Shown: in pieces, positions 1 to 64,000 of the stretch | Position numbering within the stretch: position 1 is the first letter of the stretch | Layout of the letters: each line of letters opens with the position of its first letter | Origin: Sphingomonadales bacterium BRH_c42 | GTDB taxonomy: Bacteria; Pseudomonadota; Alphaproteobacteria; Sphingomonadales; Sphingomonadaceae | DNA: 64,000 bases | NCBI GenBank assembly: GCA_001516125.1 | Contig: LOEX01000127.1 | Span: 1 to 64,000 of the forward strand | Direction: 5' to 3' | Program-made: the position numbers and the translations under genes | The notes under the pieces: model-generated | What the model was told of the DNA's origin: nothing | Seen by the model: the letters and a program-made list of their open reading frames with translations, nothing else | Database searches by the model: none

Positions 1-511
1 CCGCCGCGCGCCAGGCCTGCCACGCCAGCGCCAGCCCATCGGCGTCGCTTGCCGCGTAACGATCGAGCAGAATACGGTGCCCGCGCGGATTGACGAGGCC
101 GCGGTCGTCGTGCTGGCCATGCAGTTCGACCAGCGCGGGCGCGATCTCGCGCAGCAGACCGGCACTGACCGGCTGATCGTTGATGAACGCGCGCGAGGCG
201 CCGTCCGCCTTCAACTGCCTGCGGATCAGCAGCGGCTCGCCCGGTTCGATCTCGACCCCGGCCTGCGCCAGCGTTTCGGCAATCGCAGCGGGAAGCTGCG
301 CGAATTCGAAGCTGGCGGAAACGCTCGCCTTGTCCTCACCGCCGCGAATCAGCGATGCCTCCGCCCGGTCGCCCAGCGCCAGCCCCAGCGAATCGAGCAG
401 GATCGATTTGCCCGCGCCGGTCTCACCCGTGAGCACGCCCAGCCCGCGCCCGAAATCGAGATCGAGCGCCTCGATCAGCACGATATTGCGGATGGAAAGC
501 CGGGTCAGCAT
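1..511 (-). CDS. recN: DNA repair protein RecN, N-terminal part (runs off window)
   Basis: Minus-strand translation MLTRLSIRNIVLIEALDLDFGRGLGVLTGETGAGKSILLDSLGLALGDRAEASLIR... with Walker A GETGAGKS typical of RecN; CAT at 509-511. Confidence 0.93.
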   Translation of the reverse strand, partial: MLTRLSIRNIVLIEALDLDFGRGLGVLTGETGAGKSILLDSLGLALGDRAEASLIRGGEDKASVSASFEFAQLPAAIAETLAQAGVEIEPGEPLLIRRQLKADGASRAFINDQPVSAGLLREIAPALVELHGQHDDRGLVNPRGHRILLDRYAASDADGLALAWQAWRAA

Positions 512-603
512 GATTGTGCGCCCGTGTTAACCCATGCCGCGCCGCGCGTCACCGCCCGAGGCGTTCCATCATGTGGACTTTTGCCCTGGCGATTATCCGC
601 GCC

Positions 604-1416
604 CTAGCTGGCAGTCACGCCCGGCGCGTGTTTGCCGATCAGCGCATAGGCCTTTTCGTACCATTCGTTGCCCGGATAATTGGCGCCCAGCACCGCGGCA
701 TATTTCACCGCTTCTTCGGGCAGGCCCAGCGCCAGGCTGCTTTCCGTGAGGCGATAGAGCGCCTCGGGCGTGTGGCTGGTGGTGTCGAACCCCTTTACCA
801 CGTTCTCGAACCGCATCCGCGCCGCCAACCAATGGCCCGATTTCTGATAGAAGCGCCCGATCTCCATTTCCTTGCCCGCCAGGTGATCGTTGACCAGATC
901 GAGCTTGAGCCGCGCGTCGGCGGCATATTCGGTGGTGGGGAAGCGGCGATCGATTTCGCGCAGCGCAGAGCGCGCCTGCTCGGTGATCTTCTGGTCACGC
1001 TGGACATCGCTGATCTGCTCGTAATAGCTAAGCCCGATCAGGTAATAGGCATAGGGCGCATCGCGGTTGCCGGGGTGGATCGAGAGGAAGCGCTGCGCGC
1101 TGGCGATCGCCTTGTTGTAATCTTGTGCGATGTAATAGCTGAACGCGCTCATCAGCTGCGCGCGGCGCGCCCAGGGCGAATAGGGATGCTGGCGCTCGAC
1201 CTCGTCGAACAGTGCGGCGGCAAGCTGCGTGTTGCCGCGATCGAGCCTGCGCTTGGCCTCGTTATAGAGCGTTTCGACATCGCGCGCGACATAGGCGACA
1301 TCCTCGTTATCGCCCCCGCGCCCCGCGCAGCCTGCGGTGAAAAGCGTGGCCGCGGCCAGCGCGGCGGCAAGAATTGGCTTGGTGGTGAAGGCGGTCACGC
1401 GCGGAATCCTCGTCAT
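604..1416 (-). CDS. bamD: Outer membrane protein assembly factor BamD (lipoprotein, TPR)
   Basis: MTRIPRVTAFTTKPILAAALAAATLFTAGC lipobox; ETLYNEAKRRLDRGNTQLAAALFDEVERQHPYSPWARRAQLMSAFSYY BamD/ComL signature. Start trimmed to ATG at 1414-1416. Confidence 0.93.
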   Translation of the reverse strand: MTRIPRVTAFTTKPILAAALAAATLFTAGCAGRGGDNEDVAYVARDVETLYNEAKRRLDRGNTQLAAALFDEVERQHPYSPWARRAQLMSAFSYYIAQDYNKAIASAQRFLSIHPGNRDAPYAYYLIGLSYYEQISDVQRDQKITEQARSALREIDRRFPTTEYAADARLKLDLVNDHLAGKEMEIGRFYQKSGHWLAARMRFENVVKGFDTTSHTPEALYRLTESSLALGLPEEAVKYAAVLGANYPGNEWYEKAYALIGKHAPGVTAS

Positions 1417-1594
1417 GGGAGCAAGCCTATAACCGCCCCCCGGCTGAACGCCAAGTGAAGTTGGACGGGTTGTTCGCCAATGCCCGCCTCCACCTGGTTC
1501 GTCGCTGAAAAAATGCGCGCCTGGAACGGATGGAACACGGGACGGGCGGGTGTAGGAAATGGGGGGGTGATCAGACCAATCGCAATATGAGTCA

Positions 1595-1623
1595 TTGACG
1601 TATATGCTAATGGCGTATATACG
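1595..1623 (+). promoter_or_regulatory. Candidate promoter/operator of the toxin-antitoxin operon
   Basis: TTGACG (1595-1600), 17 nt, TATACG (1618-1623); perfect palindrome CGTATATACG at 1614-1623 with another CGTATAT half-site at 1599-1605. Confidence 0.55.
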
Positions 1624-1631
1624 AGCCTGGT

Positions 1632-1973
1632 ATGACACGCTTGCAGACCGTCGCTGAAATGCCTGAATTTCAGAGGCGCGCCAAGGCGATCATGACGGAA
1701 GATGAGCGTACGGCGCTGCTGGATTTCGTCGCCGCCAATCCGCAGGCAGGCGTGTCACTTGGCGGAGGCCTGCGCAAACTACGCTTTGCCCGGCCAGGTG
1801 GAGGCAAGAGCGGCGGTTATCGCACCGTCTATGTATTTGGCGGCGCGCATATGCCGATCTTCCTCGTCACCGTGTTCGCCAAGAACGAGAAGGACAATCT
1901 GAGCAAGGCGGAACTGGCCGAACTCGTTAAACTCAGCAAGGCGCTGATTTCGTATTACGGAGACCCATCATGA
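1632..1973 (+). CDS. RelE/ParE-superfamily type II toxin
   Basis: RRAKAIMTEDERTALLDFVAANPQAG...GGLRKLRFARPGGGKSGGYRTVYVFGG..IFLVTVFAKNEKDNLSKAE is RelE-like; overlaps the downstream XRE antitoxin by 4 nt. Confidence 0.85.
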   Translation: MTRLQTVAEMPEFQRRAKAIMTEDERTALLDFVAANPQAGVSLGGGLRKLRFARPGGGKSGGYRTVYVFGGAHMPIFLVTVFAKNEKDNLSKAELAELVKLSKALISYYGDPS

Positions 1974-2272
1974 ACGCCCCGAAATCCAAGGCATTCGAAA
2001 GCATCAGGCAGGGCCTTGAAGAAGCCCTCGCCTATGCCGAAGGCAAGAAGACCGGCGCGCGCGTGCACCAGGTGGAAGTACCCAAGGTGGACGTCGCCGC
2101 GATCCGCGCGAAGACCGGGCTGTCACAGGTCGAATTCGCACGCAGCATCGGCGTCGCCAAGGGCACGCTGCTGAATTGGGAGCATGGCCGGCGACACCCG
2201 ACCGGCCCGGCGCAGGTATTGCTGGCGATGATCGCCAAGCGGCCGAGCCTGGTGGGGGAGGTGCTGCGGTAA
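1970..2272 (+). CDS. XRE-family antitoxin (HigA/NadS-like)
   Basis: KTGLSQVEFARSIGVAKGTLLNWEHGRRHPTGPAQVLLAMIAKRP helix-turn-helix; starts by ATGA overlap with the toxin stop. Confidence 0.87.
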   Translation: MNAPKSKAFESIRQGLEEALAYAEGKKTGARVHQVEVPKVDVAAIRAKTGLSQVEFARSIGVAKGTLLNWEHGRRHPTGPAQVLLAMIAKRPSLVGEVLR

Positions 2273-2286
2273 TTTATCCTTGGAAA

Positions 2287-3156
2287 TCAGGCCACGATAC
2301 CATGATACTCACGGTGCCAGGCCAGAAAGGTCGGATGCGGGCGATCCGCCTCGCGATCTGGCGCGATTAGCCGCCCTGTCGGATTGATGATCGCCTCAAC
2401 CCCGGCGCGGTCATTCACCTTGCGGTGAATCAGAATGTCGTGATTGTCGGCGACGCAGATCAGCCCCCGATCGAACATCCAGTGCGCTGTTCCCGATAGC
2501 GCCAGCCCATTACGCACGCTGTCCGGCCCGCCATGCTCGACCGGGCGAATATGCGCGGCTTCGGCTTCGAGCCGCCCTCCCCCGTTGATAAGTCGCCACC
2601 CGGTCACCGCGCAGCGCCCGTCATATGCGTGGAGCACAGCGCGGCGAAACGCACGGTCGCGAAATGGACGGCTGACGAGCGATTGCACAAGCGGGCGTTC
2701 GATTTCGAAGGGCATTTGTTCTTCGCGCACTCGATCAAGCGGCTCGGCCTCGCCAACACGCGGTAGCGTCCGGTCGTCAGGCAGGCCGAGTTTGATTATG
2801 CGGGCAAAATCGGAATTCGAAAGGGGCCGCACAGCGGCTTGCGCGTTCGCCAAGTCGCGCTCGACCGGCTGACCATCGACCATGTGGGGAACAGTTGGCT
2901 CGAACGGCAGATAACTGCCCTCTTCGATCAAGGCGCGGTAGCGGTCTGGTTCAACGGGATCGGGAACGATCTTCTCGACCTTCGCTACAGCGAAGAAGCC
3001 TTTCGATTGCGACAGCTTTACCGGCTCGCGATAGACAACCCAGTCGCCGACCATCTGCTTGGCGCGGGAAAGGTAGGACTTCGGGAACTGGTAATGCACC
3101 TCGGGAATGTCGTCGTAGATCGACCCGTCTTTGTGCATGAAAACGCCAAAGGTCAT
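2287..3156 (-). CDS. HNH_2-type endonuclease with N-terminal reader-like (PUA/EVE/SRA-like?) region
   Basis: C-terminal CAVTGW...LEAEAAHIRPVEHGGPDSVRNGLALSGTAHWMFDRGLI is an HNH_2 core; N-terminal VGDWVVYREPVKLSQSKGFFAVAKVEKIVPDP..YRALIEEGSYLPF resembles small-molecule/base-reader folds. Confidence 0.8.
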   Translation of the reverse strand: MTFGVFMHKDGSIYDDIPEVHYQFPKSYLSRAKQMVGDWVVYREPVKLSQSKGFFAVAKVEKIVPDPVEPDRYRALIEEGSYLPFEPTVPHMVDGQPVERDLANAQAAVRPLSNSDFARIIKLGLPDDRTLPRVGEAEPLDRVREEQMPFEIERPLVQSLVSRPFRDRAFRRAVLHAYDGRCAVTGWRLINGGGRLEAEAAHIRPVEHGGPDSVRNGLALSGTAHWMFDRGLICVADNHDILIHRKVNDRAGVEAIINPTGRLIAPDREADRPHPTFLAWHREYHGIVA

Positions 3157-3340
3157 CTATTCTGCGCCGCCTGCTTCTATGTGAGTATCCGCCGACTTGC
3201 GGCACCGCAACGTAACTCAGTATCACGCACAAACCAATGTATGATGGGGAAAACTTTGTACAACCAGTTGCCGACATCTCAGCACTTGGAGCATTCTAAA
3301 CTGTTCCGAGGCTTTGAACATTTACTTTGAGGATCGACGG

Positions 3341-3808
3341 ATGACAAATCGTGTTCACATTGATGCACCCGCAGGCGTAGTTGAAATTGAGGGCGAAAAA
3401 GATTTCGTGGAAGGCGTCATCGACAAATTCTTTCCGATCTTGCAGGCTTCAAAATTTGGTAGCCATCCAGCTGGAAACCCAGCAGGCAAAAAAGCCAAAG
3501 AGGAATCTTCACCAGAGTCAATGGAAGGAGACATGGAGGAGAATCCAAAACCTAAAGTTAGACGCAAGAAGGGCAGCGCTCCCCCAAAGGGACAGTCTTG
3601 CGCCGACCGAGTGTTAATTCTTAGAGGCGAGAAATTTTTCAAGTCGCATCGATCGAGTGCCGAGATTGTCGACGGACTAGCGGCGAAGGGATGGACGCAC
3701 AACAATAACCAAGTTGGCGCAGCGCTTTCTAGTATGTTTAGACGCGGCGACATTCAAAGGACCAAAGAATCTGGCGGAGCCTGGAAATACTACTGGGATC
3801 GTGACTAA
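3341..3808 (+). CDS. Uncharacterised protein with probable C-terminal winged helix
   Basis: ATG at 3341 with GAGG upstream; DRVLILRGEKFFKSHRSSAEIVDGLAAKGWTHNNNQVGAALSSMFRRGDIQRTKESGGAWKYYW looks like wHTH; AT-richer than flanks; 2-nt gap to next gene. Confidence 0.65.
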   Translation: MTNRVHIDAPAGVVEIEGEKDFVEGVIDKFFPILQASKFGSHPAGNPAGKKAKEESSPESMEGDMEENPKPKVRRKKGSAPPKGQSCADRVLILRGEKFFKSHRSSAEIVDGLAAKGWTHNNNQVGAALSSMFRRGDIQRTKESGGAWKYYWDRD

Positions 3809-3810
3809 TC

Positions 3811-4581
3811 GTGTCGTTACCAAGCTTGGATGACACTATGGGCGCGATACCAGCGGCACTGAGGCAGCCGCTCATAAATGAGTTTCAACATGCGCTGGAT
3901 GAGTATCGAGCAGCCGATTGGGAGAAGGTTGGCCTAAAGGCAGGAAAATTCAGCGAAATTGCTTATTGTGTCTGTAAGGGACACGCCACTGGCAGCTATC
4001 CCTCGGTTCCAAGTAAACCGAGGAACTTCCCTCAAGCTTGCAGGGATCTAGAGCAGCACAACACTACAAAAGGACGCTCCCTTTGTATGCAAGTTCCGAA
4101 GGTCCTTGCTGCAATATATGAGTTGAGAAATGACCGTGCCATAGGTCATGTTTCATCAGAGATCAGCCCAAATCATATGGACGCCGAATTCTGCCTTCGG
4201 TCGATGAAGTGGGTAATGGGAGAATTTGTTAGGAATTTTTCTACACTACTTTTGGAAGAGTCTCATGCCGTAGTTGAATCAGTAACAGCAAGGACCTTTC
4301 AAATAGTTTGGTCGAGTGGAAATATACGCCGAGTCCTTGAACCCGCAAGGACGGCTTCGCAAAAGACGATGATACTTCTTTACGCAGAAGGCAATAAGAT
4401 GGCTGTCGCAACACTTCAAACGTGGGTTGAATACAGAAATGCCTCGGAGTTCAAAAGCAAAGTCCTCAAGCCACTACACAAAAAGGCGCTGATCCATTTT
4501 GATGAAAGTGGGGGGACTGTCCAGATATTGCCGACGGGCCAAGCCTTTGTCGAGAAATCAGGTTTGCTAGCAACGACCTAG
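3811..4581 (+). CDS. Uncharacterised HEPN-like protein
   Basis: IYELRNDRAIGHVSSEISPNHMDAEFCLRSMKWVMGEFVRNF contains an Rx6H HEPN-type motif; immediately downstream of the wHTH-like gene; AT-richer composition. Confidence 0.6.
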   Translation: MSLPSLDDTMGAIPAALRQPLINEFQHALDEYRAADWEKVGLKAGKFSEIAYCVCKGHATGSYPSVPSKPRNFPQACRDLEQHNTTKGRSLCMQVPKVLAAIYELRNDRAIGHVSSEISPNHMDAEFCLRSMKWVMGEFVRNFSTLLLEESHAVVESVTARTFQIVWSSGNIRRVLEPARTASQKTMILLYAEGNKMAVATLQTWVEYRNASEFKSKVLKPLHKKALIHFDESGGTVQILPTGQAFVEKSGLLATT

Positions 4582-4590
4582 CAAAGAGAT

Positions 4591-6420
4591 CTACTCCTCC
4601 CCCATCCTCAGCGCGGCGATGAACGCCTCCTGCGGAATGCTGACGTTACCATATTCCCGCATCCGCGCCTTCCCCTTCTTCTGTTTTTCCAACAGCTTCT
4701 TCTTGCGCGTAATGTCACCGCCATAGCATTTGGCGGTCACGTCCTTGCGCAATGCGGCGATCGTTTCGCGCGCAATGATCTTGCCGCCGATCGCGGCCTG
4801 GATCGGCACCTTGAACAGGTGGCGCGGGATCAGGTCCTTCAGCCGCTCGCACATGCCGCGCCCTCGTTCCTCGGCCACGCCGCGGTGCACGATCATGCTC
4901 AGCGCATCGACCGGCTCGTTGTTGACGAGGATGTTCATCTTGACCAGATCGCCCTCGCGCAGGCCGATCTGCTCGTAATCGAAGCTGGCATAGCCGCGGC
5001 TGATGCTTTTCAGCCGGTCGTAGAAGTCGAACACCACCTCGTTCAGCGGCAGCTCGTACGTCACCTGCGCGCGTATGCTCTCTCTGGCGCCAACATAGGT
5101 GAGGTCGGTCTGCACGCCGCGCCGATCCTGGCACAGCTTGAGGATGGAGCCGAGATATTCGTCGGGCGTATAGATCGTGGCCTTGATCCACGGTTCCTCG
5201 ATCGTCTCGATCCGGCTGGGATCGGGATAATCGGCCGGGTTGTGCAGCAGGATCTCGGCTGCGCCCTCGGTCTTGCTGGCGCGCAGCTGGATGCGATAGA
5301 CCACCGATGGCGCGGTGGTGATGAGGTCGAGATCGTATTCGCGGGCGAGCCGTTCCTGGATGATCTCGAGGTGGAGCAGGCCGAGGAACCCGCAGCGGAA
5401 GCCGAAGCCCAATGCCGCGCTGGTTTCCATCTCGAAGCTGAAGCTGGCATCGTTGAGGCGCAGGCGGCTGATGCTTTCGCGCAGTTTCTCGAAATCGGCG
5501 GCGTCGGTGGGGAACAGCCCGCAGAACACCACCGGCTGTACTTCCTTGTAGCCGGGCAGCGGCTCGGTGGCGCCGCCCTTCACCGTGGTGATCGTGTCAC
5601 CCACGCGCGCCTGCTCCACTTCCTTGATCTGCGCGGTGATGAAGCCGATTTCGCCCGGGCCAAGATCGGGCAGTTCGATGCGCTTTGGGGTGAAGCAGCC
5701 CACGCGGTCGATCAGATGCTGCGTGCCGCCCTGCATGAAGCGGATGTTCAGCCCCTTGGTGATCAGCCCGTCGATTACGCGCACCAGGATCACCACGCCA
5801 AGATAGGGATCGTACCAGCTGTCGATCAGGCTGGCCTTGAGCGGCGCCTTGCGATCACCCTTGGGCGGGGGAATGCGCGCGACCACGGCCTCGAGCACTT
5901 CCTTGATGCCGATGCCCGATTTGGCGCTGGTCAGCACGGCATCCGAGGCGTCAAGCCCGATGATATCCTCGATCTCGTGTCTGACTTTCTCAGGCTCGGC
6001 GGCGGGAAGGTCGATCTTGTTGATGACGGGCACGATCTCGTGGTCGTGCTCGATCGACTGATAGACATTGGCGAGCGTCTGCGCCTCGACCCCCTGCGCC
6101 GCATCGACCACCAGCAGCGCGCCCTCGCAGGCGGCGAGGCTGCGGCTGACCTCATAGGCGAAATCGACGTGGCCGGGGGTGTCCATCAGGTTGAGCTGGT
6201 AGGCTTCGCCGTCGTTTGCGGTGTAGTTGAGGCGCACGGTCTGCGCCTTGATGGTGATGCCGCGCTCGCGCTCGATATCCATGTTGTCGAGCACTTGCTC
6301 GCTCATCTCGCGCGCGGTCAGCCCGCCGGTGAACTGGATCAGCCGGTCGGCCAGCGTCGACTTGCCATGGTCGATGTGCGCGATGATCGAAAAATTGCGG
6401 ATATGGGAAAGATCGGTCAT
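4591..6420 (-). CDS. lepA: Elongation factor 4 (LepA)
   Basis: [29 protein letters not shown]...; full-length LepA with C-terminal [23 protein letters not shown]. Confidence 0.98.
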
Positions 6421-6506
6421 GTGACCGCGCCATTAGCGCCGCGCAATCGCGCTGTCAGCCCATGGCATCAACTTGCCCGGCAAAATCACCGTCTTCAGGC
6501 AGGCCT

Positions 6507-8729
6507 TCAGACAGCTTCGGGGTGATAGTCGGGCGCATAACCGAAGCGCGGAACGCTCGCGCCAGGATTGAGCAATCCGCCCTGCATCGCCTTGTAATCG
6601 CCCGGCGCCAGTGCCGCGAGCGGAGCGCCTGCGGAGGACAGTTCGTATGGCGAAACCCGGTGGCGAGTGCAGAGCCCACCTGCCCCGTCATCGACCAGCG
6701 GGGTCTCGAACTCGAGGCCCTGGATACCCCCCGATTCGCGGATCACGGTCGCCACGGCCAGTTGGCCCCCTCCTAGATCGACCACGAACTGGGTATCGAC
6801 CGGCACATCGAGCAGGCCCTGGATCAGCGCCCCGGTGCGCGAAAGATTGCGCAGCGTGACCGAATAGGAATAATCGTCGTTGATCACCTGAATGTTGCGC
6901 AGCACCGTGCGCCGCTTGGCGCGCCTGCTGCGCGATCCGGTGGGGACGATTGTCCAGGATCCATCGGCCAGCTCACGCTCGACCTCGGCTGCCGGAACCG
7001 GATCGGTGAACACGCTGCCTTGCAGGTTGTTGATTCCGCAGCCGCGCAGTTCCTGAAGCAGATCGAAGCTTTCGATCCCGGTTGCGATGGTCGCCATGCC
7101 CAGCGCGCGGGCCAGCGCGACGATAGCCTTGACCAGCGCAAGTTCGCGGCTGTCGGGCTCCAGCGCCTCGCTGAAGAAGTTGTCGCCGATCTTGATCGAA
7201 TCGAATGGCGCACGGCGCAGGTAATCGAGCGAGGAATAACCGGTGCCAAACTCGTCGAGTGTAAGCCGCACGCCCAGCTTGAACAACGAGGCCAGCGTCT
7301 TGTCGACCATGTTTGCATCGCCGAGAAACACCGATTCCTTGACCTCCAGCTCCAGCCGGTCGGGATCTAAATCTGCCTCGTCGAGCGCATTCTTGACCGA
7401 TTCGACAAACCCGTTGGCGGAAAATTGCTGGGTCGGCACATTCACGGCCACGCGCAGACCCGCCGGCAAGGCCCGGGCCTCTTCGCAGGCCTTGCGGACG
7501 GTCCATTCGCCGATATCGACAATCAGCGCGCTGCCATCGACGATCGACTGGAACTCTTCCCAGTCGATTTCGCCGCGCTGCGGGTGGTTCCAGCAGACCA
7601 GCGCTTCGAGCGCAACAACCTGCTGCGCCTCGCTCGACAGCACCGGTTGGTATTTGAGGAACAACTGTTCCTCGCGCACGGCTTCGTGAAGGTCGCCTTC
7701 CAGACGTTTGCGGAAGATCGCCTCGTTCGCCAGATCGCCTGAGTAGAAGCGGAACTGCCCGCGCCCGCCATTTTTGGCGGCATATAGCGCCATGTCTGCG
7801 GAACGCATGACATCCTCGGCGCTGACCCCGTCATGCGGCGCGATCGCAATGCCAACCGATGCCCCGATCACGCAGCGGCCCTCGTCCAGCGAATAAGGCT
7901 GCGTAAGCATGGCGATGACCCTGCCAGCGATTTCGCCCAACACGCCGCGATCGTCGATATCGGGCAGCATGATCTGGAATTCGTCACCTCCCAGGCGGCC
8001 GATCTCGCAATCGCGCTCGACGGCTCGCTTGAGGCGTGCAGCGACCTGCCGCAGCAATTCGTCACCAGCGGCATGGCCCAGCGTGTCGTTGACCTGCTTG
8101 AAACGGTCGAGATCGAGCATCATGATCGCGCAATTGCGCTTGGCCGCGCGAAACGCGGTCAAGGTCGCGTCGATCGTATGGGCCATGCGGTGCCGGTTCG
8201 ACAGCCCGGTGAGCGAATCGAACTTGGCGAGGCGAGCGGTTTCCTGCTCGCGCTGATGCTGTTCGGTAATGTCGGTGCCGGTGCCGCGAAAACCCTCGAA
8301 CTTGCCGACAGCAGAGAAGACCGGACGACCCGAAAGACGAATTACGATCGCGCCCGGGTTGCGTTCGAGGGACACTTCCATGCCGTTGAAGGCCTTGCGT
8401 GCGCCCAGCTTGAGCGACAACGAACGGGTGCGCCCGTCGCCGCCGACAACGCTGAAGACGTCGACCAGCGGGTGACCCAGAAGATCGTCCATCGGCGCAT
8501 CGATGCGTTCGGCAATCGCGCTGCTGAGATATGTCAGGTTGCCCGCGGAGTCCGATGCCCAGAACCAACCCAGCCCCGACCGCTCCAGATCCTCAAGCAT
8601 TGCCAGCTTTTCGTCGTCGGTGAGCGTAAAGCGCACTGCTTCCTGCGCGGCGACGCGCGCGGAAAAAAGCCCGCCATTTGCCGAACCCGACAACAATCGC
8701 TTGAGGGACACCCTGTGCGTCTCCAACAT
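6507..8729 (-). CDS. PAS-GGDEF-EAL-PilZ protein; EAL domain with degenerate catalytic motifs
   Basis: RLGGDEFQIMLPD; EAL region LTLDEFGTGYSSL, KIGDNFF, IATGIES; C-terminal RNLSRTGALIQG PilZ-like. Confidence 0.92.
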   Translation of the reverse strand: MLETHRVSLKRLLSGSANGGLFSARVAAQEAVRFTLTDDEKLAMLEDLERSGLGWFWASDSAGNLTYLSSAIAERIDAPMDDLLGHPLVDVFSVVGGDGRTRSLSLKLGARKAFNGMEVSLERNPGAIVIRLSGRPVFSAVGKFEGFRGTGTDITEQHQREQETARLAKFDSLTGLSNRHRMAHTIDATLTAFRAAKRNCAIMMLDLDRFKQVNDTLGHAAGDELLRQVAARLKRAVERDCEIGRLGGDEFQIMLPDIDDRGVLGEIAGRVIAMLTQPYSLDEGRCVIGASVGIAIAPHDGVSAEDVMRSADMALYAAKNGGRGQFRFYSGDLANEAIFRKRLEGDLHEAVREEQLFLKYQPVLSSEAQQVVALEALVCWNHPQRGEIDWEEFQSIVDGSALIVDIGEWTVRKACEEARALPAGLRVAVNVPTQQFSANGFVESVKNALDEADLDPDRLELEVKESVFLGDANMVDKTLASLFKLGVRLTLDEFGTGYSSLDYLRRAPFDSIKIGDNFFSEALEPDSRELALVKAIVALARALGMATIATGIESFDLLQELRGCGINNLQGSVFTDPVPAAEVERELADGSWTIVPTGSRSRRAKRRTVLRNIQVINDDYSYSVTLRNLSRTGALIQGLLDVPVDTQFVVDLGGGQLAVATVIRESGGIQGLEFETPLVDDGAGGLCTRHRVSPYELSSAGAPLAALAPGDYKAMQGGLLNPGASVPRFGYAPDYHPEAV

Positions 8730-8831
8730 GGCTCATGGTCCCGAAGCGGACCAGTTCTGTAGCTTGTGTAAATCCTGTTGGTTATTTTTATCCTAATGGC
8801 GGCTCACGTTTATCACACGTTCGCGGCCATT

Positions 8832-11051
8832 TCAGGCAACCCGGGATTGAACTGAGTTCATATCTATTTCAATGAATTGCCTGGCTTTTGCGGGTGCCCC
8901 ACCCGATGCATGAAGGACCGCGAATGCGTCCTCTCCCAGCGCGGTCAACGGCCTGCCCGCCGCTTCGATCTGGTAGGGCGAAACCCGGTGCCGCGTGCAC
9001 AGCCCGCCGTCGCCATCGTCGATCAGCCGCGTCTCGAACCTGAGGCCCTGCGACGCACCTTCGCTCCTACGGACCGCCGCGACCGCAAGCTGGCCTCCCC
9101 CCAGATCGAGCACCACATCGGTACCCACCGGCACGTTCAGCAGCCCCTCGATCATGGCGCCGGTCTTTGACAGGTTACGCAAGGTGACGTTGTAGCGATG
9201 ATCGCCGTGGATCAGACCGACCCTGCGGAATTCCTTGCGCCGCTCGGCCCTGTATCTGGGTGGGCCGCTGGGATCATAGACGAGCTTGCCTGCGTCAAGC
9301 CGTTCAAGCAGCTCATCGTTGGGTACCGCCGGAGAGAAGATCAGCCCCTGTAGCGATCCCGCGCCCAATTCCTTGACCAGCGCCAGTTCGTCCCTGGTTT
9401 CGACCCCTTCGGCCACGGTTTCCATTTGCAGGGCACCGGCGAGGCTGACGATCGAGCTGATGATCGCCTTGTTGTTGTTACCCGGTTCAGTGCATCCGCG
9501 CACGAAGCTCTGGTCGATCTTGATCTTGTCGAATGGTGCATCGCGCAAATAACTGAGCGAGCTGTAGCCGGTGCCGAAGTCGTCGAGCGCCAGCCTCACC
9601 CCAAGTTTCCTCAGCCGGGCGAAGATGGCCTTCGAACGCCCATAGTCGCCGACAAAGATGCTTTCGGTGATTTCCAGTTCGACCCGCGCAGGATTGATGC
9701 CGGAATATTCGATTGCCTGCTGCACGATATTGGGAAAGCTGTCATCTTCGAACTGGACCGCGGATACATTGACCGCCACCCGCAGTTCGACCGGCCAGGT
9801 TGCCGCATCCTCACAGGTCTTGCGCAGCGCCCAGGCGCCGATCTTCTTGATCATCCCCACCTCCTCGGCGATCGGGATGAATTCACCCGGCGGGATCCAT
9901 CCCTTTTCGGGATGTCGCCAGCGGATCAGCGCCTCGAGGCATTTGACCTTGTGCGTCTCCGCATCGACGATCGGCTGGAAATGCATTTCCAGCTCTTCGT
10001 TCGCCAGGGCATCGCCCAGATCCGATTCGACTTGCGCGCGGCGCCGCGACTTGTCCTTGAGGTCACTGGAGAAGAAGCGATACTTCCCACGTCCACTTCC
10101 CTTCGCGGCATAAAGTGCAAGGTCCGCGGCATTGACCAGATCTTCGGCCTCGATCCCGTCGTATGGCGCTATGGCTATTCCAAGTGACGACCCGATCGTC
10201 GCGCGCGATCCGTTGAGCGAGTAGGGCTGCGAAACTATCTGTATCATGCGCTGGCCCAGGTCGCCGAGCACCCCACGATCGTCGAAATCGGGCAGCATGA
10301 TCTGAAATTCGTCACCGCCCAGCCGCGCAATTTCACCCTGGTCGCCAATGATACGTTGCAGGCGTGCAGCAACTTGCTTGAGCAGATCGTCACCTGCGGG
10401 GTGGCCCAGCGTGTCATTGACCTGCTTGAAGCGGTCGAGATCGAGCATCAGCAACGCACAGGAGCGCTTGGAGTTGCGATAGTGCGTCAGCGTTTTTGTG
10501 AGCGTGCGCGCCATGCGGTGGCGGTTCGCAAGCCCGGTCAGCGCGTCGAACTGTGAAAGTCTTTCCGCGTCACGCTGATCCTCCAGCGTGGCCGTGACAT
10601 CCTTGGCACTGCCGCGGTAGCCGGTGAAAACGCCAAACTTGTCGAACTGCGGTTTCCCGGCAATCTCCCACCAATATTCGGACTTGCCGCTGCTGACCTT
10701 GACGCAAAGCTGGCTGATCGAATTGCGCGCACCGAGCAAAAACCGCAGCGGTCTTTCCGGTTCTCCGGTCCCTTCGTCGGCTCTGGTCCGAAACAGGTCC
10801 CCTACGGGCTTGCCCAACACTTTGTCGCGCTCGATGCCAAGCCTGGCAATGGCAGTTTCGGAAAGATAGATCAGGCGCCCCAATGCATCGGACGCCCAGA
10901 ACCAGCCGAGTCCGGCCCTTTCGAAACTGTCGAGCAGTTCAACCCTGCGGACGAAATCGGTTTCGGCAATAGGATTCAGAGGCCCGTCAGCGGACTTCTG
11001 CGCCTTCTTGCGACGCCTCTCTTCCAGAATTCCAGTCATCCTTTTGGGCAT
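8832..11051 (-). CDS. PAS-GGDEF-EAL-PilZ protein (paralogue with intact EAL motifs)
   Basis: RLGGDEFQIMLPD; EALIRW, LALDDFGTGYSSL, KIDQSFV, VAEGVET; C-terminal RNLSKTGAMIEG PilZ-like. Confidence 0.93.
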   Translation of the reverse strand: MPKRMTGILEERRRKKAQKSADGPLNPIAETDFVRRVELLDSFERAGLGWFWASDALGRLIYLSETAIARLGIERDKVLGKPVGDLFRTRADEGTGEPERPLRFLLGARNSISQLCVKVSSGKSEYWWEIAGKPQFDKFGVFTGYRGSAKDVTATLEDQRDAERLSQFDALTGLANRHRMARTLTKTLTHYRNSKRSCALLMLDLDRFKQVNDTLGHPAGDDLLKQVAARLQRIIGDQGEIARLGGDEFQIMLPDFDDRGVLGDLGQRMIQIVSQPYSLNGSRATIGSSLGIAIAPYDGIEAEDLVNAADLALYAAKGSGRGKYRFFSSDLKDKSRRRAQVESDLGDALANEELEMHFQPIVDAETHKVKCLEALIRWRHPEKGWIPPGEFIPIAEEVGMIKKIGAWALRKTCEDAATWPVELRVAVNVSAVQFEDDSFPNIVQQAIEYSGINPARVELEITESIFVGDYGRSKAIFARLRKLGVRLALDDFGTGYSSLSYLRDAPFDKIKIDQSFVRGCTEPGNNNKAIISSIVSLAGALQMETVAEGVETRDELALVKELGAGSLQGLIFSPAVPNDELLERLDAGKLVYDPSGPPRYRAERRKEFRRVGLIHGDHRYNVTLRNLSKTGAMIEGLLNVPVGTDVVLDLGGGQLAVAAVRRSEGASQGLRFETRLIDDGDGGLCTRHRVSPYQIEAAGRPLTALGEDAFAVLHASGGAPAKARQFIEIDMNSVQSRVA

Positions 11052-11246
11052 CTGTCGACCTGTTGTTTACTGACCCAATCATGGCCGTCTAATTTCAATT
11101 TCTTGCCAAACTGATAACCATCGCAAGGCCCCTTTCCGCACGGGAAGCTAAAGTTTGCTGCTGCGATCCTTCCCAAGACGTCATCTTGCCAAGTTACCGG
11201 GTGCGCGCCATTCTGCCGCCAAGTCCGCAAGATGGAGGGGAATTGC

Positions 11247-12941
11247 ATGACACGGGGTCCGCAACTGGAAAACGAGGCGGCGCAATCGACGGCGGCGCTG
11301 GGGCCGCTCGTGGGCATAGCGCGCGAGGATCTGATGGGCGCGGTCGCGGTGCTGCTGCGTGAAAGCGCGTCCGACCCGCAGCGCATCGCCAGGCATGCGC
11401 GTGCGATGGGCGAGGACATGGTCAGGATCATGACCGGCAAGTCCGAACTGGCGCCCGATCCCAAGGACAAGCGGTTCATGGACCCGGCCTGGCAATACAA
11501 CCCGTTCTTCCGTGCCGGGGCGCAATATTACCTCGCGGTCCAGAAAGGCATGAAGGGCTGGCTCGAAGACCTCAATCTCGACGATCTGGAGCGTGACCGC
11601 GCCAATTTCATCACCACCATCATCATCGACAGTCTCGCGCCCACCAACACGCTGGCAGGCAACCCCACCGCGCAGAAGCGCGTGATCGACAGCGGCGGGC
11701 TATCGCTGATCAAAGGATTGCAGAACGCCTATAACGACATGGTCCACAACAAGGGCATGGTCAGCCAGGTGGACAAGCGTCCGTTCAAGCTGGGTGAGAA
11801 CATCGCCACCTCGAAGGGATCGGTGGTGCTGCGCACCGAGATGATGGAGCTGATCCAGTATGCGCCCACCACCGATGAGGTCCACGCCATACCGCAGCTG
11901 ACCATCCCGCCGCAGATCAACAAGATGTATATCAACGATCTCTCGCCAGAGAAATCGGTGATCAAGTACCAGCTCGACAACGGCATGCAGACGTTCGTGA
12001 TTTCATGGCGCAATCCGTCGAAGGAGCAGGGCATCTGGGCGATGGACGATTATGTCCGTTCGTGCCGCGAGGCGATGGTAGCGGTGAGCGAAATCACCGG
12101 ATCGGACAAGGTCAATGTCTCGGCAGGCTGTTCTGGCGGGCAGACGGCAAGCGTTCTTGCCTCGAAACTCGCGGCCGACAAGGACGACCTGCTCGGCAGC
12201 CTGACGCTGATGGTCTGCGTGCTCCATCCCATGCAGAACGATATCGAGGCGGGATCGCTGGTTTCGGAAAACGGGATGAAGCTCGCCCGCCAGCGCGCGG
12301 CCAAGGCCGGTATTATCAAGGCCGACGATCTGGCGCGCGGCTTTGCCTGGCTGCGGCCAAACGACCTCATCTGGAACTATGTGATCAACAACTACCTGCT
12401 CGGCGCCGATCCGCCAGCGTTCGACGTGCTCTACTGGAACGCCGATGCGACCAATCTTTCGGGCAGCCTGATGGGCGATTTTCTCACCCTGTTCGAAACG
12501 CTGGCCTTCACGAAAAAGGGCGAGGTCGAAATGGCCGGGCACAAGATCGACCTCTCGAAGGTCAAGTCCGACCTGTTTATCCTGGGCGGGGTGACCGACC
12601 ATATTACCCCGTGGAAGGCGACCTATCGTTCGACCAGGCTGTTCGGATCGAAGGACATTACCTATGTCCTCAGCCAGTCGGGCCACATGCAGGCGATCCT
12701 CAACCCGCCGGGCAACCCCAAGGCGAAATATTTCGTCCAGGCGAAGCCGGGCAAACTGCCCGAAACAGCCGATCAGTGGCTGGAGGGAACCGAGGAAGTC
12801 AAGGGCAGCTGGTGGCCGTTCTGGATGGAATGGATGAAGAAGCGCTCCGGCCCGAAGGTTCCTGCCCCCAATGAACTGGGGAATGATCGTTACAAACCAC
12901 TGGACCCGGCCCCCGGGCTCTATGTAGTTGAGGCAAGATAA
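11247..12941 (+). CDS. phaC: Poly(3-hydroxyalkanoate) synthase, class I-like
   Basis: PhaC box GCSGG, FMDPAWQYNPFFRAGAQYYLA, PPQINKMYINDLSPEKS; ATG at 11247 with SD GGAGGGG. Confidence 0.93.
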   Translation: MTRGPQLENEAAQSTAALGPLVGIAREDLMGAVAVLLRESASDPQRIARHARAMGEDMVRIMTGKSELAPDPKDKRFMDPAWQYNPFFRAGAQYYLAVQKGMKGWLEDLNLDDLERDRANFITTIIIDSLAPTNTLAGNPTAQKRVIDSGGLSLIKGLQNAYNDMVHNKGMVSQVDKRPFKLGENIATSKGSVVLRTEMMELIQYAPTTDEVHAIPQLTIPPQINKMYINDLSPEKSVIKYQLDNGMQTFVISWRNPSKEQGIWAMDDYVRSCREAMVAVSEITGSDKVNVSAGCSGGQTASVLASKLAADKDDLLGSLTLMVCVLHPMQNDIEAGSLVSENGMKLARQRAAKAGIIKADDLARGFAWLRPNDLIWNYVINNYLLGADPPAFDVLYWNADATNLSGSLMGDFLTLFETLAFTKKGEVEMAGHKIDLSKVKSDLFILGGVTDHITPWKATYRSTRLFGSKDITYVLSQSGHMQAILNPPGNPKAKYFVQAKPGKLPETADQWLEGTEEVKGSWWPFWMEWMKKRSGPKVPAPNELGNDRYKPLDPAPGLYVVEAR

Positions 12942-12982
12942 CCATAAGCCCGATCAGCGGGTCGCTTGAGAGGAAAACCTGA

Positions 12983-13867
12983 TTGACCGATCGTCTCGAT
13001 GATGAGCTCGACGATGTGCTCGAGGGGGCCATGCGTGACGCCGCAATCACCATGGAAACCGTGGGCGGGCGGACCTTGCGCGTCGCCACCTGGCGGCTCG
13101 ATCAGCCGAGCGACCACCTGCCAATCCTGTTCTTCAACGGGATCGGGGCAAATATCGAAGCGGTCGCCCCGCTGGCCGAGGCGCTGACCGATCGCGGTTT
13201 CATCATGTTCGACATGCCGGGTGTCGGCGGCTCGCCCGAACCGGTGGTGCCCTACAACACCATCACGATGGCGTGGACGACCACCCAGCTGCTCGACAAA
13301 TTGGGCGTAGGAAAGGTTGACGTCATGGGGGTCAGCTGGGGCGGCGCCATGGCGCAGCATTTCGCGCTCCAGCACCCGCGCCGCACGCGCAGGCTGATCC
13401 TGGCGGCGACCAGCGCGGGAATGTTGATGATCCCCGGCAGCCCCGCCTCGCTGTCCAAGATGATCGATCCCCGCCGCTATATCGACGCCGCCTTCATGGA
13501 AGAGCATTTCCAGACCCTCTATGGAGGTGCGCTGGGCAAGGCGCTCAATAAGATGGAGCATATCCATCGGCTGAAGCCGCCAACACCTCGCGGCTATTTT
13601 TACCAGCTGCTCGCCATGCTCGGCTGGACCAGTGCCCCGGCGCTGCCCTTCATGCGCAAGAAGACGCTGATCATGATGGGCGATGAGGACCACATCGTAC
13701 CACTTGCCAATGGCTGGTTCCTGGACAAGCTGATCCCGAACAGCGAAATGCTGGTGCTGCGCGGCGGGGGGCACCTGTTCCTTCTCAGCCACAGCGACGA
13801 ATGCGTCGCGGCGATCGGGCGCTTTCTGGATGAACCGGACGAGGAGCGCCTGTCCGAGGCGGCATAG
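12983..13867 (+). CDS. Alpha/beta hydrolase, intracellular PHA depolymerase-like
   Basis: GVSWGGAMAQHFA nucleophile elbow, FFNGIGANIEAVAPLAEAL, DEDHIVPLANG..GGGHLFL; directly downstream of phaC; TTG start with SD GAGGAAAA. Confidence 0.82.
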   Translation: MTDRLDDELDDVLEGAMRDAAITMETVGGRTLRVATWRLDQPSDHLPILFFNGIGANIEAVAPLAEALTDRGFIMFDMPGVGGSPEPVVPYNTITMAWTTTQLLDKLGVGKVDVMGVSWGGAMAQHFALQHPRRTRRLILAATSAGMLMIPGSPASLSKMIDPRRYIDAAFMEEHFQTLYGGALGKALNKMEHIHRLKPPTPRGYFYQLLAMLGWTSAPALPFMRKKTLIMMGDEDHIVPLANGWFLDKLIPNSEMLVLRGGGHLFLLSHSDECVAAIGRFLDEPDEERLSEAA

Positions 13868-13911
13868 CCCATCCGGGCGAAAGGCGCAGGGGAGGAGGAG
13901 CAACGATTGGC

Positions 13912-15228
13912 ATGAGGCATATCGCGATCATCGGTTCCGGCCCCGCCGGTTACTACACCGCCGAGGCCGCGCAGAAGCGGTGGGAGGACGATGTCCGCAT
14001 CGACATCTTCGACATGCTGCCTGTGCCCTATGGCCTGATCCGCACCGGGGTCGCGCCCGATCACCAATCGATCAAGGGCGTCTCTCGCCGTTATGAAAAG
14101 ACCGCGCTCAGCGACAATGTCCGCTTTGTCGGCAATGTCTGCGTGGGCCGCGACGTTACGATTGCCGAATTGCAGCAATCCTATGATGCGGTGGTTCTGG
14201 CGACGGGCGCGCCCAACGATCGCCCGCTCGGTATTCCCGGCGCGGAGCTGGGCAACGTCTTCGGCAGCGCGGCATTTGTCGGCTGGTACAACGGCCACCC
14301 GCAGTTCGCCGATCTGGACCCCAACTTGTCGGGCCGCCACGCGGTGGTGATCGGCATGGGTAATGTCGCGCTCGACGTCGCACGCATTCTTGCCAAGACC
14401 GAGGGCGAATTTGCCGGAGCCGACATCGTCACTCATGCGCTTGACGCCCTGCGCGCGTCGCGGCTGCAAACGATCACCATTGTCGGGCGGCGCGGGCCGC
14501 ATCAGATCATGATGACGCCCAAGGAGCTGGGCGAACTGGCGCAGCTTGAGCGCGCATCGCCCCGGGTCGATCGCGATGATTTGCCCGATGAGGGCGAAGA
14601 CGCGCTGCTCGAGCCGGGCCTGCGCAAATCGGTGGCGCATCTGCGCAGCTTCGCCGCCATCCCCGAAAGCGTCCATGCCGACAAGCCGATCGAAATCGCT
14701 TTTGACATGTTCGCAAGCCCGCACGAATTGCTGGGCGATGGCAGCGTCCGCGCGATCCGGCTGGAACGCACAACGGTGGAGGCAGGCCGTGCACGCGGAA
14801 CCGGCGAGTTTTACGATATTCCCGCCGATCTTGTGGTCAGCTGCATCGGCTATCGCACCTCCCCAATACCCGAAGTGCCGTTCGACGAGCGCGCGGGCTG
14901 CTTCGCCAACGACGAAGGTCGCATCCTGCCCGGCATCTATTGCGTCGGCTGGGCGCGGCGCGGGCCGTCGGGCACGATCGGCACCAACCGCCCCGACGGC
15001 TTTGGCGTGGTCGAAAAGATTGCCGAGGACATCGACAGCGGCGCGCTGGGGCGGGCCGAGAGGAAGGGGCGTGCGGGTTTTGACGCGCTGGCAAGCGAGC
15101 GCGGGCTCGACATCGTCACCTTCCGCGACTGGAAAAAAATAGAGGAAGCAGAGGAGCAGGCCGCCCGCGAGGGCGCCCCGCGCGAAAAGTTCGTCGATAT
15201 TGCCGCGATGATCAAGGCGCGCGGGTAG
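13912..15228 (+). CDS. fprA: Ferredoxin--NADP(+) reductase, FprA-like (adrenodoxin reductase family)
   Basis: IAIIGSGPAGYYTAEAAQKR...PVPYGLIRTGVAPDHQSIKGVSRRYEK; VGWARRGPSGTIGTNRPDGFGVVEKI. Confidence 0.9.
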   Translation: MRHIAIIGSGPAGYYTAEAAQKRWEDDVRIDIFDMLPVPYGLIRTGVAPDHQSIKGVSRRYEKTALSDNVRFVGNVCVGRDVTIAELQQSYDAVVLATGAPNDRPLGIPGAELGNVFGSAAFVGWYNGHPQFADLDPNLSGRHAVVIGMGNVALDVARILAKTEGEFAGADIVTHALDALRASRLQTITIVGRRGPHQIMMTPKELGELAQLERASPRVDRDDLPDEGEDALLEPGLRKSVAHLRSFAAIPESVHADKPIEIAFDMFASPHELLGDGSVRAIRLERTTVEAGRARGTGEFYDIPADLVVSCIGYRTSPIPEVPFDERAGCFANDEGRILPGIYCVGWARRGPSGTIGTNRPDGFGVVEKIAEDIDSGALGRAERKGRAGFDALASERGLDIVTFRDWKKIEEAEEQAAREGAPREKFVDIAAMIKARG

Positions 15229-15348
15229 ATGCTCAATCTGATAACAGTGGCGCGGGTTAGGTAGATATTGATTTAGTAATTTTGTGCCGATATATCGCCT
15301 TTGAATGAGTTGCGGAGCTTACATATTCCTTCGCTTCTCATCTACCTA

Positions 15349-15368
15349 GGGGCTCCTGCGGGAGCCCC
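15349..15368 (+). other. Strong hairpin in leader of NYN gene (GGGGCTCC-TGCG-GGAGCCCC)
   Basis: Perfect 8-bp stem with tetraloop, followed by ATTTCATTT; no long T-run. Confidence 0.6.
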
Positions 15369-15388
15369 ATTTCATTTCGGGGGAGCAT

Positions 15389-16216
15389 ATGCTGCAGACC
15401 GCAGTTTTTGTCGATGCTGGCTATCTCTTCGCCGCCGGATCATCTCTGCTCTACGGTGCAAAGCAGCCCAGAACAGCCTGCCAGCTCGACATCGACCAGG
15501 CTGTGGAAACAATTTGTGAATTCGCGCGATCAGTCGAATCTGATGCAAGACTGTTGCGCATCTACTGGTACGACGGCATCAAACCCTACAGCGGACCAAG
15601 CACAGAACAGATGGCACTTGGGCAAAAACACAACGTGAAACTGCGGCTGGGAATGCTCAACAGCCAAGGACAACAGAAGGGTGTCGATTCCCTGATTATT
15701 ACCGACCTCATCGATCTTGCACGAAACAAGGCGCTGAGCGACGCACTTATCCTTGCTGGCGACGAAGACCTTCGTGTAGGTGTGCAAGTGGCCCAATCAT
15801 TTGGCGTACGTGTCCACCTTCTTGGAGTCTCTCCCACGCGTGGCAACGTTTCGCCCCACCTGATGCAGGAAATCGACTCTTTGTCAGAGTTGACCGCAGA
15901 TCACGTGCGAACATTTCTGACATGCAGAATTGCAACTACCGAACCGGCTTCCACGATTGGGAAACTACCGCTTGCCCAGTCCGAACCTCAGAACGGTGGT
16001 GTAATCAACTTCAACTCGATTGTGCAAAGCATCCTCGGTCGATTTAACGACGGTCAAATGGCCACCTTCAAGCAGCATTTAGTCACCTCAAACAGCCTGC
16101 CTCGTGAAGTTGACGCTCCGATTTTGGCTCAAGCCCGTCACGAGCTGAACCGCGATTTGACGATTGACGAGAAGCGAATGGTGCGCGCAATCGCACGCGA
16201 AGCCCTCGAAAAGTGA
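15389..16216 (+). CDS. NYN-domain (PIN-like) putative ribonuclease
   Basis: TAVFVDAGYLFAAG, KGVDSLIITDLIDLA, ALILAGDEDLRVGVQVAQSFGVRVHLLG: conserved NYN acidic residues; lower GC than neighbours. Confidence 0.82.
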   Translation: MLQTAVFVDAGYLFAAGSSLLYGAKQPRTACQLDIDQAVETICEFARSVESDARLLRIYWYDGIKPYSGPSTEQMALGQKHNVKLRLGMLNSQGQQKGVDSLIITDLIDLARNKALSDALILAGDEDLRVGVQVAQSFGVRVHLLGVSPTRGNVSPHLMQEIDSLSELTADHVRTFLTCRIATTEPASTIGKLPLAQSEPQNGGVINFNSIVQSILGRFNDGQMATFKQHLVTSNSLPREVDAPILAQARHELNRDLTIDEKRMVRAIAREALEK

Positions 16217-16251
16217 TTTAGAAGCCCAAAGGGCAGGTGCTCGCCCCTCAC

Positions 16252-17337
16252 TCAGGGCTCGATCACGATACCCCTGGCCGGATCGACCTGACCGCCTACC
16301 ATTTCAGCAAACACCTTGCGTGCCGCATCGAGGCCCTGCCGCCGCTCGATCGTGATCGAGCCCGCCGCGCTGTCGAGAAATGCCTGCCAGCTTGCTGCCA
16401 TCTGCCGCCCTGCCTCTTGCGGGCCCAGCTGCTTGAACAGCGCAACCGCGTGATCGGGCGCGAAGAACAGTGTCGGGCGCGGCCCTGGCAGGTCCGTCCC
16501 TCCACCCAGCCCGCCGCCGCGCTCATCGATATGCGTGACGCCGACAAGGCAGGAATAAGCGAGGTTTTGGGCCAGATGCGCATGAAATTGCCGCAGCAGG
16601 GCGGCGTTGCCCGCGAAATCGACCGAGACGCTGGGCACCTGCTTCAGCGTGCCGACGTCGCCATAGGCGAGCACTTCGTCATACAGCCCGGTGCCCTTCA
16701 CGAAATCGACATTGCCCGCCGAAGTCAGCCCGATGCTCCGGATAGCGGGCGAATTGTGCTTTGCCACGCAAGCAAGGCCCATCGCGGTCTTTGACGAAGC
16801 GCTGGTGAGGATTACCGATTCCGCCCCGAACCAGTCATTGATGCGCATGAAATATTCGATCAGGAACCCGGTCTTGAACAGCGGGCCGAAGATCATCCGC
16901 TCACCCTCATGCGCAGGATCGTGCTCAGGGTCGGCGGCGAGGCGCGCATACTGGTTGTAGATCGGGCTCATCGGCTGGCGATGTTCGGCCAGGTCCATAA
17001 AGCCGCCCGCCGAAATCCGGCCCGGAATGACATCAAGATGCGTGGCCATGGGCAAGAAGCCATAGACCCGCTCGCCCACCGCAATTTCGGGGCATTTGCT
17101 CTCCACCACGCTGGCGTGGCCCCACATCGGCACGATCCCCCAACCATCTGGCGCGGGAAAGAAGTTCCAATATCCTACCATCTCGCCCACCACAGCGTAG
17201 GTGACGTTGTTCGAGGTGACCGAGAAGCTTTCGATTTCCAGCCGAACCGCGCCATCGGCCAGCGGGCCCTGCTCGATTTCGGCCAGTTCGGCGCTGGTCA
17301 GATCGTCGCGGCGAACGTGGACTTGTTGTGCGGTCAT
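16252..17337 (-). CDS. DUF2855 family protein
   Basis: SFSVTSNNVTYAVVGEMVGYWNFFPAPDGWGIVPMWGHASVVES...MIFGPLFKTGFLIEYF typical of DUF2855. Confidence 0.83.
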   Translation of the reverse strand: MTAQQVHVRRDDLTSAELAEIEQGPLADGAVRLEIESFSVTSNNVTYAVVGEMVGYWNFFPAPDGWGIVPMWGHASVVESKCPEIAVGERVYGFLPMATHLDVIPGRISAGGFMDLAEHRQPMSPIYNQYARLAADPEHDPAHEGERMIFGPLFKTGFLIEYFMRINDWFGAESVILTSASSKTAMGLACVAKHNSPAIRSIGLTSAGNVDFVKGTGLYDEVLAYGDVGTLKQVPSVSVDFAGNAALLRQFHAHLAQNLAYSCLVGVTHIDERGGGLGGGTDLPGPRPTLFFAPDHAVALFKQLGPQEAGRQMAASWQAFLDSAAGSITIERRQGLDAARKVFAEMVGGQVDPARGIVIEP

Positions 17338-17367
17338 CGGCAGGTCTCCTGTTTGGGCCTGCCTAGC

Positions 17368-17663
17368 CTAGTCCGGTTCGCTTTCCCAGCGGGTTGCGCG
17401 GACGCTGCCCCGCTGCTCCGTCACCGCCATCCAGGCCGACAGATAGGGGCGTTGTCGATATATTGGGTGATGCTGACGCTCTCGTAAAGTTCGAGCCCGT
17501 CAATCTCTACCACCGGTACCTTGCCGAACGGATGCCGGTTGGCAGTCGAATGCGCGGCCGTTGCAATCGTTTCGTGGCCTAGCCCCGCTTCGTCAGCGGT
17601 GATCTAAACGATCCGCGTATAGGTCGAGATGACCGTGCCGAAGATGCGGACTTCGGCGGTCAC
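17368..17663 (-). pseudogene. Decayed glutathione S-transferase gene (in-frame stop, large internal deletion)
   Basis: From GTG 17661-17663: (V/M)TAEVRIFGTVISTYTRIV*ITADEAGLGHETIATAAHSTANRHPFGKVPVVEIDGLELYESVSITQYIDNAP, then after a frame change YLSAWMAVTEQRGSVRATRWESEPD* resembling the GST C-terminus; about 110 residues missing between. Confidence 0.75.
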
Positions 17664-18169
17664 GATCGCTCAGCTTTTCGCACAAGGGCTTCTTGTGCCA
17701 GCTCCCGAGTTCGCTGGAGAAATCCATCCGCCTCTTCAACTGATGACATGAAATCAGTTGCCAATTCAGACAGCCGTTCACCAGGCCATCTCTGTGGAGC
17801 GCCCGTTAATTTGTTCTTGCCAGTATATGCCTTGATCGAAATCTTTCTGTCCTTGTCGTGACCAAATTCACCATGGACAATCTCATTCCGCATGGCGAAC
17901 TGCTTTTTAGCTTTCTGACAGAATCCCTTTAGATCCCAGTGAGCGTAGAGCTTGCCCTTGATATGTTCCCGGTTAAGGCGCTCCAATAACTCGATTTTAT
18001 TCCTGCTCGACATTGGATTGACGAGAGCATTTGTCTGGAGATCATTCAGTGCCAGCGCGGACTGTAGCAGTTCATTAAGTCGATGCTCGAGATAAGACGA
18101 CGCGATGACCAACCGCGCGATCTGAATAGAATAACCGTCAAGATACTCTGGACTCGACTCGTCAGCCAT
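17660..18169 (-). CDS. HEPN-like small protein, translationally coupled to dnaN
   Basis: ATG (18167-18169) overlaps dnaN TGA (18169-18171) as TGATG; KQFAMRNEIVHGEFG carries Rx4H; helical LEHRLNELLQSAL; low GC. Confidence 0.65.
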   Translation of the reverse strand: MADESSPEYLDGYSIQIARLVIASSYLEHRLNELLQSALALNDLQTNALVNPMSSRNKIELLERLNREHIKGKLYAHWDLKGFCQKAKKQFAMRNEIVHGEFGHDKDRKISIKAYTGKNKLTGAPQRWPGERLSELATDFMSSVEEADGFLQRTRELAQEALVRKAERS

Positions 18170-19296
18170 CACACCCGCATCGGCATCAGCACATAGAGCG
18201 CCGGGCTCTTCTCGTTCTGCCGGATCAGTGTGGGCGCGCCGGCATCGGCCAGGTGCAGCTCCACCGTGTCACCATCGATCTGCGCGAGAATATCCTTGAG
18301 GTAATTGGCGTTGAACCCGATCTCGAATGGATCTGACGCGTAGTCGGCGGCGATTTCCTCGGCTGCGGTGCCGTTGTCGGGGCTGGTGACCGACAGCGTC
18401 ACCTTGTCCGGTTCTAGCCCCATCTTGACCGCGCGGGTCTTCTCGGTGGCGATGGTGGCCACGCGGTCCACGCCTTCGAAAAAGCTCTTGGGATCGAGCT
18501 TGAGCAGCTTGTCGTTGCCGGTGGGAATGACGCGGCTGTAATCAGGAAAAGTGCCGTCGATCAGCTTGCTGGTCAGCACCACCCCGCCCTCGCCGCCCAG
18601 CGTGAAGCGGATCTTGCTGGCCGAAAGATCGACCTCGACATTACCGTCAAGCGCCTCTTCGAGCAGCTTTCGCAGTTCGGCCACCGCCTTGCGCGGCACG
18701 ATTACGTCGGGCATTCCTTCGGCGCCTTCGGGCCGGGGCAGCGTAAACCGCGCCAGCCGGTGCCCATCGGTCGCCGCCGCCTTCAGCACCGGCGCCTCGT
18801 CATCGGTGACGTGGAGGAAGATGCCGTTGAGGTAGTAGCGCGTTTCCTCGGTCGAGATGGCAAATCTCGTGCGGTCAATCATTTCGGCCAGCGTGCGTGC
18901 GGGAATTTCGAAGCTGGTCGGCAGTTCGCCTTCGACGATCACCGGGAAATCGTCACGCGGCAACGTGGGCAGCTTGAAGCGGCTGCGCCCGGCCTTGACC
19001 TCCATGCGGTTGTCCGCGGTCTCGAGGCTGACCTGGCTACCTTCGGGAAGCTTGCGCGCGATGTCGAACAGCAGATGCGCGGAAACCGTGATCGCCCCGG
19101 TCGTCTCGACCGATGCGGCAGCCATGTTCTCGACCACCTGCAGATCGAGGTCGGTCGCCATTACCTTCAGCCTGCCGCCATCGCCCGCCTCGATCAGGAC
19201 GTTGGACAGGATCGGAATGGTGTTGCGCCGCTCCACTACCGACTGGACGTGAGACAAACAGCGCAGCAAGGTAGCGCGTTCGATTGTAGCTTTCAT
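18169..19296 (-). CDS. dnaN: DNA polymerase III subunit beta (sliding clamp)
   Basis: MKATIERATLLRCLSHVQSVVERRNTIPILSNVLIEAGDG...TLIRQNEKSPALYVLMPMRV. Confidence 0.98.
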   Translation of the reverse strand: MKATIERATLLRCLSHVQSVVERRNTIPILSNVLIEAGDGGRLKVMATDLDLQVVENMAAASVETTGAITVSAHLLFDIARKLPEGSQVSLETADNRMEVKAGRSRFKLPTLPRDDFPVIVEGELPTSFEIPARTLAEMIDRTRFAISTEETRYYLNGIFLHVTDDEAPVLKAAATDGHRLARFTLPRPEGAEGMPDVIVPRKAVAELRKLLEEALDGNVEVDLSASKIRFTLGGEGGVVLTSKLIDGTFPDYSRVIPTGNDKLLKLDPKSFFEGVDRVATIATEKTRAVKMGLEPDKVTLSVTSPDNGTAAEEIAADYASDPFEIGFNANYLKDILAQIDGDTVELHLADAGAPTLIRQNEKSPALYVLMPMRV

Positions 19297-19468
19297 GCTC
19301 TCTTACTCGGTCCTTCTTGCGCGCCGCGAGCAGCCCGGAACGGAATCGCCCACAAAACGCCGGAAACTGGGCCCCAAACCTTAGCGCGCGGGGCAAATGC
19401 GGCAAGTTTGCTGTCACCTGCGCCCCGATTCCTTGGGGATAAACACCCTGAATCGCGCCCTCGCCTAC

Positions 19469-20218
19469 CTACAGCATCGCCATCCCGCCATTCACATGCA
19501 GCGTCGCGCCGGTGACATAGCCTGCCTCGCGGCTCGAAAGATAGGCCACGGCGGCACCGATATCGCTGCCTTCGCCCATCCGTCCGGCCGGAATGCGGGC
19601 GTTGAGCGCATCCTTCTGCGCATCGGGAAGTTGATCGGTCATCGCGGTGCGGATGAAGCCGGGTGCCACGCAATTGACGGTGATACCCCTGCTCGCCAGC
19701 TCCTGCGCCAGGCTCTTGGACATGCCGACAATGCCAGCCTTGGCCGCAGCATAGTTGATCTGCCCCGGGTTGCCCGTCGCCCCGACAACGCTGGTGATCG
19801 AGATGATCCGGCCAAAGCGCGCCTTCATCATCGGCCGCGCCGCCGCGCGCATCAGGCGGAAGCAGGATTCGAGGTTGATGCGGATGACCTCATCCCATTC
19901 CTCGTCCTTCATCCGCATGGCGAGGTTGTCGCGCGTGATGCCGGCATTGTTGACCAGAATATCGATCCCGCCCAGCGTATCCACGGTGGCCGGGATCAGC
20001 TCCTCGACCTGCACCGGATCTGCAAGGTTGCAGGTAATCTCGACATGGTCGCCGCCCACTTCCTCGTTGAGCTGCTCGCGGAACACGCGCAGTTTCTCGC
20101 CGTTCGAGCCTGACAGCGCGATCCGCGCGCCCTGCTGCGCCAGCGCATAGGCGATGGCCGAGCCGATCCCGCCGCTTGCTCCCGTAACGAGCGCGTTCAT
20201 GCCCTTGAGTGAAAACAT
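19469..20218 (-). CDS. fabG: 3-oxoacyl-ACP reductase
   Basis: MFSLKGMNALVTGASGGIGSAIAYALAQQGARIALSG...INYAAAKAGIVGMSKSLAQELASRGITVNCVAPGFI. ATG 20218 preferred (SD GGAG with better spacing) over ATG 20224. Confidence 0.96.
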   Translation of the reverse strand: MFSLKGMNALVTGASGGIGSAIAYALAQQGARIALSGSNGEKLRVFREQLNEEVGGDHVEITCNLADPVQVEELIPATVDTLGGIDILVNNAGITRDNLAMRMKDEEWDEVIRINLESCFRLMRAAARPMMKARFGRIISITSVVGATGNPGQINYAAAKAGIVGMSKSLAQELASRGITVNCVAPGFIRTAMTDQLPDAQKDALNARIPAGRMGEGSDIGAAVAYLSSREAGYVTGATLHVNGGMAML

Positions 20219-20220
20219 CG

Positions 20221-20658
20221 TCATTCTCCAAGATCCTGATTCACGCGGAGACGCGGAGACGCGGAGGTCGCCATCGGCTGCCGGTAATCATTGACGACAC
20301 GCCGGATGCCCTCTTTCATTGTAGCACCGGCAAAATTGAGGAGCAGCCCCACCGGCAATCTGGTTAGCCGGAGATAGGTAAGGAGTTGCTTTGCGTGAAC
20401 CTTCATCAGTTGTTCGACCGATTTTATTTCCAGCACCAGACAGCCATTGACCATCAAGTCAACCCGAAAGGCGGCGCTATAATTTCGACCTTGATATTCA
20501 ATATCGACCGGCAGCTGCCGGTCGATCAAAAATCCCCGTCGTTGCAGCTCGCCCGCCAAGACCAGCTCATAGACGCTTTCCAACAGACCGGGTCCAAGAT
20601 CACGGTGAATGCCGATGCAGGCATCGACCACTTCCCCTGAGACTTCATCAACTTCCAA
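20221..20658 (-). CDS. GxxExxY family protein
   Basis: EVSGEVVDACIGIHRDLGPGLLESVYELVLAGELQRRGFLIDRQLPVDIEYQGRNYSAAFRVDLMVNGCLVLEIKSV..LLTYLRLTRLPVGLLLNF; TTG start. Confidence 0.92.
   Translation of the reverse strand: MEVDEVSGEVVDACIGIHRDLGPGLLESVYELVLAGELQRRGFLIDRQLPVDIEYQGRNYSAAFRVDLMVNGCLVLEIKSVEQLMKVHAKQLLTYLRLTRLPVGLLLNFAGATMKEGIRRVVNDYRQPMATSASPRLRVNQDLGE
20238..20267 (+). repeat. 30-bp inverted repeat, left copy
   Basis: GATTCACGCGGAGACGCGGAGACGCGGAGG; internal CGCGGAGA-type octamer x3. Confidence 0.93.
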
Positions 20659-20663
20659 TTACC

Positions 20664-20693
20664 CCTCCGCGTCTCCGCGTCTCCGCGTGAATC
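20664..20693 (-). repeat. 30-bp inverted repeat, right copy
   Basis: CCTCCGCGTCTCCGCGTCTCCGCGTGAATC = exact reverse complement of left copy. Confidence 0.93.
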
Positions 20694-20694
20694 T

Positions 20695-21630
20695 TCACAA
20701 CCCGGCCACGAAACTCTCGATATCTTCCATCGTTACAAGGCTGGCAACTTCCGCCTCCTTGTCGATCCGCCCGATCATCGGCCCCAGCACCTTGCCGCCC
20801 AGTTCGACGAACTGTTCGATGCCGTCCGCGCGCATGGCCAGCACGCTTTCGCGCCAGCGAACGCGGCCCGTGACCTGTTCGACCAGCAACTGCCGCTCTT
20901 CGGCAGGATCGGTGACGCTGGCCGCGGTGACATTGGCATAGAGCGGCAAGGCAAGCGGCCCGGGCACGGTTTCGGCCAGCGCCTCGGCCATGCGCTCTGC
21001 CGCGGGCTGCATTATCGAACAATGGAACGGTGCGGAAACGGGCAGCAGCACGCCGCGCTTGATCTCGAAATCCTTCACCATTGCCACCGCCCGCTCGATC
21101 GCCTCGCGGTGGCCAGAGATCACCACCTGCGTCGGGTCGTTATCGTTGGCGACTTCGCAAACCTGGCCTTGGGCCGCAGCAGCGGCGAGCGCCCCGGCGC
21201 GCTCTATATCCGCGCCCAGCAGCGCCGCCATCGCACCAACCCCGACCGGGACGGCGGCCTGCATCGCCTGCCCGCGCAGCTTGAGCAACCGCGCGGTATC
21301 CGCCAGCGAAAACGCCCCCACCGCGCACAAGGCGGTATATTCGCCCAGCGAGTGTCCCGCGACACAAGCCCCCTCGTCAGCCAGCCCTACGCCGAAATCC
21401 TTTTCGAGCACACGCAGCACGGCGATGGCATTGGCCATGATCGCGGGCTGGGCATTCTCGGTCAGCGTCAGCTGGTCTTCCGGCCCATCGCGCATGATCG
21501 CGAACAGCCCTTGCGACAATGCCTCATCAACTTCCTGGAACACCTCGCGCGCGGCCTGGCTGGCCGCCGCCAGATCGGCCCCCATGCCCAGCTTCTGGCT
21601 GCCCTGCCCGGGAAAAACGAATGCTCTCAT
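20695..21630 (-). CDS. fabD: Malonyl-CoA:ACP transacylase
   Basis: MRAFVFPGQGSQKLGMGADLAAAS...VAGHSLGEYTALCAVGAFSLADTARLLKLRG. Confidence 0.97.
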   Translation of the reverse strand: MRAFVFPGQGSQKLGMGADLAAASQAAREVFQEVDEALSQGLFAIMRDGPEDQLTLTENAQPAIMANAIAVLRVLEKDFGVGLADEGACVAGHSLGEYTALCAVGAFSLADTARLLKLRGQAMQAAVPVGVGAMAALLGADIERAGALAAAAAQGQVCEVANDNDPTQVVISGHREAIERAVAMVKDFEIKRGVLLPVSAPFHCSIMQPAAERMAEALAETVPGPLALPLYANVTAASVTDPAEERQLLVEQVTGRVRWRESVLAMRADGIEQFVELGGKVLGPMIGRIDKEAEVASLVTMEDIESFVAGL

Positions 21631-21656
21631 CACTGCCTCCTGATCTGGCAGCGCGG

Positions 21657-22487
21657 CTAACCAGCCTTGGCCGGGCTGGCAAGGCCAAAGGGCACGATCC
21701 GGTTTTCGGGCGTATGGCCGATCAGGGCGCGGCCAAGATAGGGAATGCCCGCCCGGGCGCACCAGAACCTGGCGATATCTTCTGCCCCTTGCCCGAATTC
21801 GCGATCGTTCTCGGGAACATCGGTGATCGCCCCTAGTCTGAGGCCTGCGAGCCGCGGCAGCGTGGCAGCGATGTGAAAGAACAGCCGGTCTATCGAATAG
21901 AGATGTTCGCTCACCTCCTCCACCATCACGACATGGCCGGTAAGATCGGGCAACAGCGGGGTGTTAGTGAGCATGGCCAGCGTGATGAGATTGAAGGCCA
22001 CCGCAGGCGTATGCCCGTTGAGGCTGGGTTCAAGCCCGCTGCCGTCCCCTGCGAACCAGCGCAGTACGCGGCGCACAGCCTCACGCCCCGTATCCGAACG
22101 CGCGCTGATCGGCATCGATCCATGCACCGGCTGGCCGATGCCGTGGCGATAGAGCCCGCCAAGCAGATAGCCCATGTCGGAAAAGCCGACATAGGTCTTG
22201 GCCCGCGCCGCCTTGTTCATCCGCACGATCGCTGCCTCTGCTATGCGATTGGAGCCATAGCCGCCGCGCGCGAACCACACGGCATCGAATGCGGGATCGT
22301 TGGCGCAATCGAGCAGTGCTTCGAGCCGCTCAAGATCGCTCCCGGCAAAATGTCCGACGCTGAGGAAGCTCTGATCGTGGAAATGCACCGAATGCTGGGG
22401 GAATTCCGCCGCGATCAGCTCCTCAAGCGCCGCCGCATGATCGCGGGTAATCGGCGTGGCGGGCGCGCAGACGGCAATCCTGGTCAT
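21657..22487 (-). CDS. ldcA: LD-carboxypeptidase (muramoyltetrapeptide carboxypeptidase)
   Basis: MTRIAVCAPATPITRDHAAALEEL...VWFARGGYGSNRIAE...KTYVGFSDMGYLLGGLYRHG; peptidase S66 style. Confidence 0.88.
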   Translation of the reverse strand: MTRIAVCAPATPITRDHAAALEELIAAEFPQHSVHFHDQSFLSVGHFAGSDLERLEALLDCANDPAFDAVWFARGGYGSNRIAEAAIVRMNKAARAKTYVGFSDMGYLLGGLYRHGIGQPVHGSMPISARSDTGREAVRRVLRWFAGDGSGLEPSLNGHTPAVAFNLITLAMLTNTPLLPDLTGHVVMVEEVSEHLYSIDRLFFHIAATLPRLAGLRLGAITDVPENDREFGQGAEDIARFWCARAGIPYLGRALIGHTPENRIVPFGLASPAKAG

Positions 22488-22541
22488 AAAAGCCTGATAG
22501 CCTTCTTGTGTTGACCCGCACAACTCAATACCGCTTCGCTC

Positions 22542-23966
22542 ATGCCCGAATTGCCTTCATACGATGAACTGCTGGCCCGCCCATTCTTCTTCTGCGGGAT
22601 TGGCGGATCGGGCATGTGGCCGTTGGCGCAAATCCTCAAAGGTCGCGGGGCGCAGGTCGCGGGGTCCGATCGCAGCCGCGACCAAGGTCGCACGCCCGAA
22701 AAATTCGCCGATATGGAGCGGCAGGGGTTTGCGCTTTTCCCGCAGGACGGCAGCGGGATCACCTCATCCCGGCAGATCCTCGTGGCATCGGCGGCAATCG
22801 AAGACACCGTGCCCGAGATCCGGCGCGCCGCCGAACTCGGCTGCCTGCGGCTGACGCGGGCAGAACTCAATTCGATCCTGTTCAACACCAGCGGGGCGGG
22901 GATTGGGGTTGCCGGGACCAGCGGCAAATCCACCGTCACCGCCATGCTGGGGTGGATCATGCATGTTGCCGGACGCGAGCCGACAATCATGAACGGCGCG
23001 GTGATGAAGAATTTCGTCACCCCCGATAACCCCCATGCCAGCGCGCTGGTGGGTTCGCGCAGCATCTATGTGAGCGAGGTCGATGAAAGCGATGGCTCGA
23101 TCGCGCTCTATCGCCCCGCCGTTGGCGTGCTGCTCAACGTCAGTCTCGATCATAAGGGGATGGACGAACTGCGCGAACTGTTCGGCGCTTTCCTCGGGCG
23201 CAGCCGGATCGCGGCGATCAATGCCGACGACGGAGAGGCGCTGGCGCTGCTGCCGCGCGCAAACGAAGTCCTGACTTTCGGCATCGATCAGGAAAAGGCG
23301 CAGATCGGGATCGTGCCCGGCAGCATAGCCGATGGGCCGACAAGGCAGGCGGCGCTGGTGGCTGACCGGCATGACGCAGCTCAGTATCCGCTGACGCTGA
23401 ACATGCCCGGCAGGCACAATCTTTCGAACGCGCTCGCGGCGATTGCCGGGGCGGCCTGCGCGGGTGTGCCGGTGAAGCTGGCGGTCGAGGCGCTGGCGAA
23501 CTTTGCGGGCCTCGCGCGCCGGTTCGACGTGATCGGCACCAGCGCCAGCGGGATCACGGTGATCGACGATTTCGGCCACAATCCGGAAAAATGCGCCGCC
23601 ACGCTGCGCACATTAAAGGCCTCGCGCGGGCGCGTGATCGCCTTCTTCCAGCCGCACGGCTACGGCCCGCTGCGCCAGATGGGCCGCGAACTGGCGCAGA
23701 CCTTCGCGCGCGAGCTGGGGCCGGATGACATCACGATCATGTGCGACCCGGTCTATTTCGGCGGTACGGTTGACCGCAGCGAGGGGAGCGAGCGGATCGT
23801 GGCACTGATCAATGCGGCGGGCGGGCGCGCCGAACACATTGCCGCGCGCGAGGATTGCGGACGGCGCATTACTGATCTGGCGCAGGCTGGCGATCGGATC
23901 GTGGTGATGGGCGCGCGCGACGATACGCTCACCGAATTTGCAAGGTCGCTGCTTCTTCGGGTCTAG
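22542..23966 (+). CDS. mpl: Mur ligase family protein, UDP-MurNAc tripeptide ligase (Mpl)-like
   Basis: FFFCGIGGSGMWPLAQILKGRGAQVAGSDRSRDQ...GVAGTSGKSTVTAMLGWIMHVAG...VIDDFGHNPEKCAATLRTLK; divergent from ldcA. Confidence 0.82.
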   Translation: MPELPSYDELLARPFFFCGIGGSGMWPLAQILKGRGAQVAGSDRSRDQGRTPEKFADMERQGFALFPQDGSGITSSRQILVASAAIEDTVPEIRRAAELGCLRLTRAELNSILFNTSGAGIGVAGTSGKSTVTAMLGWIMHVAGREPTIMNGAVMKNFVTPDNPHASALVGSRSIYVSEVDESDGSIALYRPAVGVLLNVSLDHKGMDELRELFGAFLGRSRIAAINADDGEALALLPRANEVLTFGIDQEKAQIGIVPGSIADGPTRQAALVADRHDAAQYPLTLNMPGRHNLSNALAAIAGAACAGVPVKLAVEALANFAGLARRFDVIGTSASGITVIDDFGHNPEKCAATLRTLKASRGRVIAFFQPHGYGPLRQMGRELAQTFARELGPDDITIMCDPVYFGGTVDRSEGSERIVALINAAGGRAEHIAAREDCGRRITDLAQAGDRIVVMGARDDTLTEFARSLLLRV

Positions 23967-24032
23967 GGTCAGGACCCATTAACCGCATGAGCCGTGGTGG
24001 CTCGTTTGCGGGATGAAGCGCAAGGAAGGCGC

Positions 24033-24067
24033 CAAAAAAGAAAGGGGCCGTCCCGCAAGACGGCCCC
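24033..24067 (-). terminator. Rho-independent terminator for the APC permease gene
   Basis: Minus strand GGGGCCGTC-TTGCGG-GACGGCCCC followed by TTTCTTTTTT. Confidence 0.85.
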
Positions 24068-24092
24068 GCTTCTCTCGCAGGAATGTAAAGGA

Positions 24093-25670
24093 TCAGTCCC
24101 TCGGGGGGTGGATCGGGATCATCGTCTCCTCGCCTGCAACATCGTCCACCACTTCAATAATCCCCCGGCCCAGATGGCTGCGGCTGCGCGAATAGAGGAA
24201 GTAGACGAACAGCCCGAGCACGCCCCAGCCGGGCAAGAACAGCATCGCAGCACTTGGCAGGTTGAAGAACAACAGGACGCAACCGATCACCGTCAAGGGC
24301 CCCACCAGCCACACGAACGGCACCCGGAAGTGCCGGTGGCGCGAAGGATCCCTCATCCGCAAAATCATCACCGCGATCGCCACCATCAGGAAGGCATAGA
24401 GCGTCCCGGCATTCGAAATGTCTGCCAGCTGCCCGACCGGGAAAAACGCAGCCGCGACCGCGACGGCAATACCGGTCATGATGGTCACCACATGCGGCGT
24501 CCTGAACCGCGGATGCACGGTGCTGAGCAGCTCAGGCAGCAACCCGTCACGGCTCATCACGAAGAAAATGCGGGTTTGGCCGAAGATCAGAACCAGGATG
24601 ACCGAAGGCAAGGCCAGGAAAGCCGCGATACCGAGCACGTTGCCGATGCCGGAGAACCCGATCACCCGCAGCACATGCGCCAGCGCCTCGTTCGAGCAAA
24701 CCAGCGCATCGGCGTGTTCGGGCATGGCGCACTGGCGCGCCAGTTCGGCCGAGCCCGCCTCGAGCGGGAAGCCAGCGGCATCCATGATCGGCTGACCGCC
24801 CAGCGTGCCGATCGCACCGGCCGCGACGAGGATATAGAACACCGTGCAGAACAGCAGCGAGCCGACCAGGCCGATGGGGACATTGCGCTGCGGATCCTTG
24901 GTTTCCTCAGCCGCGGTCGATACCGCGTCAAACCCGACATAGGCGAAGAACATGGTCGCCGCCGCGCCAACCGCACCCACGCCGGTTCCCCAGCCCCCGA
25001 ACAGGCCGGCAGGCAGGAACGGATTGAACTTGTCGGTGTCAAAATCAGAACTGGAAAGGGTCAAGGCCACGAAGGCGGTCAGCGCGGTCACCTTGATCGC
25101 CACCAGCACGGCATTGACCTTGGCGCTTTCGCTGGTCCCGATGACGAGCAGCGCGGTCACCAGCAGTGCAATCAAAAACGCCGGAAGATTGATGAAGCCG
25201 CCTTCCACCCCGCCCATGGCAAGCGGGCCACCGCTCAACCAGGCCGGTAAGTGAATTCCCAGGAATTCATTGAGGATCGTGCCGGTGAAATATCCCGACC
25301 AGCCGACCGAAACCGCACTGGCCGCGATGGCATATTCCATGATCAGCGCCCAACCCACGGTCCAGGCAAAGAACTCGCCCATGGTGGCATAGCTGTAGGT
25401 GTAGGCACTGCCCGCCACCGGGATCATCGCGGCAATTTCGGCATAACAAAGCGCCGCCACGATGCAGACAAAGCCGGCAATCGCAAACGCCACCATCAGC
25501 CCGGGGCCGGCCTTCTGCGCACCGACCGCAGTCAGCACGAATATCCCGGTACCGATCACTGCGCCAATGCCCATCAGGGTCAGCTGAAACCAGCCCAAAG
25601 TTCGATGCAGAGACTTCTTTTCCGCTGTCGCAATGATCGCGTCCAGCGGCTTGACCCTATCCAAGAACAT
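24093..25670 (-). CDS. APC family amino acid permease
   Basis: SLHRTLGWFQLTLMGIGAVIGTGIFVLTAVGAQKAGPGLMVAFAIAGFVCIVAALCYAEIAAMIPVAGSAYTYSYATMGE. Confidence 0.95.
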   Translation of the reverse strand: MFLDRVKPLDAIIATAEKKSLHRTLGWFQLTLMGIGAVIGTGIFVLTAVGAQKAGPGLMVAFAIAGFVCIVAALCYAEIAAMIPVAGSAYTYSYATMGEFFAWTVGWALIMEYAIAASAVSVGWSGYFTGTILNEFLGIHLPAWLSGGPLAMGGVEGGFINLPAFLIALLVTALLVIGTSESAKVNAVLVAIKVTALTAFVALTLSSSDFDTDKFNPFLPAGLFGGWGTGVGAVGAAATMFFAYVGFDAVSTAAEETKDPQRNVPIGLVGSLLFCTVFYILVAAGAIGTLGGQPIMDAAGFPLEAGSAELARQCAMPEHADALVCSNEALAHVLRVIGFSGIGNVLGIAAFLALPSVILVLIFGQTRIFFVMSRDGLLPELLSTVHPRFRTPHVVTIMTGIAVAVAAAFFPVGQLADISNAGTLYAFLMVAIAVMILRMRDPSRHRHFRVPFVWLVGPLTVIGCVLLFFNLPSAAMLFLPGWGVLGLFVYFLYSRSRSHLGRGIIEVVDDVAGEETMIPIHPPRD

Positions 25671-25828
25671 GCATGTTTCCTTCCCAATCGCAGGGCCTAG
25701 TCACAGGCTTGCGGTGCCATTTCCGGCAACCCCCGCGCAATGGAGCCGGAAGCTAGCAAGGCCCGCGTCCTTTACAAGTCACAATCTACAGGCTTTCCCC
25801 CGCCGTCCGCCGCGTCTAATAGCCAGGC

Positions 25829-26701
25829 ATGTCCACGACATTCAAACTCGACACATCGACCAGCCGGGCCAACCCGACGCCGCAGCCGATGCGGCGGCTC
25901 ACCGTGCCTAATATCCGCGAGCGCAAGAGCGACGGCGTGACGCGCGAACCGCTGGTCATGCTGACGGCTTATACCGCCCGGCAGGCGCAGCTGCTCGATG
26001 CCCATTGCGACATATTGCTGGTGGGGGATTCGCTCGCGCAGGTCATCTACGGCCTGCCCACAACCGTGCCGGTCACGCTGGAGATGATGGCCAATCACGC
26101 CGCCGCCGTAGTGCGTGGTTCGTATCATTCGGTCGTGGTGGTCGATATGCCCTTCGGCACTTATGAAGCCTCGCCCCAGCAAGCCTTCGAAAGCGCTGCC
26201 TACCTGCTCAAGATCAGTGGAGCGGCGGCGGTGAAGCTGGAGGGCGGAGCGGCCATGGCCGAGACCGTGGCGTTCCTCAGCGAACGCGGTGTGCCGGTGA
26301 TGGGCCATGTCGGGCTGACCCCGCAGGCGGTGAACATCCTGGGCGGTTATGCCGCGCGCGGACGCAGCGATGTGGAGGCAGAAAAAATCGTCAGCGATGC
26401 CATGGCGCTGGACGTGGCCGGGGCCTTCGCGATTGTGATTGAGGGAGTGGTCGAACCGATCGCGATCGAGGCGACCAGGGTTGTCAGTTGCCCAACGATC
26501 GGCATCGGCGCCTCCGCCCAATGCGACGGGCAGGTGCTGGTTACCGAAGACATGCTGGGAATGTTCGAGCGGGTGCCCCGCTTCGTCAAGCGCTATGAGG
26601 ATATCGCGGCGATTATCGGCAAGGCCGCTGCCGCCTATGCCGAAGATGTGCGCGGCCGAAAGTTTCCCGGCACCGACCAGACCTATCAGCCCAAAGACTG
26701 A
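25829..26701 (+). CDS. panB: 3-methyl-2-oxobutanoate hydroxymethyltransferase
   Basis: [44 protein letters not shown]...[20 protein letters not shown]. Confidence 0.96.
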
Positions 26702-26709
26702 CCACAACC

Positions 26710-27807
26710 ATGCAGACTTTTACCCGTTTCTACGGCTTTTCGTTCATCTTCACGCTGGCCTGTTTTGCCCTGGGGGCGTGGTATGGCTGGTACGCCACCG
26801 GATCTCTGCTCGCCACGGCTGAAATCCTCTGGATCGTAACGATCCTGTCGGTGCTGGAAATTTCGCTCAGTTTTGACAATGCGGTGGTCAATGCTTCGGT
26901 GCTCAAGGAAATGGACGAGGTGTGGCAACGCCGGTTCCTCACCTGGGGCATTGCCTTTGCAGTGTTTGGCATGCGTATCGTGTTTCCGCTTGCCATCGTG
27001 GCAATTGCCGCGGGCCTGGGGCCGATTGAAACGGTCACGCTGTCGCTCAGTCAGCCGCAGGAGTATGAACGGATCGTCAATTCCGCGCACGTCGGCATCG
27101 CCGGTTTTGGTGGGGCGTTTCTTGCCATGGTCGGTCTCAAGTTCTTCTTCGATCAGGACAAGGCATTGCACTGGATTGGTGCGCTGGAACATTGGCTGAC
27201 CCGTTTTGCCGCGCTTCCTGCCGCCGAAATCGCGCTCCTTCTCCTGACGATGTGGGGAATTTCGACTCTTCTCGACCCTGCCGAAGCGCTGACCTTCCTG
27301 GTCGCCGGCATTCTCGGCCTTGTCACCTTCATCGCAGTCGAGGGGATCAGCACGATACTCGAGATGAAGGAGGAGGCGGCGCGCCTTCACGGCGCGGTGG
27401 TCCGCAGCGGGTTTGGCGGCTTCCTCTATCTGAACGTGCTCGATGCCAGCTTCAGCTTTGATGGGGTGATCGGCGCCTTCGCGCTCTCGAACAATATGAT
27501 CGTGATCGCCCTGGGCCTGTCGATCGGGGCAATGTTCGTGCGCTCGATGACCATCCATCTGGTGCACAAGGGCACGCTGGCGCAGTATCGCTATCTCGAA
27601 CACGGGGCCTTCTGGGCGATCATTGTTCTGGGCGCCATCATGCTGGTTTCGGCCAAGGTGCAAATTCCCGAAACGGTTACCGGGCTGATCGGCGCAATCC
27701 TGATCGGATTGTCATTCTGGTGGTCGGTGCGTCACAACCGGATCGAGGCTAGCCGGGCGATCGCGACAGATATTAAAACCGTGGATTATAAGGAAAATCA
27801 TGGTTGA
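26710..27807 (+). CDS. DUF475 / TerC-like integral membrane protein
   Basis: ILSVLEISLSFDNAVVNASVLKEMDEVWQRRFLTWGIAFAVFGMRIVFP...VLDASFSFDGVIGAFALSNNMIVIALGLSIGAMFVRSMT. Confidence 0.9.
   Translation: MQTFTRFYGFSFIFTLACFALGAWYGWYATGSLLATAEILWIVTILSVLEISLSFDNAVVNASVLKEMDEVWQRRFLTWGIAFAVFGMRIVFPLAIVAIAAGLGPIETVTLSLSQPQEYERIVNSAHVGIAGFGGAFLAMVGLKFFFDQDKALHWIGALEHWLTRFAALPAAEIALLLLTMWGISTLLDPAEALTFLVAGILGLVTFIAVEGISTILEMKEEAARLHGAVVRSGFGGFLYLNVLDASFSFDGVIGAFALSNNMIVIALGLSIGAMFVRSMTIHLVHKGTLAQYRYLEHGAFWAIIVLGAIMLVSAKVQIPETVTGLIGAILIGLSFWWSVRHNRIEASRAIATDIKTVDYKENHG
27682..27774 (+). repeat. 93-bp direct repeat copy 1 (3' end of DUF475 gene)
   Basis: Aligns with 29086-29178 with 4 mismatches by eye. 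Confidence 0.95.
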
Positions 27808-28008
27808 CGTGATGCAATCATCTTTGCATCAAGAGGCATAAGCAAAAATTCGCGGGTCTCATTTCAGTGAGAAAGGAACGCAAGTTGCCAAGACTTGTGC
27901 GCGACCGAGCTATTGCTTTGTATCGATGTGACTGGCGGAGACCGGCATCAGATCGGCTCGATCACATGATGGGCACGCTCTCCCTCCCGCAATGGGCCGA
28001 CGGTTGAG

Positions 28009-28770
28009 ATGCGGGGAAGGACGATCCACAACCAGTCGAACTCACGCAGCCCACTCGTGGGCTGCAAATGGATCACAGTCCTTCTCTCTTCCTGGCTGCT
28101 TCTGGCTGCCTGCAATCCTTTCGACGATACGCCGACCTACCGTTATCGCATGACGGTGGAGGTCGATACGCCTGAAGGCCTAAAGACCGGATCAAGCGTG
28201 ATAGAAGTCGACACTCACATGGAAACCAATCCCGAGAGTCCATCCAGCCAACGCATCAATCGAAGTGCCATGGGGGAGGCTGCCATGGTGGACTTGGGCG
28301 AACGAGGCATTTTGTTCGCTCTGTTGCGTTCTGAAGATGATGTCGATTTTGCTGCGCGGATAATGTTTCTGCTTGCGCCGAAGGGGCTGGACAAGAACGG
28401 CGATGCCTTCTTGGGCCGCTTTGCCAATATGCTTGAATTGACGGAGCCCGTCGAGCTGCCGGCGACACAAGAGAAGATCAACCCGCCGCTGGCAAAGATG
28501 AAAGGTCGCCCCATGCTGGTGACATTCGGCGATCTTGTTGATCCCGCCAGTGTCGAACGGGTCGATCCCGATGATCTGGCTGCAACATTCGGCAAAGGCG
28601 TCTCGCTGCGCCGTATCACCGTGCAGATCACACGCGATCGGGTGACGACCGGGATCGAGAAGCGGTTGGGGTGGCTAAGTCAACTCAAAGGCATGAACTT
28701 GAGTCGGAGTGACTTCCCGGATGATGTGCCAGTGGGTGCGTTCTCCGAGATGTTCAGGAAAGGCAATTAG
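28009..28770 (+). CDS. Putative lipoprotein of unknown function
   Basis: WITVLLSSWLLLAAC lipobox; YRYRMTVEVDTPEGLKTGSSVIEVDT. Confidence 0.75.
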   Translation: MRGRTIHNQSNSRSPLVGCKWITVLLSSWLLLAACNPFDDTPTYRYRMTVEVDTPEGLKTGSSVIEVDTHMETNPESPSSQRINRSAMGEAAMVDLGERGILFALLRSEDDVDFAARIMFLLAPKGLDKNGDAFLGRFANMLELTEPVELPATQEKINPPLAKMKGRPMLVTFGDLVDPASVERVDPDDLAATFGKGVSLRRITVQITRDRVTTGIEKRLGWLSQLKGMNLSRSDFPDDVPVGAFSEMFRKGN

Positions 28771-28773
28771 ACG

Positions 28774-29181
28774 ATGGATCGCGAAGTATTTCTATCATTG
28801 CTCGCCCTGGATAGTTACAATCGAGGCTATAACGCCGCCGTTGGCGATCTCGATGAGAGCGGAAGCATTGGGACCGCCACTATTCGGCCATTCGAGCCGG
28901 ATGAGCAAGATGGCTGGCAAGCAGCCGGTTTCTACGCCGTCGCCTACGAGTGGAACGGCGAAACGGTGATTTCGTATCGTGGCACGAATGACTTGCTCGA
29001 CCCGTTCACTGGATGGACAATCGGGGCGGGGTTTGATGGCGCGAGCCAAGCCGGATTAGCGATTGAATTTTATGAGGCAGTAAGGGGGCTGATCGGCGCA
29101 ATCCTGATCGGGCTGTCATTCTGGTGGTCGGTGCGCCACAACCGGATCGAGGCTAACCGGGCGATCGCGACAGATATTTAG
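28774..29181 (+). pseudogene. Truncated lipase-like (class 3 / RTX-lipase N-terminus) ORF fused to duplicated DUF475 tail
   Basis: MDREVFLSLLALDSYNRGYNAAVGDLDESG...GFYAVAYEWNGETVISYRGTNDLLDPFTGW..LAIEFYEAV then GLIGAILIGLSFWWSVRHNRIEANRAIATDI*, identical to the DUF475 tail except S/N. Confidence 0.85.
29086..29178 (+). repeat. 93-bp direct repeat copy 2 (remnant DUF475 3' end)
   Basis: GGGCTGATCGGCGCAATCCTGATCGGGCTGTCATTCTGGTGGTCGG...GCGACAGATATT. Confidence 0.95.
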
Positions 29182-30118
29182 CGAGAGGTGCCGCTATCAC
29201 CAACTGCAGCAGATGATAGAGCAGCAGCGGCGCGATCACGAACCCCGCGATTTCCGGCGCGAACAGGATCGCAGCGAGCGGCGCGCCGACTGCAACGCTC
29301 TTTTGCGCCCCGGCAAAAAGGAAGGCGATCCGGTCTTCGCGCGCAAACGACAAGGCACCGCCCAGCACCCAGGCGCCAAGCTTTGCAAGCAGCAGGTAGG
29401 CCAGCACCAGCATCCCCAACTGCAACCAATCCTCAGCCGCAAACATTCGCGCCAGTCCCTGCTCGACCGCGCCGGAAAAGGCGACATAGACGGCAATCCC
29501 GATCACAATCCGGTCGAGCCAGACGATCTTGTCCTTCCGCTCCAGGATCCAGCCGCGGGTCCAGCCCTGCAAAGCCTGACCGATCATGAATGGCAGCACC
29601 AACATCAGCGCGATCCGCCAGATCGCGTCATTCCCTAACTCGGCCAGTTCTCCCCCGCCCAGCAGTGCGAACAGCGGCGCGGTAACAAGCACGCCCGTGA
29701 TGTTGATCAAGGCCGCGCCCACCACCGCCAGCGCGATATTCCCGCCCGCGAGCGTGGTGTATGAGGTGGCCGACTGGATCGTCGATGGCAGAGTTCCCAG
29801 ATAGAGAAAACCCAACGCCACGAGCGGTGGAAGATGCGCGGCAGCCAGCCGCGAAAATCCCAGCCCCAGGATCGCCATTGCCCCGAACACCCAGACAAGC
29901 AGCGGCAGGAAATAACGCCAGTTGGCAAACGCGCGTATAATCTCACCGCGCGCAACTCGCATGCCATTGACCAGGAACAGCGCAAAGATCGCGGTGCTGG
30001 CAACATCTTGCGCGACCGGCCTGGTTTCGCCGCCAACGGGCAGGATGAAGCCCGCCAGCGTTGCCAGCATCAGGACGGCGATCATCGGATCGTTGAAGAG
30101 CGAAAGGCGTTTTCTCAA
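29153..30118 (-). CDS. Bile acid:sodium symporter (BASS) family protein
   Basis: FLVNGMRVARGEIIRAFANWRYFLPLLVWVFGAMAILGLGFS...LGTLPSTIQSATSYTTLAGGNIALAVVGAALINITGVLVTAPL. Confidence 0.88.
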   Translation of the reverse strand: MRKRLSLFNDPMIAVLMLATLAGFILPVGGETRPVAQDVASTAIFALFLVNGMRVARGEIIRAFANWRYFLPLLVWVFGAMAILGLGFSRLAAAHLPPLVALGFLYLGTLPSTIQSATSYTTLAGGNIALAVVGAALINITGVLVTAPLFALLGGGELAELGNDAIWRIALMLVLPFMIGQALQGWTRGWILERKDKIVWLDRIVIGIAVYVAFSGAVEQGLARMFAAEDWLQLGMLVLAYLLLAKLGAWVLGGALSFAREDRIAFLFAGAQKSVAVGAPLAAILFAPEIAGFVIAPLLLYHLLQLVIAAPLAKYLSRSPG

Positions 30119-30126
30119 GGCCTGCG

Positions 30127-31491
30127 TCAGCCCTGCAGTTCATACTGCTTGAGCAGATCATAAAGCGTCGGCCTGCTGATCCCCAGCATCTTTGCGGTGT
30201 TCGAGATATTGCCCTCGCTGCGTGCCAGCGCGCGGCGGATCACGCGCCGGTCTGCTTCCTCGCGCGCCGTTTTAAGGTTCAGCGCGTCGGCGTGTTCGCC
30301 CTCGCCTTCGCCCAGATCGAGGTCGTCCGCACTTACCATCTTACCTTCGGCCATGATCACGGCGCGTTTTACGCGGTTTTCAAGTTCGCGCACATTGCCC
30401 GGCCAGTTCCAGGCATCGATCGCGCTCAGCGCTTCGGAGGCAAAGCCTTTGACCTGCGGATTCATCTCGGCGGAAAAGCGCTTCAGAAACGCCTTGGCCA
30501 ACAGCGTGGCGTCGCCCGGGCGTTCGGCCAGAGAGGGGATGCGGATCACGATTTCGGCCAGGCGATAGAACAGATCCTCGCGGAATTTCCCCTCGCCGAT
30601 CATCGCTTCGAGGTCTTGATGGGTCGCGCACACGATCCGCGTATTGACCGCAATCGCGCTGCGCCCGCCCACCCGCTCGATCGTGCGTTCCTGCAAAAAG
30701 CGCAGCAGCTTGACCTGAAGCGGCAACGGAATATCGCCCACCTCATCGAGGAACAGTGTACCCCCATCGGCGCTTTCGATCTTGCCCTCGGTGGTCTTGA
30801 CTGCGCCCGTGAAGGCGCCCTTTTCATGCCCGAACAGTTCGCTTTCGAGCAGGTTCTCGGGGATGGCCGCGCAGTTGATCGCAACGAACGGCCCCTTGCG
30901 CCGGTCGCTAGCGTCATGAAGTCCGCGCGCGAGCAGTTCCTTGCCGGTGCCGCTTGCCCCCAGCAGCATGACCGAGACATTGGTGTTCGCCACCCGTTCG
31001 ATAGTGCGCGCGACCTTGATCATTTCCGGAGCCGAAGTGATCAGAGTGCCAAGCACTGTCTTGTCTTCGTTCACTTTTTCGGCCAGGCGCCGGTTTTCCT
31101 GCTCGATCCCGTAGAGATTGTAGGCCCGCCGGACGATCAGGCCCAATTCCTCGATATCGACCGGTTTCTGGTAAAAATCGTAAGCTCCCCGCTCGATGGC
31201 CTGAAGCGCGCTCTCGCGCGCACCGTGACCCGTGGCAACAATCACCTTGGCATCGGGTTTCAGCGCCATGATCGCATCGAGCACGGCAAAGCCTTCGCTG
31301 GTGCCATCAGGATCGGGCGGCAGGCCAAGATCGAGCGTGACGACCGCAGGTTCGTGCGCGCGCAATGCGGAGATGGCGCTGTCACGGTCGATCGCGGGGA
31401 TCACCTCGAAATCGTCATAGGCCCACTTGAACTGCGCCTGCAGCCCCTCGTCATCTTCCACGACAAGCAAGATAGGACGTTTCTCGGTCAT
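30127..31491 (-). CDS. prsR: PEP-CTERM-box response regulator transcription factor (sigma54-dependent)
   Basis: LLVVEDDEGLQAQFKWAYDDFEVIPAIDRDSAISALRAHEPAVVTLDLGLPPDPDGTSEG; GASGTGKELLARGLH, GAFTGA; C-terminal Fis-type HTH GNISNTAKMLGISRPTLYDLLKQYEL. Confidence 0.93.
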   Translation of the reverse strand: MTEKRPILLVVEDDEGLQAQFKWAYDDFEVIPAIDRDSAISALRAHEPAVVTLDLGLPPDPDGTSEGFAVLDAIMALKPDAKVIVATGHGARESALQAIERGAYDFYQKPVDIEELGLIVRRAYNLYGIEQENRRLAEKVNEDKTVLGTLITSAPEMIKVARTIERVANTNVSVMLLGASGTGKELLARGLHDASDRRKGPFVAINCAAIPENLLESELFGHEKGAFTGAVKTTEGKIESADGGTLFLDEVGDIPLPLQVKLLRFLQERTIERVGGRSAIAVNTRIVCATHQDLEAMIGEGKFREDLFYRLAEIVIRIPSLAERPGDATLLAKAFLKRFSAEMNPQVKGFASEALSAIDAWNWPGNVRELENRVKRAVIMAEGKMVSADDLDLGEGEGEHADALNLKTAREEADRRVIRRALARSEGNISNTAKMLGISRPTLYDLLKQYELQG

Positions 31492-33608
31492 TGTTCCGCC
31501 TCTGATTCAATGGGCCTGCCGGACCCGGCAATCGCCTGCATGGCAGCGAGCGGCAGGAACACCGAGACGCGCGTCCCTATCCCCTCGCGCGAATCGACCT
31601 CGAGCCGCCCGCCCATTGCCCGGATCAGCTCGCGCGCCTCGAACGCGCCGATGCCGAAGCCATTGTTCTTCGACGATACGAACGGTCTGAACAGGCCATT
31701 GCGAACGAAGCCGGGCGACATGCCGACGCCGCGATCGGTCACATCGATTCTTCCGCACACACCGTCGCGCGCCACGGCCAGCTGCACCGCCGCATCGCTG
31801 GTGCTGGCATCGATCGCGTTCTGCAGAATGTGCGACATCGCCTGATCGAGCGCCTCTGCATTGGCGTTCACGTCGCACGGGACGGCACTTGCCACCTCCA
31901 CTTTGTGCAACCCGCGGAATCTCTCAGCGATGCCGTTGACTACGCCTGCCAGGTCGATTGGTTGCAACTGCGCCACATGCCCGGCGCCATAACGCCCCAG
32001 CCGGGCCAGCAGCGCGTTGAGCTTGTCCGCGCTGTTGCGCAGGGTCACCATCATGTCGGCGCGAAATTCGGGATTGTCGGCATGCTTTTCAGCATTGCGC
32101 GCGAGCATGGACAGCTGGCTGGCCAGGTTCTTGATGTCATGAATCACGAAGGCGATGCGCCTGCTGAATTCGTCAAACCGGCTTGCCTCCATCAATGCGC
32201 GCTGCACTGCCTGTTCCGCAAGATAGCTCGCCAATTGCTGCCCAACCACACGCAGCAGATCGAGATCCTCCCAATCCAGCCGCCTGCCGCTCTTCGGACG
32301 CGCCAGCACCACCGCCCCGACCAGCCGGTCGAAATGGAGCAAAGGAACCAGCGCCCAGCCCTGGTCCAGTTCCGCAAGCCATTGCGGAACCTGCGCTTCA
32401 CCGGGGTTGAGCCGTTCGTCCTCGCGCATCCGGTCGAGATCGAGAATCTGTCCCTGCTGCTCCAGATATCCGGCCAGTGCGTAGTTTCCGGCCACGGTCG
32501 GCACATCGGGTTCAGGCCATTGCCAGCGCGCAACCAGCGAAAGATTGGCTTCCTCGTCAGGCGCAAGCAGGAACCCGCCGGGGCTGTCGGTAATATCGGC
32601 CATTGCCTTGATCAACCGTTCGTGCAGGCTGCTTTGCTGCGAACCGCGCTGGCCGATCGTGCCTGTAAAGCGCAGCCATTCCTCGCGATAATCGTAACGG
32701 TGCTGGAACAGATGTTTCGACAGCTTTTGCTTCAACCAGTCGCGCAAGCGCTGCGAAGGCAACCAGATGATCGCCCCCACGCTCGCAAATACGAAGAATG
32801 CGACCTGGGAAAGGCGGGCCAGATCGCCGCCGACCAGCGCCAGCGATTGGGTGACGACCACCATCAGCAGGAGATATGCGCCGATCACCAGGAGTGACAG
32901 GCTGCGGAAGGTCACTGCGCGCGATGGGCTGAACTGCAAACCGGCCGATACCGCCGTGCTGCCCACTGCCAGCGACACAGCCAGCCCGATCGCCAGATAT
33001 CCTCGCAGCGCCCAGAGCAATTCGGGAGCTGCCCCGCCCAGGTAGGCGATGGTGTAGATGTTCAGCTCGTAACCCCAGACCACCGCCAGGGCGGTCGAAC
33101 TCCAGCGTAGCAGTGCCCGCGAATTGGCGGTCGCCCCGACATAGAGGTTGTGCAGCAGCACCAGTGCGCCGATCGCCGCCATCATCCGCAGCATCGCCGA
33201 AATTTCGAATGCCAGCACCTCCAGCCCAGGGTTGTCGGCGTATTCGATTCGCACCATCAGCAGCGGCAGTTGCAGCAGTTCGACGAACGCCAGGGCGACG
33301 ACCACCGGCCTGACCGTTCCCATGCTCTCATCCCGGCCGTCGTTGGCAAACAGGCGGAAAACCAGCAGGATCCATGCAACGTTCCGGCCGATCTCGGCAT
33401 ATCTGACCGACGAGCCATCCGGATCGAAGACCACCGACGTCACGCACCACACACCGGTGAAAGCGATCGCCAGAATGGCTGCCAGCCGGTCGGATCGATC
33501 CTTGTCCCCATGGCTGACGATCCAGAATGCCGCGAGCACGCAGGCAATCGCTCCTGCCAGATAACCCACCGGACCAACCCCGGTCAGTAATGGTGTCCCG
33601 GTGTCCAT
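31488..33608 (-). CDS. prsK: XrtA/PEP-CTERM system histidine kinase
   Basis: Membrane N-terminus, GAF-like region, FVIHDIKNLASQLSMLARNAEKHADNPEF H-box, VTDRGVGMSPGFVRNGLFRPFVSSKNNGFGIGAFEARELI; 4-nt overlap with prsR. Confidence 0.9.
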   Translation of the reverse strand: MDTGTPLLTGVGPVGYLAGAIACVLAAFWIVSHGDKDRSDRLAAILAIAFTGVWCVTSVVFDPDGSSVRYAEIGRNVAWILLVFRLFANDGRDESMGTVRPVVVALAFVELLQLPLLMVRIEYADNPGLEVLAFEISAMLRMMAAIGALVLLHNLYVGATANSRALLRWSSTALAVVWGYELNIYTIAYLGGAAPELLWALRGYLAIGLAVSLAVGSTAVSAGLQFSPSRAVTFRSLSLLVIGAYLLLMVVVTQSLALVGGDLARLSQVAFFVFASVGAIIWLPSQRLRDWLKQKLSKHLFQHRYDYREEWLRFTGTIGQRGSQQSSLHERLIKAMADITDSPGGFLLAPDEEANLSLVARWQWPEPDVPTVAGNYALAGYLEQQGQILDLDRMREDERLNPGEAQVPQWLAELDQGWALVPLLHFDRLVGAVVLARPKSGRRLDWEDLDLLRVVGQQLASYLAEQAVQRALMEASRFDEFSRRIAFVIHDIKNLASQLSMLARNAEKHADNPEFRADMMVTLRNSADKLNALLARLGRYGAGHVAQLQPIDLAGVVNGIAERFRGLHKVEVASAVPCDVNANAEALDQAMSHILQNAIDASTSDAAVQLAVARDGVCGRIDVTDRGVGMSPGFVRNGLFRPFVSSKNNGFGIGAFEARELIRAMGGRLEVDSREGIGTRVSVFLPLAAMQAIAGSGRPIESEAEQ

Positions 33609-33753
33609 CACCTGCCGGCCTTTCTCGACAGCACCGGCGCATGCCGCCCCAAATGAGGTCCGGCGGCATTGCTGACAGTGAAGCGCAGTTCCTTCATCTA
33701 TTCCATCTCGCAAGACCTGTGATGCACCAGCAATATAGCCGATAGAAGTGAAA

Positions 33754-33770
33754 TGTCGGTAAAATTTACA
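33754..33770 (-). promoter_or_regulatory. Candidate regulatory site upstream of prsK (TGTAAATTTTACCGACA)
   Basis: Contains imperfect palindrome GTAAA-A-TTTAC; located in the intergenic region upstream of prsK. Confidence 0.3.
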
Positions 33771-33841
33771 CTTTGACGACTACATGCTGCTTTTACAAGC
33801 TTTTCCCTGGGGGAAACTGGCCACCGCGCGCGGTGGCCGGG

Positions 33842-35242
33842 TCAGCGAGCCCCATCGTCCCGCTGGAAGTCGAAGGGGGTGATCCCGCGCAGCAGCCGGT
33901 CGGTGGACGGATGCGTCCCGCGCGGCGGCAATGATCGTTGACGACAGTCCCGGCGAAAGCAGCGCGCGCACCCAAGTCCGATCGGCTGCGCGTCGGCTTC
34001 GGCCAGCGAGCGGCCGCGTGCAGCAGCAAGATCGCCCGCCAGCCGTGCCTCAACGCCCAGGACGACGACATAGCCCGCCTCGCCGCCGACAGCCCCGGCA
34101 GCCGCAACCGTCTGCGCCAGCGTCAGCCAGTGTTTAGGCCCGGCGTCCACGCCATCGACAATGATCGGTTGCACACACAATTCGCCGCGCCGCTCGAACG
34201 CACGATGCACGATCCATAAGGGGCAACTCGCCTCGCTTTCGAGCAGCGTCGCGCCGCTCGCACCAGAAAAGCGCTTGGAAAACTGCCCTGCGCGGTCGAT
34301 CCGGGCCATAAAAAATGGCAGCCCCCTCTGGCCGACCCGCTGCAAGGTGGTGAGCCGGTGCGCAACCTGCTCGAAACTCGCCCCGAACCGGCGTTGCAGC
34401 ACCACAAGATCGTATCCGGTCTGCTCGCAGGCGCGGAGGAATCGGCCATACGGCATCAGCAGCGCAGCGGCGAAATACCCGGTGAGATGCCGCTCGAAGA
34501 ATTGGCGCGCGCCTGAATCGGCCAACTGCGCGCCCGCGACCAGCCGTTCGATCGCCTCACGCTGCTCAAGCTGCGCGATTTGCAGTGCGATCTGGAAATT
34601 GCGCGAGGCATGTCCCAGCATTTCGGAGAGCTGCAACTGGCGTGCATGCAAGTCGAGCCGGCGGATCGCCCCCGGCATGACATCGAAAGGCAGGATGCGG
34701 ATCGAAAGCTGATGCTTCTCGCGCAGCCGATCGGTCAACGCCGCGCCAAAGTCTCCGCGCGAAAGGCGCATCTCATCGGCCAGCGCCTCCGCCGCATGAT
34801 CCAGATCGGCAAAGTGGTTGCGCCAGCGCTCTATCTCGCGGCGCGACGCAATCAGCGCGTCCTCGCCGTCAGTACCCGTCGCGGCACCGGCGCGGTCGTA
34901 AAGCCGGGCGAATGCAGCGGCGGCCTGCGGTGCGGCGGCGAGAAATTCGTTCACCTCGTCACGGTCGATCCCCAGATCGGCAAAGCGTTCGTCTGCCAGC
35001 CGGCGCGCCAGGCCATCGACCCCGCCGATCGCCTCGTCGCGGCGCAGCATGCGCGGATCGAAGTCGAACCGTTCGATCACTTGCACCAGCACCCGCGCCG
35101 ATAGCGGGCGCTGATTCCGTTCGATCAGGTTGAGATAACTGGGCGAGATGCCCAACACCGCCGCCATAGCGGCCTGGGTCATGCCTTCACGCTTGCGCAG
35201 GCGGCGCAGCGATGGCCCGGCGAAGACGGCAGTTTCTGTCAT
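33842..35242 (-). CDS. XRE/ImmA-IrrE-DUF2083 family regulator (RamB/ScfR/MccR-like)
   Basis: SLRRLRKREGMTQAAMAAVLGISPSYLNLIERNQRPLSARVLVQV HTH; RNFQIALQIAQLEQREAIERL...FFERHLTGYFAAALLMPYGRFL; divergent from aceA. Confidence 0.9.
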   Translation of the reverse strand: MTETAVFAGPSLRRLRKREGMTQAAMAAVLGISPSYLNLIERNQRPLSARVLVQVIERFDFDPRMLRRDEAIGGVDGLARRLADERFADLGIDRDEVNEFLAAAPQAAAAFARLYDRAGAATGTDGEDALIASRREIERWRNHFADLDHAAEALADEMRLSRGDFGAALTDRLREKHQLSIRILPFDVMPGAIRRLDLHARQLQLSEMLGHASRNFQIALQIAQLEQREAIERLVAGAQLADSGARQFFERHLTGYFAAALLMPYGRFLRACEQTGYDLVVLQRRFGASFEQVAHRLTTLQRVGQRGLPFFMARIDRAGQFSKRFSGASGATLLESEASCPLWIVHRAFERRGELCVQPIIVDGVDAGPKHWLTLAQTVAAAGAVGGEAGYVVVLGVEARLAGDLAAARGRSLAEADAQPIGLGCARCFRRDCRQRSLPPRGTHPSTDRLLRGITPFDFQRDDGAR

Positions 35243-35243
35243 T

Positions 35244-35267
35244 TGTAACTTTCTTTACATTGTTACA
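35244..35267. promoter_or_regulatory. Candidate operator between the regulator and aceA
   Basis: Inverted TGTAAC (35244-35249) / GTTACA (35262-35267) immediately 5' of the regulator ATG, further TTTGTAAG nearby at ~35306. Confidence 0.4.
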
Positions 35268-35386
35268 CGCTTTTATCCCTTATTCCGCTCAGAAAGACAA
35301 CAAAGTTTGTAAGTTTTCCTGTTTTTCCGGCGGCGGAGCGGGCATTCCTATGGCAACGCAAAGCATTCGCCAGCAGGAGACAGTTC

Positions 35387-36985
35387 GTGACCTACCAGAC
35401 CAGCATCGCCAACATGCGCCGGACCATCGATGCGCAGGGTGCGTCATGGAACGCGATCGATTCTGAAAGCACCGCGCGGATGCAACTCCAGAACCGGTTC
35501 CCCACCGGGCTCGACATTGCCCGCTACACGGCAGGGATCATGCGCGCCGATATGGCCGCCTATGATGCCGATCCGGCCAATTACACCCAGTCGCTGGGTT
35601 GCTGGCACGGCTTCATCGCGCAGCAGAAGATGATCGCGATCAAGAAGCATTTCGGCACAACGAAAGGCCGCTACCTGTACCTGTCAGGCTGGATGATCGC
35701 CGCGTTGCGCAGCGAGTTCGGCCCGCTGCCCGACCAGTCGATGCACGAGAAGACCAGCGTTCCCGCGCTGATCGAGGAGATCTACACGTTCCTGCGGCAA
35801 GCAGATGCGCGCGAGCTGGGCATGATGTTCCGCGAACTCGACGCGGCGCGCGCTCGCGGCGATGCCGTGGAAGCGCGGCGGATCGAACACGCTATCGATA
35901 ATCACGAAACGCATGTCGTGCCGATCATTGCCGACATCGATGCCGGCTTCGGCAATGCCGAGGCGACTTACCTGCTCGCCAGGAAGATGATCGAGGCGGG
36001 TGCTTGCGCGATCCAGATCGAGAACCAGGTTTCGGACGAGAAGCAGTGCGGGCACCAGGATGGCAAGGTCACCGTCCCGCACGAGGACTTCCTCCAGAAG
36101 ATCCGCGCGATCCGCCATGCCTTCCTCGAACTGGGGATTGAGGACGGGATCATCGTTGCCCGCACCGACAGCCTTGGTGCCGGACTGACCAAGCAGATCG
36201 CCTTCACCCGGGAGCCGGGTGATCTGGGCGACCAGTACAACGCCTTCCTCGATTGCGAGGAGGTCGATCCGGCCAGGATCGGCAACGGCCAGGTCTTCAT
36301 CAGCCGTGACGGCGCACTGATGGTCCCGCGCCGTCTGCCCTCGAACCTCTACCAGTTCCGCCCCGGAACGGGCGAGGACCGCTGCGTGCTCGACTGCATC
36401 ACAGCGCTGCAGAACGGTGCAGACCTGCTTTGGATCGAGACCGAGAAGCCGCATATCGAGCAGATCGCTGGAATGGTTGACCGTATCCGCGAGGTCATTC
36501 CCAACGCCAAGCTGGTCTATAACAACTCGCCCAGCTTCAACTGGACATTGAGCTTCCGCCAACAGATGTTCGACGCCTGGGAGGCGGAAGGCCGCGATCT
36601 GTCCGGATATGACCGGGCGCGGTTGATGAGTGCCGATTATGACGCGACCGAACTGGCCGCCGAGGCCGATGAGAAAATCCGCACCTTCCAGGCCGATGCC
36701 GCGCGGCGGGCGGGGATCTTCCACCACCTGATCACGCTGCCGACCTATCACACGGCGGCGCTCAGCACCGACAATCTCGCGCGCGAGTATTTCGGCGAGC
36801 AGGCGATGCTGGGCTACGTCAAGAATGTGCAGCGCCAGGAAATCCGCCAGGGAATTGCCTGCGTCAAGCACCAGAATATGGCCGGGTCCGACATTGGCGA
36901 TGACCACAAGGAGTATTTTGCCGGTGAGGCCGCTCTCAAGGCCAGCGGCAAGGACAACACTATGAACCAGTTCGAGGCTGCGTGA
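35387..36985 (+). CDS. aceA: Isocitrate lyase
   Basis: LSGWMIAALRSEFGPLPDQSMHEKTSVPALIEEIYTFLRQADARELGMM...QIENQVSDEKQCGHQDGKVTVPHEDFL; GTG start with SD AGGAGA. Confidence 0.96.
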   Translation: MTYQTSIANMRRTIDAQGASWNAIDSESTARMQLQNRFPTGLDIARYTAGIMRADMAAYDADPANYTQSLGCWHGFIAQQKMIAIKKHFGTTKGRYLYLSGWMIAALRSEFGPLPDQSMHEKTSVPALIEEIYTFLRQADARELGMMFRELDAARARGDAVEARRIEHAIDNHETHVVPIIADIDAGFGNAEATYLLARKMIEAGACAIQIENQVSDEKQCGHQDGKVTVPHEDFLQKIRAIRHAFLELGIEDGIIVARTDSLGAGLTKQIAFTREPGDLGDQYNAFLDCEEVDPARIGNGQVFISRDGALMVPRRLPSNLYQFRPGTGEDRCVLDCITALQNGADLLWIETEKPHIEQIAGMVDRIREVIPNAKLVYNNSPSFNWTLSFRQQMFDAWEAEGRDLSGYDRARLMSADYDATELAAEADEKIRTFQADAARRAGIFHHLITLPTYHTAALSTDNLAREYFGEQAMLGYVKNVQRQEIRQGIACVKHQNMAGSDIGDDHKEYFAGEAALKASGKDNTMNQFEAA

Positions 36986-37007
36986 GCGGCTTCAGATCGG
37001 GAGACAA

Positions 37008-37184
37008 ATGATGACCGATGCAGAAATCACCACGCGCGAACCGGGCCGGGCCCGCGCCCTGCTCTCGACTGCCGACTTCAAGCTGCTGCGCCGCGCGCTC
37101 GAAAGCCATGCCAAGCTGACGGAGGACCGCGACGAGCTGGCCAGGATCAACGCGCTGCACCACCGGCTGGGCACCTACAACTAG
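37008..37184 (+). CDS. Small conserved-looking protein downstream of aceA (58 aa)
   Basis: GGGAGACAA-ATGATG; MMTDAEITTREPGRARALLSTADFKLLRRALESHAKLTEDRDELARINALHHRLGTYN*; absent from supplied ORF list because <60 aa. Confidence 0.7.
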   Translation: MMTDAEITTREPGRARALLSTADFKLLRRALESHAKLTEDRDELARINALHHRLGTYN

Positions 37185-37222
37185 CGCGCAAGCAGCTTAC
37201 GATCTCCTGGGGAGGAGAGTGC

Positions 37223-37264
37223 GGCCGTCGGAACACCCCCAGGTTCCGGCGGCCGTCATTTTTT
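37223..37264 (+). terminator. Rho-independent terminator of the aceA transcript
   Basis: GGCCGTCGGAAC-loop-GTTCCGGCGGCC (one G-T) followed by GTCATTTTTT. Confidence 0.85.
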
Positions 37265-37278
37265 GCGGCGATGGCGGC

Positions 37279-38622
37279 TCAGCCTCCCTTGCGCGCCAAC
37301 AGCTCAATCGTCGCGCTGGCGAGTGCTTCGGCACCGGTGGCGATCACCTTTTCGGCATCGGGCGCCCAGAACGGCGAATGAAGCGAGGGCAGCGTGATCC
37401 CCTCCGCCTGCGCGCGCGCGAATTCGTCATGCCGGACGCCGCCGACCCAGAATATCAGCGACTGGACATCGTCGGGCGCGGCGCGTTTGAACTGGCTGAA
37501 ATCCTCACCCCCCATCACCGATGGCACCTGCATGACATTCTCACCGCCAAAACGTTCGCGAAATCCGGTCATGACCGTCTCGGTGAAGCCGGGATCATTG
37601 AAGGTCGAGGGCGTATAGGGCAATTCGACCTCGACAACCGGCAGCTTGTCATCGGGCATGCCGGCGGCAATCGCTTCGCCGCGCGCGATCCGCGCAATCC
37701 CGTCGAGCAGCAGCTTGCGCGATGCGTCCGAATAGGACCGCACCGTGATCTGCAACCTGGCCTCGTCCGAGATGATGTTGTGCTTCGATCCGGCGTGGAA
37801 ACTGCCCACCGTCACCACTGCGGGGTCGAGCGGGGAACTTTCCCGGCTGACCAGCGTTTGCAGCTTCATCACGATCGCACTTGCCAGAACGACCGGGTCC
37901 TTGGCGGTGTGCGGATAGGCTCCATGCCCGCCTACACCGCGCACCGTGACATCGACACTGTCGACATTGGCCAAGGCATAGCCGGGCGAAAATCCGATCA
38001 TCCCTGCGGGAAATTGCGCCGCATCGTGAAACGCCAGGGCATAATCGGGTTTGGGAAAGCGGGTATATAGCCCATCCTCGATCATCGCCAGCGCGCCCAG
38101 CCCCACTTCCTCGGCAGGTTGCAGGATCATCACCAGTGTGCCCTGCCATTGATCCTTACGCTCTGCCAGCAGCTGCGCCGCGGCGACCCACGCGGTCATG
38201 TGCGTATCGTGCCCGCAGGCGTGCATGATCCCGGTTTCGACACCCGATGCCGGGGTTCCGACCTTGGTCGAGGCAAATGGCAAGCCGGTCTGTTCGACCA
38301 CCGGCAGTGCGTCCATGTCGGCGCGCAGCAGCACTGTGGGGCCATCGCCGTTGCGCATCACCGCCACCACGCCCGTCTGGCCCACGCCTTCCGTCACTTC
38401 GAAGCCAAGCGCGCGAGCGCGGGCGGCGAGCAGGGCAGCGGTCCGGTGTTCCTGAAAGCTCAGTTCGGGATTGGCGTGGAGATCGCGGTAAAGCTCCATC
38501 AGTTCGGGCATGTCGGCGGCGAGATCGTCGCGTAGTTCATTCGCCTGGGCACTGCCCCCCAATGCCAGACCTGCCGCGCCCGCCAGAACACCCGCCAGAA
38601 TTGCCGATTTTCTCATCCTCAT
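37279..38622 (-). CDS. M20 family amidohydrolase with signal peptide
   Basis: MRMRKSAILAGVLAGAAGLALGGSAQA; YRDLHANPELSFQEHRTAALLAARARALGFEVTEGVGQTGVVAVMRNG; MHACGHDTHMTAW. Confidence 0.93.
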   Translation of the reverse strand: MRMRKSAILAGVLAGAAGLALGGSAQANELRDDLAADMPELMELYRDLHANPELSFQEHRTAALLAARARALGFEVTEGVGQTGVVAVMRNGDGPTVLLRADMDALPVVEQTGLPFASTKVGTPASGVETGIMHACGHDTHMTAWVAAAQLLAERKDQWQGTLVMILQPAEEVGLGALAMIEDGLYTRFPKPDYALAFHDAAQFPAGMIGFSPGYALANVDSVDVTVRGVGGHGAYPHTAKDPVVLASAIVMKLQTLVSRESSPLDPAVVTVGSFHAGSKHNIISDEARLQITVRSYSDASRKLLLDGIARIARGEAIAAGMPDDKLPVVEVELPYTPSTFNDPGFTETVMTGFRERFGGENVMQVPSVMGGEDFSQFKRAAPDDVQSLIFWVGGVRHDEFARAQAEGITLPSLHSPFWAPDAEKVIATGAEALASATIELLARKGG

Positions 38623-38641
38623 TCCCTCTCTTGAGCGGCCC

Positions 38642-40441
38642 CTACATCCCATAGGTAATCGCCAGCAGCAGCGACAGCGTGCTTGCCATCAGCAGCACCA
38701 GTGGAACCCCGGTACGGATATAATCGGCAAAGACATAATTGCCCTCTGCCATGATCAGCATATTGGTCTGATAGGCGATGGGCGTGGCGTAACACAGGTT
38801 GCATCCGAACAACACGGCAAGGATCAGCGGTTCGGGCGGCATGCCCAGCTGCGCCGCAATGCTGAAGGCGATCGGCGTTCCGACCGTCGCTGCCGTCGCA
38901 TTCGAGGCAAAATTGGTGAGCAAGGTCACGAACAGCATGATCGCTGCCAGAACCGCCGCTGGTGGCAAGTGTTGCAGGCCCAACGACAGCGCTTCGCCCA
39001 GCCAGGCGGCTGCCCCGCTTTCAAGAATGATCCGTCCGATCGCAATGCTGGCGGCCACCAGTACGATGACCTGCGCCGAAAGCGCCCGGCCCACCCGGTC
39101 AAACTTCACGCAGCCGGTCACGAACATCAGGATCGCCCCGGCGAGCGCGGAAATGGCGATGGGCAGGAAGCCGATCGATGCAACAAAGATCGAAACACCC
39201 ATGATCACGCCCGCGAGCAGGGCCCTGGACTTGCGGGGAAGTTCGCGCACGCCCTCCAGCATCAACAGCGAATCCGCGCGGGCAAACGCCTGAAGATCGG
39301 CTGGAAGGCCCATGACCAACAGGACATCGCCTTCCGCGATGCGCAGATCGCCGCTTTCGGTAAATTGATCGCGTTCGCCCAGCATGCGCTCGGGGCGGTG
39401 AATACCCAGCACGGCGACTCCGTAAAGATCGGCAATTCCCGATGTCGGCAACGTGCGCCCGGCCAACCTTGAATCGGCCGTGACCGTCATTTCCACGACG
39501 TTGATGTCCTGCTGCTTGCTTGCCGATTCGCGCCTGATCCGGTCGAGCACCCATACCGGCGCCAGTTCGCCCTTGAGCAGGCGCACCGCATCCTCGAGCG
39601 CCTCGTGCGTGCCCGAAATTCGCATCCGCTGCTGGGGCTGGATCGGCCCCGCCTGCCGGTCCAGAAACAGCATGTCCTTGGGCAGGCGCGGCAGGATCGA
39701 CTTAATGTCCGCTCCCAGCAGGATACTGTCCGAGCCAACCCGCAGCAGGGTGTGAAACCGGCGCTTTTCATGCAGGTCTTCAACGCTGTTGTCAGGCAGC
39801 AGGCGCGGCATCACCAGCCACAGGTATGGCAGTGCGATCAGCCCGGCGACGAGCACAATGGGAGTGAACTGGAACACGCCAATCGGCGCCATGCCCAGAT
39901 CGACCGCGATCGAGACCACCAGGATATTGGTCGAAGTGCCGATGGTGGTGGCCATTCCCCCGATCAGGACCGCCGCGTTCAATGGAATCAGCGTCTTGGA
40001 GGCGGGCATGGCCCCGCGTGCTGCCAGCGCAACGAAGATCGGCAGAAGCAGGACCAGAACCGGCGTATCATTCACCCCCATCGACAGGAAGAATGCGATC
40101 AGCAGCGAAACCAGCAGGCCCAGTTGCAGGTTGAGTTTGAAGACACGCTCAAGAAAATGCGCGGCGGGTTCCAGCGCGCCGGTTACCACCAGCCCTCGCC
40201 CCATGATCATCAGCGAACAGATTGTGATGAGCGCGTAATGGCCGAAGCCGCCAAAGGCGAGCTGCAATCCGTCGGTCGGGACCGTGCCTTCGAGCGGGAA
40301 AAAATAGAGCCCTACCGCGATCACCGCGATGGTCAGCAGGGAAACGATTTCGACCGACAGCCGCCCGCGCGCGAATGCCACGAACATCGCCAGCGTGACC
40401 GCCATTGCCGCGATGGCGTGATAAGAGGGCAACCCCAGCAT
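38642..40441 (-). CDS. SLC13 family permease with TrkA-C (RCK_C) domains
   Basis: Transmembrane N- and C-halves flanking two TrkA_C-like modules; NDTPVLVLLLPIFVALA, GMATTIGTSTNILVVSIA, TNFASNATAATVGTPIAF. Confidence 0.9.
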   Translation of the reverse strand: MLGLPSYHAIAAMAVTLAMFVAFARGRLSVEIVSLLTIAVIAVGLYFFPLEGTVPTDGLQLAFGGFGHYALITICSLMIMGRGLVVTGALEPAAHFLERVFKLNLQLGLLVSLLIAFFLSMGVNDTPVLVLLLPIFVALAARGAMPASKTLIPLNAAVLIGGMATTIGTSTNILVVSIAVDLGMAPIGVFQFTPIVLVAGLIALPYLWLVMPRLLPDNSVEDLHEKRRFHTLLRVGSDSILLGADIKSILPRLPKDMLFLDRQAGPIQPQQRMRISGTHEALEDAVRLLKGELAPVWVLDRIRRESASKQQDINVVEMTVTADSRLAGRTLPTSGIADLYGVAVLGIHRPERMLGERDQFTESGDLRIAEGDVLLVMGLPADLQAFARADSLLMLEGVRELPRKSRALLAGVIMGVSIFVASIGFLPIAISALAGAILMFVTGCVKFDRVGRALSAQVIVLVAASIAIGRIILESGAAAWLGEALSLGLQHLPPAAVLAAIMLFVTLLTNFASNATAATVGTPIAFSIAAQLGMPPEPLILAVLFGCNLCYATPIAYQTNMLIMAEGNYVFADYIRTGVPLVLLMASTLSLLLAITYGM

Positions 40442-40619
40442 CCTTCTACCGGGAGTCCCAAAGGATGCGGCAAATTACAAGCGATTTCGGGCAGGAGCGC
40501 CGCAAGCGGCGTAAGCCGAATTCACGGCCCGCAGGGCCGCAAGGGCGAATGCCCTGCCGCAGCGAAGGTCGGTTTGCTGGCCGGTCGCGAGGAAATTGCG
40601 AGCGCACACGCGCAAAAAC

Positions 40620-40703
40620 TGGTGCCCCTGGCCCGACTCGAACGGGCACGCCTTGCGACAAACGATTTTGAGTCGTTCGCGTCTACCATTCCGCCACAGG
40701 GGC
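40620..40703 (-). tRNA. tRNA-Leu (CAA)
   Basis: Minus strand GCCCCTGTGGCGGAATGGTAGACGCGAACGACTCAAAATCGTTTGTCGCAAGGCGTGCCCGTTCGAGTCGGGCCAGGGGCACCA. Confidence 0.97.
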
Positions 40704-40761
40704 ACTGCGCACAGAAGCCGGGCTGTTAGCCTTGCGCGGCGGCTGCATCAAGCCGCAATGA

Positions 40762-41583
40762 TCAGCCTTTGAGCGCGCCAGCCAGCGATTTGTGCAGTCT
40801 GGAATGCAGCACATTGTTGGCTGCAAGCACTTCGCGCGCGTGGATTGGCTCGCTGCGCCCACGATAATCGGTCACGAAACCGCCCGCTTCGCGCACCAGC
40901 AGGCAACCCGCCGCCGTGTCCCAATCCTGAAGTCCGCTTTCCCAGAACCCGTCGAACCGGCCCGCCGCGAGCCAGGCAAGGTCGAGCGAGGCAGCCCCAA
41001 AACGCCGGATTCCCGCCACCTGAGGGCCCAGGGCGTTATAGATCCTCGTCCATTCTGCCGGGTCGCCTGCACCCTGGAACGGAATGCCCGTGGCGATCAG
41101 CGCATCGGACATGCTGGTGCGCGAGGAAACGCGCAAACGGGCGTCCTGAAGCCAGGCCCCGCGCGTCTTTTCCGCCCAGAAGGTTTCATCGGTGATTGGC
41201 TGATAGACCACGCCAGCGACCACATCGCCCCAGCCCTTTCCATCGGCGCGAGGTTCCTGCACCGCGATCGAGATCGCGAAATGCGGGATGCCGTGGAGGA
41301 AATTGCTGGTGCCGTCGAGCGGGTCGATGATCCAGCGCGGCTTGGCCGGATCGCCTTCGATAATGCCCGCTTCTTCCAACACGAACCCCCAATCGGGGCG
41401 TGCTTCGAGCAAATCGTCATACAGGATGCGCTCGGCCCGCATATCCGCCTTGGAGACGAAATCGGCGGGGCCCTTGCGGCTGACCTGCAAGTGCTCGATC
41501 TCGCCGAAGTCGCGGCGCAGGCGGCCGCCCGCCTTGCGCGCGGCGCGCTCCATTACGCGGATCAGGCCGGTTATCATTGCCAT
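40762..41583 (-). CDS. suhB: Inositol monophosphatase family protein
   Basis: GPADFVSKADMRAERILYDDLLEARPDWGFVLEEAG...WIIDPLDGTSNFLHGIPHFAISIAV. Confidence 0.95.
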   Translation of the reverse strand: MAMITGLIRVMERAARKAGGRLRRDFGEIEHLQVSRKGPADFVSKADMRAERILYDDLLEARPDWGFVLEEAGIIEGDPAKPRWIIDPLDGTSNFLHGIPHFAISIAVQEPRADGKGWGDVVAGVVYQPITDETFWAEKTRGAWLQDARLRVSSRTSMSDALIATGIPFQGAGDPAEWTRIYNALGPQVAGIRRFGAASLDLAWLAAGRFDGFWESGLQDWDTAAGCLLVREAGGFVTDYRGRSEPIHAREVLAANNVLHSRLHKSLAGALKG

Positions 41584-41589
41584 GGCGCG

Positions 41590-42153
41590 TCAGCCGGCCT
41601 TGCCGACATAGGCCTGTTCGTAAACATCGACCACGATGCGCGTCCCGCTTTCGATGTGCGGCGGCACCATGATGCGCACGCCGTTGTCGAGGATTGCCGG
41701 TTTGTAGCTTGAAGAGGCGGTCTGCCCCTTCACCACCGCATCGGCCTCGATAATCAGCGCCTCGACCTGCGCGGGCAGGTCAACACTGATCGGTCGATCT
41801 TCCCAGAGCTCAAGCGTCACCTGCATACCATCCTGAAGGAATGGGCGCGCATCGCCGAGCAGATCGGCGGGCAAAGTGATCTGCTCGTAAGTGTCATTGT
41901 CCATGAACACGAGGCTGTCGCCTTCGGCATAGAGGAACTGGAACTCCTTGGTGTCCAGCCGCACGCGTTCGACCGTGTCGGCGCTGCGGAAACGGACGTT
42001 GGTCTTGCGGCCATCCATCAGGTTCTTCATTTCGACCTGCATATAGGCCCCGCCCTTGCCCGGCTGGGTATGCTGGATCTTGGCGACCTTCCAGATGCCG
42101 CGTTCATATTCGAGAATGTTGCCGGGGCGGATATCGACGCCGCTGATCTTCAT
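41590..42153 (-). CDS. efp: Elongation factor P
   Basis: [50 protein letters not shown]. Confidence 0.97.
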
Positions 42154-42280
42154 GGAGGTGACCTTCGCAAGGGATGGCGCGGGCACCGAGCCCGCAGATG
42201 TAGCGCGCGCCCTTAGCCCAGCCATCGACGCTCGGCAAGGCGGCTGGTTTTGCGGCACGCGCCGTGCTAGCCGATACGGC

Positions 42281-42643
42281 ATGAGCAGATCCGCACTCCT
42301 TGCTTCGGCGGCGCTTGGCATGGCTGCAACCCAGTCGTTTCCCGCGCGCGCCGAAATGCTCGATACCATGCCGAAGGGCCAATACCAGTGCGCCTTGCCT
42401 GGCGATGCCGCGGGTGAGGCATGGCACCCTGTCGAAGGGATGAATTTCAAGATCATCAACGCCTCCAGTTACAAGGCGCCGGGCGGCGCCCGCGGGACCT
42501 ATCTGCTGACCGGCAAGGCCTTCGTCTTTACCAACGGGCCGTTCAGCAACATGCGCTTTGAACGAACTGGCGACAATCTGCTGCGCAAGATCGAACCTGA
42601 CGGCAAGCCGGGCCGGATCCTCTGCGCCCGCAGTGCGCGTTAG
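42281..42643 (+). CDS. Small exported hypothetical protein
   Basis: [48 protein letters not shown]; signal peptide-like N-terminus. Confidence 0.75.
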
Positions 42644-43260
42644 AGCTTTTTCGCAAAGGCGCGGATCGCCGCTTCCTCGTCACCGCTCCACACCGCCGCC
42701 GATACCGCGAGGAAGTCTGCCCCTGCCTCGACCAGCGGCGCGCAGTTTTCAGGCGTGATCCCGCCGATAGCGACGCAGGGAATCTCGAACAGTCCGTTCC
42801 ACCAGGCAAGCAATTCGGGCTCGGGGTGATGCTCGCTGGATTTGGTGGTGGAAGGAAAGAAGGCCCCGAAAGCGACGTAGTCTGCCCCCGCTTCGCCCGC
42901 TTCCATCGCCAGATGGCGGCTTGCGTGACAGGTGACGCCGATCTGCGCCGTCGGCCCCAGCACTTCGCGCGCCTCGCGCGGGTCGCCATCGCCCTGGCCA
43001 AGGTGCACTCCGTCCGCCCCGATACGCTTTGCCAGCGCAACGCTGTCATTGACGATGAAGGCGACATCGTGCGCGGCGCAGATTTCCTGCAAGGGAGCCG
43101 CAAGACGCGCAGCCTCGTGCTGGTCCATATCCTTGACGCGGAACTGGAAGGCGGCAACCGGATTGTCCTCACCCATTGCGGCGAGCGCACGGTCGAGCCG
43201 CTGCGGGAAATCGCCGCCCACATCCATCGGTGAAATCAGATATAGCTGACAGTCGTTCAT
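42640..43260 (-). CDS. thiE: Thiamine phosphate synthase
   Basis: FQFRVKDMDQHEAARLAAPLQEICAAHDVAFIVNDSVALAKRIGADGVHLGQGDGDP. Confidence 0.93.
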   Translation of the reverse strand: MNDCQLYLISPMDVGGDFPQRLDRALAAMGEDNPVAAFQFRVKDMDQHEAARLAAPLQEICAAHDVAFIVNDSVALAKRIGADGVHLGQGDGDPREAREVLGPTAQIGVTCHASRHLAMEAGEAGADYVAFGAFFPSTTKSSEHHPEPELLAWWNGLFEIPCVAIGGITPENCAPLVEAGADFLAVSAAVWSGDEEAAIRAFAKKL

Positions 43261-43295
43261 GCTGCGCTCAATAGCGGTGACGGAGAGTAGCGCCA

Positions 43296-43730
43296 ATGGA
43301 AAGTCGATTCCTCGTCACGCGCGCCCTGCCCATGGCGCTGGCAGGTCTTACCGCCTGCACCACTGGTGCTGCGGACCATGGAATGGAACAGGAGTGCCCC
43401 GCCACGCATTGCGTCGCGCTTGGCGAACGGCAGCAGGTCTGGCGCGATCTTGCTATCACCCCGCTCGAGGTGATCGAGGACAGCCGCTGCCCCGCGGATG
43501 TTCAGTGCGTCTGGCAGGGACGTTTCAGACTCAGCGCGCGGCTCGATCTGGGTGATGAGACCATCACCGCGGAAATCGAGAGCGGCAAACCGATGCGCAT
43601 CCACGGGGGCTTCCTGTCTATCGCCGAACTTGCCCCCGCCACGCTCCATCAGGGCAAGCCGCCGCGCGCAAAGGATTATCGCTTCGCCTTCGGTTTCGCG
43701 CCCGATGTGATGAACGAAGTGGCTGAGTGA
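43296..43730 (+). CDS. Small putative lipoprotein
   Basis: LPMALAGLTACTTGAADHG lipobox-like; ADVQCVWQGRFRLSARLDLG. Confidence 0.75.
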   Translation: MESRFLVTRALPMALAGLTACTTGAADHGMEQECPATHCVALGERQQVWRDLAITPLEVIEDSRCPADVQCVWQGRFRLSARLDLGDETITAEIESGKPMRIHGGFLSIAELAPATLHQGKPPRAKDYRFAFGFAPDVMNEVAE

Positions 43731-43749
43731 GCCGCGCAGTAAGCCGTCC

Positions 43750-44640
43750 TCAACCCGCCATCGAAGCCGCCTGGATCCGGTCGATCGCCGCGCCCAGCAC
43801 CGCATCGAATTCGGCATCGCTCTGGTCCTTGCGCAGATCCTGCAGCAGGCCGCGACTGAAACTGGCGATCATCCCGCAATTGCACGCCAGGTGCGTGCAC
43901 GCATCTTCGGTCGAATATCCGCCTGACAGCGCAACCACGCGCAGCACATTGGGGTGCGCGATCACGGGGGCATAGAGATCGGGCGTAACCGGGATCGACA
44001 GCTTGAGCATAACCTTACGTTCCTCAGGCAGGGCATCGAGGCGCTTCATGATCTCCGCCAGCAAAATTTCCTCGCCCTCGGCGCGGTCGGCGGCGGTGAT
44101 GTCATATTCAGGCTCGAGGATCGGCGTGAGACCGGCATCGGCGATGCGGTTGCCATATGCGAACTGCTGGGCAACCGCGGCCGCGATCCCTCGCGCGTTG
44201 GCCGATTTGATGACCGAGCGCATCTTGGTGCCGAACATTCCGGCGGCGCGTGATTTTTCGATCAGCGCATCGAGCCGGGTCATTTCCTTCATCAGCTGGA
44301 CGCCGTCGGCCTCGTCCTCCAGCCCCTGATCGACCTTGATGAAGGGCACTACCCCACGCGATTTCAGCGCATCGGCGGTTGGCAGGCCATCGACCATGCC
44401 GTCCATGGTCTTTTCGAACAGGATCGCGCCGATCACCTTGCCGCTGGCGAAGCTGGGTGCGGTAATGACCCGCGCGCGCATCGCGTGGATCTGCGCGTAC
44501 ATCGCGTCGTCGCCGCTCCATTCGTCATCGCTCACGCCATATCCGCGCAGCGCCTTGGGGGTCGAACCGCCCGATTGGTCGAGCGCGGCGATGAAGCCTT
44601 CGCCATGGGCGATGCGATCGGTCATTTCCTCGAAATTCAT
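43750..44640 (-). CDS. Fructose-bisphosphate aldolase class I
   Basis: IAHGEGFIAALDQSGGSTPKALRGYGV...VIGAILFEKTMDG..VPFIKVDQGLE..ARGIAAAVAQQFAYGNRIADAGLTPILEPEYDI. Confidence 0.95.
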   Translation of the reverse strand: MNFEEMTDRIAHGEGFIAALDQSGGSTPKALRGYGVSDDEWSGDDAMYAQIHAMRARVITAPSFASGKVIGAILFEKTMDGMVDGLPTADALKSRGVVPFIKVDQGLEDEADGVQLMKEMTRLDALIEKSRAAGMFGTKMRSVIKSANARGIAAAVAQQFAYGNRIADAGLTPILEPEYDITAADRAEGEEILLAEIMKRLDALPEERKVMLKLSIPVTPDLYAPVIAHPNVLRVVALSGGYSTEDACTHLACNCGMIASFSRGLLQDLRKDQSDAEFDAVLGAAIDRIQAASMAG

Positions 44641-44730
44641 GCTGCGTCCTGTGCCTGCCGCGTGTTGTGCATACGAATGCCTTGGCGGCCATTAGCCAGC
44701 CATTGAACGCATCGCAACCACCAGATCGGA

Positions 44731-45930
44731 CTATTTCGACAGTGCAGCGACGCCTGGCAGCTCGCGGCCTTCCATCCATTCGAGGAAGGCCCCGCCAGCG
44801 GTCGAAACGTAAGTCATTTCTCCCGCCACTCCGGCCTGGGCGAGCGCTGCGACCGTATCGCCGCCGCCCGCCACAGAAACCAGCGATCCTTCCTGCGTCA
44901 ACGCCGCCGCAATGCGCGCCAATGCCATTGTGGCCGCGTCGAACGGAGGCGTCTCGAATGCACCGAGCGGACCGTTCCACACCAGCGTGCGGCAGGTTTT
45001 GAGCACATCGCCCAGCGTCTCGACCGCCAACGGGCCGATATCGAGGATCATCTCGTCTGCCGCCACCTCGTGCACATTGCAGATGCGCAAGCTCGGCGGG
45101 TTGGCGGCGAATTCCTTAGCCACAACCACGTCATAGGGCAGATGCACCGTGCAACCGGCGCGATCCGCCTCGTCCATGATCCGGTTGACGGTATCGGTCA
45201 GATCATGCTCGCACAGCGACTTGCCAACATTCACGCCGCGCGCCGCGAGGAAGGTATTGGCCATGCCGCCGCCGATGATGAGGTGCTGCACCTTGCCCAC
45301 CAGATTTTCGAGCACGGCCAGCTTGGTCGAAACCTTGGCCCCGCCCACCACCGCTGCCACCGGCTTCTGCGGATTGCCCAGCGCGGCGTCGAGCGCGGTC
45401 AGTTCCGCCTCCATTGCGCGCCCGGCATAGGCGGGGAGCAGATGCGCCAGCCCTTCGGTGGTGGCATGGGCGCGGTGCGCGGCGGAGAAGGCATCGTTGA
45501 CATAGAAATCGCCGAGCGCCGCGATCGATGCGGCGAACTGCGGATCGTTCGCCTCTTCGCCCGGCCAGAAGCGGACATTGTCCATCAGCCCGATATCGCC
45601 ATTGCCCAGAATGCCGATCGCCTGCTGCGCCACCGGTCCTGCGACTTCGGGGATGAACATGATTTCCTTGCCCAGCACCCGTTCGACATCGCCCTGCACC
45701 ATGCTGGTCGAAAGCACCGAGCTGCGCTGCCCCTTGGGCCTTCCGAAATGCGCGAGCAGCAGCACCTTGGCGCCCTTGCCGGTCAGTTCGAGGATCGTCG
45801 GCCTGGCCGCTTCGACCCGGGTGACGTCGCTGGCCGAGCCTTCATGCATCGGCAGGTTGAGATCGACCCGGACCAGCGCAACCTTGCCGGTAATGTCGCC
45901 AAGATCGTCGAGTGTCTTGAACTTGGTCAT
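44731..45930 (-). CDS. pgk: Phosphoglycerate kinase
   Basis: KVALVRVDLNLPMHEGSASDVTRVEAARPTILELTGKGAKVLLLAHFGRPKGQ. Confidence 0.97.
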   Translation of the reverse strand: MTKFKTLDDLGDITGKVALVRVDLNLPMHEGSASDVTRVEAARPTILELTGKGAKVLLLAHFGRPKGQRSSVLSTSMVQGDVERVLGKEIMFIPEVAGPVAQQAIGILGNGDIGLMDNVRFWPGEEANDPQFAASIAALGDFYVNDAFSAAHRAHATTEGLAHLLPAYAGRAMEAELTALDAALGNPQKPVAAVVGGAKVSTKLAVLENLVGKVQHLIIGGGMANTFLAARGVNVGKSLCEHDLTDTVNRIMDEADRAGCTVHLPYDVVVAKEFAANPPSLRICNVHEVAADEMILDIGPLAVETLGDVLKTCRTLVWNGPLGAFETPPFDAATMALARIAAALTQEGSLVSVAGGGDTVAALAQAGVAGEMTYVSTAGGAFLEWMEGRELPGVAALSK

Positions 45931-45944
45931 TTGCATCTCCGTTG

Positions 45945-46071
45945 CCTCCCCGGAACGGGGAGGTGGCTGCCGCCGCAGGCGGCTGACGGAGGGGACTCGG
46001 AATCGGGTGTCACGTCTTCGCCCGACTCCCCTCCACCACCTTCGGTGGTCCCCCTCCCCGTTCCGGGGAGG
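45945..46071. repeat. 127-bp palindromic intergenic repeat element between pgk and gap
   Basis: CCTCCCCGGAACGGGGAGG (45945-45963) and its exact reverse complement CCTCCCCGTTCCGGGGAGG (46053-46071); inner GGAGGGGACTCGG / CCGACTCCCCTCC arms. Confidence 0.85.
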
Positions 46072-46077
46072 ATTGGC

Positions 46078-47085
46078 TCACAGTAATCCTGCCATGACCT
46101 TGGCAGTGTCGATCATCCGGTTGGAGAAGCCCCATTCGTTGTCATACCATGACACAACGCGCGCCAGCTTGCCTTCCATCACCGATGTCTCGAGACTGTC
46201 CACGGTCGAGCTGGCCGGCTGGTGGTTGAAGTCTGCGCTGACCAGCGGCTGTTCTGTAAAGTCGAGCACACCCTTCATCGCCCCTTCCGCCGCCGCCTTG
46301 AGCGCAGCGTTGATTTCTTCCGCGCTGGTATCGCGGCCAGGCGTGAAAACCAGATCGATCAGCGAAACGTTGGGCGTGGGCACGCGCACCGATGAACCAT
46401 CGAGCTTGCCCTTGAGTTCCGGCAGCACCAGACCAACCGCGCGCGCGGCCCCGGTGGTGGTGGGGATCATGTTGGAGGCACCCGCACGCGCACGGCGCGG
46501 ATCACTGTGCATCTGGTCGAGGATGCGCTGATCGTTGGTGTAGCTGTGAATCGTGGTCATGAAACCGCGTTCGATGCCAACCGTATCGTTGAGCACTTTG
46601 GCCACCGGAGCGAGGCAGTTGGTGGTGCAACTGGCGTTGGAGACGATCAGATCGTCAGCAGTCAGCGTATCGTGGTTGACCCCGAAAACCACGGTTCTGG
46701 AAACGCCGGTTGCGGGGGCGGAGATCAGCACTCGTTTCGCACCAGCGGCCAGATGCGGGCGGCTCGCTTCGTCCGACTGGAAGAAGCCGGTGCATTCGAG
46801 CACGATGTCGATGCCCTGTGCGGCGTGCGGCAGGTTGCCCGGATCGCGCTCGGAAGTAACGGCGATTTCACGGCCATCGACCACCATCACGCCGTCGCGC
46901 GCCTCGACTTTGCCAGGGTAGCGGCCATGCGTGCTGTCATACTGGAACAGCAGTGCATTGGCCTTCGTATCGGCCAGGTCGTTGATCGAGACGAGCTCGA
47001 AATCGTCGTCATTGCGTTCGAGGATCGCCCGCGCGACGAGCCGCCCAATACGCCCGAATCCGTTGATCGCTACCCTTGTCGCCAT
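46078..47085 (-). CDS. gap: Glyceraldehyde-3-phosphate dehydrogenase, type I
   Basis: MATRVAINGFGRIGRLVARAILER...VSNASCTTNCLAPVAKVLND. Confidence 0.97.
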   Translation of the reverse strand: MATRVAINGFGRIGRLVARAILERNDDDFELVSINDLADTKANALLFQYDSTHGRYPGKVEARDGVMVVDGREIAVTSERDPGNLPHAAQGIDIVLECTGFFQSDEASRPHLAAGAKRVLISAPATGVSRTVVFGVNHDTLTADDLIVSNASCTTNCLAPVAKVLNDTVGIERGFMTTIHSYTNDQRILDQMHSDPRRARAGASNMIPTTTGAARAVGLVLPELKGKLDGSSVRVPTPNVSLIDLVFTPGRDTSAEEINAALKAAAEGAMKGVLDFTEQPLVSADFNHQPASSTVDSLETSVMEGKLARVVSWYDNEWGFSNRMIDTAKVMAGLL

Positions 47086-47100
47086 GAAAGGAACTCCTGC

Positions 47101-49080
47101 TTAGCTCTTGAGTTTATTGATAATCTGCGGAACAATCGCTTCCGCAGTCAGTCCGAACTTCTCGAACAATTCCTCCGCCGGGGCCGATGCGCCAAAGCGG
47201 TCGATACCGATATTGATCCCGTCTGTGCCGGTATAGCGTTCCCAGCCGAATGTAGTGCCCGCTTCTATCGAAACCTTGAGCGCTTCGGCAGGGAATACGT
47301 CTGCACGATACGCCGCATCCTGCCCGTCGAACAGTTCGGTGCAGACCATCGATACGACATCGGCGCCGATCCCCTGCGCTTCGAGCGCGGCCGCACAATC
47401 GAGAGCCAGATGCACTTCCGACCCGGTGGCAACCAGCACCACCATGCGTGCCGCCTCGGCGGATTTGAGGCGATAGCCACCGCGCGCGCACAGCAGCTCT
47501 CCACTGGCATCCAGCCGCACCTGCGGCAGGTTCTGGCGGCTGAGCGCCAGCACCGTCGGCCGATCCGCTTGCTTCAGCGCAAGCGCCCAGCATTCGGCAG
47601 TCTCGACCACATCGGCGGGGCGCATCACCAGCAAATTGGGCATGGCGCGCAGCGAGGCGAGATGCTCGATCGGCTGATGCGTCGGGCCATCCTCTCCCAG
47701 CCCGATCGAATCGTGCGTCATGACATAGATCACGCGGGTCCGTTGCAAGGCCGAGAGGCGGATCGCGCCGCGCGCATAATCGGTAAAAACCAGGAATGTG
47801 CCGCCATAGGGGATCACCCCGCCGTGCAGCGCCATGCCGTTCATCGCCGCCGACATGCCGAACTCGCGGATGCCCCAATAGACATAGCGTCCGCCGTAAT
47901 TGCCCGCAGTGAAGGCCTCGATCCCGCCCGCCTTGGTATTGTTCGATCCGGTGAGATCGGCGCTGCCGCCGATCATCTCGGGCAGCAGCGGGTTGATCTC
48001 GGCCAGCGCCATTTCACTGGCCTTGCGGGTGGCGACCTTCTGCGGATTGGCGATCAGGGCGGCGATATAGCGCTGCATCGCACCGCCTTCAGGCAATTCG
48101 CCGTGCATCCGCCGCTCGAACTCTTCCCTGTGCGAAGATACCGCAAGCGAGGCATTCCATGCCGCATGCGCCTCGCCGCCAGCCACGCCAGTTGCGCGCC
48201 AGTCAGCCGCAATGTCCGCGGGAATCACGAACGGTTCGTGCGGCCAGCCCAGCTCAACGCGCGCGGCGGCGACTTCATCGGCCCCCAGCGCCGCGCCATG
48301 CGTGGCCGAGGTGCCCTGCTTGTTTGGCGCGCCCTTGCCGATCACCGTCCGGCAAGCGATCAGCGATGGCCGGGCGTCAGCCACGGCTTCCGCCATGGCG
48401 CGGTCGATATCGGCAAAATCATGCCCGTCGCACTGCGTCACATGCCAGCCAGCGGCGGCAAAGCGCGCCTTGACGTCCTCGCTCGAAGACAGGCTCAGCG
48501 CGCCGTCTATGGTGATCCTGTTATCGTCCCACAGCACGGTCATGCGGCCCAGCTTGAGGTGCCCGGCCAGCCCGATCGATTCGTGATTGACGCCTTCCAT
48601 CAGGCAGCCATCGCCCGCGATCACCCACGTCCGGTGATCGACCAGATCGTCGCCGAATACAGCGTTCAGATGCCGCTCCGCCATGGCCATGCCCACTGCC
48701 ATCGCCAGTCCCTGCCCCAGCGGGCCGGTGGTGCATTCGACGCCTTCGAGCAGGAAGTTCTCGGGGTGTCCGGCGCATGGGCTGCCCAGCTGGCGGAAAT
48801 TGCGGATGTCATCGATGGTCGGCGCGGCATAGCCGGTCAGGTGCAGCAGGCTGTAGATCAGCATCGAACCATGCCCGGCTGACAGCACGAAACGGTCGCG
48901 ATCGGCCCATTTGGGCGCAGCAGGATCGAACTTGAGATATTTCGACCACAGCACAGTCGCCACATCGGCCATGCCCATGGGCATGCCGGGATGCCCCGAA
49001 TTGGCGGCCTGCACCGCGTCCATCGACAGCGCGCGGATGGCATTGGCCATAGGCCGGAGGCGGGCGGGATCGATGGTCAT
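47101..49080 (-). CDS. tkt: Transketolase
   Basis: MTIDPARLRPMANAIRALSMDAVQAANSGHPGMPMGMADVATVLWSKYLKFDP; start trimmed to ATG 49078-49080. Confidence 0.97.
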   Translation of the reverse strand: MTIDPARLRPMANAIRALSMDAVQAANSGHPGMPMGMADVATVLWSKYLKFDPAAPKWADRDRFVLSAGHGSMLIYSLLHLTGYAAPTIDDIRNFRQLGSPCAGHPENFLLEGVECTTGPLGQGLAMAVGMAMAERHLNAVFGDDLVDHRTWVIAGDGCLMEGVNHESIGLAGHLKLGRMTVLWDDNRITIDGALSLSSSEDVKARFAAAGWHVTQCDGHDFADIDRAMAEAVADARPSLIACRTVIGKGAPNKQGTSATHGAALGADEVAAARVELGWPHEPFVIPADIAADWRATGVAGGEAHAAWNASLAVSSHREEFERRMHGELPEGGAMQRYIAALIANPQKVATRKASEMALAEINPLLPEMIGGSADLTGSNNTKAGGIEAFTAGNYGGRYVYWGIREFGMSAAMNGMALHGGVIPYGGTFLVFTDYARGAIRLSALQRTRVIYVMTHDSIGLGEDGPTHQPIEHLASLRAMPNLLVMRPADVVETAECWALALKQADRPTVLALSRQNLPQVRLDASGELLCARGGYRLKSAEAARMVVLVATGSEVHLALDCAAALEAQGIGADVVSMVCTELFDGQDAAYRADVFPAEALKVSIEAGTTFGWERYTGTDGINIGIDRFGASAPAEELFEKFGLTAEAIVPQIINKLKS

Positions 49081-49324
49081 GCGATCGGGCTCCTGAACTT
49101 GGGGCGAGCCGACATTCGCATTGATCTGGCCCGGCGCGGCGATTCGCCGCGCGCGCAGCCTTTGCGCATAGGCAACTGCGAGGTCAAGCGGCGTGCTTTC
49201 CGCATCCCCGCCCCATCCTCGCCACACCCCCGCCGCATCCCGGTCTTGCCTCACTGAGGGCACTTATCAACAGCCTGCGGCAAGGCTTTGCGCGCGTGCG
49301 CAATTCTTGGTAAATTGCCACCGT

Positions 49325-49510
49325 ATGGAGGGACCACGGATCAGCAGTGCCATGAGGCGGATCGAAGCCGCGCTGGCGCGGATCGACCGGTCTGCCGACC
49401 TGCTGACAGCGGCTGAGCGTCCGGTTGACCTGGATACATCGGATTTGCGCGAGGAAGTGGCAGGGACCTTGCGTGATCTCGATGCACTCATCGAAAGCCT
49501 TGAGCGATGA
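49325..49510 (+). CDS. Small coiled-coil-like protein upstream of zapA (61 aa)
   Basis: MEGPRISSAMRRIEAALARIDRSADLLTAAERPVDLDTSDLREEVAGTLRDLDALIESLER; ATGA overlap with zapA. Confidence 0.75.
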   Translation: MEGPRISSAMRRIEAALARIDRSADLLTAAERPVDLDTSDLREEVAGTLRDLDALIESLER

Positions 49511-49821
49511 GCGAGATCGACCTTTGCGTTGGCGGCAGGAATTACCTGGTGGCCTGCGGGCCAGGGGAAGAAGCACGGCTGATGCAGCTGGCCGGGATGG
49601 TCGATGCCAAATTGCGGGCGATGAGCGGAAATCTTTCAGCGCAGGATTCGCAGAATCTGCTGTTTGCCGCGCTGCTGCTGGCCGATGAACTGGACGAGGC
49701 GCGTAGCGGCAGCGGTACGTCACGCATCAGCGACGACACGCTTGCACCACAGCTCGAGCTTCTGTCCGAAGCGCTGGAAAATTGTGCGAGCAAGCTTGAG
49801 AGTAAGCTTGCGCGCGCCTAG
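49507..49821 (+). CDS. zapA: Cell division protein ZapA
   Basis: MSEIDLCVGGRNYLVACGPGEEARLMQLAGMVDAKLRAMSGNLSAQDSQNLLFAALLLADELDEA. Confidence 0.9.
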   Translation: MSEIDLCVGGRNYLVACGPGEEARLMQLAGMVDAKLRAMSGNLSAQDSQNLLFAALLLADELDEARSGSGTSRISDDTLAPQLELLSEALENCASKLESKLARA

Positions 49822-49854
49822 ATAGGGCGTGGCGGGACTGCCCGGCACGAGCCG

Positions 49855-49992
49855 TTTGAATATCCCTGAGGCTATAAGCAATCCTTGGGAGCTGTCCCTG
49901 CTCCGGCTTGCGGGTTCGTCCCGGAACCGGGGTACACGGTGCCCACCTGACGTTGAGGCGTCAGAGGATTTCTCAGGCAACCGACCCATGGT
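49855..49992 (+). ncRNA. ssrS: 6S RNA (SsrS), approximate ends
   Basis: Conserved position zapA-ssrS-ygfA; CCCTGAGGCTATAAGCAATCCTTGGGAGCTGTCCCTGCTCCGG...GTACACGGTGCCCACCTGACGTTGAGGCGTCAGAGGATTTCTCAGG with closing CCTGAG/CTCAGG. Confidence 0.8.
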
Positions 49993-50046
49993 GGTTCCGC
50001 TACATTACAACAGGTTCGGGATTACGACAGACTCGGGTGTCACTCC

Positions 50047-50074
50047 CGTTCGTCCTGAGCCTGTCGAAGGACGT
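50047..50074. repeat. REP-like palindromic element
   Basis: CGTT-CGTCCT-GAGCCTGTCGA-AGGACG; resembles the sphingomonad/erythrobacter-type TCGTCCTGAGCCTGTCGAAGGAC intergenic repeat. Confidence 0.65.
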
Positions 50075-50128
50075 AAACGCTTGCCTTTCGCGGTTGGGCA
50101 GGCTCATCGCGAACAGACGGGGGTACGA

Positions 50129-50713
50129 ATGGATTCAAATGCGGAGCAGAAGCACGCCCTGCGCAGGCAGCTGAGAGCAAGGCGGCGCGAGCATGTGCTC
50201 GACCTGCCTGAAAGCATACACGGCCTGCTGTTCCGCCGCCCGCCCGCCCCGCTGCTCGATTTGATCCCCCGCGATGCCGTGATCGGTCTCTATCACGCAA
50301 CCCCGTTCGAAGCGCCCGCATCGGCTTATGCGGCTTTCTTTGCCGAGGCGGGGCACACCATTGCCCTGCCCTATTTTCTGGACCGGCATTCGGCGATGCG
50401 CTTTCGCCTGCACAAGGATCCCCTTGGCGCGAGCGATCTGGAGCCCGGCCCCTACGGCATGATGCAACCTGCTGCCAAAGCCGCAGTGGTTGTTCCTGAC
50501 GTCCTGTTCGTGCCGCTCATCAGCTTCACTGCCGACGGCAGGCGGCTGGGCCAGGGCGGCGGCCACTATGACCGCTGGCTGGCCGAACATCCGGCCGCGC
50601 GCGCAATCGGGCTGGCATGGGATGTGCAGCTGTGCGAGGACTTGCCGCATGAAGCGCATGACATCCGGCTTGACGCCATCGTCACCCCAACCTGCCTTTA
50701 CGGTCCGTTTTGA
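50129..50713 (+). CDS. 5-formyltetrahydrofolate cyclo-ligase
   Basis: EQKHALRRQLRARRREHV...LFVPLISFTADGRRLGQGGGHYDRWLAEHP. Confidence 0.92.
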   Translation: MDSNAEQKHALRRQLRARRREHVLDLPESIHGLLFRRPPAPLLDLIPRDAVIGLYHATPFEAPASAYAAFFAEAGHTIALPYFLDRHSAMRFRLHKDPLGASDLEPGPYGMMQPAAKAAVVVPDVLFVPLISFTADGRRLGQGGGHYDRWLAEHPAARAIGLAWDVQLCEDLPHEAHDIRLDAIVTPTCLYGPF

Positions 50714-50949
50714 TGCGTGAGGAACCCACCTGGCGGATACCGTTTGGCGTGCTGGGTCTGCTCGCCGGGCTGACTGTTTATGGGGTACTGGTTGTGGACT
50801 ATGTCTCGCCGTGGATCGCGCATTGGCCTGGCCTGGCGCAAGCGGCGGTATATCTGGTGCTGGGCGTGGTGTGGCTATTGCCGCTGCGGCGCTTCCTGAT
50901 CTGGATGGAAACCGGGCGCTGGAGCGCGCCGGGAGCCGACGAAGCCTGA
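50713..50949 (+). CDS. DUF2842 family small membrane protein
   Basis: TWRIPFGVLGLLAGLTVYGVLVVDYVSPWIAHWPGLAQAAVYLVLGVVWLLPLRRFLIWMETGRW. Confidence 0.85.
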   Translation: MREEPTWRIPFGVLGLLAGLTVYGVLVVDYVSPWIAHWPGLAQAAVYLVLGVVWLLPLRRFLIWMETGRWSAPGADEA

Positions 50950-50974
50950 GTTCGACTTCATGAAATGTCCCAAG

Positions 50975-51051
50975 TGGCGCGAGTGACGGGGCTCGAACCC
51001 GCGACCTCCGGCGTGACAGGCCGGCACTCTAACCAACTGAGCTACACCCGC
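50975..51051 (-). tRNA. tRNA-Asp (GTC)
   Basis: Minus strand GCGGGTGTAGCTCAGTTGGTTAGAGTGCCGGCCTGTCACGCCGGAGGTCGCGGGTTCGAGCCCCGTCACTCGCGCCA. Confidence 0.97.
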
Positions 51052-51151
51052 GCATTTCTTGCGGTGCACCGCTTGGGAGCAGCGCCACTAAGCCCTGGGG
51101 CGGAGGCTGTCAACGGACAATAACACCGCGCTGACGGTGCCTGAACCGACC

Positions 51152-51739
51152 TCAGCAATTTTCATATTTCCAGTTCCGCCGCTTGCCCTCAGCAAGCCAT
51201 TCTATCGCCTGCGCGATGCGCCTGGCGCGGGTCTCCTCACGCTTTGCTTCGACGATCCATTCGAGATATTCGCGCCGCTGCGAAGGCGAGAATGCATCAA
51301 ATGTCGTGCTGGCATCTGGACTTGCTTCAAGCGCCGCTACGAAATCTGCGGGCACGGGAATTTCCGGTTTTGCCTTGCTCGATGGACTGCGCGGTTTCAG
51401 CGCCGTTCCCGTCTCATCGATCCTGGCAACCGCCCGTGTCAGCCCGGCGGCCATTTCGCCATCGGGCGGCAAATCCCCAAGGTTCCTGAGCTTGCCGAAT
51501 TGACCCATCGCCTCGACCACGCGGCCCTCACCATGAATCACAAAACTGGCATGAGCTTTGAACGCGGCCATTCCGGCAACATTCTTCCCCTTGTAGAGGA
51601 AGTGAGGCATCCCCCATTTCATCGCCTCAACCGCGTCGGGAATGGCCGAGTGGGCCAGCTCGCGCAGATGTGCGAGGATCGACTGCGCAAAAGGCGCAGC
51701 CCTGGAGATGTATTCGTCTACGCGCGGATCGCGGCTCAT
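51152..51739 (-). CDS. YdeI/OmpD-associated (DUF1801-like) family protein
   Basis: VDEYISRAAPFAQSILAHLRELAHSAIPDAVEAMKWGMPHFLYKGKNVAGMAAFKAHASF...FDAFSPSQRREYLEWIVEAKREETRARRI. Confidence 0.88.
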   Translation of the reverse strand: MSRDPRVDEYISRAAPFAQSILAHLRELAHSAIPDAVEAMKWGMPHFLYKGKNVAGMAAFKAHASFVIHGEGRVVEAMGQFGKLRNLGDLPPDGEMAAGLTRAVARIDETGTALKPRSPSSKAKPEIPVPADFVAALEASPDASTTFDAFSPSQRREYLEWIVEAKREETRARRIAQAIEWLAEGKRRNWKYENC

Positions 51740-51757
51740 GCCGTGATCCTAACCCAA

Positions 51758-53047
51758 TCAGTCCGCCAGTAAAAGCACCGGCGTTTCAAGCAACCTCTTG
51801 ACCGCCTGCACGAAGCTGGCGGCATCGTGGCCATCGACCACGCGGTGATCGCAGCTGATCGAGATGTTCATCAGCTTGCGCTTCTCGATCCGTTCGCCGC
51901 CCCCAAAACGTCCTTGGCCGTCGGGCACGAACATCGGCCGCTCGACGATCCGGTTGGGGCCGATGATCGCGACCTCGGGACGGTTGATGACCGGCGTATG
52001 CGCCACCCCGCCCAGCGGGCCGAGCGAGGTAAGCGTGAGCGTGGAGCCGGACAGCTCTTCAGACTTCGCCGAACCATCGCGCGCGGCAGCGGCAAGGCGG
52101 GTGACCTCGGCCGCCAATTGCCACAGGTTCTTCGCCTGCGCATCGCGGATCACCGGCACCATCAGGCCATTGTCCGTCTGCGCCGCCATCCCCAGATGCA
52201 CCGCGCCATGGCGGGTCACGATACCCGCCTCGTCATCATAGCGCGCATTGATCATCGGAAATTGCGGAACCGCCTTGCAGATCGCGGTAATCAGCAGCGG
52301 CAGCATGGTCAGCTTGGGCCGTGCGCCGCGATGGGCGTTGAGATCGCTGCGCAATGCCTCGAGCGCGGTCACGTCGCATTCCTCGACATAGGAGAAATGC
52401 GGGATGTGGCGCTTGGAAGCAGCCATGTTCTGCGCGATGCGCTTCCTCAGGCCGATCACCTTGATCGCCTCGTCCGGACGTGCGCGGCCTGCCGGCGCAA
52501 AGCCGCCGCCGGCATTATAGGCGAGGAATGCGTCGAGATCGGCGTGGCGAATGCGGCCATCCTCGGCAGGTTTCACCTCGGCCAGGTCGATGCCGAGATC
52601 GTGCGCGCGCTGGCGCACTGCGGGGGAGGCCAATACCTTCACTTCCCCCCCTCCCTTGAGGGAGGGGGCCGGGGGGTGGGGGGCCGAAGCTGAAGGAGTG
52701 TCCTCCACTTCGGGCATCGCAGGCCCATCCCCAACCCCTTCCCTCAAGGGAAGGGGCTGTTCGGGTTCGGGCGAGCGTTCGACCTCAGCCGCAGCCTCAG
52801 CCTCGCCCTCGATCTCGATTACCAGCAGCATGGCGCCGACCGAAATCGTATCGCCGGCCTCGCCTGCCACCTGGGTGACGACGCCCGTTACCGGGCTTTC
52901 GATGTCGATCGTGGCCTTGTCGGTCATCACATCGACCAGATGCTGGTCCTCTGCAATCACATCGCCCGGCTTGACATGCCAGGCGACAATCTCCGCCTCG
53001 GCAACGCCCTCGCCGACATCGGGCATGTTGAAAGTGAATTTCGCCAT
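51758..53047 (-). CDS. Branched-chain 2-oxoacid dehydrogenase E2 (lipoyl acyltransferase)
   Basis: MAKFTFNMPDVGEGVAEAEIVAWHVKPGDVIAEDQHLVDVMTDKATIDIESP lipoyl domain; catalytic SISCDHRVVDGHDAASFVQ. Confidence 0.94.
   Translation of the reverse strand: MAKFTFNMPDVGEGVAEAEIVAWHVKPGDVIAEDQHLVDVMTDKATIDIESPVTGVVTQVAGEAGDTISVGAMLLVIEIEGEAEAAAEVERSPEPEQPLPLREGVGDGPAMPEVEDTPSASAPHPPAPSLKGGGEVKVLASPAVRQRAHDLGIDLAEVKPAEDGRIRHADLDAFLAYNAGGGFAPAGRARPDEAIKVIGLRKRIAQNMAASKRHIPHFSYVEECDVTALEALRSDLNAHRGARPKLTMLPLLITAICKAVPQFPMINARYDDEAGIVTRHGAVHLGMAAQTDNGLMVPVIRDAQAKNLWQLAAEVTRLAAAARDGSAKSEELSGSTLTLTSLGPLGGVAHTPVINRPEVAIIGPNRIVERPMFVPDGQGRFGGGERIEKRKLMNISISCDHRVVDGHDAASFVQAVKRLLETPVLLLAD
52642..52757. repeat. 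Palindromic repeat element embedded in-frame in the E2 linker
   Basis: CCCCCTCCCTTGAGGGAGGGGGCCGGGGGGTGGGG ... CCCATCCCCAACCCCTTCCCTCAAGGGAAGGGG inverted arms; encodes PLPLREGVGDGPAMPEVEDTPSASAPHPPAPSLKGGGE. Confidence 0.8.
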
Positions 53048-53051
53048 CGGA

Positions 53052-54113
53052 TCAGTCCTTGAGGAGCTTGTCGATTGCCTCGCCAATGCGGACAGGGCCA
53101 GGGAAATAGGCCCATTCGAGGCTGTGTGGATAGGGTGTGTCGAAACCGGTCACGCGCTCGACCGGGGCTTCGAGGTGAAAGAAGCAGCGTTCGGTCACCA
53201 GCGCACTCAGCTCAGCGCCAAAGCCCGAGGTGCGCGTAGCCTCGTGCACGATCATGCACCTGCCGGTCTTCCGCACCGATGCCTCGATCGCCTCGATATC
53301 GAGCGGGACCAGCGTGCGCAGGTCGATGATTTCGGCATCGATCCCTTTGGCCCGGCACACCGCCTCGGCCACATGCACCATCGTGCCATAAGCCAGCACC
53401 GTCATCGCCTCGCCCTCGCGCACGATCCTGGCCTTGCCCAGCGGTATGCGGTAATAGCCTTCGGGCACGGCACTGTCCTTGTGCCGCTTCCACGGCTCGA
53501 CCGGCTTGTCGTAATAGCCCGAGAACGGCCCGTTATAGATCCGCTTGGGCTCGAAGAAGATCACCGGATCATTGTCCTCGATCGCGGAAATGAGCAGACC
53601 CTTGGCATCATGCGGGGTCGACGGGATCACCGTCTTGATGCCCGAAACATGCGTAAAGATCGCCTCGGGGCTCTGGCTGTGCGTTTGTCCGCCGAAAATG
53701 CCCCCGCCAAACGGCGAGCGTACGGTCAGCGGCGCGATATAGTCGCACGCCGAGCGATAGCGCAGCCGGGCAGCCTCGCTGATCAGCTGATCGAGCCCGG
53801 GATAGATATAATCGGCAAACTGGATTTCGGGCACGGGGCGCAGGCCATAGGCGCCCATGCCCACCGCCACCCCGATGATGCCGCATTCGCTGATCGGGGT
53901 ATCGAACACGCGCGTCTTGCCGTGCTTTTCCTGTAGGCCCGCGGTGCAGCGGAACACCCCGCCGAAATAGCCGACATCCTCGCCCATGACGATCACGTCG
54001 GGATCGCGCGCGAGCATGATGTCGAGCGCCTCGTTGATCGCCTCGATCATGTTGAGGCGGCGTTCGGTATCGGCGGCATCGGCTGCACCCTGCTGCTTCA
54101 CGGCGGCGCTCAT
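53052..54113 (-). CDS. Branched-chain 2-oxoacid dehydrogenase E1 beta
   Basis: NMIEAINEALDIMLARDPDVIVMGEDVGYFGGVFRCTAGLQEKHGKTRVFDTPISECGIIGVAVGMG. Confidence 0.95.
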   Translation of the reverse strand: MSAAVKQQGAADAADTERRLNMIEAINEALDIMLARDPDVIVMGEDVGYFGGVFRCTAGLQEKHGKTRVFDTPISECGIIGVAVGMGAYGLRPVPEIQFADYIYPGLDQLISEAARLRYRSACDYIAPLTVRSPFGGGIFGGQTHSQSPEAIFTHVSGIKTVIPSTPHDAKGLLISAIEDNDPVIFFEPKRIYNGPFSGYYDKPVEPWKRHKDSAVPEGYYRIPLGKARIVREGEAMTVLAYGTMVHVAEAVCRAKGIDAEIIDLRTLVPLDIEAIEASVRKTGRCMIVHEATRTSGFGAELSALVTERCFFHLEAPVERVTGFDTPYPHSLEWAYFPGPVRIGEAIDKLLKD

Positions 54114-55411
54114 TCCTCAAGGCTCCCCGGCCATTTGACCTTTCGCTCGCGGATTGCCTGTGCGGCCTGTTCTTTGAGGTGCCAGGGTAGTTCCTCGAAC
54201 ACGTCTTCGAACATGGTGTGGAACGGGTGGTGCATGCCGTGACCAAGAATGCCGTTCTTCTCCGCCTCCTTGGTCGCCGCCTTGACACGCTCGGCGCAGT
54301 CGAGGTCCATCGCCGCCTGCCGTTCAAGGTCCCATTCGCCCAGTTCGATCAAATGCCGCTTGAGCCGCATGATCGGATCGCCTAGCGGCCATTCCTCGCG
54401 CTCGTGCGCGCTGCGGTAACCCGCAGGATCGTCCGAGGTTGAATGCCCTTCGGCGCGATAGGTGAAATGCTCGATCAGCGTCGGCCCGGCATTGGCGCGC
54501 GCGCGATTGGCCGCCCATTGCATCGCGGCGTAAACCGCCAGCGCATCGTTGCCATCGACCCTGAGGCCCGCCATGCCATAGCCCAGCGCCCGCGCTGCAA
54601 AAGTGGTCCGTTCGGCCCCGGCAAAGCCGCTGAAGCTGGAGATCGCCCACTGGTTGTTGATAACATTGAGGATAACCGGTGCATTATAGACCGTGGCGAA
54701 GGTGCAGGCGGAATGGAAGTCGCCCTCTGCGGTCGACCCTTCGCCCAGCCAGGTCGCGGCGATGCGCGTATCGCCCTTGATAGCGCTGGCCATGGCCCAA
54801 CCCACCGCCTGCGGGCACTGCGTCGCCAGGTTGCCGCTGATCGAGAAGAAGCTGTGCTCGCGGCTCGAATACATGATCGGCAGCTGGCGGCCTTTCAGCT
54901 TGTCGGCCTTGTTCGAATAGATCTGGTTGATCATGTCGACGATCGGATAGCCGCGCACGATCAGGATGCCCTGCTGGCGATAGGAGGGGAACACCATGTC
55001 ATCGCTGGCCAGCGCCATCGCCGCGGCAACGCTGGTCGCCTCTTCACCGGTGCACTTCATGTAGAAGCTGGTCTTGCCCTGCCGCTGGCCGCGAAACATG
55101 CGTTCATCAAATGCCCGGACCAGGGCCATATGGCCCAGCATTGCGCGCAAGGTTTCGGGATCAAGCTTGGGATCCCAGGCGCCATGCGCCTTGTTGTCGT
55201 CACCCAGAACGCGGATCAGGGAGTGGGCGAAATCGCCGATCTGTGACGGATGGGCAGTTTCATCGGGCCGCGCCAGCAACCCCGCCTGCGGAATCTCCAG
55301 ATGGCTGAAATCGACTGCATCGCCGGGCCGGAATTTGGGCTCGGGCACATGCAGTGCAAGTGCGGGCTTGTTATGCCCGCCACGCGCCGGTTTTTCAGGC
55401 CGATCGGCCAT
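54110..55411 (-). CDS. Branched-chain 2-oxoacid dehydrogenase E1 alpha
   Basis: RAFDERMFRGQRQGKTSFYMKCTGEEATSVAAAMALASDDMVFPSYRQQGILIVRGYPIVDMINQIYSN. Confidence 0.95.
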   Translation of the reverse strand: MADRPEKPARGGHNKPALALHVPEPKFRPGDAVDFSHLEIPQAGLLARPDETAHPSQIGDFAHSLIRVLGDDNKAHGAWDPKLDPETLRAMLGHMALVRAFDERMFRGQRQGKTSFYMKCTGEEATSVAAAMALASDDMVFPSYRQQGILIVRGYPIVDMINQIYSNKADKLKGRQLPIMYSSREHSFFSISGNLATQCPQAVGWAMASAIKGDTRIAATWLGEGSTAEGDFHSACTFATVYNAPVILNVINNQWAISSFSGFAGAERTTFAARALGYGMAGLRVDGNDALAVYAAMQWAANRARANAGPTLIEHFTYRAEGHSTSDDPAGYRSAHEREEWPLGDPIMRLKRHLIELGEWDLERQAAMDLDCAERVKAATKEAEKNGILGHGMHHPFHTMFEDVFEELPWHLKEQAAQAIRERKVKWPGSLEE

Positions 55412-55505
55412 TGTTTCGCTCTCCCTAGATCAAGCGTGCTCTGTAGCATTCTTATAGGATCGCGTTATTTTATTTCAAACGCCGCCGGAGGTCAAGGCAA
55501 GCGCC

Positions 55506-56477
55506 TCAGACCGCAACCGGCGCGCTGATCGCACCCAGCGGGGTGTAATCAAGCACCTGAAAATCCTCGATCGCATAGTCGAACATGCTGGGCGGGCGGC
55601 GCAAGATTTCCAGCCGGGGGAACCCGCGGGGCTGCCGCGAAAGCTGTTCACTGATCAGATGTTCGTGATTGAGGTACAGGTGCACGTCGCCGCCCATCCA
55701 CACCAGCTCGCCCGGCTCAAGATCGGTCTGCTGCGCCACCATCCGGATGAGCAGCGCGGCGGACCACAGGTTGAATGGCAGGCCCAGCGCCACATCGCAG
55801 CTGCGCTGGTAGAGCACGCAATTGAGCCGGGGCTTTCCGGTTTCCTGGCCCGCAACGTGGAACTGGTAGGTCTTGTGGCACGGCGGCAAAGCCATCCGGT
55901 CAAGCTCGGCGACGTTCCAGCCTTCGATGATGTGGCGGCGGCTGCCGGGATTGTGGCGCAGGCTTTCGATCACCTGCGCGACCTGGTTGATCCCCGGCCC
56001 TTTCTCGTAGAGCCCATCGGGGCGCTCGATATAGCTGGGCCAATCGACCCATTGCTTGCCATAGACCGGCCCGAGATCGCCCCAGCGCGCGGCAAAGCCC
56101 TCATCTTCGGCAATTCGCGCCACGAAATCATCAAGCGCGATGGCGTCGCCCGTCTCGCGGATATAGCGCGCGTGCGGCCATTCGTTCCAGATCTTGACCC
56201 CTTGCAGCACCAGCGGGCGGATGTTGGTTGAGCCGGTGAGGAACCACAGCATCTCGCGCGTGGCGGTTTTCCAATAGACCCGCTTGGTGGTGAGCAGCGG
56301 CATCGCACCGCCCGCAAGGTCAAACCGCAGCATGGCCCCGCACAGCGAGCGCGTGCCCACACCGGTCCGGTCGATCCGTTCGCTGCCGCTCTCCCATATC
56401 CGGCGCATCAGGTGCAGATATTGCCACTCAGGGTGGTCGCCGTGCGGCAGGGAACGGGGAATCGCGGCGCTGGCCAT
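55506..56477 (-). CDS. thyA: Thymidylate synthase
   Basis: EWQYLHLMRRIWESGSERIDRTGVGTRSLCGAMLRFDL...LPPCHKTYQFHVAGQ..LNCVLYQRSCDVALGLPFN. Confidence 0.97.
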   Translation of the reverse strand: MASAAIPRSLPHGDHPEWQYLHLMRRIWESGSERIDRTGVGTRSLCGAMLRFDLAGGAMPLLTTKRVYWKTATREMLWFLTGSTNIRPLVLQGVKIWNEWPHARYIRETGDAIALDDFVARIAEDEGFAARWGDLGPVYGKQWVDWPSYIERPDGLYEKGPGINQVAQVIESLRHNPGSRRHIIEGWNVAELDRMALPPCHKTYQFHVAGQETGKPRLNCVLYQRSCDVALGLPFNLWSAALLIRMVAQQTDLEPGELVWMGGDVHLYLNHEHLISEQLSRQPRGFPRLEILRRPPSMFDYAIEDFQVLDYTPLGAISAPVAV

Positions 56478-56590
56478 ATTTCGCAGCCTAGCCCCGCAAT
56501 TGCCCGCTTGCCACCCCGCGCATGCGCCCTTATAGGCCCGCGCTTGCCTCAGCCCACAGCTTTGTGGGTATCGAACACTTGGGGCACGGT

Positions 56591-56667
56591 CGGGGAATAG
56601 CTCAGCCCGGTAGAGCACTGCCTTCGGGAGGCAGGGGCCGGAGGTTCGAATCCTCTTTCCCCGACCA
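56591..56667 (+). tRNA. tRNA-Pro (CGG)
   Basis: CGGGGAATAGCTCAGCCCGGTAGAGCACTGCCTTCGGGAGGCAGGGGCCGGAGGTTCGAATCCTCTTTCCCCGACCA. Confidence 0.97.
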
Positions 56668-56792
56668 GCATTTTGCGACTCTGGACCATTCGGGGAATGG
56701 TTCAGGCCAAAATGCTCCCAAGCGAAGCGCGGGAGGTGGCAAGGCCATGCTGGACGGTGGAGTGCGGCGTGAATTTGCGCTAAGCCCTTGCA

Positions 56793-57527
56793 ATGTCAGA
56801 CCCACGCCCTGAACGACTCGCCGTCCTCATCGATGCGGACAATATCTCGCCAAAGCTGGCTGATGAGCTTTTCGAGGAACTCACCAAGATCGGCGATGCG
56901 ATGGTAAGGCGCATATACGGCGACTTCTCAACGCCCAATCTTGGTGGTTGGACCAACGTCATGCCCAAGCACGCAATCAATGCGCACCAGAATTTCGCAA
57001 ATATCGTCGGCAAGAACGCGACCGACATAGCCTTGGTTATCGATGCGATGGACCTGCTGCACAGCGGCAGGTTTGACGCCTTCTGCCTCGTTTCATCGGA
57101 CAGCGACTTTACCCGTCTGGCATCGCGTATCAGGGAACACGGTCTGCGCGTTTATGGCTTTGGCGAAAGGAAATCTGCCGAAAGCTATCGCAATGCCTGC
57201 CACCGGTTCATTTACCTGGACAATATTTCTTCAGCGATCGATGAAGATCAAACTGAACCGTCTGACCCGACAAAGGCGCCTCAACCGCCCAGCAAGGCGC
57301 GACCACTGATCGCCAAGGCGATACGCCAGCTTGACCCGGAAGGCGGGTGGGTATCGCTAAGCGGTGTCGGAAGCCGGATGCAAGAACTCGTGACCGATTT
57401 CGATTATCGGACCTACGGTTATCCCAACCTCAGCCGCCTCGTCGAAAAGGCTGGGAGTTTTGAAATTGAAAGGCGCGATAACGCGGGCACCTGGGTCCGC
57501 ATCAAGCCCAAAGGCACTTCCGCCTAA
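56793..57527 (+). CDS. NYN domain + OST-HTH/LOTUS domain protein
   Basis: LAVLIDADNISPKLADELFEELTKIGD...KNATDIALVIDAMDLLHSGRFDAFCLVSSDSDFTRLASRIREHGLRVYGFG; C-terminal LIAKAIRQLDPEGGWVSLSGVGSRMQELVTDFDYRTYGYPNLSRLVEK. Confidence 0.93.
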   Translation: MSDPRPERLAVLIDADNISPKLADELFEELTKIGDAMVRRIYGDFSTPNLGGWTNVMPKHAINAHQNFANIVGKNATDIALVIDAMDLLHSGRFDAFCLVSSDSDFTRLASRIREHGLRVYGFGERKSAESYRNACHRFIYLDNISSAIDEDQTEPSDPTKAPQPPSKARPLIAKAIRQLDPEGGWVSLSGVGSRMQELVTDFDYRTYGYPNLSRLVEKAGSFEIERRDNAGTWVRIKPKGTSA

Positions 57528-59596
57528 CCTCCCCGCAGCAACTGCACCCCCCAATCGCGCTCGAACAGATAGAGCAGCAGCCGAGCCGCCGCGCCGCGCG
57601 GGCTGGCCAGGCCCCCTCCTTCCTTGGCGTCACGCTCCATCAGCAGGCGCGCATCGGAATGTGCGACCGATAACAGCCGCTGGATCTGCTCGAGGGTGGC
57701 GATGCGAAAGGCCGTTTCGCCCGATTGCCGCGTGCCCAAGAGTTCACCGCCGCCGCGCAGTTCAAGATCCTCCTCCGCAATCCGGAAACCGTCCTGCGTC
57801 TCGCGCATCAGCGCCAGCCGCTTGCGGCCCGTCTCGCTGAGCGGAGCGCCGCGCAGCAGCAGGCAGACCGATTTCTCGCTCCCCCGCCCCACGCGCCCGC
57901 GCAATTGATGCAGCTGCGCCAGGCCAAATCGCTCGGCCTGCTCGATCACCATCAGCGTGGCGGCGGGCACATCGACGCCCACCTCGATCACAGTGGTCGC
58001 GACCAGCAGCTTCGCCGCGCCGCTGGCAAAACGCTCCATCGCCGCGTCCTTGACCTCGGGCCTGAGCTGGCCGTGGACCAGCACCACGTCCGCGCCGAAC
58101 CGCTCCTTGAGCGCAGCATAGCGCGCCTCGGCAGCGGCAATGTCATCCATCTCGCTCTCGCGCACCATCGGGCACACCCAATAGGCCTGCTGGCCTGCCG
58201 CCATGTGCCGCCCCACCGCCGCGACCACATCCTCGATCCGGTCCAGAGCCACCACCCGCGTGTCGATCGGCTGGCGTCCCGGCGGCATCTCGTCGAGGCG
58301 GCTGACGTCCATCTCGCCATATTGCGCCAGCGTAAGCGTGCGCGGAATCGGGGTGGCAGTCATCGCCAGCGTATGCGGCGCGCGGCGGCCCTTGGCGGCA
58401 AGGCGCAGGCGCTGCTCGACGCCGAAGCGGTGCTGCTCGTCGATCACCACCAGCGCCAGATCCTTGTAGCCGACCGTATCCTGGAACAGCGCGTGCGTGC
58501 CCACCACGATCTGGATCGAGCCATCCATCAGCCCCATCAGGATGCTTTCGCGCGCACGGCCCTTGTCGCGCCCGGTCAGCAGGGCCACCTCGACACCCGT
58601 GGGCGCGGCAAGACCACGCAGGGTCTCGTAATGCTGGCGCGCGAGGATTTCGGTCGGGGCGAGCATCGCCGCCTGCTTGCCCGCTTCGTTGGCGATCAGC
58701 ATCGCTTCGAGCGCGACGACCGTCTTGCCCGATCCGACATCGCCTTGCAGCAGGCGCAGCATGGGAGATTGCTGCGCCAGATCGCCCTCGATCTCGCCAA
58801 TCGAGCGGCGCTGAGCGGCGGTCAGCGGAAACGGCAGGCTCAGCCGGGCGCGCAGGCTTCCATCACCCTTGAGCCGCTGGCCAATGCGGCGGCGGTTGTC
58901 AGCCCGCACCAGCATCAACGCCAGCGAATTGGCGAGCAGCTCGTCATAGGCCAGCCGGTCGCGTGCGGGCGGGTGCTGCGATTTGTGCGTAAGGTGCAGC
59001 GCGTCGCGCCACGCGGGCCAGCCTTCCCTGGCAAGCAGGCCCGGCTCGATCCATTCGGGCAGTTCGGGCAATCGGGCGAGCGCCTGTTCTATCAGCGCAG
59101 ACACGCGCGGCTGGGTCAGTCCTTCGGACAGCGCATAGACCGGCTCGTTGAGCTGCGCGAGGCTGGCACCGCTGTCCTGCGCAATATGATCGGGATGAAC
59201 GATCTGGAGCATGTCGCCGTAACGCTCAAGCTTGCCCGCCACCCAGCGCTTCTCGCCAACGGGCAATTGCTTCTTCGCGGTGAACGAGGCGCGGCCAAAG
59301 AAGGTCAGCGCGCAGACATTGCCGATCCGGTCCTGCGCGAACACGCGGTAAGGCCCGCGATTGCTGCGCGAGGCGCGATGTTCGGTCGGGGTCAGCGCGA
59401 TGATGATCTGCTCGCCTTCGACCGCATCGTCGAGCGTTTCGACCGCGCACCGCGACACGAAGCGTTCGGGCAGATGATAGGCTATGTCCTTGACCCGCGT
59501 CAGGCCCAGCTTTTCGAGCGGCCTGCGCAGCTTGGGACCTACGCCATCCAGCGCGTCTGCCTCGACAAAGAGCGGATTGAGAGCTTCGGGCCGCAT
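57524..59596 (-). CDS. recG: ATP-dependent DNA helicase RecG
   Basis: LLQGDVGSGKTVVALEAMLIANEAGKQAAMLAPTEILARQHYETL...[25 protein letters not shown]. Confidence 0.97.
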   Translation of the reverse strand: MRPEALNPLFVEADALDGVGPKLRRPLEKLGLTRVKDIAYHLPERFVSRCAVETLDDAVEGEQIIIALTPTEHRASRSNRGPYRVFAQDRIGNVCALTFFGRASFTAKKQLPVGEKRWVAGKLERYGDMLQIVHPDHIAQDSGASLAQLNEPVYALSEGLTQPRVSALIEQALARLPELPEWIEPGLLAREGWPAWRDALHLTHKSQHPPARDRLAYDELLANSLALMLVRADNRRRIGQRLKGDGSLRARLSLPFPLTAAQRRSIGEIEGDLAQQSPMLRLLQGDVGSGKTVVALEAMLIANEAGKQAAMLAPTEILARQHYETLRGLAAPTGVEVALLTGRDKGRARESILMGLMDGSIQIVVGTHALFQDTVGYKDLALVVIDEQHRFGVEQRLRLAAKGRRAPHTLAMTATPIPRTLTLAQYGEMDVSRLDEMPPGRQPIDTRVVALDRIEDVVAAVGRHMAAGQQAYWVCPMVRESEMDDIAAAEARYAALKERFGADVVLVHGQLRPEVKDAAMERFASGAAKLLVATTVIEVGVDVPAATLMVIEQAERFGLAQLHQLRGRVGRGSEKSVCLLLRGAPLSETGRKRLALMRETQDGFRIAEEDLELRGGGELLGTRQSGETAFRIATLEQIQRLLSVAHSDARLLMERDAKEGGGLASPRGAAARLLLYLFERDWGVQLLRGG

Positions 59597-59778
59597 TGGC
59601 GCAGCCTAACCGCATTCTCCCCGCCTGCGAAGACTTGAGCACTGCCTTGTATGTGGAGCACTTGTGTGGTCTAACCCGCCGCAGGGCGACGCTCGAAGGG
59701 GGAGAGGTCGCATACTCCCGCAAGTGATACAGCCAGACTCGTATGGGTCGCGCTTTCATTTGGAAGAGGGGACGAATC

Positions 59779-60204
59779 ATGATCCGTAAGATCACTTTTG
59801 CAATCGCGGCCGCGTCGGTCGCATTTCTCGCCGTGCCTGCGGCTGCGCAGGAAGCGGAAGAACCGCGCACGACATATCGCATCGAATATCTCAAACTGAA
59901 GCCCGGATCGGAGCAGCGCTGGATCGAGTTGGGCGAGAAATACTATGGTCCGGCCACCGATGCTGCCGGACAAAAGCACCCGGCGATCCACTGGCTGATG
60001 TCGGGGCCGTGGGACATCATGATGGTGTTCGAGCTGCCGCGCGGGATGGCCATGCTCGATTCGCACAATCCGCCCGAACGCACGGCTTGGGAAGCGGCCT
60101 TCCAGAAGGTCGCGGGGTCGAAGGAAGCGGCTGAAAAGCTCATGGCCGAAACCAGCACGATCGAAACCGACACAATGGTGGTTTACAGCCACACGCATCC
60201 ATAA
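59779..60204 (+). CDS. Exported hypothetical protein
   Basis: MIRKITFAIAAASVAFLAVPAAAQEAEEPRTTYRIEYLKLKPGSEQRWIEL; signal peptide. Confidence 0.8.
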   Translation: MIRKITFAIAAASVAFLAVPAAAQEAEEPRTTYRIEYLKLKPGSEQRWIELGEKYYGPATDAAGQKHPAIHWLMSGPWDIMMVFELPRGMAMLDSHNPPERTAWEAAFQKVAGSKEAAEKLMAETSTIETDTMVVYSHTHP

Positions 60205-60267
60205 TCCCGGCATAATCCCGGATGCCCCTTGATCGCATGCTTGATCACCGGGGCCAGATCGGACAGA

Positions 60268-60300
60268 GGGGCACCATCGAAGGAAATGGTGCCCCTTTTT
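60268..60300 (+). terminator. Rho-independent terminator abutting the sdhE start codon
   Basis: GGGGCACCAT-CGAAGGAA-ATGGTGCCCC-TTTTT. Confidence 0.85.
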
Positions 60301-60301
60301 C

Positions 60302-60580
60302 ATGCCCGAAACGTTGACCCGACCTGCCCGCCTCGCCCGCGCCAGATTTCGCGCCTGGCACCGCGGCACGCGCGAGGCCGATTACATTTTCGGCGGCTTC
60401 TTCGATCGTTACAGCGAAGGGTGGGACGAGGTGGATCTGATCTGGTTCGAACGCCTGCTCGACGAGGACGAGACCAATGTCATGGCCTGGGCGCTGGGAA
60501 CGATGGAAGTGCCGGGCGACTTTGCCGGCAAGCAGATGGAGTTGATGAAGCGGCTCGATTATGTGGACATCGAGCGCTGA
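60302..60580 (+). CDS. sdhE: Succinate dehydrogenase assembly factor SdhE (DUF339)
   Basis: RARFRAWHRGTREADYIFGGFFDRYSEGWDEVDLIWFERLLDEDETNVMAWALG. Confidence 0.9.
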   Translation: MPETLTRPARLARARFRAWHRGTREADYIFGGFFDRYSEGWDEVDLIWFERLLDEDETNVMAWALGTMEVPGDFAGKQMELMKRLDYVDIER

Positions 60581-60619
60581 GGGTGCGTGCCGCCTGCGGA
60601 CCCTGTGCCAGACCTGACC

Positions 60620-63600
60620 ATGCCTGATATCGCCCGCATTCTTTCGGCCACACGCCCGCTGACGCTGTCCTCGCTCGCTCGCGGAGCGCAGCCGCTGGTC
60701 ATGAGCGATCTGGCGCGCGCCGCCAAAACCCGCGCGGTGTTCATCGCGCCCGATGATGCGGCCATGCGCAACATCAGCGAGGCAGCGAATTTCTTTGCGC
60801 CCGAAATCGAGATCATCGAATTTCCCGCGTGGGACTGCCTGCCCTATGACCGGGCGAGCCCGGCGCTGCCCGTCAGCGCAAGGCGATTGGCGGCGCTGCA
60901 TCGGTTACAGGCGGGCGCAGCCGGATCGCAGTTGCTGGTCACGACGATCAACGCCGTGTTGCAGCGCGCGCTCACCCCGTTCCGCATCCGCGAAAGCGTG
61001 CGCGAATTCAGGGCCGGTATCGAAATCGGGCATCAAAGCCTTGCCGCACTCCTCCAGCGGCAGGGTTATAGCCGCAGCGACACGGTGGTCGATCACGGCG
61101 AGTTCGCCATGCGTGGATCGATCGTCGACATCTTCCCTTCGGGCCTTGAACATGGGCTGCGGCTCGATTTCTTCGGCGATGAAATCGAAAGCCTGCGCCT
61201 GTTCGATCCGGGCACGCAGATGACGATGGGAACGCTCGACCAGCATCTGCTGCTGCCCGCCAGCGAGGCGCTGCTCGACGATTCCTCCATAAAGCGTTTT
61301 CGCAGCCGCTATCGCGAGCAGTTCGGAGCCGCAGCGACGCAGGACCCGCTGTATGAGGCGGTGAGCGAAGGCCGCCGCATGGCCGGGATGGAGCACTGGC
61401 TGCCGCTGCTCGAAGACCGCCTCGTGACGCTGTTCGATCATCTGACGCCCGAGGATATTGTCGTAATCGATGCGGGCGCAATCGGCGCCGCTGAGGAACG
61501 CTTCCGCGACATCGCCGATTATCACCAATCGCGCGTAAACGCGGCGGGTCAGGCTGCGGGCAGCTATCGCCCGCTGGCGCGCGATGCGCTCTATCTCGAT
61601 CCGGGCGAGCTTTCGCAGGAGCTCGCCAGCCGCCGCGTGCACAAGGCGGTGATCTTTGCCGAGCCGGAAAGCGCACAGGTGATCGACTTCGGCTTCACCT
61701 CGGCGCGCGATTTTACCCCCGAACGCGCGCGCGGCGACAATGTCTATGAAGCTGCCGCCGGCCATCTCAAGGCTTTGGGCAAGGCGGGCAAGCGCCCCAT
61801 TCTGGCCGCCTATTCCAAGGGCAGCCGCGCACGCATCGCCTCGATCCTTTCGGAAGCCGGGGCCAGGACGGTGCTGGCCGACAGCTGGCAGGAAGCGCTG
61901 GGCCTGTCAGCCAGCGGGCAGAGCGTGGCCATGGTGCTTCCGCTCGACACCGGTTTTGCCAACGACCAGATCGAACTGCTGACCGAACAGGATGTGCTGG
62001 GCGACCGGCTCGTCCGCCGCAAGACGCGGCGCAAGGATTCGGACGCCTTCCTCGCCGAATTGCAGGCGCTGGGGCGCGGCGATCTGGTGGTTCATGTCGA
62101 TCACGGTATCGGCAAGTATCTTGGGCTCGAACCGGTGCCGGTGGGGGGCAGCAAGCACGATTGCGTCTGCCTCGAATACCGGGGCGGCGACAAGCTCTAC
62201 ATTCCGGTCGAGAATATCGAGGTGCTCAGCCGCTACGGCTCGTCCGAAGACGCGGTGATGCTCGACCGGCTGGGCGGCGAAGGCTGGCAGAAGCGCCGCG
62301 CGCGCCTGAAAGAGCGTATCCGCGAGATTGCAGGCGAGCTGATGCAGGTGGCCGCCCGGCGCGCGCTGCGCAAGGCTCCGGTGCTCCAGACCGATGAAGC
62401 TGGCTACAACCAGTTCGTCGAGCGTTTTCCCTGGGCCGAAACCGAGGATCAGGACCGCGCCATCGGCGAAGTGCTGGGCGATCTGGAGAGCGGCAGGCCG
62501 ATGGACCGGCTGGTGTGCGGCGATGTCGGCTTCGGCAAGACCGAGGTGGCGCTGCGCGCGGCCTTCATCGCGGCGATGAGCGGCAAGCAGGTGGCGCTGG
62601 TCGCCCCCACTACATTGCTCGCGCGCCAGCACTACTCCGGGTTTGCCGAGCGTTTCGCAGGCTTCCCGCTCAAGGTCGGGCGACTTTCGCGTCTCGTCCC
62701 CGCCCGAGAAATGGCCGAAACGCGCGAGGGGCTGGAAAAGGGCACGGTCGATGTCGTGATCGGCACTCATGCGATCCTGGCCAAGACCACGCGGTTCCGT
62801 GACCTGGGGCTGGTCATCGTCGATGAAGAGCAGCGCTTCGGCGTCGCCCACAAGGAACGGCTCAAGCAGCTGCGCGCCGATGTCCATGTGCTCACGCTCA
62901 CCGCCACGCCCATCCCGCGCACCTTGCAGATGGCGATGAGCGGTCTGCGCGAGCTTTCGACCATCCAGACCCCGCCGGTGGACCGGCTGGCGGTGCGCAC
63001 TTATGTGATGGAGTGGGATGATGTGGTGATGCGCGAGGCGCTGCTGCGCGAGCACCATCGCGGCGGGCAGAGCTTTATCGTGGTGCCGCGCATTTCCGAC
63101 ATGGAGGAGGTCGAGCAATGGCTGCACCGGCATGTGCCCGAGATCAAGCCGGTGAGCGCGCACGGGCAGATGGGCGCGGGCCAGGTCGAGGAGCGCATGG
63201 CCGCCTTCTATGACCACAAGTACGACGTACTGCTTTCAACCACCATCGTCGAAAGCGGGCTCGACATTCCCAGCGCGAATACCATCATCATCCACCGGGC
63301 CGACCGATTTGGCCTTGCCCAGCTCTATCAGCTGCGCGGCCGGGTGGGCCGGTCCAAGCTGCGCGCCTATGCCTACCTGACTTACCGCGCCGATGTTCAG
63401 CTGTCCGAAGTCGCTGAAAAACGATTGAAGGTGCTGGGCGATCTCGACAGCCTGGGCGCCGGGTTTCAGCTTGCCAGCCACGATCTCGACATTCGCGGCG
63501 CGGGCAATCTGCTGGGCGATGAACAGTCGGGCCATATCCGCGAAGTCGGCTTCGAACTTTACCAGTCGATGCTGGAAGATGCGATCCTGGCGGCCAAGGC

Positions 63601-64000
63601 TGGCGACATCGGGCTTGAGCGCGAGCGCGACGCATTCTCGCCGCAGATCACCGTCGATGCGCCGATCATGATCCCCGAGGACTACGTGCCCGATCTGGCG
63701 GTGCGCATGGCGCTTTACCGCAGGCTCAACGATTGCCGTGACCCGTCCGAGATCGAGGGGTTGGCCGCCGAAATGATCGACCGTTTCGGCCCGCTGCCCG
63801 ATGCCACGGCCAATCTGATCCGGCTGATCGAGATCAAGCATAACGCGATCGCCGCGAACATCGCCAAGATCGATGTCGGCGCGCGCGGCGCGCTGGTCAG
63901 TTTCCACAGGGACGATTTCCCCGATCCGGCGGGCCTGCTCGCCTATGTTGCGCGGCTCGAGGGCACGGCAAAGCTGCGCCCCGACATGAAGCTGGTGATC
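60620..64000 (+). CDS. mfd: Transcription-repair coupling factor Mfd, C-terminus outside window
   Basis: [22 protein letters not shown]...[19 protein letters not shown]...[43 protein letters not shown]...; start could be in-frame GTG 60605. Confidence 0.96.

Follow-up and report, generated by a model that had tools for sequence, protein, structure and literature searches.

Two adjacent genes of Sphingomonadales bacterium BRH_c42, P1 and P2, very probably constitute an uncatalogued bacterial immunity or toxin module, and on balance we favor reading them as an abortive-infection-type cassette in which a HEPN RNase effector (P2) would be restrained by winged-helix subunits (P1 and its relatives). 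The computational evidence comprises the folds of the two proteins, invariant HEPN residues, linkage of effector and partner, horizontal spread, purifying selection and a defence-type location. Positions refer to the window, the whole 64,000-nucleotide stretch of DNA that was analysed.

Both genes are intact open reading frames on the forward strand. P1 (3341-3808, ATG at 3341) encodes 155 amino acids and P2 (3811-4581, GTG at 3811) encodes 256; the gap between them is 2 nt, confirming the tight linkage given in a preliminary description made from the sequence alone. With GC contents of 0.489 (P1) and 0.479 (P2) they are, as also stated there, AT-richer than bamD (0.632) and lepA (0.627), and likewise AT-richer than the window (0.621), i.e. 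48-49% vs 62-63% around them. They lie between bamD (604-1458, reverse strand; ORF and lepA-bamD distance in relatives) and lepA (4591-6420, reverse strand; ORF and homologues in relatives), the two borders of a variable locus. The accessory pocket attributed to this interval indeed holds a RelE-type toxin (PF06296, E 3e-14) with a NadS-type antitoxin (1632-2272, forward strand) and an HNH protein (HNH_2, E 1e-10; 2287-3156, reverse strand). The module is present as a single copy in the host assembly, a 78%-complete draft of 2.2 Mb. Promoter and terminator scans performed no better than on shuffles. Because comparisons with the window genes give a saturated dS, we calculated dN/dS on more closely related pairs; it amounted to ~0.03 for P2 and ~0.06 for P1, placing both genes under strong purifying selection.

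Predicted structures of the two proteins

The presumed RNase effector P2 was delineated from its ORF, an AlphaFold2 model built with 21 homologues (mean pLDDT 88.5) and an alignment, A5. The model displays a confident helical bundle at residues 15-143 (3853-4239, forward strand; helices 15-33, 37-60, 73-87, 89-107 and 120-143) followed by a C-terminal winged helix at residues 182-250 (4354-4560, forward strand) that had previously been missed. The motif RNDRAIGH (R106 to H113, Rx6H; 4126-4149, forward strand) occupies the end of helix 3 and the following loop: helix 89-107 ends at the motif, H113 is found in the loop 108-119 and helix 120-143 comes next, so that R106 and H113 are not placed apart. 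This agrees with the motif location described for HEPN proteins (PMC3710099), and the earlier proposal that RNDRAIGH is a HEPN signature holds up in the model and the alignment. R106, R109, H113, E49, W37, W134, E138 and R141 are invariant in 21/21 sequences of A5. Since R106, R109 and H113 persist across homologues reaching down to 28% identity, the Rx6H spacing is not a chance occurrence. More distant members (G274, G238 and G046) also keep R106, R109, H113 and E49. The residue after R106 is N, or S in one row of A5 and in these three members, and P2 thus carries the Rx4-6H motif with a polar residue after the arginine that characterizes catalytic-type HEPN domains. E49 (3955-3957, forward strand), the invariant acid in helix 37-60, is a candidate active-site residue; it corresponds to the conserved helix-2 acid of HEPN proteins (PMC3710099) and does not stand in an Ex3[KR] context.

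Foldseek matched P2 to the solved HEPN domains 3o10, 1ufb, 2q00, 2hsb and Csm6 with probabilities of 0.89-0.95 and E-values of 0.2-0.8; the matched structures are sacsin, TT1696, AF0298, a Sulfolobus protein and Csm6. The HEPN toxin structure 8yuf was among the weak matches, and the winged helix matched MarR-type domains with probabilities of 0.99-1.00. As all E-values for P2 exceeded 0.05, the HEPN assignment rests on the concordance of motif, topology and matches and not on one score. Sequence searches against solved structures, using single proteins and profiles, returned chance matches only. The Abi_C model (PF14355) touches the motif region at E 0.19 and 12.3 bits vs a cut-off of 24 bits, and 2/21 family members match it weakly. 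By its predicted bundle, Rx6H motif and helix-2 glutamate P2 is a HEPN protein, and sequence and model together suggest that it probably cuts RNA.

P1 (3341-3808, forward strand) was defined by its ORF, its AlphaFold2 model and homologues adjoining HEPN genes. It starts with a β-hairpin and a helix at residues 3-36 (VHIDAPAGVVEIEGEKDFVEGVIDKFFPIL; 3347-3448, forward strand), modeled as strands 3-9 and 12-18 and helix 20-36. This stretch had been singled out as conserved-looking, and G18, F22 and V23 are invariant in alignment A6. The charged linker and probable winged helix described at the same time are likewise evident: residues 38-76 (3452-3568, forward strand) are predicted to be disordered with pLDDT <50, and residues 87-151 (3599-3793, forward strand) form a winged helix with pLDDT ~92 that resembles Fur/Zur/MecI-type DNA-binding domains (Foldseek, probability 1.00, best E 6e-3). 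By hhalign (probability 0.5%) no homology of this domain to the winged helix of P2 was detectable, and no link of P1 to a known inhibitor or sensor was found at sequence level. The assignment of P1 as sensor or regulator and of P2 as effector, which dates from the preliminary description, is one we infer.

No Pfam, NCBIfam or PADLOC model scored above its cut-off for P1 or P2, and PADLOC-DB 2.0.0 (2023) contained no family at E-values up to 1, in line with the earlier label of a candidate undescribed module. In a literature search that reached few subscription journals, we found no published family combining HEPN, a C-terminal winged helix and small winged-helix partners. DefensePredictor (PMC13092281) reports four validated HEPN systems.

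Cassette composition, distribution and transfer

The HEPN gene adjoins a small gene in 27/27 distinct loci, and in 26 of these the small gene belongs to one winged-helix superfamily. This superfamily is a single-linkage cluster of 40 proteins and is meant loosely, since its E-values come from a small set and the linkage was generous. Close homologues have partner and HEPN genes separated by 2 nt or overlapping. The pair is therefore conserved together, with a winged-helix partner beside the HEPN gene in essentially every locus; what had been seen as a two-gene unit is real as a pair but represents the smallest form of a cassette of two to four genes. One partner is present in the window and in L026-L035, two or three in L014-L016, L023, L037, L040 and L042; the HEPN gene precedes a P1 relative in L015. 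L045, one of the 20 homologues from the contig scan described below, is apparently the same genome as G181 from the genome search.

Three variants were observed. In L017 (7286-8688, reverse strand) a P1-like gene accompanies a different protein with an apparent N-terminal winged helix and a C-terminal HEPN domain (RNSCAHP), a domain order reversed relative to P2 and read by eye. The P1 homologue of Tabrizicola flagellatus (L033, 5515-5991) has an in-frame stop within the disordered linker, either genuine or due to a sequencing error, that separates its two otherwise intact domains. On two Phyllobacterium megaplasmids P1 relatives without a HEPN gene (L007, 6001-6471; L008, 5989-6459) have an HTH regulator on one side and type III secretion genes on the other.

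A scan of public genome contigs driven by a three-row alignment yielded 20 P2 homologues. Their hosts belong to several orders of Alphaproteobacteria and to Bacteroidota, Gemmatimonadota, Spirochaetota, Myxococcota, Gammaproteobacteria, Actinomycetota, Saccharibacteria, Chloroflexota and Bacillota, making P2-type HEPN proteins rare and patchy across about ten phyla. The module occurs in 6/301 genomes of the family, 4/385 of the class and 2/399 of the phylum, with the host counted in each. P2 shares 72-77% identity with homologues in Acetobacteraceae, Caulobacteraceae, Paracoccaceae and Rhizobiaceae but 18-39% with those drawn from its own family. The tree mixes orders, with Tabrizicola pairing with Ciceribacter and the sphingomonads scattered over several clades. 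This closer relationship to other orders than to the own family, combined with the mixed tree, is best explained by horizontal transfer.

Phages, plasmids and viral contigs often carry defence and toxin modules. P2 homologues were found neither in 50,697 phages or 72,556 plasmids (tblastn) nor in viral contigs (one scan), and we rejected a phage or plasmid origin on these empty searches. A distant P2 representative gave only one match, a partial one on a haloarchaeal plasmid.

The lepA-bamD interval

Reading the 3' side of lepA in relatives of the genus revealed that the interval to bamD (window 1640-4590 and L076-L101) serves this genus as a hotspot for accessory and defence genes. The distance between the two genes ranges from 189 nt, where the interval is nearly empty, to 8549 nt, being 189, 403, 589 or 1184 nt in four relatives and 1.6 to 8.5 kb in most others, and the cargo differs in nearly every genome. 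It includes SIR2-STAND-TPR (Avs-like), a type ISP restriction enzyme, AIPR, KAP NTPase, Schlafen-AAA and nSTAND proteins as well as a D12 methyltransferase, a C5 methyltransferase with a Vsr-like gene (Vsr by sequence) and HNH proteins. In G046 the end of this locus next to lepA is taken up by a version of the module with three genes.

Among the 20 homologue loci, five contain a DNA methyltransferase within ~6 kb vs 0.49 expected (P ~7e-5) under random placement of 130 methyltransferase genes in 82 Mb. This null ignores the clustering of methyltransferases in islands, so the result demonstrates an island association and not a direct partnership. The remaining 15/20 loci have no methyltransferase nearby. 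L037 also contains type I restriction-like genes (read from sequence). Together, hotspot cargo and methyltransferases substantiate the enrichment near defence genes that the preliminary description had proposed checking.

Two neighbors of the pair recur at this site. In the HNH protein, the C-terminal half is similar to phosphorothioate-DNA restriction nucleases (NF045808, E 7e-27, below cut-off) and the N-terminal half is unassigned; this protein has close relatives in the same place in G694 (L088) and G690 (L093) and a remnant in G046 (L016). The RelE-NadS pair of the window is also found in the hotspot of G692 (L083, 2285-2958).

Proposed function and alternatives

If P1-P2 is an abortive-infection-type cassette, P1 and its relatives would be the winged-helix subunits that keep P2 inactive, and an infection signal would be sensed by way of contacts that the winged helices make with nucleic acid or protein. 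Once triggered, P2, probably as a dimer, would cut RNA, with tRNA the likeliest target by analogy, and thereby stop the growth of the infected cell. All four elements of this scheme, from the RNase activity and its inhibition by P1 to the trigger and the protection from phage, are proposed by analogy with known systems. The immunity reading is supported by the invariant HEPN residues, the 27/27 pairing, the hotspot, the methyltransferases, the horizontal spread and the pair in L017. Counting against it are the absence of P2 from the phages, plasmids and viral contigs searched, the 15/20 loci lacking a methyltransferase, the weak Foldseek E-values, the missing sequence-level link of P1 to a known inhibitor or sensor and a search for the DNA signal of autoregulation that found none.

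The main rival, which we regard as credible but considerably less probable, is a plain type II toxin-antitoxin pair with P2 as RNase toxin and P1 as antitoxin, any effect on phage being secondary. In its detailed form, held with the same reserve, P1 would bind P2 through its N-terminal part or linker while its winged helix represses the operon. P1-P2 shows the stable linkage with a small upstream partner that is typical of such pairs, and the 2-nt gap, the sizes, and the DNA-binding-type domain and disordered stretch of P1 all fit, as do the RelE-NadS pair in the same island and the Phyllobacterium genes, since a harmless antitoxin could occur without its HEPN gene. However, type II pairs do not usually have several winged-helix partners (L037, L014-L016 and L023) or an effector with a fused winged helix, P2 had no copies in the plasmids searched and no inverted repeat of at least 7 nt was found in the 196 nt upstream of P1 (3150-3345). 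HepT-MntA (HEPN/MNT) is likewise a two-gene unit with a HEPN RNase, but its partner is a nucleotidyltransferase, and gene order and sizes differ; we rejected this identity because P1 is a winged-helix protein.

A regulatory complex, in which HEPN would be a scaffold that binds nucleic acid or is catalytically dead and the cassette would control transcription, appears improbable. Every subunit carries a winged helix and some HEPN families are non-catalytic (PMC3710099), yet R106, H113 and E49 show no variation over about ten phyla, and a patchy, rare, horizontally spread and defence-associated module is unlike a housekeeping regulator.

Among described immune proteins, HEPN Abi effectors (Abi_C PF14355, AbiV, AbiJ, ApeA and pEK499_p136-like; PMC3710099) share the HEPN fold, the Rx4-6H motif and the association with defence, but P2 falls far under the Abi_C cut-off and adds a C-terminal winged helix and adjacent partners. 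EC042_2821-type wHTH-HEPN-REase proteins (PMC3710099), found in R-M operons, also join HEPN to a winged helix; there it is N-terminal and a REase is fused, whereas P2 has it at the C-terminus and HEPN as its sole nuclease. Type IX retrons consist of HEPN, a winged helix, a reverse transcriptase and an ncRNA (PMC13405049). In retron-Kva2 the winged-helix protein, together with msDNA, restrains a HEPN dimer until a phage HTH protein releases it and tRNA is cut (PMC13405049). As in P1-P2, a HEPN RNase and a winged-helix protein share one operon, but P2 has a winged helix of its own and the partner genes multiply and vary. No RVT_1 was detected in the 78%-complete host assembly or near the module in the 20 homologue genomes, and no retron RNA matched in window 1-7000 (Rfam, which may lack type IX). 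Given this and the contiguous Rx6H motif, P1-P2 may function in a similar way but is not a type IX retron, and we rejected membership. That it is an unrecognised type IX member with the reverse transcriptase lost or kept elsewhere is very improbable: the two effector folds are the same, and in these retrons msDNA is bound by the winged-helix protein while the HEPN dimer is kept inactive, but reverse transcriptase and retron RNA were not detected in the searches above, the type IX HEPN has H64 and R122 with no contiguous R...H motif (PMC13405049), and PADLOC gave no match for P1-P2.

Should the immunity-cassette reading be correct, P1-P2 would represent a widespread but rare HEPN immune module missed completely by the model libraries searched. 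Its constant effector and partners varying in number and sequence offer a clean natural system for studying winged-helix control of an RNase, and the type IX parallel poses a testable question, winged-helix sensing of infection without reverse-transcribed DNA. A bolder proposal, which we consider doubtful, is that of an unnamed immune family spanning ~ten phyla in which a constant HEPN-winged-helix RNase combines with interchangeable winged-helix subunits sensing foreign nucleic acid directly. It would in effect be a type IX retron lacking both reverse transcriptase and msDNA, and winged-helix-gated HEPN RNases would be a general design that could have given rise to such retrons.

Finally, the lepA-bamD hotspot is a place to look for more defence genes in the genus. 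Many copies of it hold a conserved HTH-like gene, 'MTRRxDPRTxRLPV...FTPVPRQ...RHDGWTPERQRAFIEALADTGSV'. In L068 (G698) lepA is followed after ~400 nt by a second, partial copy of its 3' end (57 codons, 77% identical), which may be a trace of an island having inserted at the lepA end.
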